Shown here in pieces: positions 1 through 64,000 of a DNA stretch of 64,000 nucleotides. A program made the position numbers and the translations under genes. The stretch is from Candidatus Sulfotelmatobacter sp. (GTDB lineage: Bacteria; Vulcanimicrobiota; Vulcanimicrobiia; Vulcanimicrobiales; Vulcanimicrobiaceae), in assembly GCA_035504415.1 (NCBI GenBank), contig DATJRY010000007.1, positions 1-64,000 of the forward strand, written 5' to 3'. Under the pieces are notes generated by a model. It was not told where the DNA came from, searched no databases, and worked only from the letters and a program-made list of their open reading frames with translations. Every line of letters begins with the position of its first letter. Position 1 is the stretch's first letter.

Positions 1-357
1 CGCGTCCGCTTCGCGGGGACGCTGCCCCGCGAGCGGCTCCCCGACGTCTACGCCTCGGCCGACGCCTTCGTCTTCCCCTCGACGACCGAGACGCAGGGTC
101 TGGTCCTCGCCGAAGCGCTCGCCGCCGGCCTCCCGGTCGTCGCCGCCGACAGCGAGGCCTCGCGCGACGTGCTGGCCGGCGCCGGGCGGATCGCCGCCGC
201 CGACCCCGCCGCCTTCGCCGCGGCGTTGCAGGCCGCGATCGCGTGCGGACGCGATCAGAGTGCCGTACATTTGGCATTCTCGCGGTTTACCGTCGGGATG
301 CACGCGCGGCGAATTCTCGCCCTCTACCGGGAGGTGCTCGGCGCGCGGGCAGCTTGA
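1..357 (+). CDS. Glycosyltransferase family 4 (C-terminal part)
   Basis: The open frame enters from the left edge and stops with TGA at 355-357, so only the last 118 codons are visible. The segment VYASADAFVFPSTTETQG followed by LAEALAAGLPVVA is the signature of the C-terminal Rossmann domain of GT-B family 4 glycosyltransferases; the glutamate in the TETQG stretch sits where these enzymes hold the nucleotide-sugar donor. The acceptor and pathway cannot be judged because the N-terminal domain is missing. The stop codon overlaps the -35 element proposed for the next gene. Confidence 0.85.
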   Translation, partial: RVRFAGTLPRERLPDVYASADAFVFPSTTETQGLVLAEALAAGLPVVAADSEASRDVLAGAGRIAAADPAAFAAALQAAIACGRDQSAVHLAFSRFTVGMHARRILALYREVLGARAA

Positions 358-382
358 CTCGAACACATGTTCGATATAGGAT
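354..382 (+). promoter_or_regulatory. LexA/SOS-box-like operator within a promoter
   Basis: The palindrome TCGAACACATGTTCGA (359-374) matches the Gram-positive/actinobacterial LexA box CGAAC-N4-GTTCG with perfect 6-bp arms. It lies between a -35 TTGACT (354-359) and a -10 TAGGAT (377-382) spaced by 17 bp, the ideal position for repression by steric occlusion. The downstream genes are an RNase H-like protein and a base-excision glycosylase, which fits a DNA-damage regulon. Whether LexA binds here is an inference. Confidence 0.7.
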
Positions 383-395
383 GAACGCACGAGCC

Positions 396-836
396 ATGAC
401 GCAGCAGAAGATCCGCCACCGTTCCGCCGACGTCGCCGTCGGCTACGCCGTGACCCCGGCGGGCCGGGGGATCGCCTACGCGACGATCGCGACCGGAACC
501 GGGCGGACCCTCGCCAAGGTGCCGTTCGGGGCGGTCCCGCTGGGCGCGCTCGACGGGCGGGAGTTCGGCTACGCGGCGCTGACCGCCGTCGCCGGCTACC
601 TGCGGACCAACGGCTTCACCCGCGTGCGGATCCGGCTGGGCGACGGGCGCACCGTCGACGACCTGGCCGCCCGAACCAGCGTCCCGCCCGCCCTGACGAT
701 GGCGTACGTCAAGGCACGCTGCGCACTGCACGGCTTCGCGCTCGCGCGCGTCGAACGGGCGGAACCGGTTGAAACGAACGAGCTCGAAGCGCGCGCCCGC
801 GCCGACATCGCCCAGCGCCCCGCCGCCGCCGCCTGA
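396..836 (+). CDS. RNase H-like fold conserved protein, probable SOS-controlled gene
   Basis: A 146-residue protein (start 396; ATG 381 overlaps the proposed -10 and is less likely). The N-terminal part, with a strand-rich GRGIAYATIATGTGRTLAKV stretch followed by a helix over YAALTAVAGYL and a strand TRVRIRLGDGRTV, has the look of a reverse-transcriptase-type RNase H fold. I cannot point to a complete DEDD catalytic set, so enzymatic activity is uncertain. It is the first gene behind the LexA-like operator and overlaps the glycosylase gene by about 68 bp if that gene starts at 769. Function beyond the fold guess is unknown. Confidence 0.55.
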   Translation: MTQQKIRHRSADVAVGYAVTPAGRGIAYATIATGTGRTLAKVPFGAVPLGALDGREFGYAALTAVAGYLRTNGFTRVRIRLGDGRTVDDLAARTSVPPALTMAYVKARCALHGFALARVERAEPVETNELEARARADIAQRPAAAA

Positions 837-1440
837 GCTCGCCCTCGGCCGGCGGGTGGGTCGCGACGACCTGCCCCTGGAGATCATCGCGCTCTCGCGC
901 GCGCTGATCGGCCTGCTGCTGGTCCGTGTCTACGAGGGTGAGCCGCTGGTCGGGCGGATCGTCGAGACCGAAGCGTACATGCCCGGCGATCCGGCCTCGC
1001 ACGCGTTTCGCGGGCGAACCGCGCGCAACGGCACGATGTTCGGCGACGCGCTGCACGCCTACGTCTACTTCATCTACGGCGTGAACTGGTGCCTCAACGT
1101 GACGGCCGAAGCGCCCGGAATCGCGGCGGCCGCGCTGATCCGCGCCGCCGAGCCGGTGGCGGGGGTGTCGCGCATGCGCGCGCTGCGCGGGCGGCCCGAC
1201 CTGCGCGACCGCGATCTGGCGCGCGGGCCGGGCAACCTCTGCCGGGCGATGGCGATCGGCCCCGAGTTCGACGGCGTCGACTTGGCGGACGACCCGCTGT
1301 TGCGGCTCTACGACGACGGCGTGCGCCCCGAGATCGGGACCAGCGTTCGCATCGGTTTGACCCACGGTGCCGACCGGCCGCTCCGCTTCTACGCGCGCGG
1401 CAACCCGAGCGTCAGTGGACGGCGCGCCTTGTCGCCATGA
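769..1440 (+). CDS. DNA-3-methyladenine glycosylase (AAG/MPG family)
   Basis: This enzyme flips out and excises alkylated purines such as 3-methyladenine and hypoxanthine, the first step of base-excision repair. Family signatures are VGRIVETEAYMPGDPASHAF (catalytic Glu within ETEAY), NGTMFGDALHAYVYFIYG, and RGPGNLCRAMAI. Length from 769 is 223 residues; the first 28 are alanine/proline-rich, and a GTG at 856 would give a 194-residue protein closer to the family core, so the start is open. It is second in the putative SOS operon behind the 359-374 operator, which makes damage-induced expression plausible. Confidence 0.88.
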   Translation: MKRTSSKRAPAPTSPSAPPPPPELALGRRVGRDDLPLEIIALSRALIGLLLVRVYEGEPLVGRIVETEAYMPGDPASHAFRGRTARNGTMFGDALHAYVYFIYGVNWCLNVTAEAPGIAAAALIRAAEPVAGVSRMRALRGRPDLRDRDLARGPGNLCRAMAIGPEFDGVDLADDPLLRLYDDGVRPEIGTSVRIGLTHGADRPLRFYARGNPSVSGRRALSP

Positions 1441-1591
1441 GGTCGGGTGTGGTAGACTCCGAGCGTCGCGCGGTCCCGCATCGCGTCGGCCTTCCCGTTC
1501 CTCTCGCGCCTCGCGACGACGCGCAGCCCCGGCAGCCTCGCCGGTAGGACACCGTCCCGCGGAGCGCTCGTCTCCCCGAGGGAGCAGTTCG

Positions 1592-2986
1592 CTGCAGTTC
1601 GACAACCGACCCCAGAACAACGGCCGCCCCGAAGGCGGAGGTCGTCGCCGTCGCTCGCGACGCAATCGACAGCGCTACAACGACGGCGGTCCCGCGCCGG
1701 CGCAGAGCGACGTCTTCACCCAACCCGAGTTTCCGCAGCCCGTCGGGCCGCCGCTGCTCTCCGCCGAGCAGCTCGCCGAGATGAGCAAAGCCGAGCTCAA
1801 CGAGCTGGCCAAGACCTTCGAGATCGAGAACCCGACCAAGATCAAGAAGGACGACCTCGTCGCGCAGATCCTCGAGATCCAAGCGCAGCGCAGCGGCCTG
1901 GAGAAGGCCAACGGCGTCCTCGACGTCCTGCCCGAAGGCTACGGGTTCTTGCGCCGCGAGGGCTATCTGGTCGGCACGGACGACATCTACATCTCGCAGT
2001 CGCAGATCCGCCGCTTCGAGCTGCGCCGCGGCGATCTGGTCGCCGGCCAAGTGCGCCGGCCCAAAGAGAACGAGAAGTACTACGGCATCGTCAAGGTCGA
2101 GACGATCAACGGCCGTTCGCCCGAAGCGATCCAGAACCGGCCGGTGTTCGAGCAGCTCGGCGCCGAGCCACCGGAGCACCGCTTCACGCTCGAGACGCGC
2201 GGCGACCTGACGACGCGAGCCATCGATTTGTTCGCACCGCTCGGCAAGGGACAGCGCGCGCTGCTGCTGGCGCCTCCGCGCACGAACGAGAGCGCGCTGT
2301 TGGCGCGGATCGCGCGCGCCTTGGGCACCAACGCGCCCGACGCGCACGTCATCGTGCTGTTGGTCGACGAACGGCCCGAAGCGGTCACGCACCTGCAACG
2401 CTCGCTCGACGTCGAAGTCGTCGCGACGACGTTCGAGGATCATCCGGACAGCCACGTCACGACCGCCGAGCTCGTCTTCGAGCGCGCCAAGCGGCTGGCG
2501 GAGCTCGGCGGCGACGCCGTCGTGCTGATCTCCTCGTTCACACGCCTGGTCCGCGCGTACGCGGCCGGCGCGCACTCCAAAGGCAACCTCGACGCCGCGG
2601 CCCTGACCCGGCCCAAGCGCCTGTTCGGCGCGGCGCGCGCGATCGAGGGCGGCGGTTCGCTGACCGTGCTGGCCGCGATCGGGAACGGCAGCTCGCCGTT
2701 CGACGCGCTGCTGATCGACGAGTTCGCGCCGGCCGCCAACGCCGAGCTGGTGCTGGCGCGCGAGCTGGCCGAAGCGCGGGCCTATCCGCCGATCGACCTG
2801 CTGCGCAGCGGCAACGTCTACGAAGAGCAGCTGCTCAGCGAGATCGCGTGCCACAAGATCGGCGATCTGCGCCGCGCGCTGGCCGGCGTGCCGACGGTCG
2901 AAGCCTCGGAGCGGATCTACGCGGCGTTGGCTCGGACGCAGACGAACGACGAGTTCATCACCGCGTTCGATCTGAAGAAGGTCTGA
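1592..2986 (+). CDS. rho: Rho-family transcription terminator with degenerate Walker A and B
   Basis: The protein aligns by eye with Rho over its whole length: N-terminal helical domain (MSKAELNELAKTFEIENPTK), RNA-binding cold-shock motif GYGFLRREGYLVGTDDIYIS and QSQIRRF, then the RecA-like domain with LLVDERPEAVT (catalytic Glu kept), RPKRLFGAAR and the arginine-finger region IDLLRSGN. The P-loop, APPKAGKT in E. coli, reads APPRTNES (2270-2293), and the Walker B Asp is Ser in VVLISSFTR (2531-2533). The usual ATP-binding lysine is therefore absent. No ATG, GTG or TTG lies between the aag stop and ATG 1781; CTG 1592 has GAGGGAG 7 bp upstream and is my choice. GTG 1367 would overlap aag. Confidence 0.8.
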   Translation: MQFDNRPQNNGRPEGGGRRRRSRRNRQRYNDGGPAPAQSDVFTQPEFPQPVGPPLLSAEQLAEMSKAELNELAKTFEIENPTKIKKDDLVAQILEIQAQRSGLEKANGVLDVLPEGYGFLRREGYLVGTDDIYISQSQIRRFELRRGDLVAGQVRRPKENEKYYGIVKVETINGRSPEAIQNRPVFEQLGAEPPEHRFTLETRGDLTTRAIDLFAPLGKGQRALLLAPPRTNESALLARIARALGTNAPDAHVIVLLVDERPEAVTHLQRSLDVEVVATTFEDHPDSHVTTAELVFERAKRLAELGGDAVVLISSFTRLVRAYAAGAHSKGNLDAAALTRPKRLFGAARAIEGGGSLTVLAAIGNGSSPFDALLIDEFAPAANAELVLARELAEARAYPPIDLLRSGNVYEEQLLSEIACHKIGDLRRALAGVPTVEASERIYAALARTQTNDEFITAFDLKKV

Positions 2987-3732
2987 GGCTCCAGAAGTTC
3001 CTCGCGGCGGCCGGCATCGCGTCGCGCCGCCGCGCGGAAGAGCTGATCGTGGCCGGCCGCGTGCGCGTCGACGGCGCGCTCGTGCGCGAGCTCGGCACGC
3101 AGGTCGGCGAGGACGCGCGGGTCGAGGTCGACGGCAAGCCGGTGCGCGTCAGCGAGACGCGCACCTACCGCGTCGTGCACAAGCCGGTCGGCGTCGTCAC
3201 GACGTTGCGCGACCCCGAAGGCCGGCGCACGATCGCCGAGCTGGTGCGCGGCGCCGGGGTGACCGCCCGCGTCGTTCCGGTCGGCCGGCTCGACTACGAC
3301 ACCAGCGGCGTCCTGTTGGTCACCGACGACGGCGCGCTCGCGCACGTCCTGACCCATCCGCGGTTCGGCGTCGAGAAGACGTACCGCGCGACGGTACGCG
3401 GCCGGCTCGAGCCGGGCGACGTCGAGAAGGTCTTGCAGGGCGTGCGGCTCGAGGAGGGCCGCGCCGCGCCGGCCCAGGTGCGCGTGGTCGCCGTGCGCCG
3501 TGACGTCTCGCTGGTCGACCTCACGCTGCACGAGGGCCGCAACCGTCAAGTGCGGCGCATGTTCGAGACCCTCGGACATCCGGTGCTCGCGCTCACGCGG
3601 CTGCGCTTCGGGCCGATCGCGCTGGGCGCGCTGCCGGTCGGCGGGGTCCGCCCGCTCAGCGAGCGGGAGCTCGCGGCGCTGCGTCGCATCGTGGCGGATG
3701 CACATACGGACGCGACGCCGGCCCGGACCTGA
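2983..3732 (+). CDS. rluB: RluB/RsuA-type rRNA pseudouridine synthase
   Basis: It isomerises a uridine of large- or small-subunit rRNA to pseudouridine. The N-terminal S4 RNA-binding domain begins RLQKFLAAAGIASRRRAEEL, and the catalytic domain carries VGRLDYDTSGVLLVTDDG with the catalytic Asp, then EKTYRATVRG and HEGRNRQVRRMFETLGHPV. The family normally begins M-R-L-Q-K-F, which here would require CTG 2983 as start, overlapping the rho stop as CTGA. The only other start in frame is GTG 2848, deep inside rho and followed by non-family sequence. Length from CTG is 249 residues, normal for the family. Confidence 0.88.
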   Translation: MRLQKFLAAAGIASRRRAEELIVAGRVRVDGALVRELGTQVGEDARVEVDGKPVRVSETRTYRVVHKPVGVVTTLRDPEGRRTIAELVRGAGVTARVVPVGRLDYDTSGVLLVTDDGALAHVLTHPRFGVEKTYRATVRGRLEPGDVEKVLQGVRLEEGRAAPAQVRVVAVRRDVSLVDLTLHEGRNRQVRRMFETLGHPVLALTRLRFGPIALGALPVGGVRPLSERELAALRRIVADAHTDATPART

Positions 3733-3738
3733 GCGCCG

Positions 3739-4122
3739 ATGATGCTGCGCGGGATTCGCGGGGCGACGACGGTCGCGCGGGACGAGCCCGCGCTCATCCT
3801 CGACGCGACCGAGCGCTTGTTGCGCACGATCGTCGACCGCAACCGGTTCGTCCCCGAGGACGTCGGTTCGGCGCTGTTCACGGTCACGCCGGACTTGGTC
3901 TCCGAGTTTCCGGCCGCGGCGGCGCGCCGGATGGGCTGGACGCTGGTGCCGCTGCTCAACTTCACCGAGATCGGCGTCCCCGGCCGGCTGCAGCGCTGCA
4001 TTCGGGTCATGGTGCACGTCAATACCGAGCTGCGCCAGGACGAGATCGTGCACGTCTACCTCGAGGGAGCGGTCGTGTTGCGCCCCGACTTGGTCAGCCC
4101 CGGCGATTCGGAACGGGCCTGA
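3739..4122 (+). CDS. aroH: Monofunctional chorismate mutase, AroH type
   Basis: This trimeric enzyme rearranges chorismate to prephenate in phenylalanine/tyrosine synthesis. The 127-residue sequence is a clear AroH-class (B. subtilis) member: MLRGIRGATTVARDEPALIL, NRFVPEDVGSALFTVTPDL, EFPAAAARRMGWTLVPLL and RCIRVMVHVNT with the active-site arginine. ATGATG gives two adjacent starts, 3739 and 3742. It lies 6 bp behind rluB and is probably co-transcribed with it. Confidence 0.93.
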   Translation: MMLRGIRGATTVARDEPALILDATERLLRTIVDRNRFVPEDVGSALFTVTPDLVSEFPAAAARRMGWTLVPLLNFTEIGVPGRLQRCIRVMVHVNTELRQDEIVHVYLEGAVVLRPDLVSPGDSERA

Positions 4123-4263
4123 CGCGGAAAAAGGTGGCGGACGCGAAGCGGGCCAATCGCCTGCGGTCACCCCTGCGCGTCGCGCCGGCGCTCGCCCGCT
4201 CGCGGACCCGCTCCGCCGATCGCCCTGCCGGCGACGCGATGCTCCAGCAACTCACGAGGTAGG

Positions 4264-5586
4264 ATGCTCCGTACGTCATGCCCGCTCGCCTTGGCCGTGT
4301 TCGCGACGGCGCTCGCGGCCAGTCCGCTCAGCGCGCTCGCGCAGACCGCGACGTTCTACGTTCCGCCCAAGATCGTCAAGCAAGGAACGGCGTCGAGTGC
4401 GATCGCCGGGTCGGGCAAGGTCGAAGTGAAGGTGTTCGTTCACAAGAACGGCTCCGTCGGCAACGTCCAAATCATCAAATCCTCGAATCCCGGCGACAAC
4501 GCCGCCGCGACCGAGATCGCCAAATCGGCGAGCTACCGCGCCGCGACGCGCGACGGAAAACCAAGTGACGCGTTCTACACCTACGTGCTGACGTTCAACG
4601 GCAAGTCGGTCGCGCTCGACGTCTCCGGCGAAGAGGCGATCAACAAGACCGCGACCAGCGGCGAGATGACGAGCATCAACGCGGAGATGGGGAGCGCCAA
4701 CTACGCCAAGGCGAAGTCGGACTTGCAGGCCTATCTCAACACGCACGCCGGCGATCGCCAAGCCGAGACGCTGCTGGGCGCGGCCAACTTCTACCTCAAC
4801 GACTTCACCGACGCGGCGGCGGCCTTCGATCAAGCCGGCACCGTGCCGCCGACCTTCGTCGCCGTCGCATACAACTCGTACGCCGGCGCCAGCGACGCTG
4901 CGATCAAAGACAAGCAGTACGACGCGGCCGTCGCCGATGCGGGACACGCCGCCGCGCTGCAGCCGCAAAACCCGGTGCCGTACTTCTACCGCGGCACCGC
5001 CGAGACGTACGAGAAGAAGTACGCCGATGCGATCGCCGACCTCGAGAAGGCGAAGTCGCTCGAGAACGCGCAGACGCCGCCCGCGACGGTGAACACGATC
5101 GACACCGCGCTGGTGCAGGTCTATCTGGCGGGCGGCCAGGTCGACAAAGGGGTGGCGCTCGCGCAGCAGCTGCGCCAACGCGACCCCGGCAACACCCAGG
5201 TCGTCACGATCCTGATCAATCACTACGCCGCCGCGGCCAACGAGGCGTCGCAAGCCGGCAACGTCGCCGCAGCGGTCGACGACTACGAGAAGGCCGCCCA
5301 GCTCGACACCGCGCACGCCGCGGCGTACTACGTCGGCGCCGCCAGCGTGCTGGGTAATGCAGCCAAGACGAAGGACGACTTCAAGAAGGCCTTCGTCGAG
5401 GCGCAGAAGGCCGTCGCGGCCGCTCCGAGCGATGCGGGCGCCAACTACACGGCCGGCGTGTTGGCGGCGAACGCGGGCGACACGGCCTCTGCCACGACGT
5501 ATCTTCAGAAGGCCAAGGCAAACGTGGGAACCGACGCCTCGCTGGCGGCCAAGATCGACACGGCCTTGAAGAAGATCGGACACTAG
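4264..5586 (+). CDS. Secreted TonB-C-like/TPR repeat protein
   Basis: A 440-residue exported protein. Residues 1-26 form a signal peptide ending ALA-Q. Residues about 30-120 resemble a TonB/TolA C-terminal domain (GKVEVKVFVHKNGSVGNVQIIKSSNPGDNAAAT, then SYRAATRDGKP). The remainder is a series of TPR-like helical pairs, for example DAAVADAGHAAALQPQNPVP and AIADLEKAKSLENA. AGGTAGG sits directly before the ATG. It precedes the exbB-exbD-tonB operon by about 145 bp, so a periplasmic scaffold role in the same envelope system is likely but unproven. Confidence 0.75.
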   Translation: MLRTSCPLALAVFATALAASPLSALAQTATFYVPPKIVKQGTASSAIAGSGKVEVKVFVHKNGSVGNVQIIKSSNPGDNAAATEIAKSASYRAATRDGKPSDAFYTYVLTFNGKSVALDVSGEEAINKTATSGEMTSINAEMGSANYAKAKSDLQAYLNTHAGDRQAETLLGAANFYLNDFTDAAAAFDQAGTVPPTFVAVAYNSYAGASDAAIKDKQYDAAVADAGHAAALQPQNPVPYFYRGTAETYEKKYADAIADLEKAKSLENAQTPPATVNTIDTALVQVYLAGGQVDKGVALAQQLRQRDPGNTQVVTILINHYAAAANEASQAGNVAAAVDDYEKAAQLDTAHAAAYYVGAASVLGNAAKTKDDFKKAFVEAQKAVAAAPSDAGANYTAGVLAANAGDTASATTYLQKAKANVGTDASLAAKIDTALKKIGH

Positions 5587-5731
5587 TAGGAATGCGCGCC
5601 GGGACCGCCAATTCTCCGTACCCGCGCCGGGAGCGACGCCCCGCCGTCTTTCTTATTGCTCCGGCAGCGGCCCCACCGGATTCGATGACCGGCAATCACC
5701 CCTCGACGTCTCGGAGGCGTTAGCGGACCTC

Positions 5732-6394
5732 GTGAATTTCTCAGAATTCTTCAACTTCATCGTCGCGGGCGGCTTCGCGATGTGGGTGCTGCTCTTGCTC
5801 TCGGTGGTCGCAGTCGCGATCGTGATCGAGCGGCTGCTCTTCTTCGCGAGCCAGCACTCGGACTCGAAGGGCCTGCTCAAGCAGATCGGCCAGAGAATCG
5901 CCGCCGACGACCTGTCGGGCGCGATCAAGATCTGCAAGCAGAACAAGGGCATGCTCCCGAAGATCCTCGAGTTCGGCTTGCAGCGCGGTGAGAAGAACCG
6001 CGCCGACATCACCGACGCGCTGTCGATCGCGCTGATGGAGAACCTGAACTCGCTCGAGCGCAACCTCGGCGTCATCGGTACGATCGCCGTCATCGCGCCG
6101 TTCGTCGGTCTGTTCGGTACCGTGCTCGGTATCATCCGCGCCTTCCAAGACATCGCCCTCAAGGGCAACTCGACCCCGGCCGTCGTCGCGGCGGGCGTCT
6201 CGGAAGCGCTGATCACGACCGCCGCCGGTCTGTTCGTCGCCGTCGTCTCGGTGGTGTTCTTCAACTACTTCAAGACGCGGATCAAGGCGTACAACCAGGA
6301 GATGATCGTCGCCTCGAACCAGCTCGCCGAGATGCTGCACTTCCACAACACCGGTGCGGCGATCCCGACCGACCTGTACCAGCCGGCGAAGTAG
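5732..6394 (+). CDS. exbB: MotA/TolQ/ExbB proton-channel protein
   Basis: This is the pentameric channel subunit that, with ExbD, uses the proton gradient to energise TonB. The 220 residues hold an N-terminal membrane helix (MWVLLLLSVVAVAIVIERLLFF), a cytoplasmic loop, then the family signature with two helices: NLGVIGTIAVIAPFVGLFGT and SEALITTAAGLFVAVVSVVF. The second contains the conserved ALITTAAGL pore motif. The start is GTG 5732; GGAGG is at 5713-5717, about 14 bp upstream. First gene of the exbB-exbD-exbD-tonB operon. Confidence 0.93.
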   Translation: MNFSEFFNFIVAGGFAMWVLLLLSVVAVAIVIERLLFFASQHSDSKGLLKQIGQRIAADDLSGAIKICKQNKGMLPKILEFGLQRGEKNRADITDALSIALMENLNSLERNLGVIGTIAVIAPFVGLFGTVLGIIRAFQDIALKGNSTPAVVAAGVSEALITTAAGLFVAVVSVVFFNYFKTRIKAYNQEMIVASNQLAEMLHFHNTGAAIPTDLYQPAK

Positions 6395-6431
6395 GGTCTA
6401 GGCTGAACCTCCGGACCGAAGGACTCGACTC

Positions 6432-6845
6432 ATGAGCATGGTCTCCTCCCAACAGGACGATCAGGTGATGGCCGAGATCAACATCACGCCGTTCACGGAC
6501 GTGCTGCTGGTCCTGCTCATCATCTTCATGATCCTGGCCGCCCTGGTCGCGCCGCCCGGCTTCGAGAAGCAGCTGCCCAACAGCGACAACAGCCCCCCGA
6601 CGCATCAGGCCAAGAAGTCTGACGACATCGAGGTGCTGGTCAACGAGAAGGGCACGATCTTCGTCGATGGCAAGAAGTCGGACGACGTACACATCTACGG
6701 CGACATGCAAGCCGTCGAGAAGGCCAAGGGCAACAAGCACGTCTCGCTGACCGCCGACGTGAAGGCGCCGTACGGCACCATCATCCGCATCCTCGACGCC
6801 GCGAAGATCGCCGGTCTGAACGACGTCGGCTTCGTCACCTCGTAG
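6432..6845 (+). CDS. exbD: ExbD/TolR biopolymer transport protein (first copy)
   Basis: The 137-residue protein has the classic layout: short cytoplasmic N-terminus, INITPFTDVLLVLLIIFMIL membrane helix with the proton-carrying Asp23, and a periplasmic domain ending KIAGLNDVGFVT. It pairs with ExbB as the stator component. ATGs at 6432 and 6438 are both possible. Followed 24 bp later by a second, clearly paralogous exbD. Confidence 0.93.
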   Translation: MSMVSSQQDDQVMAEINITPFTDVLLVLLIIFMILAALVAPPGFEKQLPNSDNSPPTHQAKKSDDIEVLVNEKGTIFVDGKKSDDVHIYGDMQAVEKAKGNKHVSLTADVKAPYGTIIRILDAAKIAGLNDVGFVTS

Positions 6846-6869
6846 TCCCGCAGAAGGAACCCCGCTCAC

Positions 6870-7298
6870 GTGGCCGTTTCCACCGGACAAGGCGAAGAAG
6901 AAGTGATGTCGACGATCAACATCACGCCGTTCACGGACGTGCTGTTGGTCTTGCTCATCATCTTCATCATCCTCGCCTCGGTCGTCAAAGAGCCGAAGCT
7001 CCCCGACGCCTATAACAAAGAGAAGGTCCATCCGTCGCAGATCGTCGTGCTGGTCGACGACAAGAACCACGTCCAGATCGGCTCCAACATCGTCGACGAG
7101 ATGCAGGCCAAAGAGCAGTTCGCGGAACTGGTCAAGGCGACGGGCAGCGGTCTGAAGACGGTCATCATCAAGGCGGACCCGCACGCCAGTTTCGGCACGA
7201 TCCTGCGCGTCATGGACGCCGCGAAGTCGGCCCACCTGGATACCTTCGGCCTTGCCAACCACGTGCAAGGAACGCCGCAAGGACAATCGGGCGGCTAA
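6870..7298 (+). CDS. exbD: ExbD/TolR biopolymer transport protein (second copy)
   Basis: 142 residues, GTG start at 6870, helix INITPFTDVLLVLLIIFIIL with Asp23, then a periplasmic domain ending SAHLDTFGLANHVQGT and a Gly/Gln-rich tail. The membrane segment is nearly identical to the preceding copy while the periplasmic parts differ, suggesting an ExbB5-ExbD heterodimer rather than a recent duplication. The stop TAA at 7296-7298 directly abuts the tonB ATG. Confidence 0.92.
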   Translation: MAVSTGQGEEEVMSTINITPFTDVLLVLLIIFIILASVVKEPKLPDAYNKEKVHPSQIVVLVDDKNHVQIGSNIVDEMQAKEQFAELVKATGSGLKTVIIKADPHASFGTILRVMDAAKSAHLDTFGLANHVQGTPQGQSGG

Positions 7299-8069
7299 AT
7301 GGCGACGACACCGACTCCCCCCAAGCCTACGCCGCCGCCTTCGACGGCAGACCGGGCCAAGAACTTCTTGGCCTACGGGTTCGTCATCTCGGTCATCCTG
7401 CATCTGTTGATCGGGCCGTTCATTCAGTTCCACAACACGCAGACGGAAGAAGAAGCGCCGCAAAAGGTGACGGTCGTGCGCGTTCCCACGCCGCCGCCGA
7501 CGCCGCCGCCGACGCCCAAGCCGACGCCGACGCCCAAACCGACGCCGCCGCCCAAGGTGACGCCGGTGCCGCAGACGCCCGCGCCGCAGCAGCCCAGGAT
7601 CAAGATCAACACGCTCAAGACCGAGTCGCACAGCGGCGGTCCGAGCGAGGCCGCCAACAAGTACACGACGGGGAACACCCAAGGCATCCCGCAGGGCCAA
7701 GGCACCGCGGCGCCGGTCAACGCGCCGGCGGCCACGCCCGCGCCCCCGCCGCCGACCCCGACGCCGGTCCCCACGCCGACGCCGCTGGCGTGCGCGCACC
7801 CCAACGTGGCCGCGACGACGATTCGCGCGGTCGAGCCCGACATGCCGCCGATCGCGGCGCAGCAGGGCATCTCCGGCACCGTGCAGGTGCAGGTCTCGCT
7901 CGACGACCACAGCCGCGTCACCAGCGTCAAGGTCTACAGCTCGCCCAGCGCGCTGCTCAACAACGCGGCGCTCAGCGCGGCCCGCCAGTCGACGTTCCAA
8001 ACCGACGTCAAAGACTGCAAGCCGGTCGCCGCCGACTACCTCTTCAGCGTCACCTTCGACAGCCAATAG
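7299..8069 (+). CDS. tonB: TonB-family energy transducer
   Basis: Residues 28-45 (YGFVISVILHLLIGPFIQF) form the N-terminal anchor with the His typical of TonB SHLS-type helices. Residues about 65-105 are a Pro/Thr/Lys-rich periplasmic spacer. The C-terminal domain (about 165-256) carries QQGISGTVQVQVSLDDHSRVTSVKVYSSPSALLNNAALSAAR, a TonB_C fold that contacts outer-membrane receptors. Two cysteines (ACAHPN and DCKPV) bracket this domain and may form a disulfide. The ATG follows the exbD stop with no gap. Confidence 0.9.
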   Translation: MATTPTPPKPTPPPSTADRAKNFLAYGFVISVILHLLIGPFIQFHNTQTEEEAPQKVTVVRVPTPPPTPPPTPKPTPTPKPTPPPKVTPVPQTPAPQQPRIKINTLKTESHSGGPSEAANKYTTGNTQGIPQGQGTAAPVNAPAATPAPPPPTPTPVPTPTPLACAHPNVAATTIRAVEPDMPPIAAQQGISGTVQVQVSLDDHSRVTSVKVYSSPSALLNNAALSAARQSTFQTDVKDCKPVAADYLFSVTFDSQ

Positions 8070-8071
8070 AG

Positions 8072-8100
8072 GCTTGGGCGCTCTTGACGAGCGCCCAAGC
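8072..8100 (+). terminator. Perfect 12-bp hairpin behind tonB
   Basis: GCTTGGGCGCTC (8072-8083) pairs exactly with GAGCGCCCAAGC (8089-8100) across a 5-nt loop, 2 bp after the tonB stop. There is no T-tract, so it may act as a 3' stabiliser or with the following hairpins at 8110-8126 and 8145-8167 as an end-of-operon structure. Confidence 0.6.
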
Positions 8101-8144
8101 TGTCGCGTTCGCGGCCTGCGGCCGCGAGCCGCATACGTCGACGA

Positions 8145-8176
8145 ACGGGGTCCGTTGCGGACCCTGTTTGCTTTCT
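8145..8176 (+). terminator. Hairpin with T-rich tail between convergent genes
   Basis: GGGTCCG (8148-8154), loop TTG, CGGACCC (8158-8164), extendable to 11 pairs through AAC/GTT with a G-T wobble, followed by TGTTTGCTTTCT. It has the form of an intrinsic terminator for the plus-strand tonB operon, and sits at the 3' end of the minus-strand PilZ gene as well. Confidence 0.6.
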
Positions 8177-8534
8177 ACAGGACGCCGAGGTCGCGGAGTT
8201 TGTACATCGTGTCGATGTAGCCGAGCAGGTCTTGGTCCTGCGCGTCGGTGCGATCGGTGAACTCGACGCCGGTTCGGTACTTGCCCAGCGCGGCATCGAA
8301 GCGGCACCAGCGCACGGCGCCGCGCAAGCGCAGCGGCGGGCGCGGCTCGCCGCGGAGCTCCAGCTCGAGCTGTAACTCCTGTCCGGCCGGGAGTTCCGTG
8401 TCGGAAAGCATCGCCAGGCCGCCCAAGCCGAGGTCGTACGTCTCGGTATGAGCCGCGGCGAACTCGTCGCCGATCGTAAACGAGACCAAGAGGGGAGCGT
8501 CGTTGAGCCGGCGGTGCGAGCGTGCTTCACTCAC
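8175..8534 (-). CDS. PilZ domain protein
   Basis: About 119 residues from GTG 8534 (AAGG 8 bp upstream; GTG 8549 is an alternative). The sequence SHRRLNDAPLLVSFTI, then TYDLGLGGLAML and later GVEFTDRTDAQDQDLLGYID, fits a stand-alone PilZ domain, the cyclic-di-GMP receptor fold. The arginine pair and the D-x-G-x-G-G loop are in the right places, although the usual Ser of D/N-x-S-x-x-G is Gly, so ligand binding needs testing. Two HD-GYP-type proteins in this window (one apparently intact) show c-di-GMP chemistry is present nearby. It is divergent from uppP. Confidence 0.72.
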   Translation of the reverse strand: MSEARSHRRLNDAPLLVSFTIGDEFAAAHTETYDLGLGGLAMLSDTELPAGQELQLELELRGEPRPPLRLRGAVRWCRFDAALGKYRTGVEFTDRTDAQDQDLLGYIDTMYKLRDLGVL

Positions 8535-8592
8535 GCGCCGCGCCTTCACGAGCGAGCGGGAAAGCTCCCCCTGCGTGCGAACGGACGCGGTC

Positions 8593-9453
8593 GTGACGTT
8601 CGTGCAAGCGATGCTCCTTGCGGTGCTGCAGGGCGTCAGTGAGCTCTTCCCGATCAGCAGTCTGGGCCACACGGTACTCGTACCGGCTCTGCTCCGCTGG
8701 CCGGTCGACGAGGGCTCCGACGCGTTTCTCGCGTTCGTCGTCGCGCTGCACCTGGGGACCGCGCTCGCCTTGCTGGTCTTCTACCGTGGCGATTGGGTGG
8801 CGCTGGCGCGCGGCTTCGTCGCCTCGATCGTGCGCGGCCGCGTCGGCGACGATCCCAACGAACGGATCGCTTGGCTCCTGGTCGCCGGGACGATCCCGGT
8901 CGCGGTCCTGGGCGTGCTGTTCGAGTCCGCCGTCAAGCGTTTGTTCGCCTCGCCGATCCCGGTGGCGTGCTTCCTGATCGCCAACGGGCTGCTGATGCTG
9001 CTCGGCGAGGCCCTTCGCCGCCGCCAGCACGCCGGTGCCGCCGGGCACGCCTACCGCGAGCTGGACCGGCTCCCGCCGCGCGACGGCGTCGCAATCGGCC
9101 TGGCGCAGTCGCTGGCGTTGCTGCCGGGGATCTCGCGCTCGGGCTCGGCGATCGTCGCCGGGCTCTTGTGCGATCTGCGCCACGCGGCCGCGGCGCGCTA
9201 CTCGTTCTTGCTGGCGACGCCGGTGATCTTCGCGGCGAGCGTCCTCGAGCTGCCCAAGCTGTTGGTGCCGGAGGCTCGGCCGGTCCTCGTCGAATCGGTC
9301 GCGGGCGCGGTTCTGGCCGGCCTGACCGCCTACGCGTCGGTGGCCTTCCTGACGCGCTGGTTCCGCCACAACGATCTCGCGCCGTTCGCCTGGTACTGTA
9401 TCCTCGCCGGCGCGCTCGCGCTCGTCCTCTTCACCACGAAAGTCATCGCATGA
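8593..9453 (+). CDS. uppP: Undecaprenyl-diphosphatase UppP/BacA
   Basis: This membrane enzyme dephosphorylates undecaprenyl diphosphate to regenerate the lipid carrier for peptidoglycan and is linked to bacitracin resistance. The 286-residue protein shows the two family motifs: QGVSELFPISSLGH near the N-terminus (the usual SSSGH has Leu for the third Ser) and LPGISRSGSAIVAGLL in the middle, with about eight hydrophobic helices. GTG 8593 gives the usual family N-terminus; GTG 8602 and ATG 8611 are alternatives. The stop overlaps the next gene as ATGA. Confidence 0.92.
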   Translation: MTFVQAMLLAVLQGVSELFPISSLGHTVLVPALLRWPVDEGSDAFLAFVVALHLGTALALLVFYRGDWVALARGFVASIVRGRVGDDPNERIAWLLVAGTIPVAVLGVLFESAVKRLFASPIPVACFLIANGLLMLLGEALRRRQHAGAAGHAYRELDRLPPRDGVAIGLAQSLALLPGISRSGSAIVAGLLCDLRHAAAARYSFLLATPVIFAASVLELPKLLVPEARPVLVESVAGAVLAGLTAYASVAFLTRWFRHNDLAPFAWYCILAGALALVLFTTKVIA

Positions 9454-9617
9454 AGCAGATCGCTCTGATCCTGGCCGTCATCTTCCTGGTCGTCGCCGTC
9501 CTGTACTGGACCGGCATCGTCTTGCCGCACCACGTCAAGCACGGCATCCTGGCCTTCGTGCTGGCGCTGCTGTGCCTGGTCTGGTACCGCTTCCAGACCG
9601 CGAGCGCGGCTCGTTAA
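9450..9617 (+). CDS. Small two-helix membrane protein
   Basis: 55 residues starting in ATGA overlap with uppP. Hydrophobic segments QIALILAVIFLVVAVLYWTG and GILAFVLALLCLVWYRF are separated by VLPHHVKH. Translational coupling with uppP suggests a partner or accessory role. I do not recognise a family. Its TAA shares the palindrome TTAA with the stop of the convergent gene. Confidence 0.7.
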   Translation: MKQIALILAVIFLVVAVLYWTGIVLPHHVKHGILAFVLALLCLVWYRFQTASAAR

Positions 9618-10528
9618 CGCGAGCCGATGATGTAGATCTCGTCCTCGTCGGGCGAGACGACTTCGACGTTGGGGCGGTGCGCGGCGACGATGCGTTCGAA
9701 GCGCTGCGCTTCGCGCGCGTGCGCCTGCACGATCACGAACGGCGCGCTCTCGGCCGCGATCAGCACTTCGCCGACGGCGCGATCGTAGCTGGCGTCGTCG
9801 TTGACCTTGCCGCCGAAGACGGTATCGCGGTAGAGCCGCTCGACGTTCAGGTACGGATCGCCCTGCCACCAGGCTTCCCACATCCACACGCGCGCGTCGA
9901 TGCGCTTGGCGCCGCTGCGTCCGGGCGGCGCGAAGTAGACCGCGTCCGTGCGCACCGCGCCGAGCGTGGCGTGGAAGTCGCCTCGCCGCACGGTGTTGCG
10001 CTTGCCGTTCTCGACCACCCAGCGTTCGGTCTCGCGGATGTAGTGCCAGGCCAGCTCGCTGGGCGGCACGTCGACGAGATCGTCGGGATACTTCGACTTG
10101 AGCAGCCAGTGACAGAGCACGTGCCACAGGCCGACGACGGCCAGGCCGGTTTGGCCGTCGCTGCGCAGGCCGTGCACGTTGGCGTGCCACACGCCCAGAT
10201 ACCGGCACTGGTCCTCGCTGAAGAAGACGCCGTCCCACGCGCGGAAGAGCTCGGTCGGGTAGATGCGCCCCGGCAGCATCTCGACGACTTCGGCGACTTC
10301 GCTGTCGCGCAAAATCGTGAAGTCGTTGACGACCAGTCCTTCGCCGGCGCGCACGAACCACTCGAGCAGATCGCCGCCGTGGACCGCGATGCCGTGGCGC
10401 TTGAGCGCGTTGAGGTGCATCGGCATCCCCATGAAGGGGTCGATCAGGCTGCGGATGCCGCGCGACTGGCACAGGTCGAGCAGTCGGCTCCCGGAGACGC
10501 GTCGGGTGCGAGCGGGGAGATCGATCAC
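9614..10528 (-). CDS. D12/Dam-like DNA methyltransferase-fold protein, motif IV altered
   Basis: 304 residues, GTG start overlapping the upstream stop as GTGA. RSLIDPFMGMPMHLNALKRHGIAVHGGDLLEWF resembles the AdoMet-binding FxGxG region and following acidic residue of D12-class adenine methyltransferases, and FFSEDQCRYLGVWHANVHGL resembles their target-recognition segment. The catalytic D/N-PP-Y appears as VYFAPPGRSG, so the Asp and Tyr are gone. Either the protein is a non-catalytic relative or this is not the true motif IV. It is coupled to the HD-GYP-like gene, an unusual partnership. Confidence 0.5.
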   Translation of the reverse strand: MIDLPARTRRVSGSRLLDLCQSRGIRSLIDPFMGMPMHLNALKRHGIAVHGGDLLEWFVRAGEGLVVNDFTILRDSEVAEVVEMLPGRIYPTELFRAWDGVFFSEDQCRYLGVWHANVHGLRSDGQTGLAVVGLWHVLCHWLLKSKYPDDLVDVPPSELAWHYIRETERWVVENGKRNTVRRGDFHATLGAVRTDAVYFAPPGRSGAKRIDARVWMWEAWWQGDPYLNVERLYRDTVFGGKVNDDASYDRAVGEVLIAAESAPFVIVQAHAREAQRFERIVAAHRPNVEVVSPDEDEIYIIGSR

Positions 10529-11601
10529 GTCGGTGCTCCCAGAAAGGCCAGATACGCGCGCGCGACGGCGGGGTGGAACTGCGTCCCGGAGGCGGCGGCG
10601 ATGCGGCGGGGGGCGTCGATCGGCGGCAGCGACTCGACCGCGATAGCGAGCCCCAGGATGCCGGCCAGCGGCTCGACGCCGCCGTCTTCGTACCAGGCGG
10701 CCGAGGACGCCAGGTGGGCCGCGTCGTCGGCGTAGCCGGGCGCCGCGGCGGCGATCGCCGCGGCGCGCTTCGCCTCGAGGATGCGGTGCTCGCGCGCGAA
10801 GCGCGAGAGCGGGTCGAAATCGTCGTGGCCGGCGTCCGCCGCCGCCCGGCCGAGCGAGAGCAGCCGCGCCGTGCGGACCGCCTGGCTCACGTCCAGGTCG
10901 AGCCGCTGCGCCAGCGTCTGCGCCAGCTGGGCGCGGCGCTCGCTGCGACCGCGCGTGCGCGAGTCGCGGGCGTCCAGCCGCACGCACAGCTCCTCGAGCA
11001 GCAGCCCCTCCTCGAGCGGGGCCAGCTCGGGCAGCAGCGGCTCGCTCCAGTCCACCCGCGCGCCGATGTACTCGCGGAATTGGCGAACCAACTCGACGCG
11101 GAAGCGGCGGCCGCTCTCGCCGATGATCGCGTAGAGTGCCTCGGCCGGCTGGCGCGGCTCGCGCGGGTCCTCGATCGCGTCCAGGAAGGCGTGGGCGATG
11201 CCGAGCGCCGCCGCCTCGGTGGGGACGCCGTCCCAGCGCAGGCCGTCGGGGATGCCGGTTCCGTCGTCGTACTCGCGGTGCCAGCGGATCGTATCGGCCG
11301 CGCGGGCAGGCAGGCCGGGGATGCTGTCGACGAAGCGCGCGCCCAACAGCGGTGCGTCGGCCTCGGCGAGGCCCCGCAGCCGTTCGCTGGCCTCGGGCGG
11401 GACGACCACCCCGAGCAGGCCGACGTCGGCCAGCGCGCCGGCGACCCAAGCGGCCGCCACGCCGTCGGTGTCGACGCCGCGGTGCGCCGCGAAGCGCGAC
11501 GCCAGTGACGCGCGCCGCAGCCCGAATCCCAGCGGGCGTCCGGCCAATGCGTCGCCGACGGCGCTGTAAAGGCCGAGCACGCCGTCAGTGGCAGTGGTCA
11601 T
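10525..11601 (-). CDS. HD-GYP-like domain protein lacking the HD metal residues
   Basis: 358 residues. IRWHREYDDGTGIPDGLRWDGVPTEAAALGIAHAFLDAI corresponds to the GYP half of HD-GYP phosphodiesterases (normally HHE-x-x-DGTGYP-x-GL). Where HD-x-GK is expected the sequence reads AGALADVGLLGV, so the metal-binding His and the Lys are missing. A second half (about residues 170-350) looks like another helical HD-type repeat with a terminal TQFHPAVARAYLAFL, similar to the end of HD-GYP domains. Probably a regulatory pseudo-enzyme. Divergent from the cysteine synthase gene. Confidence 0.6.
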   Translation of the reverse strand: MTTATDGVLGLYSAVGDALAGRPLGFGLRRASLASRFAAHRGVDTDGVAAAWVAGALADVGLLGVVVPPEASERLRGLAEADAPLLGARFVDSIPGLPARAADTIRWHREYDDGTGIPDGLRWDGVPTEAAALGIAHAFLDAIEDPREPRQPAEALYAIIGESGRRFRVELVRQFREYIGARVDWSEPLLPELAPLEEGLLLEELCVRLDARDSRTRGRSERRAQLAQTLAQRLDLDVSQAVRTARLLSLGRAAADAGHDDFDPLSRFAREHRILEAKRAAAIAAAAPGYADDAAHLASSAAWYEDGGVEPLAGILGLAIAVESLPPIDAPRRIAAASGTQFHPAVARAYLAFLGAPT

Positions 11602-11662
11602 CGCGAACGGACCGTCGCTGGAACAGGAACCGTCATCCTTGTCGTTCCACGTTCACCGCACC

Positions 11663-12681
<1,019 letters not shown>

Positions 12682-12685
<4 letters not shown>

Positions 12686-13155
12686 GCAAACAGCTCTCGC
12701 ACGTGCGGGCGGACGGGTCGCTCACGATGGTGGACGTCGGGGCGAAGCCGGCGACGGAGCGTGCGGCGCGCGCCGTGGCGCTGGTGTCGATGTCGGCGGA
12801 CGCGGCGAACGCGCTGCGCAGCGCGACGTTGGCGAAAGGCGACGCGTTCGCGGCGGCGCAGCTGGCGGGGATCATGGCGGCCAAACGCACCGACGAGCTG
12901 ATCCCGCTCGCGCATCCGCTCGCGATCGGCGCCGTCGACGTGTCGTTCGCGTGGGACGACGCGACGACGCTGCGCATCGAGACGCGCGCCGCCACCGTCG
13001 GGCCCACCGGCGTCGAGATGGAAGCGATGGTCGCGGCCAGCGTCGCCGCGCTGACGATCTACGACATGTGCAAGGCCGTCGACAAGGGCATCACGATCCA
13101 AGGGGTGCGGTTGCTGGAGAAGAGCGGCGGCAAGTCGGGGACGTGGCGCGCGTGA
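12682..13155 (+). CDS. moaC: Cyclic pyranopterin monophosphate synthase MoaC
   Basis: MoaC converts 3',8-cyclo-GTP (made by MoaA) to cyclic pyranopterin monophosphate in molybdenum-cofactor synthesis. The 157-residue protein has the full pattern: [39 protein letters not shown] and [30 protein letters not shown], with the catalytic Lys/Asp region. GTG start overlaps the cysK stop as GTGA. Confidence 0.95.
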
Positions 13156-13667
13156 GCGAGCGCGAACACCCGGTCGCCGTGATCGTGCTCTCCGACCGCG
13201 CCGCGGCCGGCACGCGTCCCGACGCGTGCTTGCCGGTCGTGCGCGAGGCGTTGGCCGACACGCCGCTGCGCATCGACGACGAGCGCGTCATGCCGGACGA
13301 CGCGGCCGCGCTGCAAGCGGCGCTGATCGAGCTGTGCGACGGGCCGACGCGGCTCGTCCTCACCTCGGGCGGCACCGGCGTGGGGCCGCGCGATCGCACG
13401 CCGCAAGCGACCGCCGCCGTGCTCGACTACGAGGTGCCCGGGATCGGCGAGGCGATGCGCGCGCGCTCGCTGCAGGTCACGCCGGGCGCGATGCTCTCGC
13501 GCGCGCTGGCCGGGGTGCGCAACCGTTCGCTGATCGTCAACCTGCCGGGCAGCCCGAAGGCGGTGCGCGAGACGCTGGCGGCGATTCTGCCGGCGCTCCC
13601 GCACGCGCTCGACCTGCTCGCCGGCGACGAAGCCGACCGTCATCCGACCGGGTTGCACGCAGAGTGA
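13152..13667 (+). CDS. mogA: MogA/MoaB-type molybdopterin adenylyltransferase
   Basis: 171 residues with the MoCF-binding signature [20 protein letters not shown] and [12 protein letters not shown]; it adenylates molybdopterin before metal insertion. GTGA overlap with moaC shows the two cofactor genes are translated together. MogA and MoaB cannot be separated by eye; the sulfur supply next door (cysteine synthase) may be coincidental or related to cofactor sulfuration. Confidence 0.88.
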
Positions 13668-14980
13668 CCTTCCAGGCGGCGCAGTCCTATCTGCTGGGGC
13701 TGATCAACGAGAACGCGTCGGGCCGGATGCCGAACCGGCTCGAGCGTTTCCGCGCGTTCTTGGCGGAACTGGGCGATCCGCAGGACCGCTATCCGACCGT
13801 GCACGTCGCCGGGACCAGCGGCAAGGGCTCGACCTCGACGATGCTGGCCGCCGCTCTGCAGGCTTCGGGCAAGCGCACCGGCTTGCACACCAAGCCGCAC
13901 CTGGAGAGCGTGACCGAGCGCGCGCGCATCGACGGCGTCGCGATCTCGGAAGAAGCGTTCGGCGATCTGGTCGGCGAGCTGCGCGACGCGGCGATGCGCA
14001 TCGCCTACGAGCACGGCAGCCCGAGCTACTACGAGATGCTGCTGGCGCTGGCGTTTCTGTGGTTTGCGCGCCAAGAGGTCGACGTGGCGGTGATCGAAGC
14101 CGGCGTCGGCGGCCGCCTCGACGGTACCAACGTGCTCACGCCGCAGGTCTCGATCATCACCAACGTCGGGCTCGACCACGTCGAGATCCTCGGCTCGACG
14201 CTCGAAGAGATCGCTCGCGACAAGGCCGGGATCGCCAAGCCCGGCATCCCGCTGATCAGCGACGTCGCGCGCGGGCCCGCCCGCGAGCAGATCGAGCGCA
14301 TCTGCGTGCAGGTCGGCGCGCCCTTCGTCTCGGTCGCCGACTCGGTCGTCGTCGAGGCGCGCGGCGACGAGCGCTACGGACAGTCGTTCGCGCTGACGAC
14401 GCCGGTCGATCGCTACGAGATCGCGCTGCCGGTGCTGGGCGACTTCCAGCAGCGCAACGCCGCGACCGCGGTGCGCGCCCTCGAGCACCTCCCGCCGTCG
14501 CTCCGGCCCTCGCGCGAGGCGATCGAGGCCGGCCTCTCGCGCACCGTCATCCCGGGCCGGATGGAGTTCTTCCCCTCGCATCCGGGCGTCGTCTTCGACA
14601 TCGCGCACAACGCCGACAAAGCCGCCGGGCTGGCGCACGCGCTGACGCGGACGTTTCCCGACCGCCGCTTCACCTTCGTCATCGCGATCGGCGAGTCGAA
14701 GGACGCCATCGAGGTGATCCGCCCGTTCGTCGAGCTGGGCGGATCGTTCATCTTCACCAGCTTCTCGGTCCCCGGCCGGCACGCGTCGCGGCCGCAGCGC
14801 TTGGCCTCGATGGCCGACGAGCTGGGCGCATGGGGGCGCGCGATCGCCGACCCGGTCGAGGCGTTCGCGGTGGCGCGGCGCAACGCCGAGGCCGACGACG
14901 TCATCGTCGTCACCGGCTCGACGTTCGTCGTCGCGACGCTGCGCAGCTGGTGGGTCGCCAACGTCCTCTCCAATGTCTAG
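13664..14980 (+). CDS. folC: Dihydrofolate/folylpolyglutamate synthase
   Basis: FolC adds glutamate to dihydropteroate and then to folates. The 438-residue protein shows the P-loop HVAGTSGKGSTSTM, EAGVGGRLDGTNVL, ITNVGLDHVEILGSTLEEIARDKAGIAK and the C-terminal ligase-domain VVFDIAHNADKAAGLAHAL. Start GTG 13664 overlaps mogA by 4 bp. First of four consecutive folate genes. Confidence 0.94.
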   Translation: MTFQAAQSYLLGLINENASGRMPNRLERFRAFLAELGDPQDRYPTVHVAGTSGKGSTSTMLAAALQASGKRTGLHTKPHLESVTERARIDGVAISEEAFGDLVGELRDAAMRIAYEHGSPSYYEMLLALAFLWFARQEVDVAVIEAGVGGRLDGTNVLTPQVSIITNVGLDHVEILGSTLEEIARDKAGIAKPGIPLISDVARGPAREQIERICVQVGAPFVSVADSVVVEARGDERYGQSFALTTPVDRYEIALPVLGDFQQRNAATAVRALEHLPPSLRPSREAIEAGLSRTVIPGRMEFFPSHPGVVFDIAHNADKAAGLAHALTRTFPDRRFTFVIAIGESKDAIEVIRPFVELGGSFIFTSFSVPGRHASRPQRLASMADELGAWGRAIADPVEAFAVARRNAEADDVIVVTGSTFVVATLRSWWVANVLSNV

Positions 14981-15845
14981 GCTCACCGCCGAGTCCGCGC
15001 GCGGCGCGCTGCGCGTGCGCGGACGCGTCTTGCCGTGGGGCGCGCGCACCTACGTCATGGCGATCCTCAACGTCTCGCCCGACTCGTTCTCGGGTGACGG
15101 GGACCCCGATCCCGCCGCCGCGGCCGAACGGGGGCTGGGTGCGCTGGCCGAGGGCGCCGACATCCTCGACGTCGGGGCCGAGTCGACGCGGCCCGGACAC
15201 CGTCCCATCGACGAGCGGGTGGAGCGCGCGCGCTTGCTGCCCGCGTTGGCGGCGATCCGCGCCGCGGCGCCGGACGCGATCGTCTCCGTCGACACCTTCA
15301 AAGCCGACGTCTTCCGTGACGCGAGCGCGGCCGGCGGCGACGTGCTCAACTCGATCTGGGGCGCGCCGCCGGCGCTGGTCGAGGCGGCGGCCGAGCACGG
15401 TGCCCCGATCGTGGTCATGCACAACAAAGCCGTCGCGGTCTACGAGCGCGACGTCGTCGACGAGGTGCTGGCCTTCCTCGAGGCGGCCGCGACGCGGTGC
15501 GTGCGCGCGGGCCTGCCCCCCGAGCACGTGATCCTCGACCCCGGGATCGGCTTCGGCAAGCTGCCCGAACACAATCTCGCCGTGCTGCGCGCGCTGCCGC
15601 GGCTGGTCGGGCTGGGGTTCCCGACGCTGATCGGTACCTCGCGCAAGTCGACCATCGGCAAGCTGACCGGTCGCGCGGTCGACGCGCGCGAGTTCGGCAC
15701 GGCCGCGACGGTCGCGCTCGCGATCGCGGCCGGCGTCGACGTCGTGCGCGTCCACGACGTCGGCGGCCAACGCGACGCGGTGCGCGTCGCCGACGCGATC
15801 GTGCGCGGTTGGCGGCCCGAGGGCTGGACCGAGAAGCTGCCGTGA
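14973..15845 (+). CDS. folP: Dihydropteroate synthase
   Basis: It condenses p-aminobenzoate with dihydropterin pyrophosphate and is the sulfonamide target. Motifs: YVMAILNVSPDSFSGDG, ILDVGAESTRPGHRPI, SVDTFKADV, LDPGIGFGKLPEHNLAVLRAL and GTSRKSTIGKL. 290 residues, normal length. ATG 14973 overlaps folC by 8 bp. Confidence 0.96.
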   Translation: MSRLTAESARGALRVRGRVLPWGARTYVMAILNVSPDSFSGDGDPDPAAAAERGLGALAEGADILDVGAESTRPGHRPIDERVERARLLPALAAIRAAAPDAIVSVDTFKADVFRDASAAGGDVLNSIWGAPPALVEAAAEHGAPIVVMHNKAVAVYERDVVDEVLAFLEAAATRCVRAGLPPEHVILDPGIGFGKLPEHNLAVLRALPRLVGLGFPTLIGTSRKSTIGKLTGRAVDAREFGTAATVALAIAAGVDVVRVHDVGGQRDAVRVADAIVRGWRPEGWTEKLP

Positions 15846-16195
15846 GCCTCGACACGATCGAGCTGCGCGGCATTCGCGCGTGGGGCCGCCACGGCGCGAA
15901 CCCCGGCGAGCAGGACGTCGCGCAGCCGATCGACGTCGAGCTCGCCTTCGAGCTCGATCTGCGCGCGGCGCGGGCGAGCGACGCGCTCGGCGACACGGTC
16001 AGCTACGCGGACGTCCAGGCGCTGGTGGTCGGCATCGTCGCGCGCGAGCGCTTCGCGCTGCTCGAACGCCTCGGCGAGGCGATCCTGACCGCGCTGCTGC
16101 GCGATCCTCGCATCGTCCGCGCTCGCGTGACGTTGGCCAAGCCGGGTCTGCTCGCGGGCGCGACGCCGGCCGTCACCCTGCACGCCGCGCGGTGA
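15842..16195 (+). CDS. folB: Dihydroneopterin aldolase
   Basis: 117 residues. IELRGIRAWGRHGANPGEQDVAQPIDVELAFELDL followed by VSYADVQALVVGIV and FALLERLGEAI is the FolB pattern with the catalytic Lys region near VTLAKPG. It cleaves 7,8-dihydroneopterin to the hydroxymethyl pterin. GTGA overlap with folP. Confidence 0.93.
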   Translation: MSLDTIELRGIRAWGRHGANPGEQDVAQPIDVELAFELDLRAARASDALGDTVSYADVQALVVGIVARERFALLERLGEAILTALLRDPRIVRARVTLAKPGLLAGATPAVTLHAAR

Positions 16196-16662
16196 CGACT
16201 TCCCGCGCCGCGATCGGACTCGGCTCCAACCTCGGCGATTCGCTCGCGATCGTACGCGCGGCGCTCGGGCGGTTGGCGGACGTCGGTCAGGTCGTCGCGC
16301 GCTCGGCGCTCTATCACAGCGCTCCCTGGGGTGTGACCGATCAGCCGCCGTTCGTCAACGCCGCCGCGCTGGTCGACACGGCGCTCGCGCCGCACGATCT
16401 GTTGGCGGCCCTCCAGCGGATCGAAGCCGAAGCCGGCCGGGTGCGGACGTATCGGTGGGGCCCGCGCGTGCTGGACCTCGACATCCTGACCTACGGCGAG
16501 CTCGCGGTCGACGCGCCCGACCTGGTCATCCCGCACCCGCGGCTGGCCGAGCGCGCCTTCGTGCTCGTCCCGCTGGCCGAGATCGACGCTCGCTTCGTCG
16601 CACTACGCGATGCGCTGCCGCCCGGAGAGCGCGCACAGGTCGTCGAAGTCGCCCCGCAATGA
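16192..16662 (+). CDS. folK: 6-hydroxymethyldihydropterin pyrophosphokinase
   Basis: 156 residues; transfers pyrophosphate from ATP to hydroxymethyl-dihydropterin, the substrate for FolP. IGLGSNLGDSLAIVRAAL, YHSAPWGVTDQPPFVNAA, and RYRWGPRVLDLDIL-type motif (RTYRWGPRVLDLDILTYG) with IPHPRLAERAFVLVPL identify it. GTGA overlap with folB, ATGA overlap with the next gene. Confidence 0.95.
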   Translation: MTTSRAAIGLGSNLGDSLAIVRAALGRLADVGQVVARSALYHSAPWGVTDQPPFVNAAALVDTALAPHDLLAALQRIEAEAGRVRTYRWGPRVLDLDILTYGELAVDAPDLVIPHPRLAERAFVLVPLAEIDARFVALRDALPPGERAQVVEVAPQ

Positions 16663-17315
16663 GACGCCTGGCCGCCGCCGCGCTCGCGTTCGCCTGGGCC
16701 TGCGCCGTGCTGCCGTCGGCGGCACGGGCGGACGCGTTCTCGCCCGTCTCGGTCGGCGTCCACCTCAGCACGATCGGCGACGGGATCACGCTCGAGAAGC
16801 CGTTTCTGTACGACTTCAGCCTGCGCGTCGAGACCAACTGGCTGAGCACCTCGCAGCAGACGACCTACACGAACACGGGGTTCACCACGACCTCACGGTT
16901 CCGCAACGTCGCGGTGCTGGGCGACTTCCGCCCCTACGGCGGACGCTGGCGGATCAGCGGCGGCTTGACCTTCGGCAGCGACGAGGTCGACAACGTCGCG
17001 CGCTTGGGCGCGCCGACCGCGCAGGTCGGCAACGACGTCTATCCCGTCAGCGGGATCGGCAACTTGACCTCACGGGTCTCCTTCAGCCGACCCGGCGTCT
17101 ATCTGGGCGTGGGGACCGGGACCGGGTTGATCCGCGGGCTCGCGCTGACGGTCGACGGGGGCTTGCTGCTGCGCAACGGTTTCGCCACCGCGAATGCCAC
17201 CGGTCCGCTGGCCGCCGATCCGGCGTTCCGTGCCGACCTGAGCGTGCTCAGCGGCCAACTGCGCACGCGCGTGATCACGCCCGTCGCCTCGGTCGGCCTC
17301 GTTTACCGTCCGTAG
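16659..17315 (+). CDS. Predicted outer-membrane beta-barrel protein
   Basis: 218 residues with a signal peptide ending ARADAF. The rest is alternating aromatic/polar strands (YDFSLRVETNWLST, WRISGGLTFGSDEVDN, GVYLGVGTGTGLIRGLALTVDGGLLL) and ends in VASVGLVYRP; this is the look of a small outer-membrane barrel. Its ATG overlaps the folK stop, so it is translated with the folate genes although no link in function is obvious. Confidence 0.7.
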   Translation: MRRLAAAALAFAWACAVLPSAARADAFSPVSVGVHLSTIGDGITLEKPFLYDFSLRVETNWLSTSQQTTYTNTGFTTTSRFRNVAVLGDFRPYGGRWRISGGLTFGSDEVDNVARLGAPTAQVGNDVYPVSGIGNLTSRVSFSRPGVYLGVGTGTGLIRGLALTVDGGLLLRNGFATANATGPLAADPAFRADLSVLSGQLRTRVITPVASVGLVYRP

Positions 17316-17333
17316 CGGCGTCGCCGATCCGCC

Positions 17334-19223
17334 TCAGCTGCGGGAGGCGACGACGGGCTCGTAGACTTTGCGCGCGATGAACAGGTCGAGCAGCTCGCGG
17401 TCGATCTTGCCGCGGTCGGCGAACTCTTTGACGAGGATGTCGAGCGCGCGCTCGACGGTGATCGCGGGCTTGTAGGGCCGATCGTTGGCGGTCAGCGCGT
17501 CGAAGACGTCGCTGATCGTGAGCAGCCGCACCTGCGGCGCGATCTCGCTGCCGCGCAGTCCGCGCGGATAACCGGTGCCGTCGAGGTGCTCGTGATGCCC
17601 GTAGGCCAGCTCGGCGACGTTGCGCCAGGGCGTGCGCATCCACGGGATCTCGCGCAAGAAGTAGAACGATTGGGTGACGTGCTGCTCCATCGCGCGCCGC
17701 TCGTCGACCGAGAGCGAGCCGCGCGGAATGCGCAGGAACGCCAGCTCCGCCTCGTCGAGCAGCGGCTTCTCGCCGTCGAGCTCGCGATAGGTCATGCGGG
17801 CGAGGGCGTCGAGGACGTCGCCGATCTCGGCGGCGACGACGCGCGGCTCGTTGGCGCCCTCGACCGACGCCAGCAGCTCGCGCAGCTGCGCGCGGCGGTG
17901 CTCGTCGGTCGTCTGCTCGATCGCCAGCAAGAAGCGCAGGCGGATCGTGTCGAGCCGCCCGTCGGGCAGCTTCTTGGCCTTCCCGAAGATGTACTCGGGG
18001 ACGGCGACCTTGCCGAAGTCGTGCAAGAGCGCGGCGTAGCGCATCTCACGCAGCTGGTCGGCGTCGAAGTGCAGGGCCGAGAGCGTGCCGCTGGCGACCG
18101 CGTTGATCGCCTCGGCTTGCAGCACCGTCAGCTCGGCGACCCGTTCGGAGTGGCCCTGGGTCGACTTGTCGCGCACCTCGATCGCCTTGACCGACGCCCG
18201 GACGAATTGCTCGAAGAGGTCCTGGATGCCGTCGAGCAGCGCCTTGTTCTCGAGCGCGACGCCGGCCTGCGAGGCCAGCGAGCGCAAGACGCGCTCGTCG
18301 CGGTCGGTGAACGGCTCGACGACCGCTTCGGTGTGCGCGGGCGACTCGAGCACGACCTCGAACGCCGGCTTGCGGTTGAGCAGCATGATGACGCCGACGA
18401 TGGTGTTCTCGTGGTCGCGCATCGGCACGGCCAGCACGGACTTGGTGCGATAACCGTTGGCGCGGTCGAAGCTCGGGTTGAACTTGTACTCGGCGTTCTC
18501 GGGAATCGTGTACGCGTCGTCGACGCGGACGGTCTCGCCGCTGATCGCGACGTAGCCGGAGATCGAGGTTCGCGAGAGCGGCAGCACGGCGCCCAGATAC
18601 GTTCCGCGGTCGTGCGGGCCGGTCTGCGCGACCGCGAAACGCAGCACGCGCTCGCCGTCGTCGCCGTCTTCGAGCAGGTAGAGCGAGCCGGAGTCGGCGT
18701 GGGTGAGCTCGCGCGCGCTGCGCACGATCGTGCTCTCGAGCTTGACGATGTCGCGCTCGGCCGAGAGTGCCAGACCGATCCGCAGCAGGTGGTCGGCCTC
18801 GCCGTGCAGCGCCTGGATCTCGCCGTGCGCCGCCAGCCGCGCGGCGGCTGCGCGCACGGTCGCCACCAGCGCCGCTCCGTCCGGCGGGCTGGTCACCCAG
18901 CCCCCGACGTCGGCGCACTCGGCCAGCCACGGCGCGCGGCTGGGTGACTCGGCCAGCACGACGGTGGTCGCGTTCTGGGTGCGGGCGATCAGGGCGAGGG
19001 CGCGCTCGACCGCCGGACGCGCCCCCAGCCGCAGCAGCCGGCCCTCGTCGACCAGGTAGACGACGGCCCGGCCGGCGTGCTCGCCGGCGTACGGAAAGGG
19101 CGCCGCGCGGTGGACGATCCCGGCGGCGTCGAGGGCGGAGGCGGCCGGCGCCGGCAATGCCAGCCCTTCGGGGTACACGAGGGCCAGCGAGGGAGCGCCT
19201 ACGATGGTAGACGGAATGAGCAC
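17334..19223 (-). CDS. GAF-HD-GYP cyclic-di-GMP phosphodiesterase
   Basis: 629 residues in three parts. Residues 1-140 have no recognised domain; about 150-325 is a GAF sensor (SGSLYLLEDGDDGERVLRFAVAQTG, SISGYVAISGETVRVDDAY, SVLAVPMRDHENTIVGVIMLLNR). Residues about 345-620 are an HD-GYP domain with intact RDKSTQGHSERVAEL, LLHDFGKVAVPEYIF and HHEHLDGTGYPRGL. An insertion of about 100 residues between the HD and GYP halves is longer than usual. GTG 19223 follows AGGAGG by only a few bases. Expected to hydrolyse c-di-GMP to GMP. Confidence 0.9.
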   Translation of the reverse strand: MLIPSTIVGAPSLALVYPEGLALPAPAASALDAAGIVHRAAPFPYAGEHAGRAVVYLVDEGRLLRLGARPAVERALALIARTQNATTVVLAESPSRAPWLAECADVGGWVTSPPDGAALVATVRAAAARLAAHGEIQALHGEADHLLRIGLALSAERDIVKLESTIVRSARELTHADSGSLYLLEDGDDGERVLRFAVAQTGPHDRGTYLGAVLPLSRTSISGYVAISGETVRVDDAYTIPENAEYKFNPSFDRANGYRTKSVLAVPMRDHENTIVGVIMLLNRKPAFEVVLESPAHTEAVVEPFTDRDERVLRSLASQAGVALENKALLDGIQDLFEQFVRASVKAIEVRDKSTQGHSERVAELTVLQAEAINAVASGTLSALHFDADQLREMRYAALLHDFGKVAVPEYIFGKAKKLPDGRLDTIRLRFLLAIEQTTDEHRRAQLRELLASVEGANEPRVVAAEIGDVLDALARMTYRELDGEKPLLDEAELAFLRIPRGSLSVDERRAMEQHVTQSFYFLREIPWMRTPWRNVAELAYGHHEHLDGTGYPRGLRGSEIAPQVRLLTISDVFDALTANDRPYKPAITVERALDILVKEFADRGKIDRELLDLFIARKVYEPVVASRS

Positions 19224-19304
19224 GGACCTCCTCGGTGAGTACTTAGACGCGAGCGCGAATCGCCCCCGGGGGCGGGCCTGCCGGGGCGTCGAACTGCGGG
19301 CCGG

Positions 19305-19721
19305 ATGACCGATGACGTGATCGCCACGCGCGCTCGCGCCCTGGCGGGTGCGCTGACGGAGAGCGGGTTCGCCCGGCTGCGGATCCGTGACGGTGAAACT
19401 GAGATCGAGCTGCGCCGCTCGGTCCGCGGTGCCGTGGCCGTGGCGCCGGCGGCGGGCGAGGCGCCGGCGAACGGCGCCCCCGCTCCGGCCGAGCGCCGGG
19501 CCGACGTCGTCGCCAGCGACGTCGTCGGCGTGGTCCGCTTCCTACGGCCGCCGGTGACCGAAGGCCAGGAGCTCGACACCGACCGCGAGCTGGCCTACGT
19601 CGAGACGCTCGGCATCCGTAACCCCGTCCGCTCCCGCGGCACCGGCCGCATCGCCGCCGTCCTGGTCAACGACGGCCAACCCGTCGAGTACGGCCAACCC
19701 CTCTTCACGGTAGAACGGTGA
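19305..19721 (+). CDS. Biotin carboxyl carrier protein-like, biotinyl lysine absent
   Basis: 138 residues. The N-terminus (ALTESGFARLRIRDGETEIELRR) and Ala/Pro linker match AccB, and GRIAAVLVNDGQPVEYGQPLFTVE is the classic C-terminal half of the biotinyl/lipoyl domain. In the hairpin where AccB has EAMKM the sequence reads VETLGIRN: Gly103 (19611-19613) replaces the lysine that carries biotin and no Lys is nearby. It therefore should not be biotinylated, yet it lies directly upstream of accC. It may be a structural paralogue with a functional accB elsewhere. Confidence 0.75.
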   Translation: MTDDVIATRARALAGALTESGFARLRIRDGETEIELRRSVRGAVAVAPAAGEAPANGAPAPAERRADVVASDVVGVVRFLRPPVTEGQELDTDRELAYVETLGIRNPVRSRGTGRIAAVLVNDGQPVEYGQPLFTVER

Positions 19722-19801
19722 CAGAAAGCAGCATGATGTTGCGCGCGCCCTCGGGGCACGTTGAACGTACGGACGTGGTGAGCGCGCGCGGTCCATGGGG
19801 G

Positions 19802-19824
19802 CCCCGCGCGCGAAGCGCGTGGGG
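19802..19824 (+). promoter_or_regulatory. Hairpin in the accC leader
   Basis: CCCCGCGCGC (19802-19811), loop GAA, GCGCGTGGGG (19815-19824) form a 10-pair stem with one G-T wobble in the 136-bp gap between the BCCP-like gene and accC. It ends 33 bp before the accC ATG and could attenuate or uncouple the two genes. No T-tract follows. Confidence 0.35.
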
Positions 19825-19857
19825 GGCGCGGAGCCGGGGGCGGAGCGCCGTTTAACT

Positions 19858-21213
19858 ATGTTCAAGAAAGTTCTCATCGCCAATCGTGGCGAGATCGCGC
19901 TTCGCATCAACCGCGCTTGCCATGAGTTGGGCGTGGCGACGGTCGCGATCTTCTCCGAAGCCGATCGCAACTCGCTGCACGTGCGCTATGCCGACGAGGC
20001 GTTCTGCGTCGGGCCCGGCCCCGTCGTGCGCTCGTATCTCAACGTTCCCAACATCATCAGTGCGGCCTTGATCAGCGGCTGCGACGCAATCCATCCCGGC
20101 TACGGTTTCCTGGCCGAGAACGCGCGCTTCGCCGAGATCGCGGCCGACCACGGCCTGACGTTCATCGGGCCCAAGCCCGGCGTCATCGCGGCGATGGGCG
20201 ACAAGGCGACGGCGCGCCGCATCATGCGCGAGGCCGGCGTTCCGACGACGCCCGGCAGCGACATCGTCGCGTCGGTCGACGAGGCCCGCGGGATCGCCGA
20301 CGGAATCGGCTACCCGATCCTGCTCAAGGCCACCGCCGGCGGCGGGGGCAAGGGAATGCGCGAGGTCCACCGGCCGGAGGACCTCGCGACCGCCTTCGCG
20401 ACCGCGCAAGCCGAGGCGGAGGCGTCGTTCAAAGACGGGCGCATGTACGTCGAGAAGCTGATCGTCAATCCGCGCCACATCGAGGTGCAGGTGCTGGCCG
20501 ACGAGCACGGCGGCGTCGTCCACCTCGGCGAGCGCGACTGTTCGGTGCAGAAGCCCTCGCACCAGAAGCTGATCGAAGAGGCGCCCGCGCCGGACTTCGA
20601 TCCGGCGCTGCGCGACCGGCTGCACGACATCGCGACGACCGCGACGCGCGCGGTCGGGTACTCGAACGCGGGAACGCTCGAGTTCCTGGTCAGCGGCGAG
20701 CAGATCTACTTCATGGAGATGAACACGCGCATCCAGGTCGAGCACCCGGTGACCGAGCTGGTCTACGGCGTCGACTTGGTCAAGGAGCAGGTGCGCATCG
20801 CGGCCGGCGAGCCGCTGGGTTTCTCGCAGGACGACATGCACCCGCACGGTCACGCGATCGAAGTGCGCGTCAACGCTGAGGATCCCGACCATAACTTCGC
20901 GCCGGCCGCCGGCACGCTGACGACGGTCGTGTTCCCCGGCGGCCCCGGCATTCGCGTCGACACGCACGTCTACGGCGGCGCGCTGGTCCCGCCGTTCTAC
21001 GACTCGATGCTGGCCAAGATCGTCGCGGTCGGGCGCACGCGCGAGTCGGCGATCCTGCGGATGGAACGCGCGCTGGGCGAAACGCGTATCGAAGGGGTGA
21101 AGACCACCGTCGAGTTCTGCCGCGAGGTGCTGGCCGATCCGGAGTTCCGCGCCGGCGGCATCGGCGTGGGTTGGCTGCCGGCCTACCTCACGCGGAGGGC
21201 GCAACCGGTCTGA
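19858..21213 (+). CDS. accC: Acetyl-CoA carboxylase, biotin carboxylase subunit
   Basis: It carboxylates biotin on BCCP using ATP and bicarbonate. The 451 residues begin MFKKVLIANRGEIALRI and include HPGYGFLAENARFAEI, the ATP-grasp loop KATAGGGGKGMREV, EVQVLADEHGGVVHLGERDCSVQ, FMEMNTRIQVEHPVTELVYGVDLV and a normal C-terminal domain. ATG 19858 gives the family-typical N-terminus. No accA or accD is in the window. Confidence 0.96.
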   Translation: MFKKVLIANRGEIALRINRACHELGVATVAIFSEADRNSLHVRYADEAFCVGPGPVVRSYLNVPNIISAALISGCDAIHPGYGFLAENARFAEIAADHGLTFIGPKPGVIAAMGDKATARRIMREAGVPTTPGSDIVASVDEARGIADGIGYPILLKATAGGGGKGMREVHRPEDLATAFATAQAEAEASFKDGRMYVEKLIVNPRHIEVQVLADEHGGVVHLGERDCSVQKPSHQKLIEEAPAPDFDPALRDRLHDIATTATRAVGYSNAGTLEFLVSGEQIYFMEMNTRIQVEHPVTELVYGVDLVKEQVRIAAGEPLGFSQDDMHPHGHAIEVRVNAEDPDHNFAPAAGTLTTVVFPGGPGIRVDTHVYGGALVPPFYDSMLAKIVAVGRTRESAILRMERALGETRIEGVKTTVEFCREVLADPEFRAGGIGVGWLPAYLTRRAQPV

Positions 21214-21215
21214 TC

Positions 21216-21635
21216 ATGGCCGCCACCTTCTCCCGCCGGCATGCCCGCGAGCTGGCCTTGCAGGCTCTGTACGGCACCGAGATCGGGAAGCGCCAGCCCG
21301 ACGAGATGCTGACCGAGACGCTGGCGCGCACCGATTCCTCGGAGATCCGCGCCTTCGTGCGCGACTTGGTGCTCGGAACGCTCGAGCACGCGCACGAGTC
21401 GGACGCGCTGGTCGCGCCGCTGCTCGAAGGGTGGACCCTCGACCGGCTGCCGACCATCGATCGCATCGTGCTGCGCACGGCCGCCTTCGAGCTGACGCAC
21501 CGCAAGGAGACCGAGCCGGCCGTCGTCCTCAACGAGGCCGTCGAGCTGGCCAAGAAGTTCTCGACCGAGGACTCCGGCCGCTACGTCAACGGCGTGCTGG
21601 CGCGGCTGCTCGAACGGACGTCGGCGACCCCGTGA
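21216..21635 (+). CDS. nusB: Transcription antitermination factor NusB
   Basis: 139 residues: FSRRHARELALQALYGTEI, LVAPLLEGWTLDRLPTIDRIVLRTAAFEL and AVVLNEAVELAKKFSTEDSGRYVNGVLARL are textbook NusB. It pairs with S10 (NusE) on boxA RNA to support rRNA antitermination. ATG 21216 is 2 bp behind the accC stop; its own stop overlaps the PBP start as GTGA. Confidence 0.95.
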   Translation: MAATFSRRHARELALQALYGTEIGKRQPDEMLTETLARTDSSEIRAFVRDLVLGTLEHAHESDALVAPLLEGWTLDRLPTIDRIVLRTAAFELTHRKETEPAVVLNEAVELAKKFSTEDSGRYVNGVLARLLERTSATP

Positions 21636-23809
21636 GCCGAGCCGTCGCGCGACCGCGTGCCCCGGCGCGCCGCCGCAAGCGCGGCGGCCCCGTCAACGCG
21701 ATGGGGATCCTCAAGACGCTGGGGATCATCGCGCTCTTCGTCGTGCTGCTGTTCGCCGGCATCGTGGCCGGGATCGTCGCCTCGTACTCGCGCAACCTGC
21801 CCGACATCAACCGGATGGCGGACTATCAGCCCTCGCGCTCGACCCGCGTCTACGCGCGCAACGGCCTGCTGTTGGCCAACCTGTACCGCGAGAACCGCAT
21901 CTACGTCACGATCGACCGGGTACCGATCCGCGTGCGCGATGCGTTCATCGCGACCGAGGACGCGCATTTCTACCAGCACCACGGCGTCGATTTCGGCGGG
22001 ATCATGCGCGCCGCCATCGCCGACTGGCGCCATCAGCAGTTCCAAGGCGCCTCGACGATCACGCAGCAGCTGGCGCGCGGATTGTTCCTGAGCAACGAGG
22101 TCTCGTTCTCGCGCAAGATCCAGGAAGCGCTGCTGGCGATCGAGATCGAGCGCTACTACACCAAGGACGAGATCCTCGAGCGCTACCTCAACCTGATCTA
22201 CTTCGGCTCTGGCGCGTACGGCGTCGATGCCGCGGCGCACACGTATTTCGGCACCGACGTCGGGCGGCTCACGCTGGCGCAAGCGGCGATCTTGGCCGGT
22301 CTGCCCGCGGCGCCGTCGGACTACTCGCCGTACGTCGACATGACGCGCGCCAAGGAACGCCAGCGCCACGTGCTCGACCGCATGGTCGACGCCGGCTTCA
22401 TCACCCAGGCGCAGGCCGACGTGGCGTATCGCGCGCCGCTGGGGCTGATCGGCGAACGCCCGCAGGGCTTGCAGTCGTACCGCTATCCGTACTTCACGAC
22501 CTACGTCACGCATCTGCTCGAAGGACAGTTCGGCACCCAGGCGACGTTCGAGAGCGGGCTGCAGGTCTACACGACGCTCGATCCGGCCATGCAGCAGGCG
22601 GCGGAGGCGGCGGTGTCGTGGGGCATTCGGCAAGCCGCCGCGGAGGGGATCAACGCGCACCAAGGTGCGCTGGTCGCGCTCAAACCGTCGACCGGCGAGA
22701 TCTTGGCGATGGTCGGCGGGGCGACGCCGTTCTCGGTGACCAATCAGTTCAACCGCGCCTGGCAGGCGCGCCGGCAGCCCGGCTCGTCGTTCAAGATCTA
22801 CGAGTACACCGCCGAGATCGACGCCGGCCATCCGCCGACGACGATCGTCGACGACTCGCCGATCAGCTTCCCGATGGGGAACGGCACGCGCTGGGCGCCG
22901 ATGGACGACGACGATCGCTTCGACGGGCCGATGACGCTGCGCACGGCGCTGGCGCAGTCGCGCAACGTCGTCGCGGTCAAGATCGCACAGGACCTGGGGA
23001 TCGATCGCGTCATCGAGTACGCCAAGCGGATGGGCGTCACCGCGCCGCTCGAGCCGAACCTCTCGCTGGCGCTGGGTTCGTCGGGCGTCTCCCCGCTCGA
23101 TCAGGCGACCGGCTACGCGACGCTGGCGAACCAAGGCGTGCACATCACGCCCTCGCCGATCCGCATCGTGCGCGACGCGCTCGGCACGCCGGTTCTCGAC
23201 AACACCTACCCCGAGCAGACCGAGGTCGTCAGCGCCGGCGTCGCCTACGTGATGACCTCGATGCTGGAGTCGGTCATCACCTCGGGGACCGGCTATCCGA
23301 ACGCCGACATCGGCCGCCCCGCCGCCGGCAAGACCGGCACCACCTCGAGCTTCCGCGACGCGTGGTTCGTCGGGTACACGCCCGACTTGGTCGCGGCGGT
23401 GTGGATCGGCAACGACAACTACGCGCGCATGAACGAGTCGTACGGCGGCAACGTGCCGGCACGCATCTGGGCGCGCTTCATGAAAGCCGCGCTGGCGCAC
23501 ACGCCCAAGCACGACTTCACCTTCCCCGGCGGCGAGGTCAAGAAAGTTCGCATGTGCGGCACCGGCAAGGTCGAGGTGTTCCTGACCGGGACCGAGCCGC
23601 CCGACATGTGCACGCTCCCGCTCGAGCCGAGCAAAGCGTCGGCGGTGCCGAGTGCGGCACGGCCGGCGGCGATTCCGACCGTCGCGCCGGTGCGTGCCGC
23701 GCCGGTACCGCCCGCCGCGGTCGCCCCGGCCGCGCCGACGACCGATACCGTCACCGACGGTCAGAACTCGGTGCCGATCGGCCCCGCCGACGCGACGCCG
23801 CCGCCGTGA
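21632..23809 (+). CDS. Class A penicillin-binding protein (PBP1A-type)
   Basis: A bifunctional peptidoglycan synthase of 725 residues. A basic N-terminus and membrane helix (LGIIALFVVLLFAGIVAGIV) precede a GT51 glycosyltransferase domain with the catalytic Glu in ATEDAHFYQHHGVDFGG and QGASTITQQLARGLFL. The transpeptidase domain carries the active Ser in RRQPGSSFKIYEYT, the SRN triad in AQSRNVVAVKI, and AGKTGTTSSFRDAWFVGYTP. The Ala/Pro-rich tail (about 670-725) is probably unstructured. GTGA overlap with nusB and with xseA. Confidence 0.94.
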   Translation: MSRAVARPRAPARRRKRGGPVNAMGILKTLGIIALFVVLLFAGIVAGIVASYSRNLPDINRMADYQPSRSTRVYARNGLLLANLYRENRIYVTIDRVPIRVRDAFIATEDAHFYQHHGVDFGGIMRAAIADWRHQQFQGASTITQQLARGLFLSNEVSFSRKIQEALLAIEIERYYTKDEILERYLNLIYFGSGAYGVDAAAHTYFGTDVGRLTLAQAAILAGLPAAPSDYSPYVDMTRAKERQRHVLDRMVDAGFITQAQADVAYRAPLGLIGERPQGLQSYRYPYFTTYVTHLLEGQFGTQATFESGLQVYTTLDPAMQQAAEAAVSWGIRQAAAEGINAHQGALVALKPSTGEILAMVGGATPFSVTNQFNRAWQARRQPGSSFKIYEYTAEIDAGHPPTTIVDDSPISFPMGNGTRWAPMDDDDRFDGPMTLRTALAQSRNVVAVKIAQDLGIDRVIEYAKRMGVTAPLEPNLSLALGSSGVSPLDQATGYATLANQGVHITPSPIRIVRDALGTPVLDNTYPEQTEVVSAGVAYVMTSMLESVITSGTGYPNADIGRPAAGKTGTTSSFRDAWFVGYTPDLVAAVWIGNDNYARMNESYGGNVPARIWARFMKAALAHTPKHDFTFPGGEVKKVRMCGTGKVEVFLTGTEPPDMCTLPLEPSKASAVPSAARPAAIPTVAPVRAAPVPPAAVAPAAPTTDTVTDGQNSVPIGPADATPPP

Positions 23810-25239
23810 TCTCGCCGCGCGACTGGTCGACCGTGCGGGTCGTCGGCGTGGCGCGCTTGGCGAACTACCTCAAGCGCAAGCTCGAAGCGGACGCGAATCT
23901 CGCGCAGCTCGGCGTGCGCGGCGAGATCACCAACCTGCGCGTGCAGACCACCGGCGGCTGGAACTTCGACGTCAAGGACCGCGACGCGGTGCTGGCGTGC
24001 TTCGCCTTCGCCGGCGACGCCGCCACCTTTCCCGAAGCGCGCAACGGCGACGCGGTCGTCGTCTACGGCCGCATCTCGAGCTACGAGCGCGCCAGCAAGT
24101 ATCAGCTGGTCGCGCGCCACCTCGAGCACGAGGGCGTCGGCGCGCTGCACGCGCGGGTCGAAGAGCTGCGCAAGAAGCTCGAGGCCGAGGGGCTGTTCCG
24201 GGCCGAGCGCAAGCGCCCGCTGCCGCGCTACCCGTTCCGCGTCGTGCTGGTCGGCTCGCGCACCGGCGACGGCACGCGCGACTTCCTCACCCAGGCCCGC
24301 GCGCGCGCGCCGCAGGTGACGGTCGAGCTGGCCGAGACCGCGGTGCAGGGTGACGTCGCGACCCAGATCGTCGCCGCGCTGCGCGCCGCCGCCGCGCGCA
24401 AACCGGATCTGATCGTGCTCGCGCGCGGCGGCGGCTCGTTCGAAGACCTGTTCGTGTTCAACGACGAGCGGGTGGTGCGCGCGATCGTCGCCTCGCCGAT
24501 TCCGGTCGTGACCGCGATCGGCCACGAGTCGAACACCTCGCTGGCCGACTACGCGGCCGATCACCAGGCCCCGACGCCCTCGACCGCGGCTCAGACGGTG
24601 CTGCCGCGGCGCGACGATCTGCTGCGCGAGCTGCGCCGTGACCGCGAACGATTGACCGCCGCGCTGCGAACGAAGATCGTGCGCGCGCGCACGACGCTCG
24701 AGCGGATCGAGCACCGCACGCCGCTGGCCGATCCGGCGCTGCTGCTGGCCGGCCGCCGGCAACGACTCGACGCCGCCGCGGCCGCGTTGCGCAGCGGGTT
24801 GCGAACCGGGCTGCACGCGCGTCGCGCGCGCCTGGTCGCCGTGGAACGTGCGTTCCTGCGCCGCTCGCCCGACGCGCTGCTTGCGGCGCGGCGCGCGCGG
24901 CTGGGCGAGCTGCGGGCGCGGCTGGCCCGCGACTTCGTCGCCGCCCGCCGAGCCCGGCGCGACGCCCACGCGCTGCGCCTGGACGACGCGTTTCGGCGGA
25001 TCGTGGAGCGGGCCGGCCGGCGGGTCGCGGTGGCGGCCGCGCAGCTGGGCGGAGCCGACCCGCGCGCGTTGCTGCGCCGGGGTTACGCCATCGTCGCGCG
25101 CGCCGACGGCCACGTCTTGCTCGACCCGGCCGACGCGCCGAGCGGGACGCGCCTGCGCGTCCAGCTCGCTCGCGGAGAGCTGGCCGCCCGCGTCGAATCG
25201 GAGATCACGGATGCCGGAGAACAAATCGGCCTCTTTTGA
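23806..25239 (+). CDS. xseA: Exodeoxyribonuclease VII large subunit
   Basis: 477 residues. N-terminal OB domain (VGVARLANYLKRKLEAD, GEITNLRVQTTGGWNFDVKDRDAVLACFAF), then the catalytic region PFRVVLVGSRTGDGTRDFLTQA, LIVLARGGGSFEDLFVFNDERVVRAI and TAIGHESNTSLADYAADHQAPTPSTAA with the conserved Asp. A long Arg/Ala-rich coiled coil follows. In most homologues the VGSxTGAA motif has Ala where this protein has DG. Degrades single-stranded DNA with XseB. Confidence 0.93.
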   Translation: MISPRDWSTVRVVGVARLANYLKRKLEADANLAQLGVRGEITNLRVQTTGGWNFDVKDRDAVLACFAFAGDAATFPEARNGDAVVVYGRISSYERASKYQLVARHLEHEGVGALHARVEELRKKLEAEGLFRAERKRPLPRYPFRVVLVGSRTGDGTRDFLTQARARAPQVTVELAETAVQGDVATQIVAALRAAAARKPDLIVLARGGGSFEDLFVFNDERVVRAIVASPIPVVTAIGHESNTSLADYAADHQAPTPSTAAQTVLPRRDDLLRELRRDRERLTAALRTKIVRARTTLERIEHRTPLADPALLLAGRRQRLDAAAAALRSGLRTGLHARRARLVAVERAFLRRSPDALLAARRARLGELRARLARDFVAARRARRDAHALRLDDAFRRIVERAGRRVAVAAAQLGGADPRALLRRGYAIVARADGHVLLDPADAPSGTRLRVQLARGELAARVESEITDAGEQIGLF

Positions 25240-25456
25240 GGCCTCCCTCGCTCGTCTCGGCGAGATCGTGACCGACCTCGAACGCGAAGGCGTCGAGCTC
25301 GAACGCGCGGTCGCGCTGTTCGACGAAGGCCGCGCCTTGGTGGCGCAGTGCGAGAAGATGCTCGTGGCCGCCGAAGAGCGCCTGCGCCAAACCGCGGTCC
25401 CCGACACCGCCCCGGCCGCCGAAGAACCGCTCGAAGAAGAAGAGATTCCGTTCTAG
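25211..25456 (+). CDS. xseB: Exodeoxyribonuclease VII small subunit
   Basis: 81 residues: SFEASLARLGEIVTDLEREGVELERAVALFDEGRALVAQCEKMLVAAEERL is the XseB helical pattern; the acidic tail EEPLEEEEIPF is typical. It overlaps xseA by 29 bp. Its final codons and stop (TTCCGTTCTAG) contain the first copy of the 8-bp repeat CGTTCTAG, so the accessory island begins exactly at the end of this essential-type housekeeping gene. Confidence 0.93.
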   Translation: MPENKSASFEASLARLGEIVTDLEREGVELERAVALFDEGRALVAQCEKMLVAAEERLRQTAVPDTAPAAEEPLEEEEIPF

Positions 25457-25472
25457 CGTTCTAGCGTTCTAG
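25449..25472 (+). repeat. Three tandem copies of CGTTCTAG at the island's left border
   Basis: CGTTCTAG is repeated three times without gap (25449-25456, 25457-25464, 25465-25472). Single copies recur at 30622-30629 and 32762-32769, each directly behind an IS-like right end. The first copy is part of xseB. The pattern resembles target-site duplications from repeated insertion at one point, with the tandem copies left by excision; this is an inference. Confidence 0.85.
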
Positions 25473-25702
25473 TGTTGTCTCACAGTAAGTGCCGAATTTC
25501 GGCCACTTAGTGTGAAATGCGGTACTTCTCGTGAAATGGGTGCCGCAGCAGTCGAAAGCCCGCAGAAAACGCCGCGCAAACGCGCGGCGTTTTCTGCATC
25601 CCGAACGTAAGAACGGCGCCCAACGCATTTTCTTAGCGCGTTTCGCGTTTCACGATAACTCGCCGCCATTTCACAAGAAGTCGTCGACCATTTCACAGTA
25701 AC
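25473..25702. mobile_element. IS-like left end with six subterminal repeats
   Basis: It starts TGTTGTCTCAC (25473-25483), whose core GTTGTCTCAC is inverted at the right border (GTGAGACAAC, 32750-32759). Copies of an approximately 15-bp motif ATTTCACNNTAAGT lie at 25505-25519 and 25524-25538 (reverse orientation) and at 25647-25660, 25667-25681 and 25689-25702 (forward), with a related TCTCACAGTAAGT at 25479. Multiple subterminal repeats like these are known in IS21-family ends; the family assignment is from memory. No transposase gene is present. Confidence 0.6.
25562..25597. terminator. Perfect 16-bp inverted repeat, bidirectional terminator-like
   Basis: GCAGAAAACGCCGCGC (25562-25577) pairs exactly with GCGCGGCGTTTTCTGC (25582-25597) around AAAC. 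The T-run is inside the stem, as in bidirectional terminators. It probably ends the nusB-pbp-xseA-xseB transcript and insulates the island. Confidence 0.7.
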
Positions 25703-25744
25703 CCGTCGACGAGCGCACCGAGCGTTGATAGAGCGTCAAAAAAG

Positions 25745-25780
25745 AAGCCTCGGATTGCCTCCGAGGCTTTCTCTTTTTGC
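25745..25780. terminator. Intrinsic terminator with T-rich tail
   Basis: AAGCCTCGGA (25745-25754), loop TTGCC, TCCGAGGCTT (25760-25769), then TCTCTTTTT. An A-run (TCAAAAAAG) precedes it, so it could also work on the minus strand. It lies inside the island's left border. Confidence 0.8.
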
Positions 25781-26051
25781 TGCGGTCGGAGTGCCGCGCC
25801 AGACCGCAACCTTGATCAGAGGCTCGAGCGGCGAGGGGAGGAGGCTTGAAGACGATGGCATCCTGCAGGGAGGCTGCCCGCGCGGCAGCGGACTCAACGT
25901 CCGGGTCCTCACCCTCTCGACGCGTTCCCCGCGAAAATGGAACTAGAGGAACCTGTTGCGGGCCTACGTCCAGACCTCGCCGGACATCGCTGTATCGGTC
26001 CGACGCGCTTTCGAGAAGATCGGGGCCGAGCGGCCCCGGGGGAAGGCGCAT
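25781..26051. other. Non-coding stretch between island border and protease promoter
   Basis: No open frame here resembles a known protein on either strand. It contains a short GC hairpin (CGGGGCCG / CGGCCCCG, 26021-26038). Base composition is intermediate between the GC-rich host and the island genes, so it may be scar material of earlier insertions. Confidence 0.4.
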
Positions 26052-26081
26052 TTGATACGGCGCGGACTTTGGCTGTATGAT
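26052..26081 (+). promoter_or_regulatory. Sigma-70-type promoter of the protease-TIR operon
   Basis: TTGATA (26052-26057), 18-bp spacer, TATGAT (26076-26081). Transcription would start near 26088, which excludes ATG 26077 as the protease start and supports ATG 26134. Confidence 0.6.
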
Positions 26082-26133
26082 CGAGCCATCCGCTCACGTC
26101 AGACGTACAGTGAGCATTCCCGAGCGGAGAAGA

Positions 26134-27423
26134 ATGCCGACGCCAATGAACTCGACAAAGCGAATCAAAAGTAGTCACGCAATGGATATTCTGCGTGCCT
26201 TTATTGTCGCGCAATCACTACTGGTAATGTCGGTACCGGCTGGCGCTGCATCGGTACCGGCTTACGACGACGTACAAAATGCACTTGCCCTCGTTCTCTC
26301 CAGCCAGGGCTCAGGAACGGCTTTCTGTATCAAGTCAAACGATCACGAATCCGTACTCATAACCAATCGTCACGTCGTGGGAACCGATACAAATGTCCAA
26401 TTGATTATCCAAGGGACAACGAACAGGAACCTATACGCACGCGTGGCCCGCGTCGGGACCGGTTCCCTCGACGCAGCAGTGCTCGTAGTTGATTTTCCGA
26501 ACATCCCACATCTAAACCTATCGAATACTCCGCCGGACCCCGGTACCGCCATCGGCGTCGCGGGCTACCCAAGGACACAACTAAAATTCGCGCTAATGAG
26601 GCTTGGCCTATCGCCATCCGTTCATGCTGGCGTGGTGAGCGCTTTGGTCGCAGGCGGCTATTACCTCGAGTTTGATGCGCAAGTCGAGCCCGGCAATAGT
26701 GGTGGCCCTCTCTTCGATGCAGACACCGGCCTCGTTTATGGCTTGGTCACGTACAAGGTCGGGGATCGCGAAGCGAATCTGGCGATTGATGCGCCAGATC
26801 TAGCGGCGTTTCTGCAAAACGCAGGAGCATCCGAGGCCTACGTCCCTACCTCTCCGGCACCGCGCGAAACACAGACCGCTCTGGAGCCAGCACCGACGCC
26901 GGCCAGCAACGCCTCTCATGATACTTACGTGCCCTACGTTGACGGCTGGCATGCAGCGTTCTCTTGCAGCGACGGCTCCCGTCAGACGATCACAATGCGC
27001 TCCTTCCCGTTTTGGGGCTGGCCATCTGCCATGCAAGTTCATTACGCAAGAACAGAGACAAACGGAAGGTCAGCAGATTCCGAAAGCCTCGAGGCGGATG
27101 ACGGTGCTGGCAATGCTATACTGCTCGGCGTTTTTGTGGCGAAAAAACTCGTACCAACAACACCCGTCGTGGTTGTACCCATTGATCCCTCCGCGACTTT
27201 CACCAGCACGTCGCCGTTTGGTACGATTAGGATCTATGCCGGAGAGGAAGACTTCGACGCCGGGAACGGTCAATACCCCAAAGCCCACACCTTTCGCGAT
27301 ACCAAGGCGGATGGCACGCCGATAGATGACCTTGTTTTTGCTCGAAATGTAGGCCTTGTCGCGATGTTCTTCCCGTCCAGCGAAGCACAGCACCATGTCG
27401 CTTGTCTGCGCATTCAGCAATGA
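26134..27423 (+). CDS. Secreted trypsin-like serine protease (S1 fold) with unknown C-terminal domain
   Basis: 429 residues. N-region KRIK plus DILRAFIVAQSLLVMSVPAGA is a signal peptide, so the product acts outside the cytoplasm. The protease domain (about 45-235) shows a complete triad: His80 in LITNRHVVG, Asp113 in GSLDAAVLVV, Ser189 in EPGNSGGPLFDADTGLVYGLVTY, in the HtrA-like arrangement without a PDZ domain. Residues about 275-429 form an unrecognised beta-rich domain. GGAGAAG lies close to the ATG. Codon and base use differ strongly from the neighbouring chromosome. The TIR gene follows after 38 bp. Confidence 0.82.
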   Translation: MPTPMNSTKRIKSSHAMDILRAFIVAQSLLVMSVPAGAASVPAYDDVQNALALVLSSQGSGTAFCIKSNDHESVLITNRHVVGTDTNVQLIIQGTTNRNLYARVARVGTGSLDAAVLVVDFPNIPHLNLSNTPPDPGTAIGVAGYPRTQLKFALMRLGLSPSVHAGVVSALVAGGYYLEFDAQVEPGNSGGPLFDADTGLVYGLVTYKVGDREANLAIDAPDLAAFLQNAGASEAYVPTSPAPRETQTALEPAPTPASNASHDTYVPYVDGWHAAFSCSDGSRQTITMRSFPFWGWPSAMQVHYARTETNGRSADSESLEADDGAGNAILLGVFVAKKLVPTTPVVVVPIDPSATFTSTSPFGTIRIYAGEEDFDAGNGQYPKAHTFRDTKADGTPIDDLVFARNVGLVAMFFPSSEAQHHVACLRIQQ

Positions 27424-27461
27424 CAAGCCAACAACGCGGATGAATCGAGGAGCCGAGAGGT

Positions 27462-28733
27462 ATGGCTGACATACTATGCCTTGACACAGAGCCAGAAACG
27501 ATCGCGGCACTCAAGGACGCGGGGCATACGGTCTTTCCGGCGTTGTTTGGCTATCGCAACGGGGTTCGATCCCTCCAGCGCGCGCCGCAGGATTTCGATC
27601 TAATCGTCTGCGATCTTCGAAAGCCAGCGTGCTTCGATAGCACGCGATGGGGGATGACGGGCAACAGCAACTTCAACTGCACCATCATTCCGGGCGATCA
27701 GTTGAATTGGGACTCTCGACTAGCCGCAATCAACGGCGCACCACCAACGCGAGAGGTCGTTCATCGTCTCATCTACGAAACTCAAATCGAGCGAATGAGC
27801 GCACCGAGCGCATTCGGGCCGAACGATATACGGCAAGCCATCGCCCTCGCGGGCATTCCCGCCATCATCTTCCTGAATCCGGAATGGGTATTGCGAACGG
27901 GAGGCCACGTATTCCCCGCGTTTGTAGGACTCGGATGGGCGACAGGGATGACGGAAGCACGCAAGTTCTCGGTGCTCAATCCGCTCGCAGCTCTGATCTC
28001 GTCATGGGATCCTCCACTCGCTATCACCAATCCGATACGCTGCATGCTAAGGAGCGGCCCGGAGATTCCCCTGCGAGCGCGGCAGGGCGATTACTTAGAA
28101 GCGCAGTCCATTGTCGTTGACCGCGTCGATTCGGCGCTGGGACAACTCGTCCGTTGCGGCAAAGGCCTCGTGTGGATGATCCCGGCGACGGACGACAACG
28201 CCGCGGCGGCGTGTCACTTCGCCGACGACCTCGAGGCCATATCCCGAGGTCCGGCGAGCGCCACACCAGATCGCCCGGCAGAGGATACAACGTCAGCAGG
28301 GCAAAGATGGGACCTGTTCATTAACCATGCTTCGGAGGACAAGCAGTTCACCGATCAACTCTACGATGCGCTCAAAGCGGAAGGCGTAGAGGTCTGGTAT
28401 GACAAGTCCGTCGTCAAGATGGGCGACAGCCTGCGCCAAAAAATCGAGGAAGGGCTCGCGCGGTCACGGTTTGGCGTTGTTGTTCTCAGTCCGAGCTTCC
28501 TCAACAAACGGTGGGCTCAGGCTGAACTCAGCGCTCTGTTCGGAATGCAGATGGCAGACGGACGTCCCCGCATACTGCCGATCTGGCACAACATTGACCG
28601 AGACGAGGTCGCCCGGTCTTTTCCGCTGCTTCTGGACTTCATGGCATCGCCGTCAGAGCTGGGGCTGGACCAGAACGTGAAAGATATTTTAGCGGCGATA
28701 GACTGGCCCTACGGCCGCGTAGCGGTGGTATAG
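27462..28733 (+). CDS. TIR-domain effector-like protein with Rossmann-like N-terminal domain
   Basis: 423 residues. Residues about 283-420 are a TIR domain: WDLFINHASEDKQFTDQLYDAL, VEVWYDKSVVKMGDSLRQKIEEGLARSRFGVVVLSPSF and WAQAELSALFG with the putative catalytic Glu355. Bacterial TIR proteins with this Glu often cleave NAD or make cyclic ADP-ribose signals on infection. Residues 1-270 (ILCLDTEPETIAALKDAGHTVFPAL, DFDLIVCDLRKP, GKGLVWMIPATDDNAAAACHF) look like an alternating alpha/beta domain that I cannot name; it may be the sensor. GAGAGG precedes the ATG. Likely co-transcribed with the protease upstream and the 92-residue gene 6 bp downstream. Confidence 0.85.
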   Translation: MADILCLDTEPETIAALKDAGHTVFPALFGYRNGVRSLQRAPQDFDLIVCDLRKPACFDSTRWGMTGNSNFNCTIIPGDQLNWDSRLAAINGAPPTREVVHRLIYETQIERMSAPSAFGPNDIRQAIALAGIPAIIFLNPEWVLRTGGHVFPAFVGLGWATGMTEARKFSVLNPLAALISSWDPPLAITNPIRCMLRSGPEIPLRARQGDYLEAQSIVVDRVDSALGQLVRCGKGLVWMIPATDDNAAAACHFADDLEAISRGPASATPDRPAEDTTSAGQRWDLFINHASEDKQFTDQLYDALKAEGVEVWYDKSVVKMGDSLRQKIEEGLARSRFGVVVLSPSFLNKRWAQAELSALFGMQMADGRPRILPIWHNIDRDEVARSFPLLLDFMASPSELGLDQNVKDILAAIDWPYGRVAVV

Positions 28734-28739
28734 AACAGC

Positions 28740-29018
28740 ATGCAGCACGAGTTAGTCAGGTTCAAGAAAGAAGTCGACTGCGCCAAGTGCGGTATGCGGC
28801 TCGCGGAGCGCGGCACGATTCTGCCCGTCCTAGACGGCGACGATCAACCCATCGTGGCTCAGAGCAGCGGCGGATACTCGATGGACGAACTGCAAGAGCG
28901 GTACCGCATGGCGTGCGACTGCGGAGAGACGACTCTGTTTCGAACGACAGACGACGCCGTCCCGATCTTCGGTGAACCGAGTGGTCCACCGACGATTAAA
29001 GTGCACCGGGTGAGGTGA
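28740..29018 (+). CDS. Small cysteine-pair (zinc-ribbon-like) protein
   Basis: 92 residues. Cys14-x-x-Cys17 and Cys59-x-Cys61 could bind one zinc ion in a ribbon (VDCAKCGMRL and MACDCGETTLF). No family recognised. It starts 6 bp behind the TIR stop, which suggests it is the third member of that operon and possibly an adaptor or inhibitor. Confidence 0.65.
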   Translation: MQHELVRFKKEVDCAKCGMRLAERGTILPVLDGDDQPIVAQSSGGYSMDELQERYRMACDCGETTLFRTTDDAVPIFGEPSGPPTIKVHRVR

Positions 29019-29049
29019 CCCGTCGGAGACGAAGCATTCGGGATGGCTG

Positions 29050-29148
29050 CTAGGGATGGCCGGTCAAGATGTTGGCGACGATCGAAGCGAGGATCGAGAG
29101 GGCGAACGAGAGCACGAGGCGGACGGCGTCCTTGGGCTTGTTATTCAT
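29050..29148 (-). CDS. Possible 32-residue single-helix membrane peptide
   Basis: Read on the minus strand, ATG 29146-29148 to TAG 29050-29052 gives MNNKPKDAVRLVLSFALSIL followed by ASIVANILTGHP: a basic N-terminus and one clean hydrophobic helix. Such peptides occur as type I toxins or as small membrane partners of defence effectors. The codons are consistent with a real gene, but the ribosome site (GAAG) is weak and there is no homology evidence. It lies between the TIR operon and the next island gene. Confidence 0.35.
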   Translation of the reverse strand: MNNKPKDAVRLVLSFALSILASIVANILTGHP

Positions 29149-29227
29149 GGTGCTTCTATCATTAACGCTCCGCTCTCCTCAGAGCGCGGTGATTTTCTGA
29201 GTCCACGGAGACTTTTGAGGAGATTTC

Positions 29228-30073
29228 ATGGCGGCACCTAGACGGCGCGCGATGGCCGCCGAAGAAGCGGCGGCCTTTCGGGCCTTCCTTCGCGAAGGAC
29301 TGAGCCAATATCAGACGACGCCGGCGAGGGTCGGTCGGCGGTTCAGGAAGACCCCGACAGCACAGGATCTGCACGCGGTCCGGATCGGCATTCAAAGCGA
29401 TCACAATCCATTGCGCAATGCGGGCTATCGCACGGCCGCGCAAATCGGGAAGTTGGTTGAGAATTCTCTCGGCCGAGCTGTGCCGGTGGCGACTGCACGC
29501 CTTGCCCTTCATGCACTCGAAACTTCCGCAGTCGCGGCGAGCTGGCGTAGAGTCCACGGCTGGGACGCGGACAGGTGGTACGCACGGCTGATCGAGCATC
29601 GAAAGGCGACGACTTGGGCCGACTATCCCGAATGGCCCAAAGAGCAAGAAGACCCGCTACTGCGAGCCACTGCGGCTATCCATCCGAACTCCGTCGACAT
29701 CATCGCGCAAGCCGTCGTTCGCGATCTCTACAACCGCAAGATTCTCAGAGGGCCCCAGAGGCGGGAAGCGGAGCGAATCATTGCTGCCGGTCTCCGAGAG
29801 CGACAGTGGCCATGGCTCAAGGGCTTCACCGACTGGCTGCGCATGGGAGGCTCGATGTTCGCGGTCGACGTCGTGGAAGAAAACCATAAGAGCGTTCCCG
29901 AGGGCGCGGACTTCCGTCAGGCGACGATTCGGCTGCGGCGGAGGGACGGAGAGCCTGTCGGCCGTCCCGCAACGCACCACGAATTCGTCGAGGGGCTTCT
30001 CGGCGATCAGATTCTTCGAAGCGAATCTCAACGAAGAGCAGCCACTCGCCCTCGAACGGGGTCTAAGAGGTAA
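29228..30073 (+). CDS. Island protein of unknown function (281 residues)
   Basis: GAGGAG 6 bp before ATG 29228 supports the start. The sequence is largely helical and basic at both ends (MAAPRRRAMAAEEAAAFRAF; ATRPRTGSKR at the C-terminus) with a tryptophan-rich middle (SWRRVHGWDADRWYARLIEHRK, WADYPEWPKEQEDPLL). About residues 205-260 form a strand-rich section. No signal peptide, membrane segment or known motif. It is followed 10 bp later by another unknown gene, so they probably form a two-gene unit. Confidence 0.6.
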   Translation: MAAPRRRAMAAEEAAAFRAFLREGLSQYQTTPARVGRRFRKTPTAQDLHAVRIGIQSDHNPLRNAGYRTAAQIGKLVENSLGRAVPVATARLALHALETSAVAASWRRVHGWDADRWYARLIEHRKATTWADYPEWPKEQEDPLLRATAAIHPNSVDIIAQAVVRDLYNRKILRGPQRREAERIIAAGLRERQWPWLKGFTDWLRMGGSMFAVDVVEENHKSVPEGADFRQATIRLRRRDGEPVGRPATHHEFVEGLLGDQILRSESQRRAATRPRTGSKR

Positions 30074-30083
30074 AGGCCGGCCT

Positions 30084-30524
30084 ATGACGGCGGCTCACCA
30101 TGCCCGAGGCATTTCTATGGACGACGAAGTCACGTTCGAGTATCTCATCGCGCCCGTCCCGACCCTAGTCCGTAAAGACGGTAAGGGGTTCACGAGTCAG
30201 ACGACCCGCGTCCGATTTAGGCTGAATCCCGAAGCCAGGGCTTGGGCTCAGGCCTGTCTTGGGACCGGAAAGAAGATCCCGAGGCCGGACAGTAGCGAGA
30301 TCGAGCGAATCGCGTACTGGCCTCTGGACCACGAGACAGCCATCCTCGAAATCGAACACCGGGCCCTCGACGACGAGTGTCGGCAACTCAGCTATCTGCA
30401 CCGGTCTGCAGTTGGGGCGGAGGTCTTCGTTTCCCGGGAGTTCCAGGAACAGCCGGAATTCGTGAACAGTAGCGATTTTGACCGCACCGAACCACCGACC
30501 TGGCTCGACTTGTCGGGCTGCTAG
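30084..30524 (+). CDS. Island protein of unknown function (146 residues)
   Basis: Start ATG 30084 has AAAGG 7 bp upstream; ATG 30117 would give a protein beginning MDDEVTFEYLIAPVPTLV. The product is acidic with strand-rich character (TTRVRFRLNPEARAWAQACL, ETAILEIEHRALDDECRQL). No family recognised. It ends 16 bp before the right IS-like end at 30541. Confidence 0.55.
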   Translation: MTAAHHARGISMDDEVTFEYLIAPVPTLVRKDGKGFTSQTTRVRFRLNPEARAWAQACLGTGKKIPRPDSSEIERIAYWPLDHETAILEIEHRALDDECRQLSYLHRSAVGAEVFVSREFQEQPEFVNSSDFDRTEPPTWLDLSGC

Positions 30525-30540
30525 AGAGCGAGGCAAAAAT

Positions 30541-30629
30541 ACAGTATGAAGCCCCACATTGTGAAATGCAGGCGCCCCTGGTCTCAAATTGTGAAATTGA
30601 CCCCTGACTGTGAGTCAACCCCGTTCTAG
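30541..30629. mobile_element. IS-like right end R1 plus CGTTCTAG copy
   Basis: Read inward from 30621 the sequence runs GGGTTGACTCACAGTCAGGG then GTCAATTTCACA, with a further ATTTCAC copy near 30561-30570 (reverse). It is homologous to the end at 32701-32761 and shares the GTTGxCTCAC core with the left end. CGTTCTAG lies at 30622-30629. It splits the island into a 5.1-kb and a 2.1-kb segment. Confidence 0.6.
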
Positions 30630-30961
30630 CCGTTAGCCGAGCATTTCGGCTTTCACGGAATCGCAACGCGCGATGGCGACGGTGTTGGAGCGGCTGCATG
30701 CGCGGCTCGGGACGTTGAGGAAGCGGTCTTCGATCGCACTTCTGCGGACGCTCGTGCCCGCCCTCGGTGAACTCCTCGGCCCAAGGCGCGGCCGGTCCTG
30801 GAATGTCACGCATCAAAGAGGTTAGAGGTCGTGGGGTGAGGGCAGCATTAGAGTAGTGCACATTGAAGCCGTGCAGGGTCGCCGTTTGCGCAGGAGGCAG
30901 CGCCGCTATGGTGCCTCTTCCACGCCCATCATCGTTCGCATCAAGAGTGGTTGGAGCCGCA
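30630..30961. other. Gap between R1 and the AlbA_2-like gene
   Basis: A 50-codon frame from ATG 30673 to TAG 30823-30825 (MATVLERLHARLGTLRKRSS...) has no detectable family and no good ribosome site. A small hairpin GCCGA/TCGGC (near 30637-30651) sits just inside. No matching left IS end is visible, so the second segment may have lost its left border. Confidence 0.4.
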
Positions 30962-32557
30962 ATGTCCGAAATCCAAAGCTTTGAAGGCCTAGAAGAGCGC
31001 GTTCGCACGACGATTGCGCTAGGTGAAGGACACTTTACCGAATTCAAGAGCGCGCTTCATGGGCCGCCAGAACAAAAGAAGAAGCGCCCGATTAGCGCAA
31101 TCAGCCATGACATAGCTGAAGCACTAGTCGCGTTTGGGAACAGCGATGGTGGGTCGATTATTATCGGAGTCGAAGATAATCGCGACATAACGGGCCTGCC
31201 CGGATTTGCCGAGGACGAAATAGCCGTTCTTCGTCGGGCACCGGTCGAGGGAGTGCTCGCATCTTCGCCGCTTCAAAATGTCCGGGCGGACATGATTAGG
31301 ATTGACGGCAAGAACGTTTTGTATTTTTCGATCCTTAAGGGGACAGACTTTATTTATCAAACGGCTGATGGCCGAGCTATGAAGAGACGAGAACTTGCGA
31401 CAATTCCCATTGCCGCAAGCGCGCTTCGCTTTGAGCAACTCGAAATCGCCTCGCGTGAATTTGACCGCGCCTTCGTCGACGGCGCAACAATCCACGATCT
31501 CCAAGAGTCGCTCGTCGAGGAGGCTGGATCGAAGCTTCAGGCCGGGATGACTCCTTGGCGGTTCTTGCAGCATTATGGCCTTGCCGAATACTCAAACACT
31601 GGGCTACGCCTGCGTCGTGCTGCGCTATTGTTATTCGCAAAGGACATCAATCGCTGGCATCCGCGCTCGCAAATCCGAATTGTTCGCGTTGGTGGAACCG
31701 AGCTGCGGTTAGGGGCCGAATACAATGCGATGCCGGATAAGGTCGTTTCGGGTAACATTATAGAGCTCATTCGAGCTTCCTGGGACTCCCTACGCGAATA
31801 CCTCGTTGTTATGCGGTTGACCCCAGAGGGTACGTTTCAGCCTTCGGCTATCTATCCAGACGCCGCCTGTCAGGAAGCTCTCATCAATGCGGTGGCCCAC
31901 CGCGATTATGCTCAAGAGGGGCGTGGAATTGAGATCTTTATCTTCCACGACCGGATCGAGATCAAGAGCCCGGGAGCGCTTCTTTCGACGGTGCAGTTAG
32001 ATGTTCTTCGGTCTGCAAAGGGCATTCACGAAAGTCGAAACACCTTTGTAGCCAAGACGCTCAAACTTCTTGGCTACATGCAGGAGTTGGGAGAGGGCGT
32101 GCGCCGCATATTTTCGCTAATGAGCAATAATGAGTTGGCACCGCCAATACTTGAAACAACCGAAACGACGTTCTCAGTAACCTTAAACAACAAGCCCGTG
32201 TATTCGGACGACGAACTCCTGTGGCTAGATCGCTACAAGTCCTATGAGCTTTCTCGCGAGGAAAAAGCGGTGTTGCTGCTGGCTCGCGGCGGCCGACTGC
32301 TTACCACTAACGAGATCATGCGTGCAGTCGGCTTCACGGATACGTCAGATTTCACTAGTCTTATGAGCCGCTTGGGAAAGCTTGGACTGATTAGATCGGC
32401 TCTGAAACAAGCGGCAAGTCGAATTTATAAAGCTGAAAAGGAATATAAATCGCAGGGACGTGCCTCGCTTCGCCATGATGGACAATCTGACTGGAGGATC
32501 CGTCGGTCAGCCACGGCCAAGTCCAACGGGGCCAGTGGATACAGTACACCCTGCTAA
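30962..32557 (+). CDS. AlbA_2/Schlafen-type ATP-binding regulator or defence protein
   Basis: 531 residues; GGAG 8 bp before ATG 30962. Residues about 20-150 form an AlbA_2 domain (HFTEFKSALHG, ISHDIAEALVAFGNSDGGSIIIGVEDNRDITGLPG). Residues about 300-430 resemble the HATPase_c_4 module of the same architecture (YPDAACQEALINAVAHRDYAQEGRGIEIFIFHDRIEIKSPGAL, GYMQELGEGVRRIF). The C-terminus is winged-helix-like (LTTNEIMRAVGFTDTSDFTSLMSRLGKLGLI). Often annotated as a RecG-like or ATP-binding transcriptional regulator. Relatives occur in defence islands. The last 35 residues look like run-on sequence. Confidence 0.82.
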   Translation: MSEIQSFEGLEERVRTTIALGEGHFTEFKSALHGPPEQKKKRPISAISHDIAEALVAFGNSDGGSIIIGVEDNRDITGLPGFAEDEIAVLRRAPVEGVLASSPLQNVRADMIRIDGKNVLYFSILKGTDFIYQTADGRAMKRRELATIPIAASALRFEQLEIASREFDRAFVDGATIHDLQESLVEEAGSKLQAGMTPWRFLQHYGLAEYSNTGLRLRRAALLLFAKDINRWHPRSQIRIVRVGGTELRLGAEYNAMPDKVVSGNIIELIRASWDSLREYLVVMRLTPEGTFQPSAIYPDAACQEALINAVAHRDYAQEGRGIEIFIFHDRIEIKSPGALLSTVQLDVLRSAKGIHESRNTFVAKTLKLLGYMQELGEGVRRIFSLMSNNELAPPILETTETTFSVTLNNKPVYSDDELLWLDRYKSYELSREEKAVLLLARGGRLLTTNEIMRAVGFTDTSDFTSLMSRLGKLGLIRSALKQAASRIYKAEKEYKSQGRASLRHDGQSDWRIRRSATAKSNGASGYSTPC

Positions 32558-32689
32558 GCGTAGGCGGCACTAGCGGCGTCCCTCTTGACGTTATCTCGCA
32601 ATACACGCAGTCGAAAAAGTCTCACGATGCAGGCGTCGACGTGGGCAGTCCCGTGCGCGACCGCGTCAGCCCGTAAGCGGCTCGATTTG

Positions 32690-32769
32690 GGTACTTACTG
32701 TGAAATGCGCAACACCAGACCGGACTTAATGTGAAATTGCCCCTTTGCAGTGAGACAACCCCGTTCTAG
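32690..32769. mobile_element. IS-like right end R2 plus CGTTCTAG copy (island right border)
   Basis: Contains reverse copies of ATTTCACAGTAAGT (32693-32706) and AATTTCACATTAAG (32726-32739), then GTGAGACAAC (32750-32759) and CGTTCTAG (32762-32769). After it, host-like GC-rich sequence resumes. Together with 25449-25483 it brackets the 7.3-kb island. Confidence 0.65.
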
Positions 32770-32824
32770 CGTCGTCTCGTCGGAAAACAAGAAACCCGGA
32801 CAGCGCCTCGGCTGCCACGGTGAG

Positions 32825-34537
32825 CTACGGCGTTAGCAACACCGCCAGTGGATTGCCGACGCCGGTGGAGACGATTGTCGGCGCTCCCGTATACGGCGGC
32901 GCGTACTCCGTCACCGTGCTGTTGCCGTAGTTCGCCACGAAGAGATCGTCGGCGCCATCCAATATCAAGGCCGCGGGCGTGTTCACGCCGGTGGAGATCG
33001 TCGTCGGGCTCCCCGTATACGGCGGCGCGTACTCCGTCACCGTGTTGCGGCCGTAGTTGGCGACGAAGAGATCGCCGGTGCCGTCCAACGTCACGGCATA
33101 GGGCGTGTTCACGCCGTTGGAGATCGTCGTCGGGCTCCCCGAATACGGAGGCGCGTACTCCGTTACCGTGTTGTTGCCGTTGTTTGCGACGAAGAGATCG
33201 CCGGCAGTGTCCAACGCCAGGGCGAACGGACCATTCACGCCGTTGGAGATCGTCGTCGGCGTCCCCGTATACGGGGGCGCGTACTCCGCCACCGAGCCGT
33301 TACCGGGGCCCAAGTCCGCGACGAAGAGATCGCCGCTGCCGTCGAACGTCACGGCAAAGGGTTCCACGCTGGCGGAGATCGTCGTTGGCGTCCCCGTGTA
33401 CGGCGGCGTGTACTCCGTCACCGTGTTGTTGCTTCCGTTCGCGACGAAGAGATCGCCGGCCGCGTTCGACGCCAAGGACTGCGGACCGACCACGCCGCTG
33501 GAGATCGTCGTCGGCGTCCCGGTATACGGCGATGCGTACTCCGTCACCCTGGAGTTGCCTACGTCTGCGATGAAGAGATCGCCGGCGCCGTTCAACGCCA
33601 AGGCGTCGGGAAGGTCCACGCCGCTGGAAGTCGTCGTCGGGGTCCCGGTATACGGCGGCGCGTACTCCGTCACGGTGCTGACGCCTTGGTTCGCAACGAA
33701 AAGGGTCTGCACGTCGTTCTCCACGCTGAACGTCGCGCTGCAGACCGCCCCGGAGAGCGAGCAGGTACTGTCCCCGTAAGCGGCCGTCAGCGAGAACACC
33801 TCGCTCGACCCGTTCGTCCCGGGTGGCGTCAGCGTCACCGTGTTCGGGCTCGTCGTCGTCGGGTTCGCGATGGTGAACCCGCTCCCGCTCAGCGACGCAA
33901 CGGTGAACGTTGGCGAGCCGGGACCCACGATCACGTTCCCGTCCGCATCGAGTGCTTCCACGAGTAACGGCCGCGCCGTGATCCCGTAGAGCCTGAAGCC
34001 CGCGCTCTGCGTCCCGTGCACCGCGAGCGCGCCGCTGCCCACGTGCAGCGCCGCAGGGATGCCCGAGAGAACGAGCGCGACCGTGTTCGTCTGCCCCTGG
34101 GCGATCGTGAAGTCGACGAGCTGCCCCGCGGAGAGCTCGTTCCCGGTCGCGTTCGCTCCGTCGTAGGTCGAGATCGACGCGCTGTACGAGCCCGGATCCA
34201 GCGGGAGCGTCAGCGTGCACAGCGTCGAGGCCAGCGTCGAGCTGCAGCCGGTCGAGGTCGTCGTCAGCCCGACGGTTTCGCTCACCACGCTCGTCCCACC
34301 GGGGTCCGTCACGACGTTCACGGTCGCGCTCACCGTCGCCGGCGATAGGTAGCGCGGCATTCGTCGCGCGCTCGCCGTTCCGGTCGCCTTCGGGATCGCT
34401 ATCGTGAAGCGCACTGCGCCGCGCGCGTGCCCCGCCGGCTGCGCCTCCCCGGAAGGCACCGCGCCGCCGCGGCCGCCGCAGCCTGCCAGGAGCACCGCGA
34501 CGACCACCGCGCGTGAGGACGAGGACGCGAACCGCAT
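32825..34537 (-). CDS. Lipoprotein with seven-repeat NHL-type beta-propeller
   Basis: 570 residues. Lipobox VLLAGC at about 15-20. Residues 40-265 share with the two lipoproteins at 35772 and 37138 an IPK-x-A-type start and Ig-like strands. Residues about 290-570 hold seven repeats of about 40 residues with consensus LFVANxGNxTVTEYAPPYTG followed by TPTTISxGVNxPxALxLDGxGD, a closed seven-bladed propeller in NHL style. The repeats are close enough to be visible as 117-132-bp DNA repeats, which implies recent expansion or homogenisation. Surface display or ligand binding is inferred. Confidence 0.8.
   Translation of the reverse strand: MRFASSSSRAVVVAVLLAGCGGRGGAVPSGEAQPAGHARGAVRFTIAIPKATGTASARRMPRYLSPATVSATVNVVTDPGGTSVVSETVGLTTTSTGCSSTLASTLCTLTLPLDPGSYSASISTYDGANATGNELSAGQLVDFTIAQGQTNTVALVLSGIPAALHVGSGALAVHGTQSAGFRLYGITARPLLVEALDADGNVIVGPGSPTFTVASLSGSGFTIANPTTTSPNTVTLTPPGTNGSSEVFSLTAAYGDSTCSLSGAVCSATFSVENDVQTLFVANQGVSTVTEYAPPYTGTPTTTSSGVDLPDALALNGAGDLFIADVGNSRVTEYASPYTGTPTTISSGVVGPQSLASNAAGDLFVANGSNNTVTEYTPPYTGTPTTISASVEPFAVTFDGSGDLFVADLGPGNGSVAEYAPPYTGTPTTISNGVNGPFALALDTAGDLFVANNGNNTVTEYAPPYSGSPTTISNGVNTPYAVTLDGTGDLFVANYGRNTVTEYAPPYTGSPTTISTGVNTPAALILDGADDLFVANYGNSTVTEYAPPYTGAPTIVSTGVGNPLAVLLTP
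32850..33720 (-). repeat. Tandem coding repeats of the propeller
   Basis: Seven units of roughly 117-132 bp, each with a core reading CGGCGCGTACTCCGTCAC on the plus strand, encode the propeller blades of the lipoprotein. They are a site for slippage or recombination that would change blade number in multiples of one. Confidence 0.85.
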
Positions 34538-34720
34538 GGGCGCTGCTCCCCTCGAGAGTAGGCGTCCTCTCGCCGTTCGTTACGTCCCCCTTGACGACCT
34601 CGACGGACCCGCGCTGATCGCAACGCGCAGCACGCCCAGTGGGGTCATCCTCAACACCTACCGGCCTGCCGGCCCTCTTCCAACGACGTGAGGGACCGAA
34701 GAGAGAGATGGGAGTCGTCG

Positions 34721-35170
34721 ATGAGCGTACACGTCGGGCAGAAGAGCTACGAGATGCCTCCGCACGAGGGGTTCACCCTCACGTACTTTCTCACCGTCGC
34801 CGACGTCGAACGATCGGCCCGCTACTACGAAAAGGTCTTCGGCGGCCGCATTCTGAGCCTGGGCGACAGCAAGGGCGCCTCCGGGCACATTCAGATCGCG
34901 AACGCCTGGCTCATCGTCAACGTCGGGGGCGGGCCCACGCCGGACAAGCCGACGGTAACGCTCAGCGTCCCGGCCGCTCCGGACGAGGTCAGCAGCTTCA
35001 TGAATATCCGCGTCGCGGACATTCACGCGTGCTACGAGCTCTGGAAGAGCCGCGGGGCCGAGTTCATCACCGAGCCGATTCCCAAGTACGGCGAGATTCG
35101 CTGCTACATCCGCGATCCCGACGGTTACATCATCGAGGTCGGGCAGAGCACGGACGCGAGCGCTTCTTAA
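34721..35170 (+). CDS. VOC superfamily (glyoxalase/bleomycin-resistance fold) protein
   Basis: 149 residues from ATG 34721 with GGGAG 6 bp upstream. FTLTYFLTVADVERSARYYEKVFGGRIL and YIRDPDGYIIEVGQS are the paired beta-alpha-beta modules of the vicinal-oxygen-chelate fold; the terminal Glu in IIEVGQ is the usual metal ligand. Substrate cannot be told. GC-rich like the host, so it lies outside the island. Confidence 0.8.
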   Translation: MSVHVGQKSYEMPPHEGFTLTYFLTVADVERSARYYEKVFGGRILSLGDSKGASGHIQIANAWLIVNVGGGPTPDKPTVTLSVPAAPDEVSSFMNIRVADIHACYELWKSRGAEFITEPIPKYGEIRCYIRDPDGYIIEVGQSTDASAS

Positions 35171-35220
35171 GCTCGTCTTCCTGTGGGCCGGGCGAACGGG
35201 CTTGCTAGAATCGGGCGGCC

Positions 35221-35503
35221 ATGACTACCGACGATAGCGACGTTCGCCTCGCGCTCAGTCGCCGTGCGCTGCTCGCCGCCGCCGGGGTGACCCTCGCCGC
35301 GACGGCACTCGTCGGCCCTGCGCCCCTGGTCGGCGGTGCGTAACGCCGCGCACGCGTACGGCTTCGCTGCCTTCCGGCTCGCCCCGGGCTCGCGGCCGGG
35401 TGGGCCGACGACCCTCACCGTCACCTACTACGACGTCGTCGGTACGGCGGGCCGGCTGGCACCGTTCGAGAGCTTCACGCTGCGGCGCCCTCGGCGCGAT
35501 TAG
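35221..35503 (+). pseudogene. Internally deleted Tat-exported phosphoesterase remnant
   Basis: ATG 35221 to TAA 35341-35343 encodes a 40-residue piece with a twin-arginine signal, SRRALLAAAGVTLAATALVG. In another frame, 35336-35503 reads VRNAAHAYGFAAFRLAPGSR...LTVTYYDVVGT and ends FESFTLRRPRRD, which resembles the C-terminal tail of Tat-exported metallophosphoesterases. The catalytic middle is missing and the two parts are out of frame. Assignment to the phosphoesterase family is from memory of such tails. Confidence 0.5.
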
Positions 35504-35771
35504 TACCGAAGCCTGCCGCGCTTCGCATTTCCCCCCAATTTCGGCGGATATGGACGAGGGCGGACAAACAGGGCAGGCGTGCGTCGGGTCACATGGAGAA
35601 GGCAGGTTCCCGGCGGCACGACCGTCGAGGCTGTATCCTGCCTTCAGGAAGTCTTGACGATTTGCTAGTCAGATAGGTCCGGCGAACGCGGGAATCGCGG
35701 CGCGGTGCTTCAGCATCGCGCTTACCTTCTGCTCTCGCAAACTTCTCAGTCGCAAGGAGCCAGTCAACGTC

Positions 35772-37034
35772 ATGCGGAGATTCTTTGCCCTGGCCACGAT
35801 CCTCGCGCTGAGCGCGTGCGGAGGCGGTGGCGGCGGCACCAGCGTGCCGAGCAATCCCGGCGGGACCGCGCCGACGCCGACTCCTGTGCCGACGACGGGG
35901 ACGCAGTCGACCTACTCGCGGCCGACGTTCACCATCACGATCCCGTCCACGCCGAGCGCGAACGCGAAGAAGAATCCAGCCTTCGTTTCGTCGGGAGCGC
36001 TGTCGGTCTCGATCGCGCTCACCAGCGACTCCGCCGGAATCGGGGTTGGCTTGCTCGCCCCCAACCCGGCCGTCACCAACGTCAACGGCTCGACCGGCAT
36101 CAATTGCAACACGGGCTGCACCGTCAGTGGACCGCCCTCGCCGCCCGGCACCGACGGCTACACGATCACGCTCTACACCCTGGCGAACGCCGGCGGCACC
36201 GCGCTCGACACGGGCTCGCAGAGCTACGCGATCGCCGAAGGCTCGAGCAACGCCGAGTCGATGATCCTCGAGGGTATTCCGGCCACGTTGTCGTTCACCG
36301 TGCTGCCGACGACCTGGAGCGCAGGGACGGCGAACGGCGGCGGCGCCGGTCTGACGGTTTCCGTTACCGCGGCCGACGCGCTCGGCAACACGATCACCGG
36401 CACCTATGTGAACGCCGTCACGCTGACCGATCCCGATACCAACGGCGACGGGACGCGTGTGGTCGCGGCGAGCTGCCCCGGTACCTACCCGACCGGTAAC
36501 ACGGCGATCAGCGCGACGACCGCGACCTTCACCGGAAGCTCGTCGACGGCAGTGTTCTGTTACGGCGGTTTGGCCGAGAACCCGGTCACCCTAACCGCGA
36601 CGGCGAGCGGTGCAACGAGCGGGACGCGCAGCTTCTCGCCGATCCTGAACCTGCCGGTGTCGGGCACGACGACCGGAGCGTTCGTCGGAACGGATGCGCA
36701 GCTCGAGGCGACGAGCGGAACCGGTTCGACGGGCACGATCGCCTGGACCGAGAGCGGCTGGACGAACGCGCCGTACAACCAGACGCTCGCGGTCGACAGC
36801 GCGGCCGTGACGTGCAGCCCCGGCGGTCCGCTCAGCACCTTCGCCACCGTCTCGCCGGCCTTCTCGAGCAACACGACGGTCTTCACGGTAACCTCGGCCA
36901 GCCCGTACACGCCGGGCAAGTGCACCGTGCCGGTCTACGACGGCGTGACCGGGACGAACGCGTACACGCCGCCGACGTTCTCGGCCTCGTACACATCCTC
37001 GGGCTTCACCGTCGACGCCCACAACCGCCACTGA
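35772..37034 (+). CDS. Predicted lipoprotein, Ig-like repeats (paralogue 1)
   Basis: 420 residues. MRRFFALATILALSAC is a lipoprotein signal with Cys16, followed by a Gly run and a Pro/Thr linker. FTITIPSTPSANAKKNPAFVSSGALSVSIALTSDS begins a domain shared with the genes at 37138 and 32825. Several strand-rich Ig-like segments follow (LTVSVTAADALGNTITGTYVNAVTL, GTIAWTESGWTNAPYNQTL). Role unknown, probably envelope-attached. Confidence 0.75.
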   Translation: MRRFFALATILALSACGGGGGGTSVPSNPGGTAPTPTPVPTTGTQSTYSRPTFTITIPSTPSANAKKNPAFVSSGALSVSIALTSDSAGIGVGLLAPNPAVTNVNGSTGINCNTGCTVSGPPSPPGTDGYTITLYTLANAGGTALDTGSQSYAIAEGSSNAESMILEGIPATLSFTVLPTTWSAGTANGGGAGLTVSVTAADALGNTITGTYVNAVTLTDPDTNGDGTRVVAASCPGTYPTGNTAISATTATFTGSSSTAVFCYGGLAENPVTLTATASGATSGTRSFSPILNLPVSGTTTGAFVGTDAQLEATSGTGSTGTIAWTESGWTNAPYNQTLAVDSAAVTCSPGGPLSTFATVSPAFSSNTTVFTVTSASPYTPGKCTVPVYDGVTGTNAYTPPTFSASYTSSGFTVDAHNRH

Positions 37035-37043
37035 CGGTTCGCG

Positions 37044-37077
37044 CGCAATACCGTCGCGATCGGGCGACGGTATTGCG
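37044..37077 (+). terminator. Perfect 14-bp hairpin between lipoprotein genes
   Basis: CGCAATACCGTCGC (37044-37057) pairs with GCGACGGTATTGCG (37064-37077) across GATCGG, 10 bp after the first lipoprotein stop. No T-tract follows, but the length suggests a transcript end or RNA stabiliser. Confidence 0.6.
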
Positions 37078-37137
37078 ACGGTCGTCACGGTATGGTAGTG
37101 CCGAACTCTCCCCGGAATCCCAAGGAGCTCACCCACG

Positions 37138-38478
37138 ATGCGGAAGTACCTGGCGCTGGCAACGGTCCTCGCGCTGACAGCCTGCGGTGGCGGCGGCGGC
37201 GGAAATACGCCGGTTCCCGGTGGCGGCGGCGGTGGACAGCCGACGATCGCGCCGTCGACGGCGCCGTCGTCGACGCCAACCGCGGCGCCCTCGTCGAAGT
37301 ACGCGACGCCGACCTTCTACATCACGATTCCCAAACGCGCAGCGGCCAAGAAGAACGGGAAGACCCCGCTGGACATCTCGTCCTCGGTAGAGTCGATCAA
37401 GATCACGCTGAACACCGTGAACGGGAACCCGCCTGGGAGCATCACGGGCAATCCGGCAGTGGCGAACAAGAATAGCTCGAACTGCGGCAGCGGTTGCACG
37501 CTCACCGGTCCGCCTTCGCCGTTCGGCAGTGATTCGTTCACCTTGACGACGTACGACCAGCAGAACGGTGTCGGCAACCAGCTCGACATCGCGACCCAGA
37601 CCTTCACGATCGTGCAAGGAACGAACAACGCCGAAACGGTGACCCTGCAAGGGATTCCCGTGACGATCACGGTCACCGGGGTCCCGGCACCGGGTGTGGA
37701 CGCGAGCACGTCGACGGCCGTGGGCGGCCCGAGCAGCGGCGGCATCGCGGTCTCGGAACTCGACGCAGACGGCAACGCGATCACCGGCACCTACATGGAA
37801 CCGGTGACGTTGGCCGATCCCGATGCGACGCAGTACGGCTCCTACCTCACCACCGGGACCTGTCCGGCAACGAAAACGGGGTATTCGTCGCCCACAGCCG
37901 CCGCCACGTCGCTGACGTTCACCTCCGATAGCAGTGCCGGAAACTTCTGCTACGGCGGCATCGGCGAGAATCCCCAGACGCTCACCGGCAGCGCGACCGG
38001 AGCGTATACCGTGACCAGCGGTACGGCGAGCTTCCAACCCGTCCTCGCGGTGCCGGTGGAGCTGTCCGGCTCGGCAACGCCGACCGGCGTCGCCACCGAC
38101 GGCGGCGGCATCGCGCTCTTCGCCACGACCGGGCTCGGAAGCACCGGCAGCATCACGTACACGGAGGCGGGCTGGACCGACGCTCCCTACGGACAGGCGC
38201 TCGACGCGTTCGCCAACCTGGCGTGCGCGCCCCCCGGCGGCAGCTTCTCGAACTACGCCACCGTCGCCGGCGCCGCGAACGGCACCAGCGGTACCGTCTT
38301 CACGGTCACCGCGGTCGGGTCGCCGACCGCCGGCGCCTGCCCGCTGACGATCAGCGACGCGCTCCTGAGCAACACGACCGACAGCAACGGTCTGGGCGAC
38401 GGTGTGCCGCTCGTCGAGCTCGACACCTCGTACACGAGCTCGTCGTTCAGCGTGAACGGCAAGACCCGCAAGCACTGA
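37138..38478 (+). CDS. Predicted lipoprotein, Ig-like repeats (paralogue 2)
   Basis: 446 residues. MRKYLALATVLALTAC with Cys16, then Gly run and Pro/Ser/Thr linker, then FYITIPKRAAAKKNGKTPLDI. It matches the preceding gene throughout (GPPSPFGSDSFTLTTYD versus GPPSPPGTDGYTITLYT; GSTGSITYTEAGWTDAPYGQ versus GSTGTIAWTESGWTNAPYNQ), so the two are tandem duplicates. AAGGAG precedes the ATG by about 9 bp. Confidence 0.78.
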   Translation: MRKYLALATVLALTACGGGGGGNTPVPGGGGGGQPTIAPSTAPSSTPTAAPSSKYATPTFYITIPKRAAAKKNGKTPLDISSSVESIKITLNTVNGNPPGSITGNPAVANKNSSNCGSGCTLTGPPSPFGSDSFTLTTYDQQNGVGNQLDIATQTFTIVQGTNNAETVTLQGIPVTITVTGVPAPGVDASTSTAVGGPSSGGIAVSELDADGNAITGTYMEPVTLADPDATQYGSYLTTGTCPATKTGYSSPTAAATSLTFTSDSSAGNFCYGGIGENPQTLTGSATGAYTVTSGTASFQPVLAVPVELSGSATPTGVATDGGGIALFATTGLGSTGSITYTEAGWTDAPYGQALDAFANLACAPPGGSFSNYATVAGAANGTSGTVFTVTAVGSPTAGACPLTISDALLSNTTDSNGLGDGVPLVELDTSYTSSSFSVNGKTRKH

Positions 38479-38506
38479 GCCCGGCTCTGCCGCGCTGCGG
38501 ATGAAC

Positions 38507-38537
38507 GAACGCCGCCCCGGTTTCCGGGGCGACGTTC
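38507..38537 (+). terminator. Terminator hairpin behind the lipoprotein pair
   Basis: CGCCCCGG (38513-38520), loop TTT, CCGGGGCG (38524-38531), extended by GAACG/CGTTC with one mismatch, followed by TTCGTTCC. It lies between convergent genes. Confidence 0.6.
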
Positions 38538-38566
38538 TTCGTTCCGGGGGCTGCGGCGTGTGCGGA

Positions 38567-39262
38567 TCAGGCCGCGGGCGCTTGCGTCCAGGACGCGGCC
38601 GTCGTCGATGCGCGCCAGGTGGCCATCGCGGTGAGCGCGAGGAGCAGCGTCGCGGTGCCGAGCGCGGCGACGGCGCTCACCCGCAGCACCAGCAGCGCGC
38701 CGACGAACGCACCCAGGCACATCGAGACGATCCCGGTTATCCGCCGCCAGGGTGAGGGACCATGGCCGCCGGCGAGTGGCGAGTCGGCCACCAGCCCGGT
38801 GAACGACATCGTGACGACGGTGGTGGTTAGGTCGGGGACGCCGATGCGGCGCGCGGTGGCGTTCTGCACGCCCATCGCGAGCGCCATGATCACGGTGACC
38901 AGGTAGCGCACCGCGTCCAACGCGGGATCGAGCGCGGCGACGCACGTCGCGAGCGCGACCAGCCCGCATTGCACGGACGTCGCCGCGAAGAGAAGCCGCC
39001 CGCGATGCGCGCCGTGCCGCACGATCAGTCGTCCGGCGACGACCGCGCCGAGCGCGAAGCACAGCATCGCCAGGATCGAGCCGATCGCGGAGATCCCGGG
39101 CGCGCCGGCGGCCGCGAAGCCGAGGAAGACGACGTTGCCGGTCATGTTGGCGACGAAGACGTGACCGAGCCGTAAGAAGCTGACCGCGTCGACGATCCCG
39201 CTGACGACGGTGAGCGCAACCAGGAACGCCGGCAGCGGCCCGTGACGCGCGTCGTTGAACAT
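38567..39262 (-). CDS. YoaK family membrane protein (DUF1275)
   Basis: 231 residues, about six membrane helices. ALTVVSGIVDAVSFLRLGHVFVANMTGNVVFLGFAAAG is the family signature. AAGGAGG lies 5 bp before ATG 39262 (GTG 39265 is too close to it). Function of the family is unsettled. Last gene of a minus-strand run beginning with dctP at 42872. Confidence 0.85.
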   Translation of the reverse strand: MFNDARHGPLPAFLVALTVVSGIVDAVSFLRLGHVFVANMTGNVVFLGFAAAGAPGISAIGSILAMLCFALGAVVAGRLIVRHGAHRGRLLFAATSVQCGLVALATCVAALDPALDAVRYLVTVIMALAMGVQNATARRIGVPDLTTTVVTMSFTGLVADSPLAGGHGPSPWRRITGIVSMCLGAFVGALLVLRVSAVAALGTATLLLALTAMATWRASTTAASWTQAPAA

Positions 39263-39289
39263 CACGTCCTCCTTCGTGGGCTAGGCGTT

Positions 39290-40768
39290 TCAGCGGCCCG
39301 GCGGCGGTGCCTGCCGCCGGCCGGAACGCGCCCGCGCGAGCAACATCGTGCGCACCGCGACGACCACGCGTTCCGCTGCCGGACGGCGGTAGGCGAACGC
39401 CGGATCCGGATCGGCTTCGGGCACGACCATCGTCGCGTTGGCTTCGAAGATCAGCGCGCGGCCCTCGCCGTCGATGCCGAAGTCGATCCCGCCGTAGTCG
39501 AGCCCGAGCTCCGAGCGGACGCGCTCGAGCGCCGCCATGACGCGTGGCCCGAGTACGCCCGGCATGTCGGCCAGGAACGCGGCTTCCTGCGCGCGATGGG
39601 CGGGCACGTCGGCCATCTCGGCACTGAAGTAGTGCAGGTTCCACTGCCGGCCCAGTGCGAGGTGCAGCGGGTGGAGCACCCCGTCGGCGATCATCACGCG
39701 GTACTTGCGCACGAGCCCGTCGGCAGCGCGCGCATCGAGAAACGAGAGCGCCAGCAGCCCGTCTCCCGGTAGCGTATCCAACAGGGTCGGGAGCTCGCCG
39801 AGGGCGTCGACCCGCACGAAGTGCCGGCCGCCGTGAAAGCCCGGCGCGCGTAAGAGAAACGGCACCTCCAAACCGTGCGCGCGCAGCGTCGCCGCCACCG
39901 TCGGCGCCGCGAGCTGTGCGCGCGTCAACGGCACGATTCTCGGGGTGCGCACGTCCGGGATGCCGCCCAAGCGGCGTGCGACGGCGGTGCGCGTCGTCGC
40001 GAGCACGGCCTGCGGCGGGTTGACGATCGGCGCGCTCGTCGCGCGCAACAACAGCCCGGCGGCGTCGAGCTGGCGCGCGCAGACGTCCGCTTCACCGATC
40101 ACGTTGAAGACGACGTCGTGCGGCGGCAACGCGACGGCCGGATCGTAGTGTTCGACCACCACAACCGAGGTCGCGAAGAGCCGGTCGTCGAGCAAGCGCG
40201 TCGTGACGATGTTCCCGTCGGCGGCTGTGCCCAGCAGCAACAGCCGCGTCGGCGCGCCTGCTCCCCGGTACCGCAGCTCCGTCAGCGGCCGGTGGGCCAG
40301 GCCGAGCGCACGGTGCCGGCGCGCCGCAGCGTCCTCGCCGAGCCGTTCGAGCACCGTGGCCAAGCCGTGGTGCGCGAGCGCGAGGCGCGGCTCCGCACGC
40401 AGCGCCGCCTCGTAATGCGCGCGTGCCGACGCCAGCTCGCCGCGCCGCGCCAGCGTGAAGGCGAGGTTGGCGTGTGAGCTCGCGTCGTCCGGGTGGCACG
40501 CCGCGGCGTGCGCGAACACCGACTCGGCGGCCTCGCGATCGCCGCTGCCGAGCAGCAGCACGCCGAACGCGTTCATCGCGCGGACGTGCGCGGGCTCGAG
40601 CGCCAAGACCTCGCCATACGCGCGCAGGGCGTCGTCTTCGCGCCCGAGCGCCTCGATGCAGCGCGCCCGGTCGAAGCGCAGCGTGACGTCGTTCGGTGCG
40701 CTCGCCAGGCGGATCTCGATCGCGTTGAGCGCCAGCATCAGCGCGATCCGTTCGTCGGCGCCCGACAT
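39290..40768 (-). CDS. TPR plus ATP-grasp ligase-like protein
   Basis: 492 residues. About 20-165 are TPR-type repeats (FDRARCIEALGREDDALRAYGEVLALEP, HANLAFTLARRGELASARAHYEAALRAEP). The rest is a RimK-like ATP-grasp domain: FNVIGEADVC, a substrate/ATP region PRIVPLTRAQLAA, and LGLDYGGIDFGIDGEGRALIFEANATMVVPEADPD with the Mg-binding Asp and Glu/Asn. It may ligate an amino acid or peptide to an unknown acceptor. GAGGA 7 bp before ATG. Two bp separate it from the glycosidase-like gene. Confidence 0.75.
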   Translation of the reverse strand: MSGADERIALMLALNAIEIRLASAPNDVTLRFDRARCIEALGREDDALRAYGEVLALEPAHVRAMNAFGVLLLGSGDREAAESVFAHAAACHPDDASSHANLAFTLARRGELASARAHYEAALRAEPRLALAHHGLATVLERLGEDAAARRHRALGLAHRPLTELRYRGAGAPTRLLLLGTAADGNIVTTRLLDDRLFATSVVVVEHYDPAVALPPHDVVFNVIGEADVCARQLDAAGLLLRATSAPIVNPPQAVLATTRTAVARRLGGIPDVRTPRIVPLTRAQLAAPTVAATLRAHGLEVPFLLRAPGFHGGRHFVRVDALGELPTLLDTLPGDGLLALSFLDARAADGLVRKYRVMIADGVLHPLHLALGRQWNLHYFSAEMADVPAHRAQEAAFLADMPGVLGPRVMAALERVRSELGLDYGGIDFGIDGEGRALIFEANATMVVPEADPDPAFAYRRPAAERVVVAVRTMLLARARSGRRQAPPPGR

Positions 40769-40770
40769 CG

Positions 40771-41922
40771 TCAGTCCTCGCCGCGTCGCTCGTGCACGAA
40801 GCCGAGGTACGCTTCGTAGAGCGTCGTCATGCTGGTCGGCAGCGTGCGATAGTAGTAGGTGCTCGAGATCATCGGCATGTCGTGCGCCGCGAGCACCGGC
40901 CGGCGTTCGCGCGCGAACGCGGCCAGCGCCTGCGCGACCGGCTTCTCGGTACCGTCGGCGCGCACGATCCCGCTCGTCGCACCGGCGCGGTCGCACCACT
41001 CCCACCACAGCGCGCCCAACCGGCCGTCGGCGTGCAGCCGCTCGAGTACCTGCGTGCACCAGATCGCCTGCACGTTGTCGGTGAGGCCGGCCGCGCTCAG
41101 GCCGGTCACGAAGACCGGCTGGTTCGCGAAGCCCGCCGTCAGCATGGCCAGGAACGGCACCGCTTCGGGGTCGAGGCTGCCGCGCGCCGCCGGCACGTCG
41201 GCGCCCGAGCCCTGCATCGAGGCGAACGCGAACGGCGCGCACAACGAGTCGAAGCGCACGCGCCGGTCAGCGGTCAAATCGCCGGCGAAGGTCCCGGCGG
41301 TCGCGCCGATCGACGAGCTGTCGCGCAGCGTCTCGCTCAGGCGGCGGCTCCACGCCGCCACGTCGCGCTCGGAGACCGGGACGCTGCCGTGGCCGCCGGT
41401 CGAGATCGAGCCGCGCCGCGGTGCGGAGACGTCGGTGAATCGGTGACCGATGTCCCAGGCGCGCACGGCCGGGTGGGCGCGCACCCGCTCGCCGGCGAGC
41501 CGCGCGAAGCGCAGCTGCTCGTCGAGCAGCGTGCCGGTGTAGAGGTCGCGGCCGCGCGCCCACGGCGGGAGCAGCAACGCGCCGTCCATCGCGCCGCAGA
41601 AGAGCGTCGGAATGGTGCGCAGCCCGGCCTCGCCGGCCAGGTCGACGAAGGTCGCGAATCGCGCCAGCATCGTCGCGTCCGGCGCACCCGGCTGCGGTTG
41701 GAAGTCGTCCCACCGCACGAAGAAGCGCAGCGTGTTCAAGCCGAGCGCCGCGACGTGCGCCAGCTCGTCACGCAGCGCGGCGGCGTCGAACTCGCGCCAC
41801 AGCGCGAGCCCGGTGCCGCGCGGCCAGTAGTCGACGCCGACCGCGAAGCGCGGCGCTACGTCAGCTTGCCGGTCGTCTTTTCGAGCTCGTCCCAGCCCTT
41901 GGGGTCGTTCTGATCGCGCCAC
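40771..41922 (-). CDS. GH5-like TIM-barrel glycosidase homologue with altered catalytic motifs
   Basis: About 383 residues if GTG 41922 is used; family similarity begins at FAVGVDYWPRGTGLALWREFD (near 41855), and no standard start lies closer, so the start is uncertain. LGLNTLRFFVRWDDFQPQPG, FCGAMDGALLLPPWARGRDLY and ALWWEWCDRAG fit a cellulase-type barrel. Where the acid/base Asn-Glu is expected the sequence has AWDIGHRFTDV, and where the nucleophile Glu is expected it has VFVTGLSAAG. It may be a non-catalytic sugar binder. It follows dctP with an overlap. Confidence 0.6.
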   Translation of the reverse strand: MARSERPQGLGRARKDDRQADVAPRFAVGVDYWPRGTGLALWREFDAAALRDELAHVAALGLNTLRFFVRWDDFQPQPGAPDATMLARFATFVDLAGEAGLRTIPTLFCGAMDGALLLPPWARGRDLYTGTLLDEQLRFARLAGERVRAHPAVRAWDIGHRFTDVSAPRRGSISTGGHGSVPVSERDVAAWSRRLSETLRDSSSIGATAGTFAGDLTADRRVRFDSLCAPFAFASMQGSGADVPAARGSLDPEAVPFLAMLTAGFANQPVFVTGLSAAGLTDNVQAIWCTQVLERLHADGRLGALWWEWCDRAGATSGIVRADGTEKPVAQALAAFARERRPVLAAHDMPMISSTYYYRTLPTSMTTLYEAYLGFVHERRGED

Positions 41923-42872
41923 TGCTTGTAGAGTCCGGCCGCGCGGATCGTCTGCGCGAACGGCTCGGGATTGGGGCGGTTGAAGGCCATCCCGTCCTTG
42001 GCCAGCTCGGCTTGCAGGCTGACCTCTTGCGCGGCCATCATCTTCGACGCGCTCTGCGCGGCGGCGTCGAGCTCGCGGTCGAGCAGGTCTTGGACGTTCT
42101 TGGGCAGCCGCTGCCACGTGTCGGCGTTGGCGAAGAGCAGATAGGCCAAGCCGATGTGGTTGGTCATCGAGCAGTACTTCACTTGTTCGTAGAACTTGAA
42201 GTTGCGGACCGTCGGCAGCGGGACCTCGATTCCGTCGACCAAATGCGTCTGCAGCGAGGTGTAGACCTCGGAGAGGTTGATCGGCGTCGGCGTCGCGCCC
42301 AGCGCGCGGAAGGTGGCGACGTCGATCGGGCCGGCCGGGACGCGGAACTTGATCCCCGTCATGTCGGCCGGTTTGTCGATCGGGCGCACGCGGTTCTGCA
42401 TCTCGAAGAAGCCGCCGTAGAACGCGGTGGAGAACTTGCGGATGCCGACCTTCGCGCCGGCGGCGCCGATGTACGCGCCCAGCGGACCGTCGCACGCGCT
42501 GCGATACTGCTCCGCCGAACGAAACGCGAACGGAATGCTCAGCAGCGTCGCCGAGGGGATCACCGAGCCGAGGATGTTGTTGCCGATCTGCAGCAGCGCG
42601 ATCGCTCCGCTGCGCAGCTGCGTGATCATGCCGGTGTCGGTGCCGAGCACGCTGTTGCCCTGCAGGTTGATGGCGACCTGACCGCCGGACTGATCCTGGA
42701 TGCGCTTGATAGCCTCGGCCGTCGCGACGTTCATCGGGTGCGTCGGCGTCTGGTCGTTGCCGATCGTGAGGGTGAACTGCGCGGCCTCGCCGGGCCAGCG
42801 CAGGATCCCGATCGAGGCGAACGCGCCGGCCGCGGCGCCGCCGGCGAGGATACGTGCGCGAGAGAGCTTCAC
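41856..42872 (-). CDS. TRAP transporter DctP-type solute-binding protein
   Basis: 338 residues, GTG start, exported by a signal sequence with an SRARILAGGAAAGAFASIGI core. Typical DctP features: TLTIGNDQTPTHPMNVATAEAIKRIQDQSGGQVAINLQGN, GIKFRVPAGPIDVATFRALGATPTPINLSEVYTSLQTHLVDGIE with the ligand-binding Arg, and GLAYLLFANADTWQRLP. No DctQ/DctM membrane partners adjoin, so it is an orphan binding protein, perhaps feeding the neighbouring TPR/glycosidase-like proteins. Confidence 0.85.
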   Translation of the reverse strand: MKLSRARILAGGAAAGAFASIGILRWPGEAAQFTLTIGNDQTPTHPMNVATAEAIKRIQDQSGGQVAINLQGNSVLGTDTGMITQLRSGAIALLQIGNNILGSVIPSATLLSIPFAFRSAEQYRSACDGPLGAYIGAAGAKVGIRKFSTAFYGGFFEMQNRVRPIDKPADMTGIKFRVPAGPIDVATFRALGATPTPINLSEVYTSLQTHLVDGIEVPLPTVRNFKFYEQVKYCSMTNHIGLAYLLFANADTWQRLPKNVQDLLDRELDAAAQSASKMMAAQEVSLQAELAKDGMAFNRPNPEPFAQTIRAAGLYKQWRDQNDPKGWDELEKTTGKLT

Positions 42873-42965
42873 CGCGCGGCCTTGGCCCGCCGTACGAGGC
42901 GGTCCTCCTGGGGAGCACGAAGCCGCTGCGTCGATGGGCTCCCCTAGTCGCGCGCGGGACGCCGC

Positions 42966-43775
42966 GTGATCGTGTCGCGTGAACGTCCAACCGACGCGCG
43001 CCGGCTCGACGCCGTCGTCGCCGCCGAGACCGGATTGACCCGCTCGCAAGCCCGCGGGCTGATCCTGGCCGGCCGCGTCCGCGTCGACGAAGCGCCCGCC
43101 ACGAAGCCGGGTGCCAACGTACGTCCCGGCGCGCAGGTCGCCGTCGAAGCGGCGCCGCGTTTCGTCAGCCGCGGCGGCGACAAGCTCGAAGGCGCCTTGA
43201 CGGCGTTCGACCTCGACCCGAGCGGCCTGGAAGCGCTCGACGTCGGCGCGTCGACCGGCGGCTTCACCGACGTGCTCTTGCAGCGCGGGGCGCGCCACGT
43301 GACCGCGCTCGACGTCGGTTACGGTCAGCTGGCCTGGTCGCTGCGCACCGACCCGCGCGTCACCGTCGTCGAACGGACCAACTTTCGCACCCTGGCCGAC
43401 GACGCGTTTCCGGGCGGCTTCGACCTGATCGTGATCGACGCGTCCTTCATCTCGCTGCGCACGATCGTCGCGCGTGCCGTCGCGTACCTGCGCGCCGGCG
43501 GCGCGATCGTCGCGTTGGTGAAGCCGCAGTTCGAGGCCGGCCGGGCGCGGCTCGGCGGCGGCGGGGTCGTGCGCGACCCGGCCGTCCACGCGGCCGTGCT
43601 GCGCGAAGTGCGCGACGCGATCCAGGCGTTGGGCCTGCACGTGGTCGCCGCGATCCGCTCGCCGCTGCGCGGACCGTCCGGCAACGTCGAGTTCTTCTAC
43701 GAGCTGCGTCGCGACGGAACCGACGTCGACGACGCGCGCCTGGACGCGCTCGTGGCCGAGGCACACGCACCGTGA
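42966..43775 (+). CDS. tlyA: TlyA-type rRNA 2'-O-methyltransferase
   Basis: 269 residues. An S4 domain (RRLDAVVAAETGLTRSQARGLILAGRVRVDE) joins an FtsJ-like methyltransferase with LDVGASTGGFTDVLLQRGARHVTALDVGYGQL, DLIVIDASFISLRTI and ALVKPQFEAGR. GTG 42966 (alternative 42972). It heads the common tlyA-nadK-recN order, joined to nadK by GTGA. Confidence 0.93.
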   Translation: MIVSRERPTDARRLDAVVAAETGLTRSQARGLILAGRVRVDEAPATKPGANVRPGAQVAVEAAPRFVSRGGDKLEGALTAFDLDPSGLEALDVGASTGGFTDVLLQRGARHVTALDVGYGQLAWSLRTDPRVTVVERTNFRTLADDAFPGGFDLIVIDASFISLRTIVARAVAYLRAGGAIVALVKPQFEAGRARLGGGGVVRDPAVHAAVLREVRDAIQALGLHVVAAIRSPLRGPSGNVEFFYELRRDGTDVDDARLDALVAEAHAP

Positions 43776-44623
43776 AGTCCGTGGCACTCTACGTGAATAC
43801 CGAGCGGCCGAAGGCGCATGAGACGGCGCTGCGGGTGACGCAGATCGCGCGCGCGCACGGCGTGGCGGTCGGGCTGTGCGGCGCCGAAGGCGACGGGCTC
43901 GACTTCATCGAGGACCGGTGCGACCTCGACGTCGCCGATCTGTTGATCACCGTGGGCGGCGACGGGACGCTGCTGCGCGGGACGCGCATGGTCCACGAGC
44001 GCGGGATTCCGATCTTGGGCGTCAACACCGGGCGGCTCGGCTTCCTGACCGAGGTCGAAGCGAACGAGGACGGCTTCACCGCGCTGGCGCGCGTCTTCGA
44101 GGGCGACGTCGCCTACGACGAGCGGGTCGCGCTGCACGCGCAGGTCGCCGGGCAGCACGAGGTCAGCTTCGCGCTCAACGAGGTCGTCATCCGGCGTACC
44201 GCGCAGGCGCGGTTGGCGCCCTACGGCCTGGTGCTCGACGGCGAGCTGGTCGCGCGCTTGCCGGCCGACGGCGTGATGGTCGCGACGCCGACCGGCTCGA
44301 CGGCGTACTGGCTGAGCGTCGGCGGCCCGATCATCCACCCCGCCGTCGACGCGCTCGGGATCGCGGCGCTGCTGCCGCACACGCTGTTCGCGCGCCCGCT
44401 GCTGGTCCCCAGCGATGCGACGATCGAGATCACCTGCGACGGCGAGCTGACCAGCGCCAACCTCGAGACGGACGGCGTCGTCGCGGCGGACTTGCACGCC
44501 GGCGACCGGGTGCTGATCCGCCGCGCCGCGATGCCGGTGCGCTTCGCGCGCGTTCGTTCGGGCGCGTTCTTCGAGCGCCTCGAGCAGAAGCTGCAATGGG
44601 GCGTCCCGATCAAATCGCGGTGA
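43772..44623 (+). CDS. nadK: NAD kinase
   Basis: 283 residues. LLITVGGDGTLLRGTRMV holds the GGDGT motif, followed by LGVNTGRLGFLTEV, GLVLDGELVARLPADGVMVATPTGSTAYWLSVGGPIIHP. It phosphorylates NAD to NADP. GTG start overlaps tlyA. Confidence 0.95.
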   Translation: MKSVALYVNTERPKAHETALRVTQIARAHGVAVGLCGAEGDGLDFIEDRCDLDVADLLITVGGDGTLLRGTRMVHERGIPILGVNTGRLGFLTEVEANEDGFTALARVFEGDVAYDERVALHAQVAGQHEVSFALNEVVIRRTAQARLAPYGLVLDGELVARLPADGVMVATPTGSTAYWLSVGGPIIHPAVDALGIAALLPHTLFARPLLVPSDATIEITCDGELTSANLETDGVVAADLHAGDRVLIRRAAMPVRFARVRSGAFFERLEQKLQWGVPIKSR

Positions 44624-44630
44624 GCGCGGC

Positions 44631-46304
44631 ATGAGCGCGCTGCTGCGGCTGACGCTCGAAGACGTCGGCTTGATCGCGCGCGCCGAGATCGCGTTCGGCG
44701 CCGGCCTGACGGTGATCACCGGCGAGACCGGCTCGGGCAAGACGATGCTGCTCAACGGCCTGGGCCTGGCGCTGGGGGACCGCGCCGAGAGCGACGTCGT
44801 GCGCGCCGGCGCGCAGCGGGCGCGTGCGACGCTCGAGATCGTGCCCGACGCGGCGCTGCGCGCGCGCTTGGCCGAAGCCGGCTTCACCCTGGCCGCCGAC
44901 GACGACCTGATCGTGCAGCGCGAAGTGCTGGCGGCGGGCCGCTCCCAGGCGCGCATCAACGGCACGCCCGCGGCGGCCAGTCAAGTGCGCGAGCTGATCG
45001 GCGAGCTGGTCGACGTCGTCTCGCAGCACGAGGCGCAGCGGCTGCTCGGCCAGGCGTTCGCGCTCGACCTGCTCGATCGCTTCGCCGGTGAAGCCGCGCT
45101 GGCGGCGCGCGCGCAGGTGGCTCGTTCCTACGACGCGCTGCGCGCGGCGCGCGCCCGCGCCGACGCGCTGCGCGACGCGGACGGCCGCGCGCTGGCGCGC
45201 GCCGAGTTCGCGCGCTTCGCGATCGCGGAGATCGACGCGGCGCGTATCGAGGACGAGGGCGAAGACGAGCGGCTGCGCGAGCGGCGCGACCTGTTGGCCA
45301 ACGCCGAGCGGGTCGTCGCGGGCCTGGCGATCGCCGGCGCGGCCCTCGAGGACGAGCGCGGCGCGGTCGACGCGCTGGGCGCGGCCGAGACCGCGCTGGC
45401 CGGGCTGGGACGCGTCGGCGCGCGTTTCGCCGCGCTGGCCGAAGCGGCGGCGGCGTTGCAGTCGGAGGTCAACGAGTTGGCGGCCCGGATCGCGCACGAG
45501 CGCGACGCGGTCGAGCTCGATCCCGCCGAGCTGGAGACGATCGGCGCGCGGCTCGACGCGCTGGACCGCCTCAAACGCAAGTACGGCGGCACGCTGGCCG
45601 CGGTGCGAGAGCAGCGCGACGCGCTGGCGGCCGAGATCGCCGACGTCGACGAGCGCGACGAGCGGCTCGCCGCAGCCGAGCGCGACGCCGCGGCGCTGGC
45701 GGGCGAGCTCGACGCGCGCGCGGCCGAGCTGAGCGCGGCGCGGCGGGCCGCGGCGCAGACGATCGCGAGCGCGGTCGACGCCGAGCTGGCCGCGTTGGCG
45801 ATGCCGGCCGCGCGCCTGCGCGTCGCGCTCGAACCGGCGCCCGCGATCGGTCCGGGCGGTGCCGAGCGTGCCGAGCTGCGCTTCGCCGCCAACCCCGGCG
45901 AACCGGAACGGCCGCTGGCGCGGGTGGCATCGGGCGGCGAGCTCTCGCGCGTCCTGCTCGCGCTGATCGTCGTGTTGGCGGATCGCCGTCCGCGCACCGC
46001 GCTCGTGTTCGACGAGATCGACGCCGGCATCGGCGGCGCGACCGCCTCCGCCGTCGGCGCGCGGTTGGCGCGCTTGGCCGAGGACGGGCAGGTGCTGTGC
46101 GTGACGCACTTGGCGCAGATCGCCGCCGTGGGCGCCGACCACGTCGCCCTGCGCAAGAGCACCGCGCACGGGACGACCGCGATCACCGCCGTCGCGCTCG
46201 ACGACGCGGCGCGGCGCGCCGAGATCGCACGAATGCTGGCCGGTGTGGAGCACGGGGTCGCGCTCGACCACGCGGCCGAGCTGCTGGCCGCGCGCCGCCG
46301 CTGA
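44631..46304 (+). CDS. recN: DNA repair protein RecN
   Basis: 557 residues, SMC-like. Walker A is VITGETGSGKTMLLNGL; the QVRELIGELVDVVSQHEAQRLL section, an Ala/Glu-rich coiled coil in the middle, and at the C-terminus LARVASGGELSRVLLALIVVLADR with ALVFDEIDAGIGGATASAVGARLA complete the ATPase head. It helps join broken DNA ends during recombination repair. Confidence 0.95.
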   Translation: MSALLRLTLEDVGLIARAEIAFGAGLTVITGETGSGKTMLLNGLGLALGDRAESDVVRAGAQRARATLEIVPDAALRARLAEAGFTLAADDDLIVQREVLAAGRSQARINGTPAAASQVRELIGELVDVVSQHEAQRLLGQAFALDLLDRFAGEAALAARAQVARSYDALRAARARADALRDADGRALARAEFARFAIAEIDAARIEDEGEDERLRERRDLLANAERVVAGLAIAGAALEDERGAVDALGAAETALAGLGRVGARFAALAEAAAALQSEVNELAARIAHERDAVELDPAELETIGARLDALDRLKRKYGGTLAAVREQRDALAAEIADVDERDERLAAAERDAAALAGELDARAAELSAARRAAAQTIASAVDAELAALAMPAARLRVALEPAPAIGPGGAERAELRFAANPGEPERPLARVASGGELSRVLLALIVVLADRRPRTALVFDEIDAGIGGATASAVGARLARLAEDGQVLCVTHLAQIAAVGADHVALRKSTAHGTTAITAVALDDAARRAEIARMLAGVEHGVALDHAAELLAARRR

Positions 46305-46343
46305 CGGAGATCGCGCGTACCGGGGCGTAGTCCCGTCTCACCA

Positions 46344-47402
46344 ATGGTCGAGCGACACTTCGCCAGCGACAACAACGCCGGCGCCCATCCCGAGATCCTG
46401 GCCGCGCTGGCCGCGTGCAACGCGGGCCACGTGAGCGCCTACGGCGACGACCCGTATACCGAGCGTGCCCAGGCCGCGTTCCACGCGCTGCTCGGCGATC
46501 AGGCGCGCGTCTTCTTCGCGTTCAACGGCAGCGGCGCGAACGTGGTGACGCTGGCCGCCGCGCTGCAGCCGTGGCAAGCCGTCATCTGTCCCGCCGGCGC
46601 GCACGTCGCGGTCGACGAGTGCGGCGCGTTTGAGCGTTTCCAGGGCGCCAAGCTGATCGACGTTCCGGTCGAGAACGGCAAACTGACGCCCGACGACGTG
46701 TTGCGCCAGCTGCACGGGATCGGCGACCAGCATCACGTGCAGCCGGCCGCGATCTCGATCTCGCAGAGCACCGAGGTCGGCACCGTCTACACGCTCGAGG
46801 AGCTGCGTGCGCTCGGTGAGGTCTGCCGCGCGCACGGTCTATTCTTTCACCTCGACGGCGCCCGCATCGCCAACGCCGTCGCCGCGCTGGGCTGCGACGT
46901 GCGCGCGATGCTGGTCGACACCGGCGTCGACGCCTGCACCTTCGGCGGGACGAAGAACGGCCTGGTGTTCGGCGAGGCCGTCGTCTTTCCGCGCGGTCAC
47001 GCCGCCGCCGACAACTTCAAATACACTCGTAAGTCGGGCTTGCAGCTACCCTCGAAGATGCGCTACGTCGCGGCGCAGTTCGAGGCGCTGCTGCGCGAGG
47101 GACTGTGGCTGCGCAGCGCCGCGCACGCCAACGCGATGGCGAGGCTGCTGGCCGAGCGGCTGCGCGACCTCGACGACGTCGTGCGCTTCGCCTATCCGGT
47201 CGAGGCCAACGGCCTGTTTCCGATCTTGCCGCGCGCGGCGATCGCGCCGCTGCAGGCCGAGCGCCGCTTCTACGTCTGGGACGAGGCGCGCGACGTCGTG
47301 CGCTGGATGACCTCCTGGGACACCACGCCCGAGGACGTGCACGCGTTCGCCGACGCCGTCTGGCGCATCGCCCCGCGCCCCAAAGCGATTACGACCGCGT
47401 AG
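46344..47402 (+). CDS. ltaE: L-threonine aldolase (low-specificity type)
   Basis: 352 residues of the aromatic amino acid beta-eliminating lyase/threonine aldolase family. FASDNNAGAHPEILAAL, HVAVDECGAFERF, FFHLDGARIANAVAALG and the PLP-binding Lys in FGGTKNGLVFGEAVVF. It cleaves threonine to glycine and acetaldehyde. Single gene, 39 bp after recN. Confidence 0.9.
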   Translation: MVERHFASDNNAGAHPEILAALAACNAGHVSAYGDDPYTERAQAAFHALLGDQARVFFAFNGSGANVVTLAAALQPWQAVICPAGAHVAVDECGAFERFQGAKLIDVPVENGKLTPDDVLRQLHGIGDQHHVQPAAISISQSTEVGTVYTLEELRALGEVCRAHGLFFHLDGARIANAVAALGCDVRAMLVDTGVDACTFGGTKNGLVFGEAVVFPRGHAAADNFKYTRKSGLQLPSKMRYVAAQFEALLREGLWLRSAAHANAMARLLAERLRDLDDVVRFAYPVEANGLFPILPRAAIAPLQAERRFYVWDEARDVVRWMTSWDTTPEDVHAFADAVWRIAPRPKAITTA

Positions 47403-47405
47403 CCG

Positions 47406-48857
47406 CTAGTGCGCCGGGAGGCGATGGATCTTGAGGACGTTGGTCCCGCCGGCGCCGACCGGCATGCCGCTGGTGATCGCGATCGTCTCGCCCGGCGCGG
47501 CGTGGCCTTCGGCGACCACCCGCGCTTCGGCGATCTCGATCAGCGTCTCGATGTAGCGATAGGTCTGCACGACGACCGAGTCGACGCCCCACACGACGGC
47601 CATCTTGCGCGCGACGTCCTCGAGCGGCGTGAGCGCGAGGATCTTCGCCTGCGGGCGGAACGAGGAGATGTGGCGCGCCGTGTTGCCGGTCGTCGTCCCG
47701 GTGACGACCAGCCGCAGCCCGAGCGCGTCGGCCGAGCGTACCGCGGCCTCGGCGATCGACATCCCGATGTCCTCGTCGGTGTCGACCTTGCCGCCGTCGA
47801 TCGAACGGCGCTCGCGCAAGTCCTGGAAGGGATACTTCGACTCGACCTGCATGGCGATGGTGGCCATCGTGCGCACCGCCTCGAGCGGGTAGAGCCCGCG
47901 CGCGCTCTCGCCCGAGAGCATGACCGCGTCGGTCCCGTCGAGGATCGCGTTGGCGACGTCGGTGACCTCGGCGCGCGTCGGCCGGGCCGCGGAGATCATC
48001 GACTCGAGCATCTGGGTGGCGGTCACGACCGGCTTCGAGGCGCGGTTGGAGCGCGCGATCAGATCCTTCTGCACCAGCGGCACGTCTTCGAGCGGGATCT
48101 CGATGCCGAGGTCACCGCGCGCGACCATGATCCCGTCGGCGACGGTGAGGATGTCGTCGATGTGATCGAGCGCCTCGTGCTTCTCGATCTTGGCCATCAC
48201 CGGGATCGACATTCCGGCCTCGCCGATGTGCGACTTGACGCGCCAGACGTCTTGGGCGGTGCGCACGAACGAGACCGCGACCCAGTCGACGCCCTGCGCG
48301 ATGCCGAAATCGAGGTGCTCGAGATCGCGGTCGGTGACGGCGTCGAGCTCGAGCGTGCCGTCGGGATAGTTGATGCCCTGTTTCTCGCGCAGCTCGCCGC
48401 CGGTCTCGACGATGGTGTGGACGTGCGCGCCGTCGACGGCTTGCACGCGCAGCGCGATCGAGCCGTCGGCCAAGTAGATGCGCTTGCCGATCTCGACGTC
48501 GCGCGCCAAGCCGGCGTAGCTGACCGAGACGTGCTCGGCGTCGCCGCCGACGGCGTCGGTACAGAGCACGAACGGCGCGCCTTGCTCGAGCCGCACCGAG
48601 CTGGTGCCGTTCGAGAACGTCCCGGTGCGCACTTTGGGACCCGGCAAGTCTTGCAGGATCGCGACGTGGAGCCCGAGCTCTTTGGCGACGCGGCGCACGT
48701 CGGCGATCGTCTGCGCGTGCTCTTCGTGGGTGCCGTGCGAGAAGTTGAGTCGAGCGACGTTGACGCCGGCCAAGAAGAGCGAGCGCAGCATCGCCGGATC
48801 GCGTGACGCCGGGCCCAGCGTCGCGACGATCTTGGTGCGTTTCGGAGGCGGCTGCAC
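47406..48857 (-). CDS. pyk: Pyruvate kinase
   Basis: 483 residues from GTG 48857. RTKIVATLGPASRD, LFLAGVNVARLNFSHGTHEEH, ILQDLPGPKVRTG, PVMAKIEKHEALDHIDDILTVADGIMVARGDLGIEIP and ATQMLESMISAARPTRAEVTDVANAILDGTDAVMLSGESA contain the full active site. The C-terminal allosteric domain is present. It makes ATP and pyruvate from phosphoenolpyruvate. GTG 48920 is an alternative start. Confidence 0.95.
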   Translation of the reverse strand: MQPPPKRTKIVATLGPASRDPAMLRSLFLAGVNVARLNFSHGTHEEHAQTIADVRRVAKELGLHVAILQDLPGPKVRTGTFSNGTSSVRLEQGAPFVLCTDAVGGDAEHVSVSYAGLARDVEIGKRIYLADGSIALRVQAVDGAHVHTIVETGGELREKQGINYPDGTLELDAVTDRDLEHLDFGIAQGVDWVAVSFVRTAQDVWRVKSHIGEAGMSIPVMAKIEKHEALDHIDDILTVADGIMVARGDLGIEIPLEDVPLVQKDLIARSNRASKPVVTATQMLESMISAARPTRAEVTDVANAILDGTDAVMLSGESARGLYPLEAVRTMATIAMQVESKYPFQDLRERRSIDGGKVDTDEDIGMSIAEAAVRSADALGLRLVVTGTTTGNTARHISSFRPQAKILALTPLEDVARKMAVVWGVDSVVVQTYRYIETLIEIAEARVVAEGHAAPGETIAITSGMPVGAGGTNVLKIHRLPAH

Positions 48858-48986
48858 GGCGCGCGGACTTCCGCGACCCCTGTGCTGGTCCTGCGGTATG
48901 GGAGAAAGCTCCGCGCTCACACTCCGAGCGAGCAGATCGCTTGCCAGGATGGAGTGCGTGCGGCGCGGGGGAAGTAGCCAGCCGCC

Positions 48987-50555
48987 GTGTCGGAAGAACG
49001 CCCGGAGGCCGACGCACATATCGACCGCCCGTCGCGGCGTCGCGATCTGCTCGCGCTCGGCATCTCGTGCATCCTGCACGCGCTGGCGCTGTTCGTCGGC
49101 TTGCTGCTGGCCGTCATCCCGCTGAACGAGAGCGCGTCGCCCGAAGGCGACGTCAACGCCGACATCATCGTCCAAGAGCAAGCGGCCGCGGCGCCGGCGC
49201 CGATCAGCTCGCCGGCCCCCGCGCTCGCGGCCAGCGTCGCGCCCGCGCCGGTCGTGACGCCGCCGCCGCCGCGTCCGACCGTTCCGCCGCCGGTGCCGCA
49301 GCCGCGCCGCATCGCGGTGCTGCGCCCGCGGCCGGCGCCGCCCCGACCCCGGCCGCCCGCCGCTCGCCGCCCCGAGCTGTCGGTCCAGCGCCCGTCGGCC
49401 CCGCCGCAGCCGACCGCGCCGCCCGAACTACCGACGCAGGCCCCGCAGGTCGCGGTCAGCGCACCGCCGGCACCGACCGCGCCGCCGACCGTCGCGGTCG
49501 TGGCGATCGCGACGCCGGCGCCCACGCCGTTGCCGACCCGCGTCCCGACGGTGGCGCCGACCGAGCTTCCGACCCGCCCGCCGACGCTGCCGCCGACCGC
49601 GCCGCCGACGCCCGCCCCGACGCCGCGTCCGGTGCCGACCGCGCCGCCGGCGACGGCGCGCCCGACCGCGCCGCCGACCCGCACCCCGACCCTGCGCCCG
49701 CAGCCGGCCAGTCCCGTCCCGACCGTCGTCCCCGCGACGGCCCGCCCGACGGCGGTCCCGGCCACCGCCCCGCCCGCGACCGCGGCGCCGGCGCCGCCGC
49801 ATCCGACCGCGGTCGCCGTCGCGAGCGCAGCCCCCGTCGCGCCGCCGACCCGGGCCCCCGCCACCGTCGCGCACGTCCCGGCGCCCGCCAGCGCTCCGCC
49901 GGGGACCCCGCGCCCGGCCGCCAGCGGGCCGCCGGCCTCGCCGCGTCCGGCCGGCTCGACCGGCCCGCGTCCGGGTGGCCCCAAGCCGGGTGCCGGCGCG
50001 CAGCCAGGCCACGGCGCCGGCTCGCCGCGCCCGGTCCGGGCGGTGACGGCACCCGCCGCACCCGGCACGACGGTCGCGGCGAACCCGGCACCGGCACCGA
50101 CCGGCAACGACGCCAACGCCAAGCTGAACGCCAAGCTCCGTTCGCTGCTTCCCAGCGGCCCGGTCGACACGATGCACGCCTACGCCGGGACCACCCCCAC
50201 CAGCGCCGAGGCCAAGACCGTCATTCCGATCCCGGCGCCGATCCTGGCGGCGACCTTCGCCATCATCCGCATCGTGCGCAGCTACTGGCAGCCGGCCAGC
50301 CTGACGTACGTCTACGGGCCCCCGCACAAGAATCTGCTCGGCCAGACCGTCTGCCGGGGCTATCGGATCGTCCACCACCCGCTGCCCCCGCCGCCGGCCT
50401 ATCACGACCCCAACGGAAAGGGGGCGGAGTTCCCCAGCGGCGCTCCCGACCTCAAGCCGGAGATCGACGACCCGGTCGAGGTGCCGTGCAGCGGCCCGAA
50501 CGTGGTCCGGGTGACGCCGGGCTCGCTCGCGACGCCGCTCCCGCTCGACCCCTAG
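48987..50555 (+). CDS. Proline-rich TonB-like membrane-anchored protein
   Basis: 522 residues from GTG 48987. Residues about 20-45 form one membrane helix (DLLALGISCILHALALFVGLLLAVI), with a His as in TonB anchors. Residues about 65-375 are an extended Pro/Ala/Thr/Arg-rich linker with PTxPP repeats, far longer than needed to cross the periplasm. Residues about 380-522 form a compact domain with two cysteines (TVCRGYRIVHHP, VPCSGPNVVRV). It stands alone, not with exbB/exbD. Confidence 0.6.
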   Translation: MSEERPEADAHIDRPSRRRDLLALGISCILHALALFVGLLLAVIPLNESASPEGDVNADIIVQEQAAAAPAPISSPAPALAASVAPAPVVTPPPPRPTVPPPVPQPRRIAVLRPRPAPPRPRPPAARRPELSVQRPSAPPQPTAPPELPTQAPQVAVSAPPAPTAPPTVAVVAIATPAPTPLPTRVPTVAPTELPTRPPTLPPTAPPTPAPTPRPVPTAPPATARPTAPPTRTPTLRPQPASPVPTVVPATARPTAVPATAPPATAAPAPPHPTAVAVASAAPVAPPTRAPATVAHVPAPASAPPGTPRPAASGPPASPRPAGSTGPRPGGPKPGAGAQPGHGAGSPRPVRAVTAPAAPGTTVAANPAPAPTGNDANAKLNAKLRSLLPSGPVDTMHAYAGTTPTSAEAKTVIPIPAPILAATFAIIRIVRSYWQPASLTYVYGPPHKNLLGQTVCRGYRIVHHPLPPPPAYHDPNGKGAEFPSGAPDLKPEIDDPVEVPCSGPNVVRVTPGSLATPLPLDP

Positions 50556-50557
50556 CC

Positions 50558-50586
50558 TTGCGGGAATTGCGCCGGCGTCGTATGAT
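50558..50586 (+). promoter_or_regulatory. Promoter of the rimP-nusA-infB operon
   Basis: TTGCGG (50558-50563), 17-bp spacer, TATGAT (50581-50586), beginning just behind the preceding stop codon. The transcript would start near 50593 and include the hairpin at 50608-50634. Confidence 0.65.
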
Positions 50587-50607
50587 GGCGGACGGAAGTT
50601 GAACGCT

Positions 50608-50634
50608 GGAAGCGTGGGCATCGCCCGCGCTTCC
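50608..50634 (+). promoter_or_regulatory. Leader hairpin upstream of rimP
   Basis: GGAAGCGTGGGC (50608-50619), loop ATC, GCCCGCGCTTCC (50623-50634): a 12-pair stem with one G-T wobble, in the 5' leader of rimP. rimP-nusA leaders in other bacteria hold attenuation structures; this one may be autoregulated by NusA, an inference. Confidence 0.6.
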
Positions 50635-50664
50635 CTGCTGTTCAGGGGTCTGAAACAAGCAAGC

Positions 50665-51210
50665 ATGGGCGAGAAAACGAACGGCGCGGAACGACCGGCG
50701 CATGCCACCGACGGCATCGCGCTCGATGCCGCTTTTGCGCAGGTCGTCGACCAGCTCCAGCACGAGCCCGCGTTCGCGGGCGTCGAGTTCGTCTCGTCGG
50801 CGGCCCGTCGCCACGGCCGCCGGACCGCGCTGCACTTGACGGTCGACCGCGAGGGCGGCGTCGACGTCGTGACCTGTGAGCGGATCGCTGCGCGCGTCAA
50901 CGACGCACTCGACGCGTTTCCCGATCCGTACACGCTCGAAGTCGAGTCGGCCGGGCTGAACCGTCCGCTGATCAAGCCGGCCGACTACGAGCGCTTCAGC
51001 GGACGCGACGTCAAGGTCGTCACCACCCTGGCGATCAAGAACGCCAAGACGCACCGCGGGCGCCTGGACGGCGTGCGCGGCAGCAACGTGATCCTTTCCC
51101 GAGCGGACGGCGAGCTGCCGATTCCGCTGGCCGTCATCAAGTCGGCCAACCTGGAGTACGACGTTCGCGCCGACCTCCAGCGCGCCAAGAACCGAGAGAA
51201 ACACCGATGA
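50665..51210 (+). CDS. rimP: Ribosome maturation factor RimP
   Basis: 181 residues from ATG 50665. FAGVEFVSSAARRHGRRTALHLTVDREGGVDVVTCERIAARVNDAL and YTLEVESAGLNRPLIKPADYERFSGRDVKV are the RimP N-domain and linker; the C-terminal SH3-like domain follows. It assists 30S assembly. First gene of the canonical operon, 4-bp overlap with nusA. Confidence 0.93.
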   Translation: MGEKTNGAERPAHATDGIALDAAFAQVVDQLQHEPAFAGVEFVSSAARRHGRRTALHLTVDREGGVDVVTCERIAARVNDALDAFPDPYTLEVESAGLNRPLIKPADYERFSGRDVKVVTTLAIKNAKTHRGRLDGVRGSNVILSRADGELPIPLAVIKSANLEYDVRADLQRAKNREKHR

Positions 51211-52445
51211 ACGCAGAGATGATCGCGGCGCTCCGCGAGATCGAGAACGAGCGCAACATCAGCTTCGAGTCGTTGCTCGAAGCGCTGGAGGCCGCGCTGA
51301 TCTCCGCCTACAAGCGGAATTTCGGCGGTGAAGCCAACGCGATCGTGACCATCGATCGCCAGAGCGGGGACTATCAGGTCTATCACCGCCGCACCGTCGT
51401 GCCCGACGGCGAGGTGACCGATCCGAAGCTCGAGATCGCGAAGAGCGAGGCCGGCGCGCGCTACGAGCCGGGCGACTTCTACGACGAAGTCGTCACGCCG
51501 CGCGACTTCGGCCGCATCGCCGCGCAGACGGCCAAGCAGGTCATCGTCCAGCGCATCCGCGAGGCCGAGCGCGACACCGTCTACAACACGTACTCCGCCA
51601 AGCTGCACGACATCGTGCTGGGCACCGTCCAGCGCTACGAGCAGCGCAACATGTACGTGCTGCTCGACGATCGCAAGACCGAAGCGCTGCTGCCGTTCTC
51701 GGAACAGGTTCCGCGCGAGAACTACCGCATCAACGACCGCATCCGGGCCTACGTGCTCGACGTGCGCAAGACCAACAAGGGTCCGCTGGTCGTCCTCTCG
51801 CGCGCGGCCGAAGGGCTCGTGCAGCGGCTGATCGAGTTCCAGGTCCCCGAGATCCAGGACGACATCGTGGAGATCATGGCGATCGCTCGCGAGCCGGGCG
51901 CGCGCACCAAGGTCGCGGTCACCTCACGGCGCCCGGAAGTCGATCCGGTCGGCGCGTGTCTGGGGCCGAAGTCCACCCGCATCGCCAACGTCTCCGACGA
52001 GCTGCGCGGTGAGAAGATCGACGTCATCCGCTGGGCGCCCGACCTGCCGACCTTCATCGCCAACGCCTTGGCGCCGGCCAAGGTACTCGGCGTCGAGCTG
52101 TACGAGGAGGAAGGGATCGCGCTGGTCGTCGTCCCCGACCACCAGCTTTCGCTGGCGATCGGCCGCGAGGGGCAGAACGTCCGCCTGGCCGCCCGCTTGA
52201 GCGGGTGGCGGCTCGACATCACCAGCGACTCCGAGGCGGCCGAGGCGCGCGAGCGTTACGCGGCCGAGCGGGAGGCCCGTGCCGCCACGGCGGCGGCCGC
52301 CACCGCCGAGCCCGAGGAGGAGCTGCTGCCGGTCGAGGGCACCGAGGTCGAGGCCGAGGCCGACGAGGAGGAAGGCGCGGTCGACCAGGACGAGCTGCTG
52401 CGCCGGCTCGAGGAGTTCAAGCGGGAGATGTTCACGAACGAATGA
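51207..52445 (+). CDS. nusA: Transcription factor NusA
   Basis: 412 residues. NMIAAL-type N-domain (MIAALREIENERNISFESLLEALEAALISAYKRNF), S1 domain (GTVQRYEQRNMYVLLDDRKTEALLPFSEQ), and two KH domains (REPGARTKVAVTSRRPEVDPVGACLGPKSTRI; LAIGREGQNVRLAARLSGWRLDI). The C-terminal extension is acidic, as in many non-proteobacterial NusA proteins. Modulates pausing, termination and antitermination; the unusual Rho in this window makes its partner contacts of interest. Confidence 0.96.
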   Translation: MNAEMIAALREIENERNISFESLLEALEAALISAYKRNFGGEANAIVTIDRQSGDYQVYHRRTVVPDGEVTDPKLEIAKSEAGARYEPGDFYDEVVTPRDFGRIAAQTAKQVIVQRIREAERDTVYNTYSAKLHDIVLGTVQRYEQRNMYVLLDDRKTEALLPFSEQVPRENYRINDRIRAYVLDVRKTNKGPLVVLSRAAEGLVQRLIEFQVPEIQDDIVEIMAIAREPGARTKVAVTSRRPEVDPVGACLGPKSTRIANVSDELRGEKIDVIRWAPDLPTFIANALAPAKVLGVELYEEEGIALVVVPDHQLSLAIGREGQNVRLAARLSGWRLDITSDSEAAEARERYAAEREARAATAAAATAEPEEELLPVEGTEVEAEADEEEGAVDQDELLRRLEEFKREMFTNE

Positions 52446-52654
52446 GCCCGCAGCGCACCTGCGTGGGCTGCCGGCGGGTTCTGGATCAGGCGGCCCTGCG
52501 GCGTTTCGTGCGGAGCGAGGGCCGCTGGATCGCCGACCGCGGTCCGCGCGCCGCGGGGCGCGGCGCATACCTGTGCTCGCGCGCGTGCGCGGAACGCGTC
52601 GCAAAGAACAAACGTTTTCCGGGGTTCAGTGTCGAAGCTCTGCTACAATGGTGA
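52442..52654 (+). CDS. ylxR: YlxR family RNA-binding protein
   Basis: 70 residues. RTCVGCRRVLDQAALRRFVRSEG and GRGAYLCSRACAERVAKNKRF match YlxR, which sits between nusA and infB in many genomes. ATGA overlap with nusA. Confidence 0.9.
   Translation: MSPQRTCVGCRRVLDQAALRRFVRSEGRWIADRGPRAAGRGAYLCSRACAERVAKNKRFPGFSVEALLQW
52641..52649 (+). promoter_or_regulatory. Extended -10 promoter for infB
   Basis: TGCTACAAT (52641-52649) is a TGn-TACAAT extended -10 in the end of ylxR, about 80 bp before infB. No -35 is convincing. It could supply extra infB transcription. Confidence 0.4.
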
Positions 52655-52728
52655 CTCCGGAACGCGGAGACGTCGGAATGATATAAGGGCGGTGGCGTCC
52701 TCGTGGCGCCCTAATCTAGAAGGATTGC

Positions 52729-55704
52729 ATGGCAACCGGTAAGGTCAGAATTTTCGAGCTCGCCAAAGAGCTCGGCATGACGTCGAAGGACCTCGTCGCG
52801 CTCTTCGGGCGACTGGGTCTGGAGGCGAAGAACCAACTCAGCGTCGTCGAGCCGAAGGTCGCCGACCTGCTCCGCGCACAGCTCAAGGGGGCGAAAGCCG
52901 CTCCCAAGCCGGCTGCCGCGCCGGCCGCCGCCGCGTCGCCCGCGCCCGCTGCGGCCGTCTCCGCCCCGGCGGCCGCGCCGAAGGTCGCCGCGGCGCCGCC
53001 CGTCGCGCCGACCCCGCTCGCCGCGGACGCGTCGGATGAGGCCCTCGCGCCCGCCGCCAAGCCGGCCGCGAAGGCCAAGGCCACCGCGAAGCCTGCTAGG
53101 GCCGCCGCCGAGAGCCCGGCCGTCGCCGTGACGGCCGAGCCGGTCGCTGCCGTCGAGCCGTCGCCGGTCGCGGCGGTGCCCGAAGCGCCGCCCGAACCGC
53201 CGCCAGCGTCCGTCCCGGCCGCCCAACCCGCCCCCGAGCCGACCCCGGTCCCGCAGCTGCGGCCGGTCCCGCCGCCGGCGCCCGCGCGCCGTCCGGCCGC
53301 GCCGCAGCCCGGCCCGGCGACCCCGCAGCAGCCCGCCGCGCGTGCCGGCCAGCCGCCGTCCGCCGGCGCGCAGCGCCCCGGCGTCGCCCCGCGTCCCGGT
53401 CAGCCGGGCCCGTTGCCGCCCCGTCGCCCGCTGGCACCCAACGAGCCGGTGCCGACCCTGCGTCCGGTCCCCTCCGGTCAGTCGTCGATCCGGCCGCCGC
53501 AGCGCCCGCCGCAGCGGCCGCTCAACCCGCCGGCCGCCGGCGGCAACGGCCAGATCCCGGGCCGTCCCGGCGTCGCGCCGCGACCCGGCCAAGGTGGCCC
53601 CGGTCAGTACCAGCAGCCGCGCCCGGGCGCTCCCGGCACGCCCGGCGGTCCCGTCCCCGGTCGCCGTCCGGTCGGCAACGGCCCCTTCCGCCCGATCCCG
53701 GGCGCCCAAGCACCGGGCCCGCGTCCGTTCGGCCCGCGCCCCGGCGGCGGCGGTCCCCCGCTCACCCCGCAAGGCCCCAATCCGTCCACCGGTGCGCCCG
53801 GGGGACGCCCTGCCGCGCGCCGCGGCAGCCGCGAGGATCTCGAGGCCAAGAAGCAGCGCGAACAGGAGATGCTGCTCGAGAAGCGCCAGCGCAAGGGCGG
53901 TCCGCGTCTGGACCGCGACGGGCAGCCGGTGCAGAAGCTCGAGTCGATCGAGATCCCGGACGTGCTCACGGTGCAAGAGCTGGCGACCTCGATGATCGTC
54001 CCGGCCGCGGACGTCATCCGCGAGCTCATCCGCATGGGCACGATGGCGACGATCAACCAGAACATCAGCTCCGATCAGGCCATCGCGGTCGCGCGCAAGT
54101 TCGGGTTCAACGCGATCGTCAAGGAAGCCGGCGAGGAAGTCGTCGTCGAGCAGGAAGAGGACAAGCCGGAGATGCTGCAGCCGCGGCCGCCGGTCGTCAC
54201 CGTCCTCGGCCACGTCGACCACGGCAAGACCTCGCTGCTCGACAAGATCCGCTCCGCGTCGGTCGCGGCCGGTGAAGCCGGCGGCATCACGCAGAAGATC
54301 GGCGCGTACACCGTCTCGCAGAACGGGCGCGAGATCACCTTCATCGACACCCCGGGCCACGAAGCGTTCACGGCGATGCGCGCGCGTGGCGCCAAGGTTA
54401 CCGACGTCGCGATCCTGGTCGTGGCCGCCGACGACGGCGTCATGCCGCAGACGAAGGAAGCGATCTCGCACATCAAGGCCGCCGGCGTGCCGATCGTCGT
54501 CGCCATCAACAAGATGGACAAGGAAGACGCCCAGCCCGACCGCGTCAAGCAGCAGCTCACCGACGAAGGCCTCCAGCCGGTCGAGTGGGGCGGCAAGATC
54601 GAGATGGTCCCGGTCTCGGCGCGCACCGGCAACAACATCGATCAGCTGCTCGAGACCGTGCTGCTCGAAGCCGACTTGCGGGAGCTCAAAGCCAACCCGC
54701 ACCGGCGCGCCGCCGGCGTCGTCATCGAGTCCGCGCTCGACCGCGGTCGCGGTGCGGTCGCGACGGTGCTCGTGCAAAACGGCACGCTGCGCGTCGGTGA
54801 CGTCGTCGTCGTCGGACCGACCTACGGGAAGATCCGCGCGCTGATCGACGACAAGGGCAAGCAGACGAAGAAGGCCGGTCCCTCGATCCCGGTCGAGATC
54901 ATGGGCCTGGGCGAAGTCCCGTCCGCCGGCGACACGCTGATGGTCGTCTCCGACGAGAAGTCGGCGCGCGAAGCGGCCGCCAAACGCTCCACCAAGCGTC
55001 GCGACGTCCGCATGGCGGTCTCCACCGGCGGCGCGCGCGTCTCGCTCGAGACGTTCATGTCGATGCCGGCCGACGGCGGCCGCAAGACCCTCAACCTCGT
55101 GCTCAAGGCCGACGGCCAAGGCTCGGTCGAGGCGTTGCGTGCTCGCGTCGAAGGCCTCTCGACGGCCGAGGTCGACGTCCGCGTCATCCTCGCCGGCGTG
55201 GGCGGCATCACCGAGAACGACGTCAACCTCGCTTCGGCGTCGAGCGCGGTGCTGATCGGCTTCAACATTCGTCCCGACGAAGCGGTCAAACGCCTCGCCG
55301 AGTCGGAGCAGGTCGACCTGCGCTTCTACCAGGTCATCTACGACGTCGAGAACGACCTCAAGAAGGCCATGGTCGGGATGCTGGCGCCGAAGTTCCGCGA
55401 GATCGTGCTCGGTCGCGCGGAAGTGCGCGAGATCTTCAAGGTCTCGAAGGTCGGGACGATCGCCGGTTGCTACGTGCAGTCCGGCAAGATCACGCGCAAC
55501 GCCAAGGTCCGCGTCCTGCGCGATGCCGCCGTCGTGTTCGACGGGGAGATCGAGTCGCTGCGGCGCTTTAAGGACGACGTTCGCGAGGTTGCCGAAAACT
55601 TCGAGTGCGGCATCCAGGTGGCGAAGTTCGGCGACCTCAAGAACGGGGACGTCATCGAGGCGTGGACCTCGGAGCTCGTCGCGCCGGAGTTGCAGCCGGC
55701 GTAA
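52729..55704 (+). CDS. infB: Translation initiation factor IF-2
   Basis: 991 residues. A short N-terminal IF2_N ([25 protein letters not shown]), an approximately 350-residue Ala/Pro/Gly/Arg-rich linker, a second IF2_N ([23 protein letters not shown]) and a G domain with [28 protein letters not shown]. Domains II-IV follow. It positions initiator tRNA on the 30S subunit. AAGGA lies about 10 bp before the ATG. Confidence 0.96.
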
Positions 55705-55721
55705 TGTCCGCGCGAGTGGCG

Positions 55722-55871
55722 GGCCGGCGCGGGGGCGACGTGCTCCCGCGGGGGACGTCCGCGTTTTCCCATCCCTGGGAAAACGCTACTCCCGCACGGC
55801 TCGCTCTCGCCCTCCGGGCTTCGCTCGCCGCTGCGAGGCCCCCGCGGGAGCACGTCGCCCCCGCGCCGGCC
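55722..55871. repeat. Foldback element with perfect 33-bp inverted arms
   Basis: Arm 55722-55754 is the exact reverse complement of 55839-55871. The 84-bp interior holds a second hairpin (GCGTTTTCCC 55761-55770 / GGGAAAACGC 55777-55786). It lies in the gap between infB and the next gene. It could be a MITE/REP-like mobile unit or a very strong transcript structure. Confidence 0.85.
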
Positions 55872-55894
55872 TGGCACGATCGGGGTCATACGTG

Positions 55895-56248
55895 ATGGCA
55901 CGTGCGGGCGTCGTCGACAACGTCGAGTTGCCGGCGGAGTACGAGCGGCTGTTGTTGCCTTCGTGGACGCGTGAGGGCGCGGAGCGCGAGCGCCGCGAGC
56001 TCGCCGCGCAGCGTCGGCGTCTGTATGTTGGGATTGCGGGCGCCGCCGGTTGGCCGATCGTTGCGGGCGCGTTGGCGCTGTATTTTCACCAGACGTACGA
56101 GCACGCGTTCTCTGCGCTGCACCTCTGGGTGGGAGTCGTTGTGCTGATCGTCAGCGCAGGCGCGTGGAGCTTTACGCGCTGGCGCAAGCGGCTGGCGGGG
56201 CCTCGCTGGTATGAGCGTGGCGCGGGGCAAGGGAACAAGGCGACATGA
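55895..56248 (+). CDS. Two-helix membrane protein of unknown function
   Basis: 117 residues. Basic cytoplasmic start (LLPSWTREGAERERRELAAQRRRLYVG) followed by helices AGAAGWPIVAGALALYF and LHLWVGVVVLIVSAGAWSFT and a basic tail. No family recognised. It is in the place between infB and rbfA where most genomes have no membrane gene, and its stop overlaps rbfA as ATGA. Confidence 0.65.
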   Translation: MARAGVVDNVELPAEYERLLLPSWTREGAERERRELAAQRRRLYVGIAGAAGWPIVAGALALYFHQTYEHAFSALHLWVGVVVLIVSAGAWSFTRWRKRLAGPRWYERGAGQGNKAT

Positions 56249-56598
56249 AGCAGCAGCGGCAGGCGCGGATCGATCATGAGATTCAGCGGGCGCTCGCCAA
56301 GATCATCAGCGAGGACCTCAAGGATCCGCGGCTGGGATTCGTGACGGTCGTGCGGTGCGAGATCACCCAGGACATGAAGCACTGCAAGGTGTTCGTGTCG
56401 ATCATCGGCGATCGGCACGTCGCGCGGCAGACGATGGATGCGCTCACGTCGGCGTCGCGGTTCTTGCGCGGGGAGCTGGGGAACGCGATCGACCTTCGGT
56501 ATACGCCGGAGCTGACGTTCGTCGAGGACCGGACGACGGAGAAGGCGATCGCGCTGCACAAGACGCTCGAGCGCGCCGCGAAGGTGATCGATGAGTAG
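56245..56598 (+). CDS. rbfA: Ribosome-binding factor A
   Basis: 117 residues: RIDHEIQRALAKIISEDLKDPRLGFVTVVRCEITQDMKHCKVFVSII and FLRGELGNAIDLRYTPELTFVEDRTTEKA. Acts in 16S maturation of the 30S subunit. Overlaps both neighbours. Confidence 0.95.
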   Translation: MKQQRQARIDHEIQRALAKIISEDLKDPRLGFVTVVRCEITQDMKHCKVFVSIIGDRHVARQTMDALTSASRFLRGELGNAIDLRYTPELTFVEDRTTEKAIALHKTLERAAKVIDE

Positions 56599-57580
56599 TA
56601 CCGCCGGGACGGTGGCTATCTCGAACACCACCGAACAGGTCGTCGCGGAGCTGCGGCGGCGTTCGTCGTTCGTGTTCGTCTCCCACGTGAAGCCCGACGG
56701 CGACACGCTTGGAGCGGGGCTCGCGCTCGGACTGGCGCTCAAGCAGCTGGGCAAGCGGATCGGGTACTTTCAGCAGGATCCGGTGCCGCGGAATCTGCGC
56801 TTTCTGCCGGATTCGCAGTTCGTGACGCGCGAGGTGCCGGCGGATTTGCCGGCCGACACGCTGTGGGTCTTCTGCGACATGAGCGACTTCACGCGGGCCG
56901 GCGAGTTCTTGCCGGCGATCGCGCGGGCGAACATGCTCGACATCGACCATCACCTGGGCAACTCGCACTTCGGCGCGCTCAACTACGTCATCCCGACCGA
57001 GGCTTCGACCGGGACCTGCGTGCTGCGGCTGCTGCACGCGCTCGAGGTCGAGATCACGCCGGACATCGCGACCTGCATCCTGACCACGATCATGACCGAC
57101 ACCGGCGCGTTCATGCACACCAACACGACGGCCGACGTGCTGCGGATGTCGGCGGAGATGATCGAGCTGGGGGCGGACAAGCCGCTCATCACCGAGGAGA
57201 TCTTCGCCAACAAGCGCTTCGCGGCGACCAAGCTGCTCGGGATGGCGCTCGAGCGCGCCGTGCTCGAGCAAGACGGGCGCTACTGCTGGACGTACGTCGA
57301 CCAGGCGATGCTGACGGCGGCGCACGCCGACGGCGAGGACACGGAAGAGATCGTGCAGCACCTGCGCGCCGTCGAGGGCGTCGAGGCGGCCGCGCTGTTC
57401 AAGGACTACGACGGCGCGGTGCGGGTCAGCTTGCGGTCGAGCGGTCGGATCAACGTCCAGGCGGCGGCGGTGACGCTGGGCGGCGGCGGACACTTCATGG
57501 CGTCGGGGCTCACCTACGAGGGCGCTTTGCCCGCCGCCATCGACGGCGTGCGCGCGGCGCTGAAAGCGCAGGGTTTGTGA
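56591..57580 (+). CDS. nrnA: Bifunctional oligoribonuclease/PAP phosphatase (DHH family)
   Basis: 329 residues. FVFVSHVKPDGDTLGAGLALGLAL carries the DGD metal motif, MLDIDHHLGNSHFG the DHH motif, and GGGGHFMASGLT the DHHA1 glycine motif. It degrades nanoRNA and 3'-phosphoadenosine-5'-phosphate, the former also ending the path of c-di-GMP breakdown. Overlaps rbfA by 8 bp. Confidence 0.93.
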   Translation: MSSTAGTVAISNTTEQVVAELRRRSSFVFVSHVKPDGDTLGAGLALGLALKQLGKRIGYFQQDPVPRNLRFLPDSQFVTREVPADLPADTLWVFCDMSDFTRAGEFLPAIARANMLDIDHHLGNSHFGALNYVIPTEASTGTCVLRLLHALEVEITPDIATCILTTIMTDTGAFMHTNTTADVLRMSAEMIELGADKPLITEEIFANKRFAATKLLGMALERAVLEQDGRYCWTYVDQAMLTAAHADGEDTEEIVQHLRAVEGVEAAALFKDYDGAVRVSLRSSGRINVQAAAVTLGGGGHFMASGLTYEGALPAAIDGVRAALKAQGL

Positions 57581-57606
57581 CGCGCTGCGCGCGCTGAGCG
57601 CACGAC

Positions 57607-58473
57607 GTGCTCGGGTTCGTCAACTTGTTCAAGCCGGCGGGGCCGACGTCGACGCAGTTCGGCGCGCGGCTGCGGCGGCTGTACCGCGACTCGGCGGAAA
57701 AGCTCGCCATCGGGCACCTCGGCACGCTCGATCCGCAGGCCTCCGGCGTGCTGCCGATCGCGCTGGGCAAAGCGACGCGGCTGCTGCCGCTCATTCGCGA
57801 CCGGCGCAAGGCGTACGTCTGCGCGCTGGTGCTCGGGCGGGCGACGACGACCGGCGACGCGACCGGCGAGACGCTGGTCGAGCGCGACGTGCCGCCCGAT
57901 CTCGACGCGCGGCTGGTCGCGGCGCTCCCGCGATTCACCGGGACGATCGCGCAGATTCCGCCGATGTACTCGGCGCTCAAACGCGACGGTAAGCGGCTCT
58001 ACGACCTCGCGCGAGCGGGTCAGAGCGTCGAGCGGCCGCCCCGCAACGTGACGCTCTACGCGTTGCAGCTGCTGGGGCGCGAGGGCGACGTCGTCCGCTT
58101 GCGCGTCGCGTGCAGCGAGGGGACGTACATTCGCACCTTGTGCGAAGACCTGGCCGCCGCGTGCGGCACGGTTGGGCACATGGGCGCGCTGCTGCGCGAG
58201 GCGTCGGGACCGTTCGTCCTCTCCGAGAGCCGGCTGCTCGAGGAGGTCGAGAGCGATCCGGCCGCCGCCCTGGTCTCGCCAGAACGCGTGATCCCGCTGC
58301 CCACCGTCGTGCTGGACGGGCGCCAGGCGGCGGACTTTCGGGCCGGACGCGTCGTGCCGCTCGAACAGCTGCCGGCCGAGACGCACGTCTTCGTGCGCGA
58401 CGGCGCGCGCACGCTGGTCGGCGTCGGCGAGACGGTCGGTGCGCTGCTCGCGCCGCGCAAGGTGTTCGTGTGA
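57607..58473 (+). CDS. truB: tRNA pseudouridine-55 synthase TruB
   Basis: 288 residues. GFVNLFKPAGPTSTQFG, IGHLGTLDPQASGVLPIALGKATRLL with the catalytic Asp, PPMYSALKRDGKRLYDLAR, and SEGTYIRTLCEDL. GTG start, 26 bp after nrnA. Confidence 0.94.
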   Translation: MLGFVNLFKPAGPTSTQFGARLRRLYRDSAEKLAIGHLGTLDPQASGVLPIALGKATRLLPLIRDRRKAYVCALVLGRATTTGDATGETLVERDVPPDLDARLVAALPRFTGTIAQIPPMYSALKRDGKRLYDLARAGQSVERPPRNVTLYALQLLGREGDVVRLRVACSEGTYIRTLCEDLAAACGTVGHMGALLREASGPFVLSESRLLEEVESDPAAALVSPERVIPLPTVVLDGRQAADFRAGRVVPLEQLPAETHVFVRDGARTLVGVGETVGALLAPRKVFV

Positions 58474-58495
58474 GCCCGGCGGAGAAGCAGCCGGC

Positions 58496-59416
58496 GTGAA
58501 GATCCATCACACGCTGCCCGAGCGCGCGCCCGAGCGCGCGCGCGTCGTCGCGGTCGGCTTCTTCGACGGCTTCCATCTCGGCCATCGCGCGATCGTCCGC
58601 GAGGCGCTGCGCGAGCGGCGCGCGGGCGAACGCAGCGCGGTACTGACGTTCCGCGAGCACCCCTCGGCCTTCTTGCGGCCCGGTCAGGAGCCGCCGATGA
58701 TCGCGACGCTCGAAGAGCGTGTCAACGCCTTCGCGCGCGCCGGCGTCGACGAAGCGTACGTGCTGGACTTCGACGCCTCGATCGCCTCGCTCACGCCGGC
58801 GCAGTTCCTGGACGACGTGCTGGTGGGGCGCATCGGCGCCCGCGCCATGGTGACCGGTGCCGGCTTTCGCTTCGGCAACAAACGCGCCGGTGACGTCCCG
58901 TTCGCGCACGCGCACATGGCCGCGAACGGGCGGCTCGCGATCGGCGTAACCAACACGCTGCTCGACGGCGAGCGCGTCTCCTCGACGCGCATTCGGGCCG
59001 CGATCCAGGCCGCCGACCTCGAGACCGCGGACCGGCTGCTGGGCGCGTCGTACACGCTGCGCGGCGCGGTCGCCTTCGGCGCCGGGCGCGGTCACGATCT
59101 CGGCTTCCCGACCGCCAACGTCGGCGTGCCGGCCAACAAGTTGTTGCCGCCCGACGGCGTCTATCGCATCACCGGGCGGCACGACGGCCGCGACTACCCG
59201 GGGCTGGTGTCGATCGGCACCAACCCGACCTTCGCGGGCACGGGCCGCACCGTCGAGGCGTGGCTGCTCGACTTCAACGGCTCGCTCTACGGCGAGGAGC
59301 TGGCCTTGCGCGACCTGCGCTTCGTGCGCGGCCAGCGGCGCTTCGACTCCGTCGACGACCTGGTCGCGCAGATGCGCGAAGACGCCTCGGGCGTCAAGTT
59401 CCCGACCGTCGTCTGA
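58496..59416 (+). CDS. ribF: Bifunctional riboflavin kinase/FAD synthetase
   Basis: 306 residues from GTG 58496 with GGAGAAG 8 bp upstream. The N-terminal FAD synthetase has VVAVGFFDGFHLGHRAIV and VSSTRIRAAI; the C-terminal kinase has GRGHDLGFPTANVG and PGLVSIGTNPTF. Makes FMN and FAD. Last gene of the rimP operon. Confidence 0.95.
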   Translation: MKIHHTLPERAPERARVVAVGFFDGFHLGHRAIVREALRERRAGERSAVLTFREHPSAFLRPGQEPPMIATLEERVNAFARAGVDEAYVLDFDASIASLTPAQFLDDVLVGRIGARAMVTGAGFRFGNKRAGDVPFAHAHMAANGRLAIGVTNTLLDGERVSSTRIRAAIQAADLETADRLLGASYTLRGAVAFGAGRGHDLGFPTANVGVPANKLLPPDGVYRITGRHDGRDYPGLVSIGTNPTFAGTGRTVEAWLLDFNGSLYGEELALRDLRFVRGQRRFDSVDDLVAQMREDASGVKFPTVV

Positions 59417-59524
59417 GCAGGCGAAGCCCGGCCTTCATCGCCCGTCGATTCGAGCCGGCTCGGGCCAGGGGCCTGCTCGGTCCGACGGCGCAACGCGTTC
59501 GCCCGGCGCGGCGTTGTTACGAAC

Positions 59525-60022
59525 GTGCACGTCCGTCGTTTTCTCGGTACCGCGCTGGCCGCGGCCGTCTCGTTTGCTCCCCTCGCCGCGCTCGCGGTGC
59601 CCCCGAGTGGGCAGCCCGCGCCCGCCTTCAGCGTGCCGACGCCGCAGGGGAAGAAGCTCGATCTGAGCACCCTGAAGGGCAAGCCCGTCTACCTCAACTT
59701 CTTCGCCTCGTGGTGCGGGCCGTGCAACGAGGAGGCGCCATCGATCGCCGACTTGCGCGCGAAGTACGCCAAGAGCGGCGTGCAGTTCGTCGGTATCGAC
59801 GAGCTCGACGGGAACGGCCAAGGCGCGGCCTTCGAGAAGAAGTATCACGATCCGTACGGCCTGGTCGGCATCGACGACTCGGGCGCGGTCGGCCACAGCT
59901 ACGGCGCGATCGCGATGCCCGTGCACGTCTTCATCGACCGCAAGGGCAACGTCGTCTACGCCCGTATGGGCGAGATGAACGCGGGCGAGATCGAAGCGCA
60001 GATCAAGAACGCGCTGAAGTAG
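59525..60022 (+). CDS. Exported thioredoxin-like (TlpA/ResA type) protein
   Basis: 165 residues from GTG 59525. Signal peptide ending ALAVP; thioredoxin fold with LNFFASWCGPCNEEAPSIADL (Cys-Gly-Pro-Cys) and AIAMPVHVFIDRKGNVVY with the cis-proline. A periplasmic thiol reductant or oxidant for protein or cytochrome maturation. It overlaps the convergent next gene by 20 bp. Confidence 0.9.
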   Translation: MHVRRFLGTALAAAVSFAPLAALAVPPSGQPAPAFSVPTPQGKKLDLSTLKGKPVYLNFFASWCGPCNEEAPSIADLRAKYAKSGVQFVGIDELDGNGQGAAFEKKYHDPYGLVGIDDSGAVGHSYGAIAMPVHVFIDRKGNVVYARMGEMNAGEIEAQIKNALK

Positions 60023-60572
60023 CGCACAGGTCGATGGCGGCCTTGGCGTCCATCTTCGCGTTGAGCCACAGACCGGCCAGGTCTTCCTTTTGCGCGTTGG
60101 CGAGCAGATCGTTCGCGCGGCGCGTATCGGGACTGCGTTTGGCGGTGCAGGCGGCGACGGCGCCGCGCGCTTGCGCGACCATCGCGTCGGCGTCGATCTG
60201 CGCCATGCTGTTGGCCGGATAGGTGTCGACGCGCGGGTGCTCGTTCGGCACCAGCGGGGCGATGGTCGGGATCGCCGTGGTCTGCGGCGTGTTGGCTTGA
60301 ATCATCGCGCGGATCGCCGAGGCTTGCGCGCCGTTGAGATCGCCGCTGCCGTAGCGCTGCAGGGCGACGGAGTAGTTCAGCGTGGCGGCCGACGCCGCTT
60401 GCGGGTTGGTCGCGGCGGCGCGCGCGATCGACATCATCGCGTTGAAGAGCAGCGTCGCGGTCGAGTTCGTCCCCGGCTGCGGCTGCGGCACGCGCGGGCC
60501 GATCGGCACCTGCGCGCCGGCGACGGCGGGCATCGCCAAGGCCAACAGCAACGCGGCGACGGGGCGTCTCAT
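60003..60572 (-). CDS. Secreted small protein of unknown function
   Basis: 189 residues. AAGGAG 3 bp before ATG; signal peptide MRRPVAALLLALAMPAVAGAQ. The mature part is Ala-rich and helical (NYSVALQRYGSGDLNGAQASAIRAMIQ, ANDLLANAQKEDLAGLWLNAKMDAKAAIDL) and reminds of a TPR-like fold. Family not recognised. Confidence 0.65.
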   Translation of the reverse strand: MRRPVAALLLALAMPAVAGAQVPIGPRVPQPQPGTNSTATLLFNAMMSIARAAATNPQAASAATLNYSVALQRYGSGDLNGAQASAIRAMIQANTPQTTAIPTIAPLVPNEHPRVDTYPANSMAQIDADAMVAQARGAVAACTAKRSPDTRRANDLLANAQKEDLAGLWLNAKMDAKAAIDLCATSARS

Positions 60573-60592
60573 GGTCTCCTTGTACCCTGCAA

Positions 60593-62554
<1,962 letters not shown>

Positions 62555-62597
62555 CGCACCGTACCTACCCGGCCGGTCGCGGCCCGGTTTCGAGCGC

Positions 62598-63326
62598 CTA
62601 CGGGGCGATGCGGTAGACGACCGTGACCGTCTGGCGGATCGAGAGGCTGCCGGGCTGGACGTTGGTCGGCACGTTGGCCTGATACGTGTCCGCCATCCGG
62701 AACGCGATCGGCTGCGGTTGATAGAAGACCGGCTGGCTGCCGATGGAGGCGATCCCCGTCAGCCGTACGTGGGCAGCCGCCGCGATCGCTTCGGCCTGGG
62801 CGGCCGCGTCGGCGACCGCGGCGGCTTGCGCGGTGCGTTCGACCGTCCGTTCGTCGCGGACGGTGAAGGCGACACCGTCGACGTTCGTGACGCCGGCCGC
62901 GACGCCGGCGTCGATCAGCGCGCCGACCTGGTTGACGTCGTCGGTCGTGGCCGAGACGTTGCGGGTCACCACGAAGCCGTAACGCTCGCCGGACTGCGGA
63001 TTCGGCACGGGCGGGCGCGGCTGGAAGGTGATCCCGAACGAGAGCGTACGCAGGCTGGGGCCGCGGACGCCGAGCGCGTCGAGCTTCGCCGCGAGCGCCG
63101 CGTAGGCGGCGTTGTTGGCCGAGGTCGCGGCGGCCGCGCGATCGTCGTTGGTGATGATGCCGAAGGTGACGATCGCCCGGTCGGGGGCGCGTTCGACGAC
63201 GCCGACGCCCGTCACCGAGAGCGTCGGCGCCGGCGGCGGCTCGGCCGCCGGGGCGGCGGCCGGCAGCGCGACGGCGAGCGCCAACGCCGGAACGGCCACG
63301 TGTGCGATGCGTGGGAAGCGTTTCAT
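62598..63326 (-). CDS. SIMPL domain (DUF541) exported protein
   Basis: 242 residues from ATG 63326 with GAGG upstream. Signal peptide ending PAAAPAAE; TLSVTGVGVVERAPDRAIVTFGI is the SIMPL domain start, followed by YGFVVTRNVSATTDDVNQVGALIDAGVAAGVTNVDGVAFTV. Such proteins (e.g. oxidative-stress-defence type YggE) are periplasmic or envelope proteins of unclear function. Confidence 0.9.
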   Translation of the reverse strand: MKRFPRIAHVAVPALALAVALPAAAPAAEPPPAPTLSVTGVGVVERAPDRAIVTFGIITNDDRAAAATSANNAAYAALAAKLDALGVRGPSLRTLSFGITFQPRPPVPNPQSGERYGFVVTRNVSATTDDVNQVGALIDAGVAAGVTNVDGVAFTVRDERTVERTAQAAAVADAAAQAEAIAAAAHVRLTGIASIGSQPVFYQPQPIAFRMADTYQANVPTNVQPGSLSIRQTVTVVYRIAP

Positions 63327-63451
63327 GTTCACCTCAACGGAGCGGGCAGGCGCCTCGTGCCCGTTTCGGGGCCGGGGTGCGGGGAATCCTAAGGAGCACC
63401 GGCGCCGATCCAAGCGCCACGAAACTCGAGGAGAAAGGCTACCGCGTCATC

Positions 63452-63715
63452 ATGAGTATCTTGAGCTGGTTGGTCGTCGGCCTGATCGCGGGGTTGCTCG
63501 CGAAATGGGTGGTGCCCGGCGAAGGGCCGGGGGGCATCCTGGGCGACATCGTCGTGGGCATCATCGGTGGGTTCATCGGCGGTTGGCTCTTCAACATGTT
63601 CGGCCATACCGGGCTGACCGGGATCAACATCTGGAGCATCGTCGTGGCCTTCGTCGGGGCCGTCATCCTGCTGTTCATCCTGCGCGCGATCAGCGGCCGC
63701 CGGGCGACCTACTGA
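63452..63715 (+). CDS. GlsB/YeaQ/YmgE family membrane protein
   Basis: 87 residues, Gly-rich with three membrane helices: LSWLVVGLIAGLLAKWVVPGEGPGGILGDIVVGIIGGFIGGWLF. A family of transglycosylase-associated/stress-induced inner-membrane proteins. GAGGAGAAAGG lies upstream of ATG 63452. Confidence 0.9.
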   Translation: MSILSWLVVGLIAGLLAKWVVPGEGPGGILGDIVVGIIGGFIGGWLFNMFGHTGLTGINIWSIVVAFVGAVILLFILRAISGRRATY

Positions 63716-63735
63716 CCGCGACACCCCTTCCCGCG

Positions 63736-63778
63736 GCAGGCGCCGCCCGGGCTTCCGGCGCGGCGCCTGCTGCTTTTG
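63736..63778 (+). terminator. Intrinsic terminator with T-run
   Basis: GCAGGCGCCGC (63736-63746) and GCGGCGCCTGC (63760-63770) form an 11-bp stem with a 13-nt loop, then TGCTTTTGT. It ends the GlsB-type transcript. Confidence 0.8.
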
Positions 63779-63820
63779 TCGGTAGGAGCCGTCCCCCCGG
63801 CCGCGCAACCCCTTCGCCCC

Positions 63821-64000
63821 ATGGCGTACGTCATCACCGAACCCTGCATCGGCACCAAGGACAAGTCGTGTGTGGACGTCTGTCCGGTCGATTGCATTCA
63901 CGGCGATGACGAGGACACGCAGCTGTTCATCGACCCGGAAGTCTGCATCGATTGCGGCGCCTGCGTCTCCGCCTGCCCGGTCGAGGCGATCTATGCCGAT
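63821..64000 (+). CDS. Seven-/eight-iron ferredoxin (N-terminal part)
   Basis: 60 residues to the window edge. MAYVITEPCIGTKDKSCVDVC with Cys-rich PVDCIH, then VCIDCGACVSACPVEAIYAD, the FdxA-type two-cluster pattern. The C-terminus lies outside. An electron carrier in the cytoplasm. Confidence 0.93.
   Translation, partial: MAYVITEPCIGTKDKSCVDVCPVDCIHGDDEDTQLFIDPEVCIDCGACVSACPVEAIYAD

Follow-up and report, generated by a model that had tools for sequence, protein, structure and literature searches.

The sole Rho of a genus of Vulcanimicrobiota is predicted to be motor-dead while retaining a conserved RNA-binding domain

Results

The stretch of DNA analyzed here, which we call the window, comprises 64,000 nucleotides from a genome (G000) of Candidatus Sulfotelmatobacter sp., a soil bacterium. 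It carries a gene for the transcription termination factor Rho, flanked by genes for a DNA-3-methyladenine glycosylase (MPG) and an RluB-like pseudouridine synthase. Rho is a ring-shaped motor that provides the means of stopping transcription in most bacteria, and it is among the most conserved of bacterial motors. The features of the locus are listed below, with motor and RNA-binding residues assigned by alignment.

769..1440, + strand, MPG, upstream neighbor (NCBIfam NF002003; synteny)
1592..2986, + strand, rho coding sequence, predicted motor-dead, 464 aa, probable CTG start (TIGR00767 match; homologous start region in relatives)
1592..1762, + strand, Arg-rich N-terminal tail, aa 1-57, predicted disordered (sequence; pLDDT <50 for aa 1-53)
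1763..1900, + strand, Rho_N helical domain, aa 58-103 (PF07498, E 6e-9)
1901..2131, + strand, OB-fold RNA-binding domain, aa 104-180 (PF07497, E 1.5e-32; omega 0.11)
1940..2080, + strand, stretch with the primary RNA-binding residues (E. coli numbering)
2144..2911, + strand, RecA-like former motor domain, aa 185-440 (predicted fold intact; omega 0.28)
2270..2293, + strand, destroyed Walker A, APPRTNES for APPKAGKT
2369..2374, + strand, equivalents of the catalytic Glu and the Arg valve (E211, R212), still there, in DERPEA
2519..2545, + strand, destroyed Walker B, VVLISSFTR
2561..2593, + strand, Q-loop (secondary RNA site), replaced and shortened
2678..2749, + strand, R-loop and GTGNMEL stretch, replaced (GNGSSPF...DEFAPAANAEL)
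2816..2818, + strand, V409, equivalent of the arginine finger R366
2983..3732, + strand, rluB-like pseudouridine synthase, downstream neighbor, probable CTG start (TIGR00093)
3739..4122, + strand, next downstream ORF, putative AroH (chorismate mutase) by eye (84% identity in G126; conserved in the genus of the window's Rho)

The frame and coordinates given to the rho ORF by a first-pass annotation were correct. Its product matches TIGR00767 with an E value of 2.7e-130 and 435 bits, short of the curated cut-off of 509, and the intact Rho of a related genome (G118) scores 543 bits with the same model. The match to NF006886 (432.5 bits) lies above that model's cut-off of 315, and PF07498 (Rho_N), PF07497 (Rho_RNA_bind), and PF00006 (RecA-like ATPase) all exceed their gathering scores. 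Judged from its sequence, with Rho_N, OB, and RecA domains at the ancestral locus, the ORF is a true Rho ortholog. Its closest named relatives, at 80-85% identity, are metagenome-assembled Candidatus Eremiobacterota, a phylum now named Vulcanimicrobiota.

Translation of rho apparently starts at the rare codon CTG (window 1592; relatives L001, L089-L118), with ATC or ATT in two relatives, and the conserved leader 5' of the start carries a GAGAG/GAGGGAG ribosome-binding stretch. In the genus of the window's Rho, hereafter g1, this leader can pair (CUCCC-CGA-GGGAG), possibly reflecting translational self-control of rho. The apparent CTG start of rluB overlaps the rho stop in G000 (CTGA, 2983-2986) and similarly in G120, an arrangement absent from the other species.

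Protein searches and searches with TIGR00767 and PF07497 found no second Rho in G000 or in G119, a g1 genome 99% complete in a single contig of 3,508,363 bases (G+C 68.6% within the 400 kb sampled). The OB domain (PF07497) occurs once in each of the two genomes, and the remaining TIGR00767 matches, at about 70 bits or less, cover the ATPase core only and correspond to remote RecA-like ATPases. A missing paralog is excluded because the same motor loss is also found in single-contig G119. For comparison, the complete genome of the cultured Vulcanimicrobium alpinum WC8-2 measures 3.50 Mbp with 68.4% G+C (PMC9758169). The earlier suggestion of a second Rho, with which the protein would co-assemble or compete, therefore falls away, as a sole Rho cannot modulate an active one.

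Residues were compared in an alignment with about 40 relatives using E. coli Rho numbering, with APPKAGKT, E211, R212, and R366 verified as landmarks in the E. coli sequence. Its positions match those of PMC11718236, in which R366 is the arginine finger. The alignment confirmed two observations of the first-pass annotation, namely that the P-loop reads APPRTNES (A227-PPRTNES-234) and that Walker B reads VVLISSFTR with the aspartate replaced by serine (the D265 equivalent is S314, 2531-2533). The product has no equivalents of E. coli K184, T185, and D265, and the K181 position holds a conserved R. The catalytic Glu region had also been recognized correctly as kept, and DERPEA is present in all g1 sequences. 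The arginine finger, in contrast, had been described as kept and is not: GTRKEE in E. coli corresponds to GNVYEE here, and the R366 position is V, F, M, W, or S across g1. Previously unmentioned were the losses of the Q-loop, which is deleted or replaced across g1, and of the R-loop and GTGNMEL stretch, the R-loop being replaced throughout the genus. The window's Rho thus lacks GKT, the Walker B Asp, R366, and the Q- and R-loops and keeps the E211 region, a pattern that argues strongly for the pseudo-ATPase proposed at first. A shifted but intact P-loop is excluded by the alignment, and a sequencing error at the motor motifs by their recurrence in eight independently assembled species.

The retention of the OB RNA-binding motifs also held up. 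The ten primary-site positions examined (E. coli 62, 64, 66, 78, 80, 102, 105, 108, 109, and 110) read Y F R D Y R K E K Y, the same letters as in the aligned full-length intact Rhos of the phylum.

All eight full-length g1 sequences (G000, G119-G124, and G128) show the motor loss, with P-loop replacement letters that differ by species (TNES, TNDA, ANDA, ADDA, ADEA, and SNEA); what is conserved among relatives is the loss, not the substitute. The P-loop is likewise destroyed (PPRVDATS) in the sister genus g27 (G091 and G092), where E211, the Q-loop, and the R-loop are lost and D265, R366, and the primary-site residues are kept in both members. G118 (g37) has the Walker motifs, E211, and R366. 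A Rho tree built from residues 58-205, the non-motor half, united g1 and g27 with a support of 97 and placed G118 outside with 98; with residues 58-460, both values rose to 100. The motor-dead Rho is nested within the Rho family, and contamination or horizontal transfer is excluded by synteny together with this tree. A single motor inactivation before the g1/g27 split would be the simplest history. The rpoB tree conflicts with the Rho tree in grouping G118 with g27 (support 83-89), a placement that would require two independent motor losses.

Selection was assessed by simple counting estimates of omega (NG86 type) rather than likelihood tests. Within g1, omega is 0.283 for the RecA domain (bootstrap 0.225-0.351), 0.106 for the OB domain (0.046-0.187), and 0.178 for Rho_N, compared with 0.012-0.047 for RecA and 0.03-0.12 for OB in intact genera. 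Since the RecA value is raised and the OB value resembles that of intact Rhos, the motor domain of g1 has been released while the RNA-binding domain is still strongly constrained. The two g27 species show zero amino-acid differences in Rho_N and OB. About 320 neutral changes per lineage would be expected to leave about 8 stops in an unconstrained frame, and no stop or frameshift was observed in the eight full-length g1 and two g27 sequences.

AlphaFold2, run with 25 sequences, returned a mean pLDDT of 82.6, with values >90 for most folded residues and disorder predicted in the tail (residues 1-53). The 50 best PDB matches listed were all Rho, for example 6xav_A (361 columns, 1.6 A). The model suggests that the fold is kept despite the loss of catalytic residues, although a predictor trained on Rho structures may overstate this.

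The order MPG-rho-rluB is common to intact and dead Rho loci. In eight genomes from eight genera (G077, G129, G090, G094, G079, G059, G095, and G036), rluB directly follows MPG and rho has been excised cleanly; as the MPG-rluB junction is intact, the absence of rho there is not an assembly gap. G035 has no Rho and no MPG beside rluB, and G126, which gave the appearance of lacking Rho but in which rluB lies at a contig edge, was left out of the Rho-less count. On the rpoB tree, which does not include G095 and G036, the placeable Rho-less genomes fall into one clade with g1, g27, and G118 (support 95-100), and the sister clade contains intact Rhos only. Rho loss in the family is lineage-wide and seems to be unreported.

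A separate case is G107, which has lost rho at the MPG-rluB locus but has, at another site, a Rho-like gene that is divergent and apparently broken (G107:C39, L332, ~360-1010, minus strand). There the P-loop GATRAGKTE is present, the E211 region is changed, and the C-terminal part is apparently frameshifted close to an N.

Intrinsic terminators were sought in a crude scan of 400 kb each of G119 (dead Rho), G042 (intact Rho), and G077 (no Rho). Terminator-like sites numbered 7.5, 13.8, and 11.5 per 100 kb, respectively, and a hairpin with a T-tract stood at 5.9%, 9.5%, and 8.9% of convergent gene ends, values that provide weak evidence and serve as a lead only because genes were called roughly and the three genomes differ in G+C. 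Within these limits, neither G119 nor G077 showed a compensating rise over G042. Very few hairpin and U-tract terminator-like sites accompany the dead Rho of G119 (L238-L257). The NusG KOW domain is equally conserved in lineages with dead, absent, and intact Rho and is uninformative. The scan result resembles the situation described for a Rho-less cyanobacterium, in which canonical intrinsic terminators account for a minority of transcript ends (PMC13289151).

Discussion

The conserved sole Rho of g1, with a motor that its residues predict to be dead, is real and would surprise a specialist. We think it probable that a vertically inherited sole Rho is now retained as a motorless RNA-binding protein in a lineage without Rho-motor termination. 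Its motifs for binding ATP, hydrolyzing ATP, and translocating RNA have been lost in g1 and g27, most simply in their common ancestor; the frame has stayed open from then on, and purifying selection on the RNA-binding half is strong. We infer that the OB-fold sites would still let the protein bind nascent RNA that is single-stranded and C-rich. It would probably do so in multimeric form, perhaps close to RNA polymerase, and would be unable to close on RNA, hydrolyze ATP, or translocate. Its cellular role may then be that of a passive RNA-bound factor that covers RNA, alters pausing, or guides other RNA factors. In Mycobacterium tuberculosis Rho, mutating just the catalytic Glu is enough to abolish ATP hydrolysis and to inhibit termination, and neither oligomerization nor RNA binding changes drastically (PMC4499133). 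As a counterpoint, the RecA omega is well below 1 and E211/R212 are kept, so that some nucleotide-linked role is conceivable. The first-pass annotation had expected unusual termination chemistry if this were the only rho; that is possible, yet the comparative data would be better fitted by abandonment of Rho-motor termination because rho has been deleted outright at the same locus in eight genomes of related genera.

Whether Rho can act without translocation is an old dispute. It is conceivable, though we consider it unlikely, that the window's Rho binds nascent RNA and RNA polymerase and inactivates the elongation complex allosterically, ending or holding transcription without translocation, which, if true, would be a natural example of Rho terminating transcription independently of ATP, in a phylum with cultured members. 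The genome has no other Rho, the crude scan detected no compensating intrinsic terminators, and open-ring E. coli Rho on the elongation complex has been interpreted as allosteric priming (PMC9908020). However, the same E. coli studies postulate ring closure and translocation to finish the process (PMC9908020), the Q- and R-loops are lost here, and the sister genera are viable without any Rho.

We regard slow pseudogenization as rather improbable too. Under it, rho would be useless in the clade and on its way out, as in the sister genera, with residual constraint; the eight related genomes that have already deleted it, and a RecA domain whose evolution is several-fold faster than that of its intact counterparts, are what such decay would look like. 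Against it stand the open frames in all ten g1 and g27 sequences, the OB omega of g1, the unchanged Rho_N and OB of the g27 pair, and the Rho tree, on which the loss is older than the g1/g27 split.

That substitute residues still bind and hydrolyze nucleotide is very improbable: E211/R212 and the R at the K181 position are conserved and the RecA domain is still under constraint, but the P-loop has lost its glycine, its lysine, and its threonine, and both their replacements and the R366 position vary between species. Least credible of all is that the frame is kept merely as a translated spacer for rluB expression, an idea prompted by the rho-rluB overlap in G000 and G120 and contradicted by the different junctions of other species, by rluB directly following MPG in Rho-less genomes, and by selection at the amino-acid level.

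The protein that we favor as a retained motorless RNA-binding Rho shares domains, fold, and primary RNA-binding residues with canonical Rho (TIGR00767; structures from E. coli, Thermotoga, Thermus, and M. tuberculosis), and its locus is orthologous to that of the intact Rhos of the phylum; it differs in the loss of Walker A, the Walker B Asp, the Q-loop, the R-loop, and the arginine finger and in scoring below the TIGR00767 cut-off. The short-form Rho2 paralog (NF041509) is likewise a Rho-family relative, but the window protein scores 330 bits, far below the 628-bit cut-off, and has no primary Rho alongside it. Rho-less bacteria, cyanobacteria and others, make up about 8% of species (PMC4499133, PMC13289151) and likewise have no Rho motor, whereas g1 and g27 have retained the gene under selection and their sister genera have deleted it. 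M. tuberculosis Rho, a weak enzyme, was once proposed to be motor-independent (PMC4499133, PMC8828861); unlike the protein described here, it has conserved catalytic residues and has been shown to need its motor. We found no earlier report of an inactive natural Rho, or of Rho in this phylum, in the open-licence literature.

Within one family, the same locus can hold an active motor, a protein that is motor-dead yet under selection, or no rho at all after a clean deletion, and these three states side by side separate RNA binding from motor action in nature. These G+C-rich bacteria raise the question of how their transcripts end, given that no Rho motor was seen and U-tract terminators were not abundant. 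Bicyclomycin should have no target in a motor-dead Rho, and resistance is predicted. Elsewhere in the window, at 5732-8069, we noted by eye a cluster of ORFs resembling ExbB, two ExbD, and a TonB-like protein.
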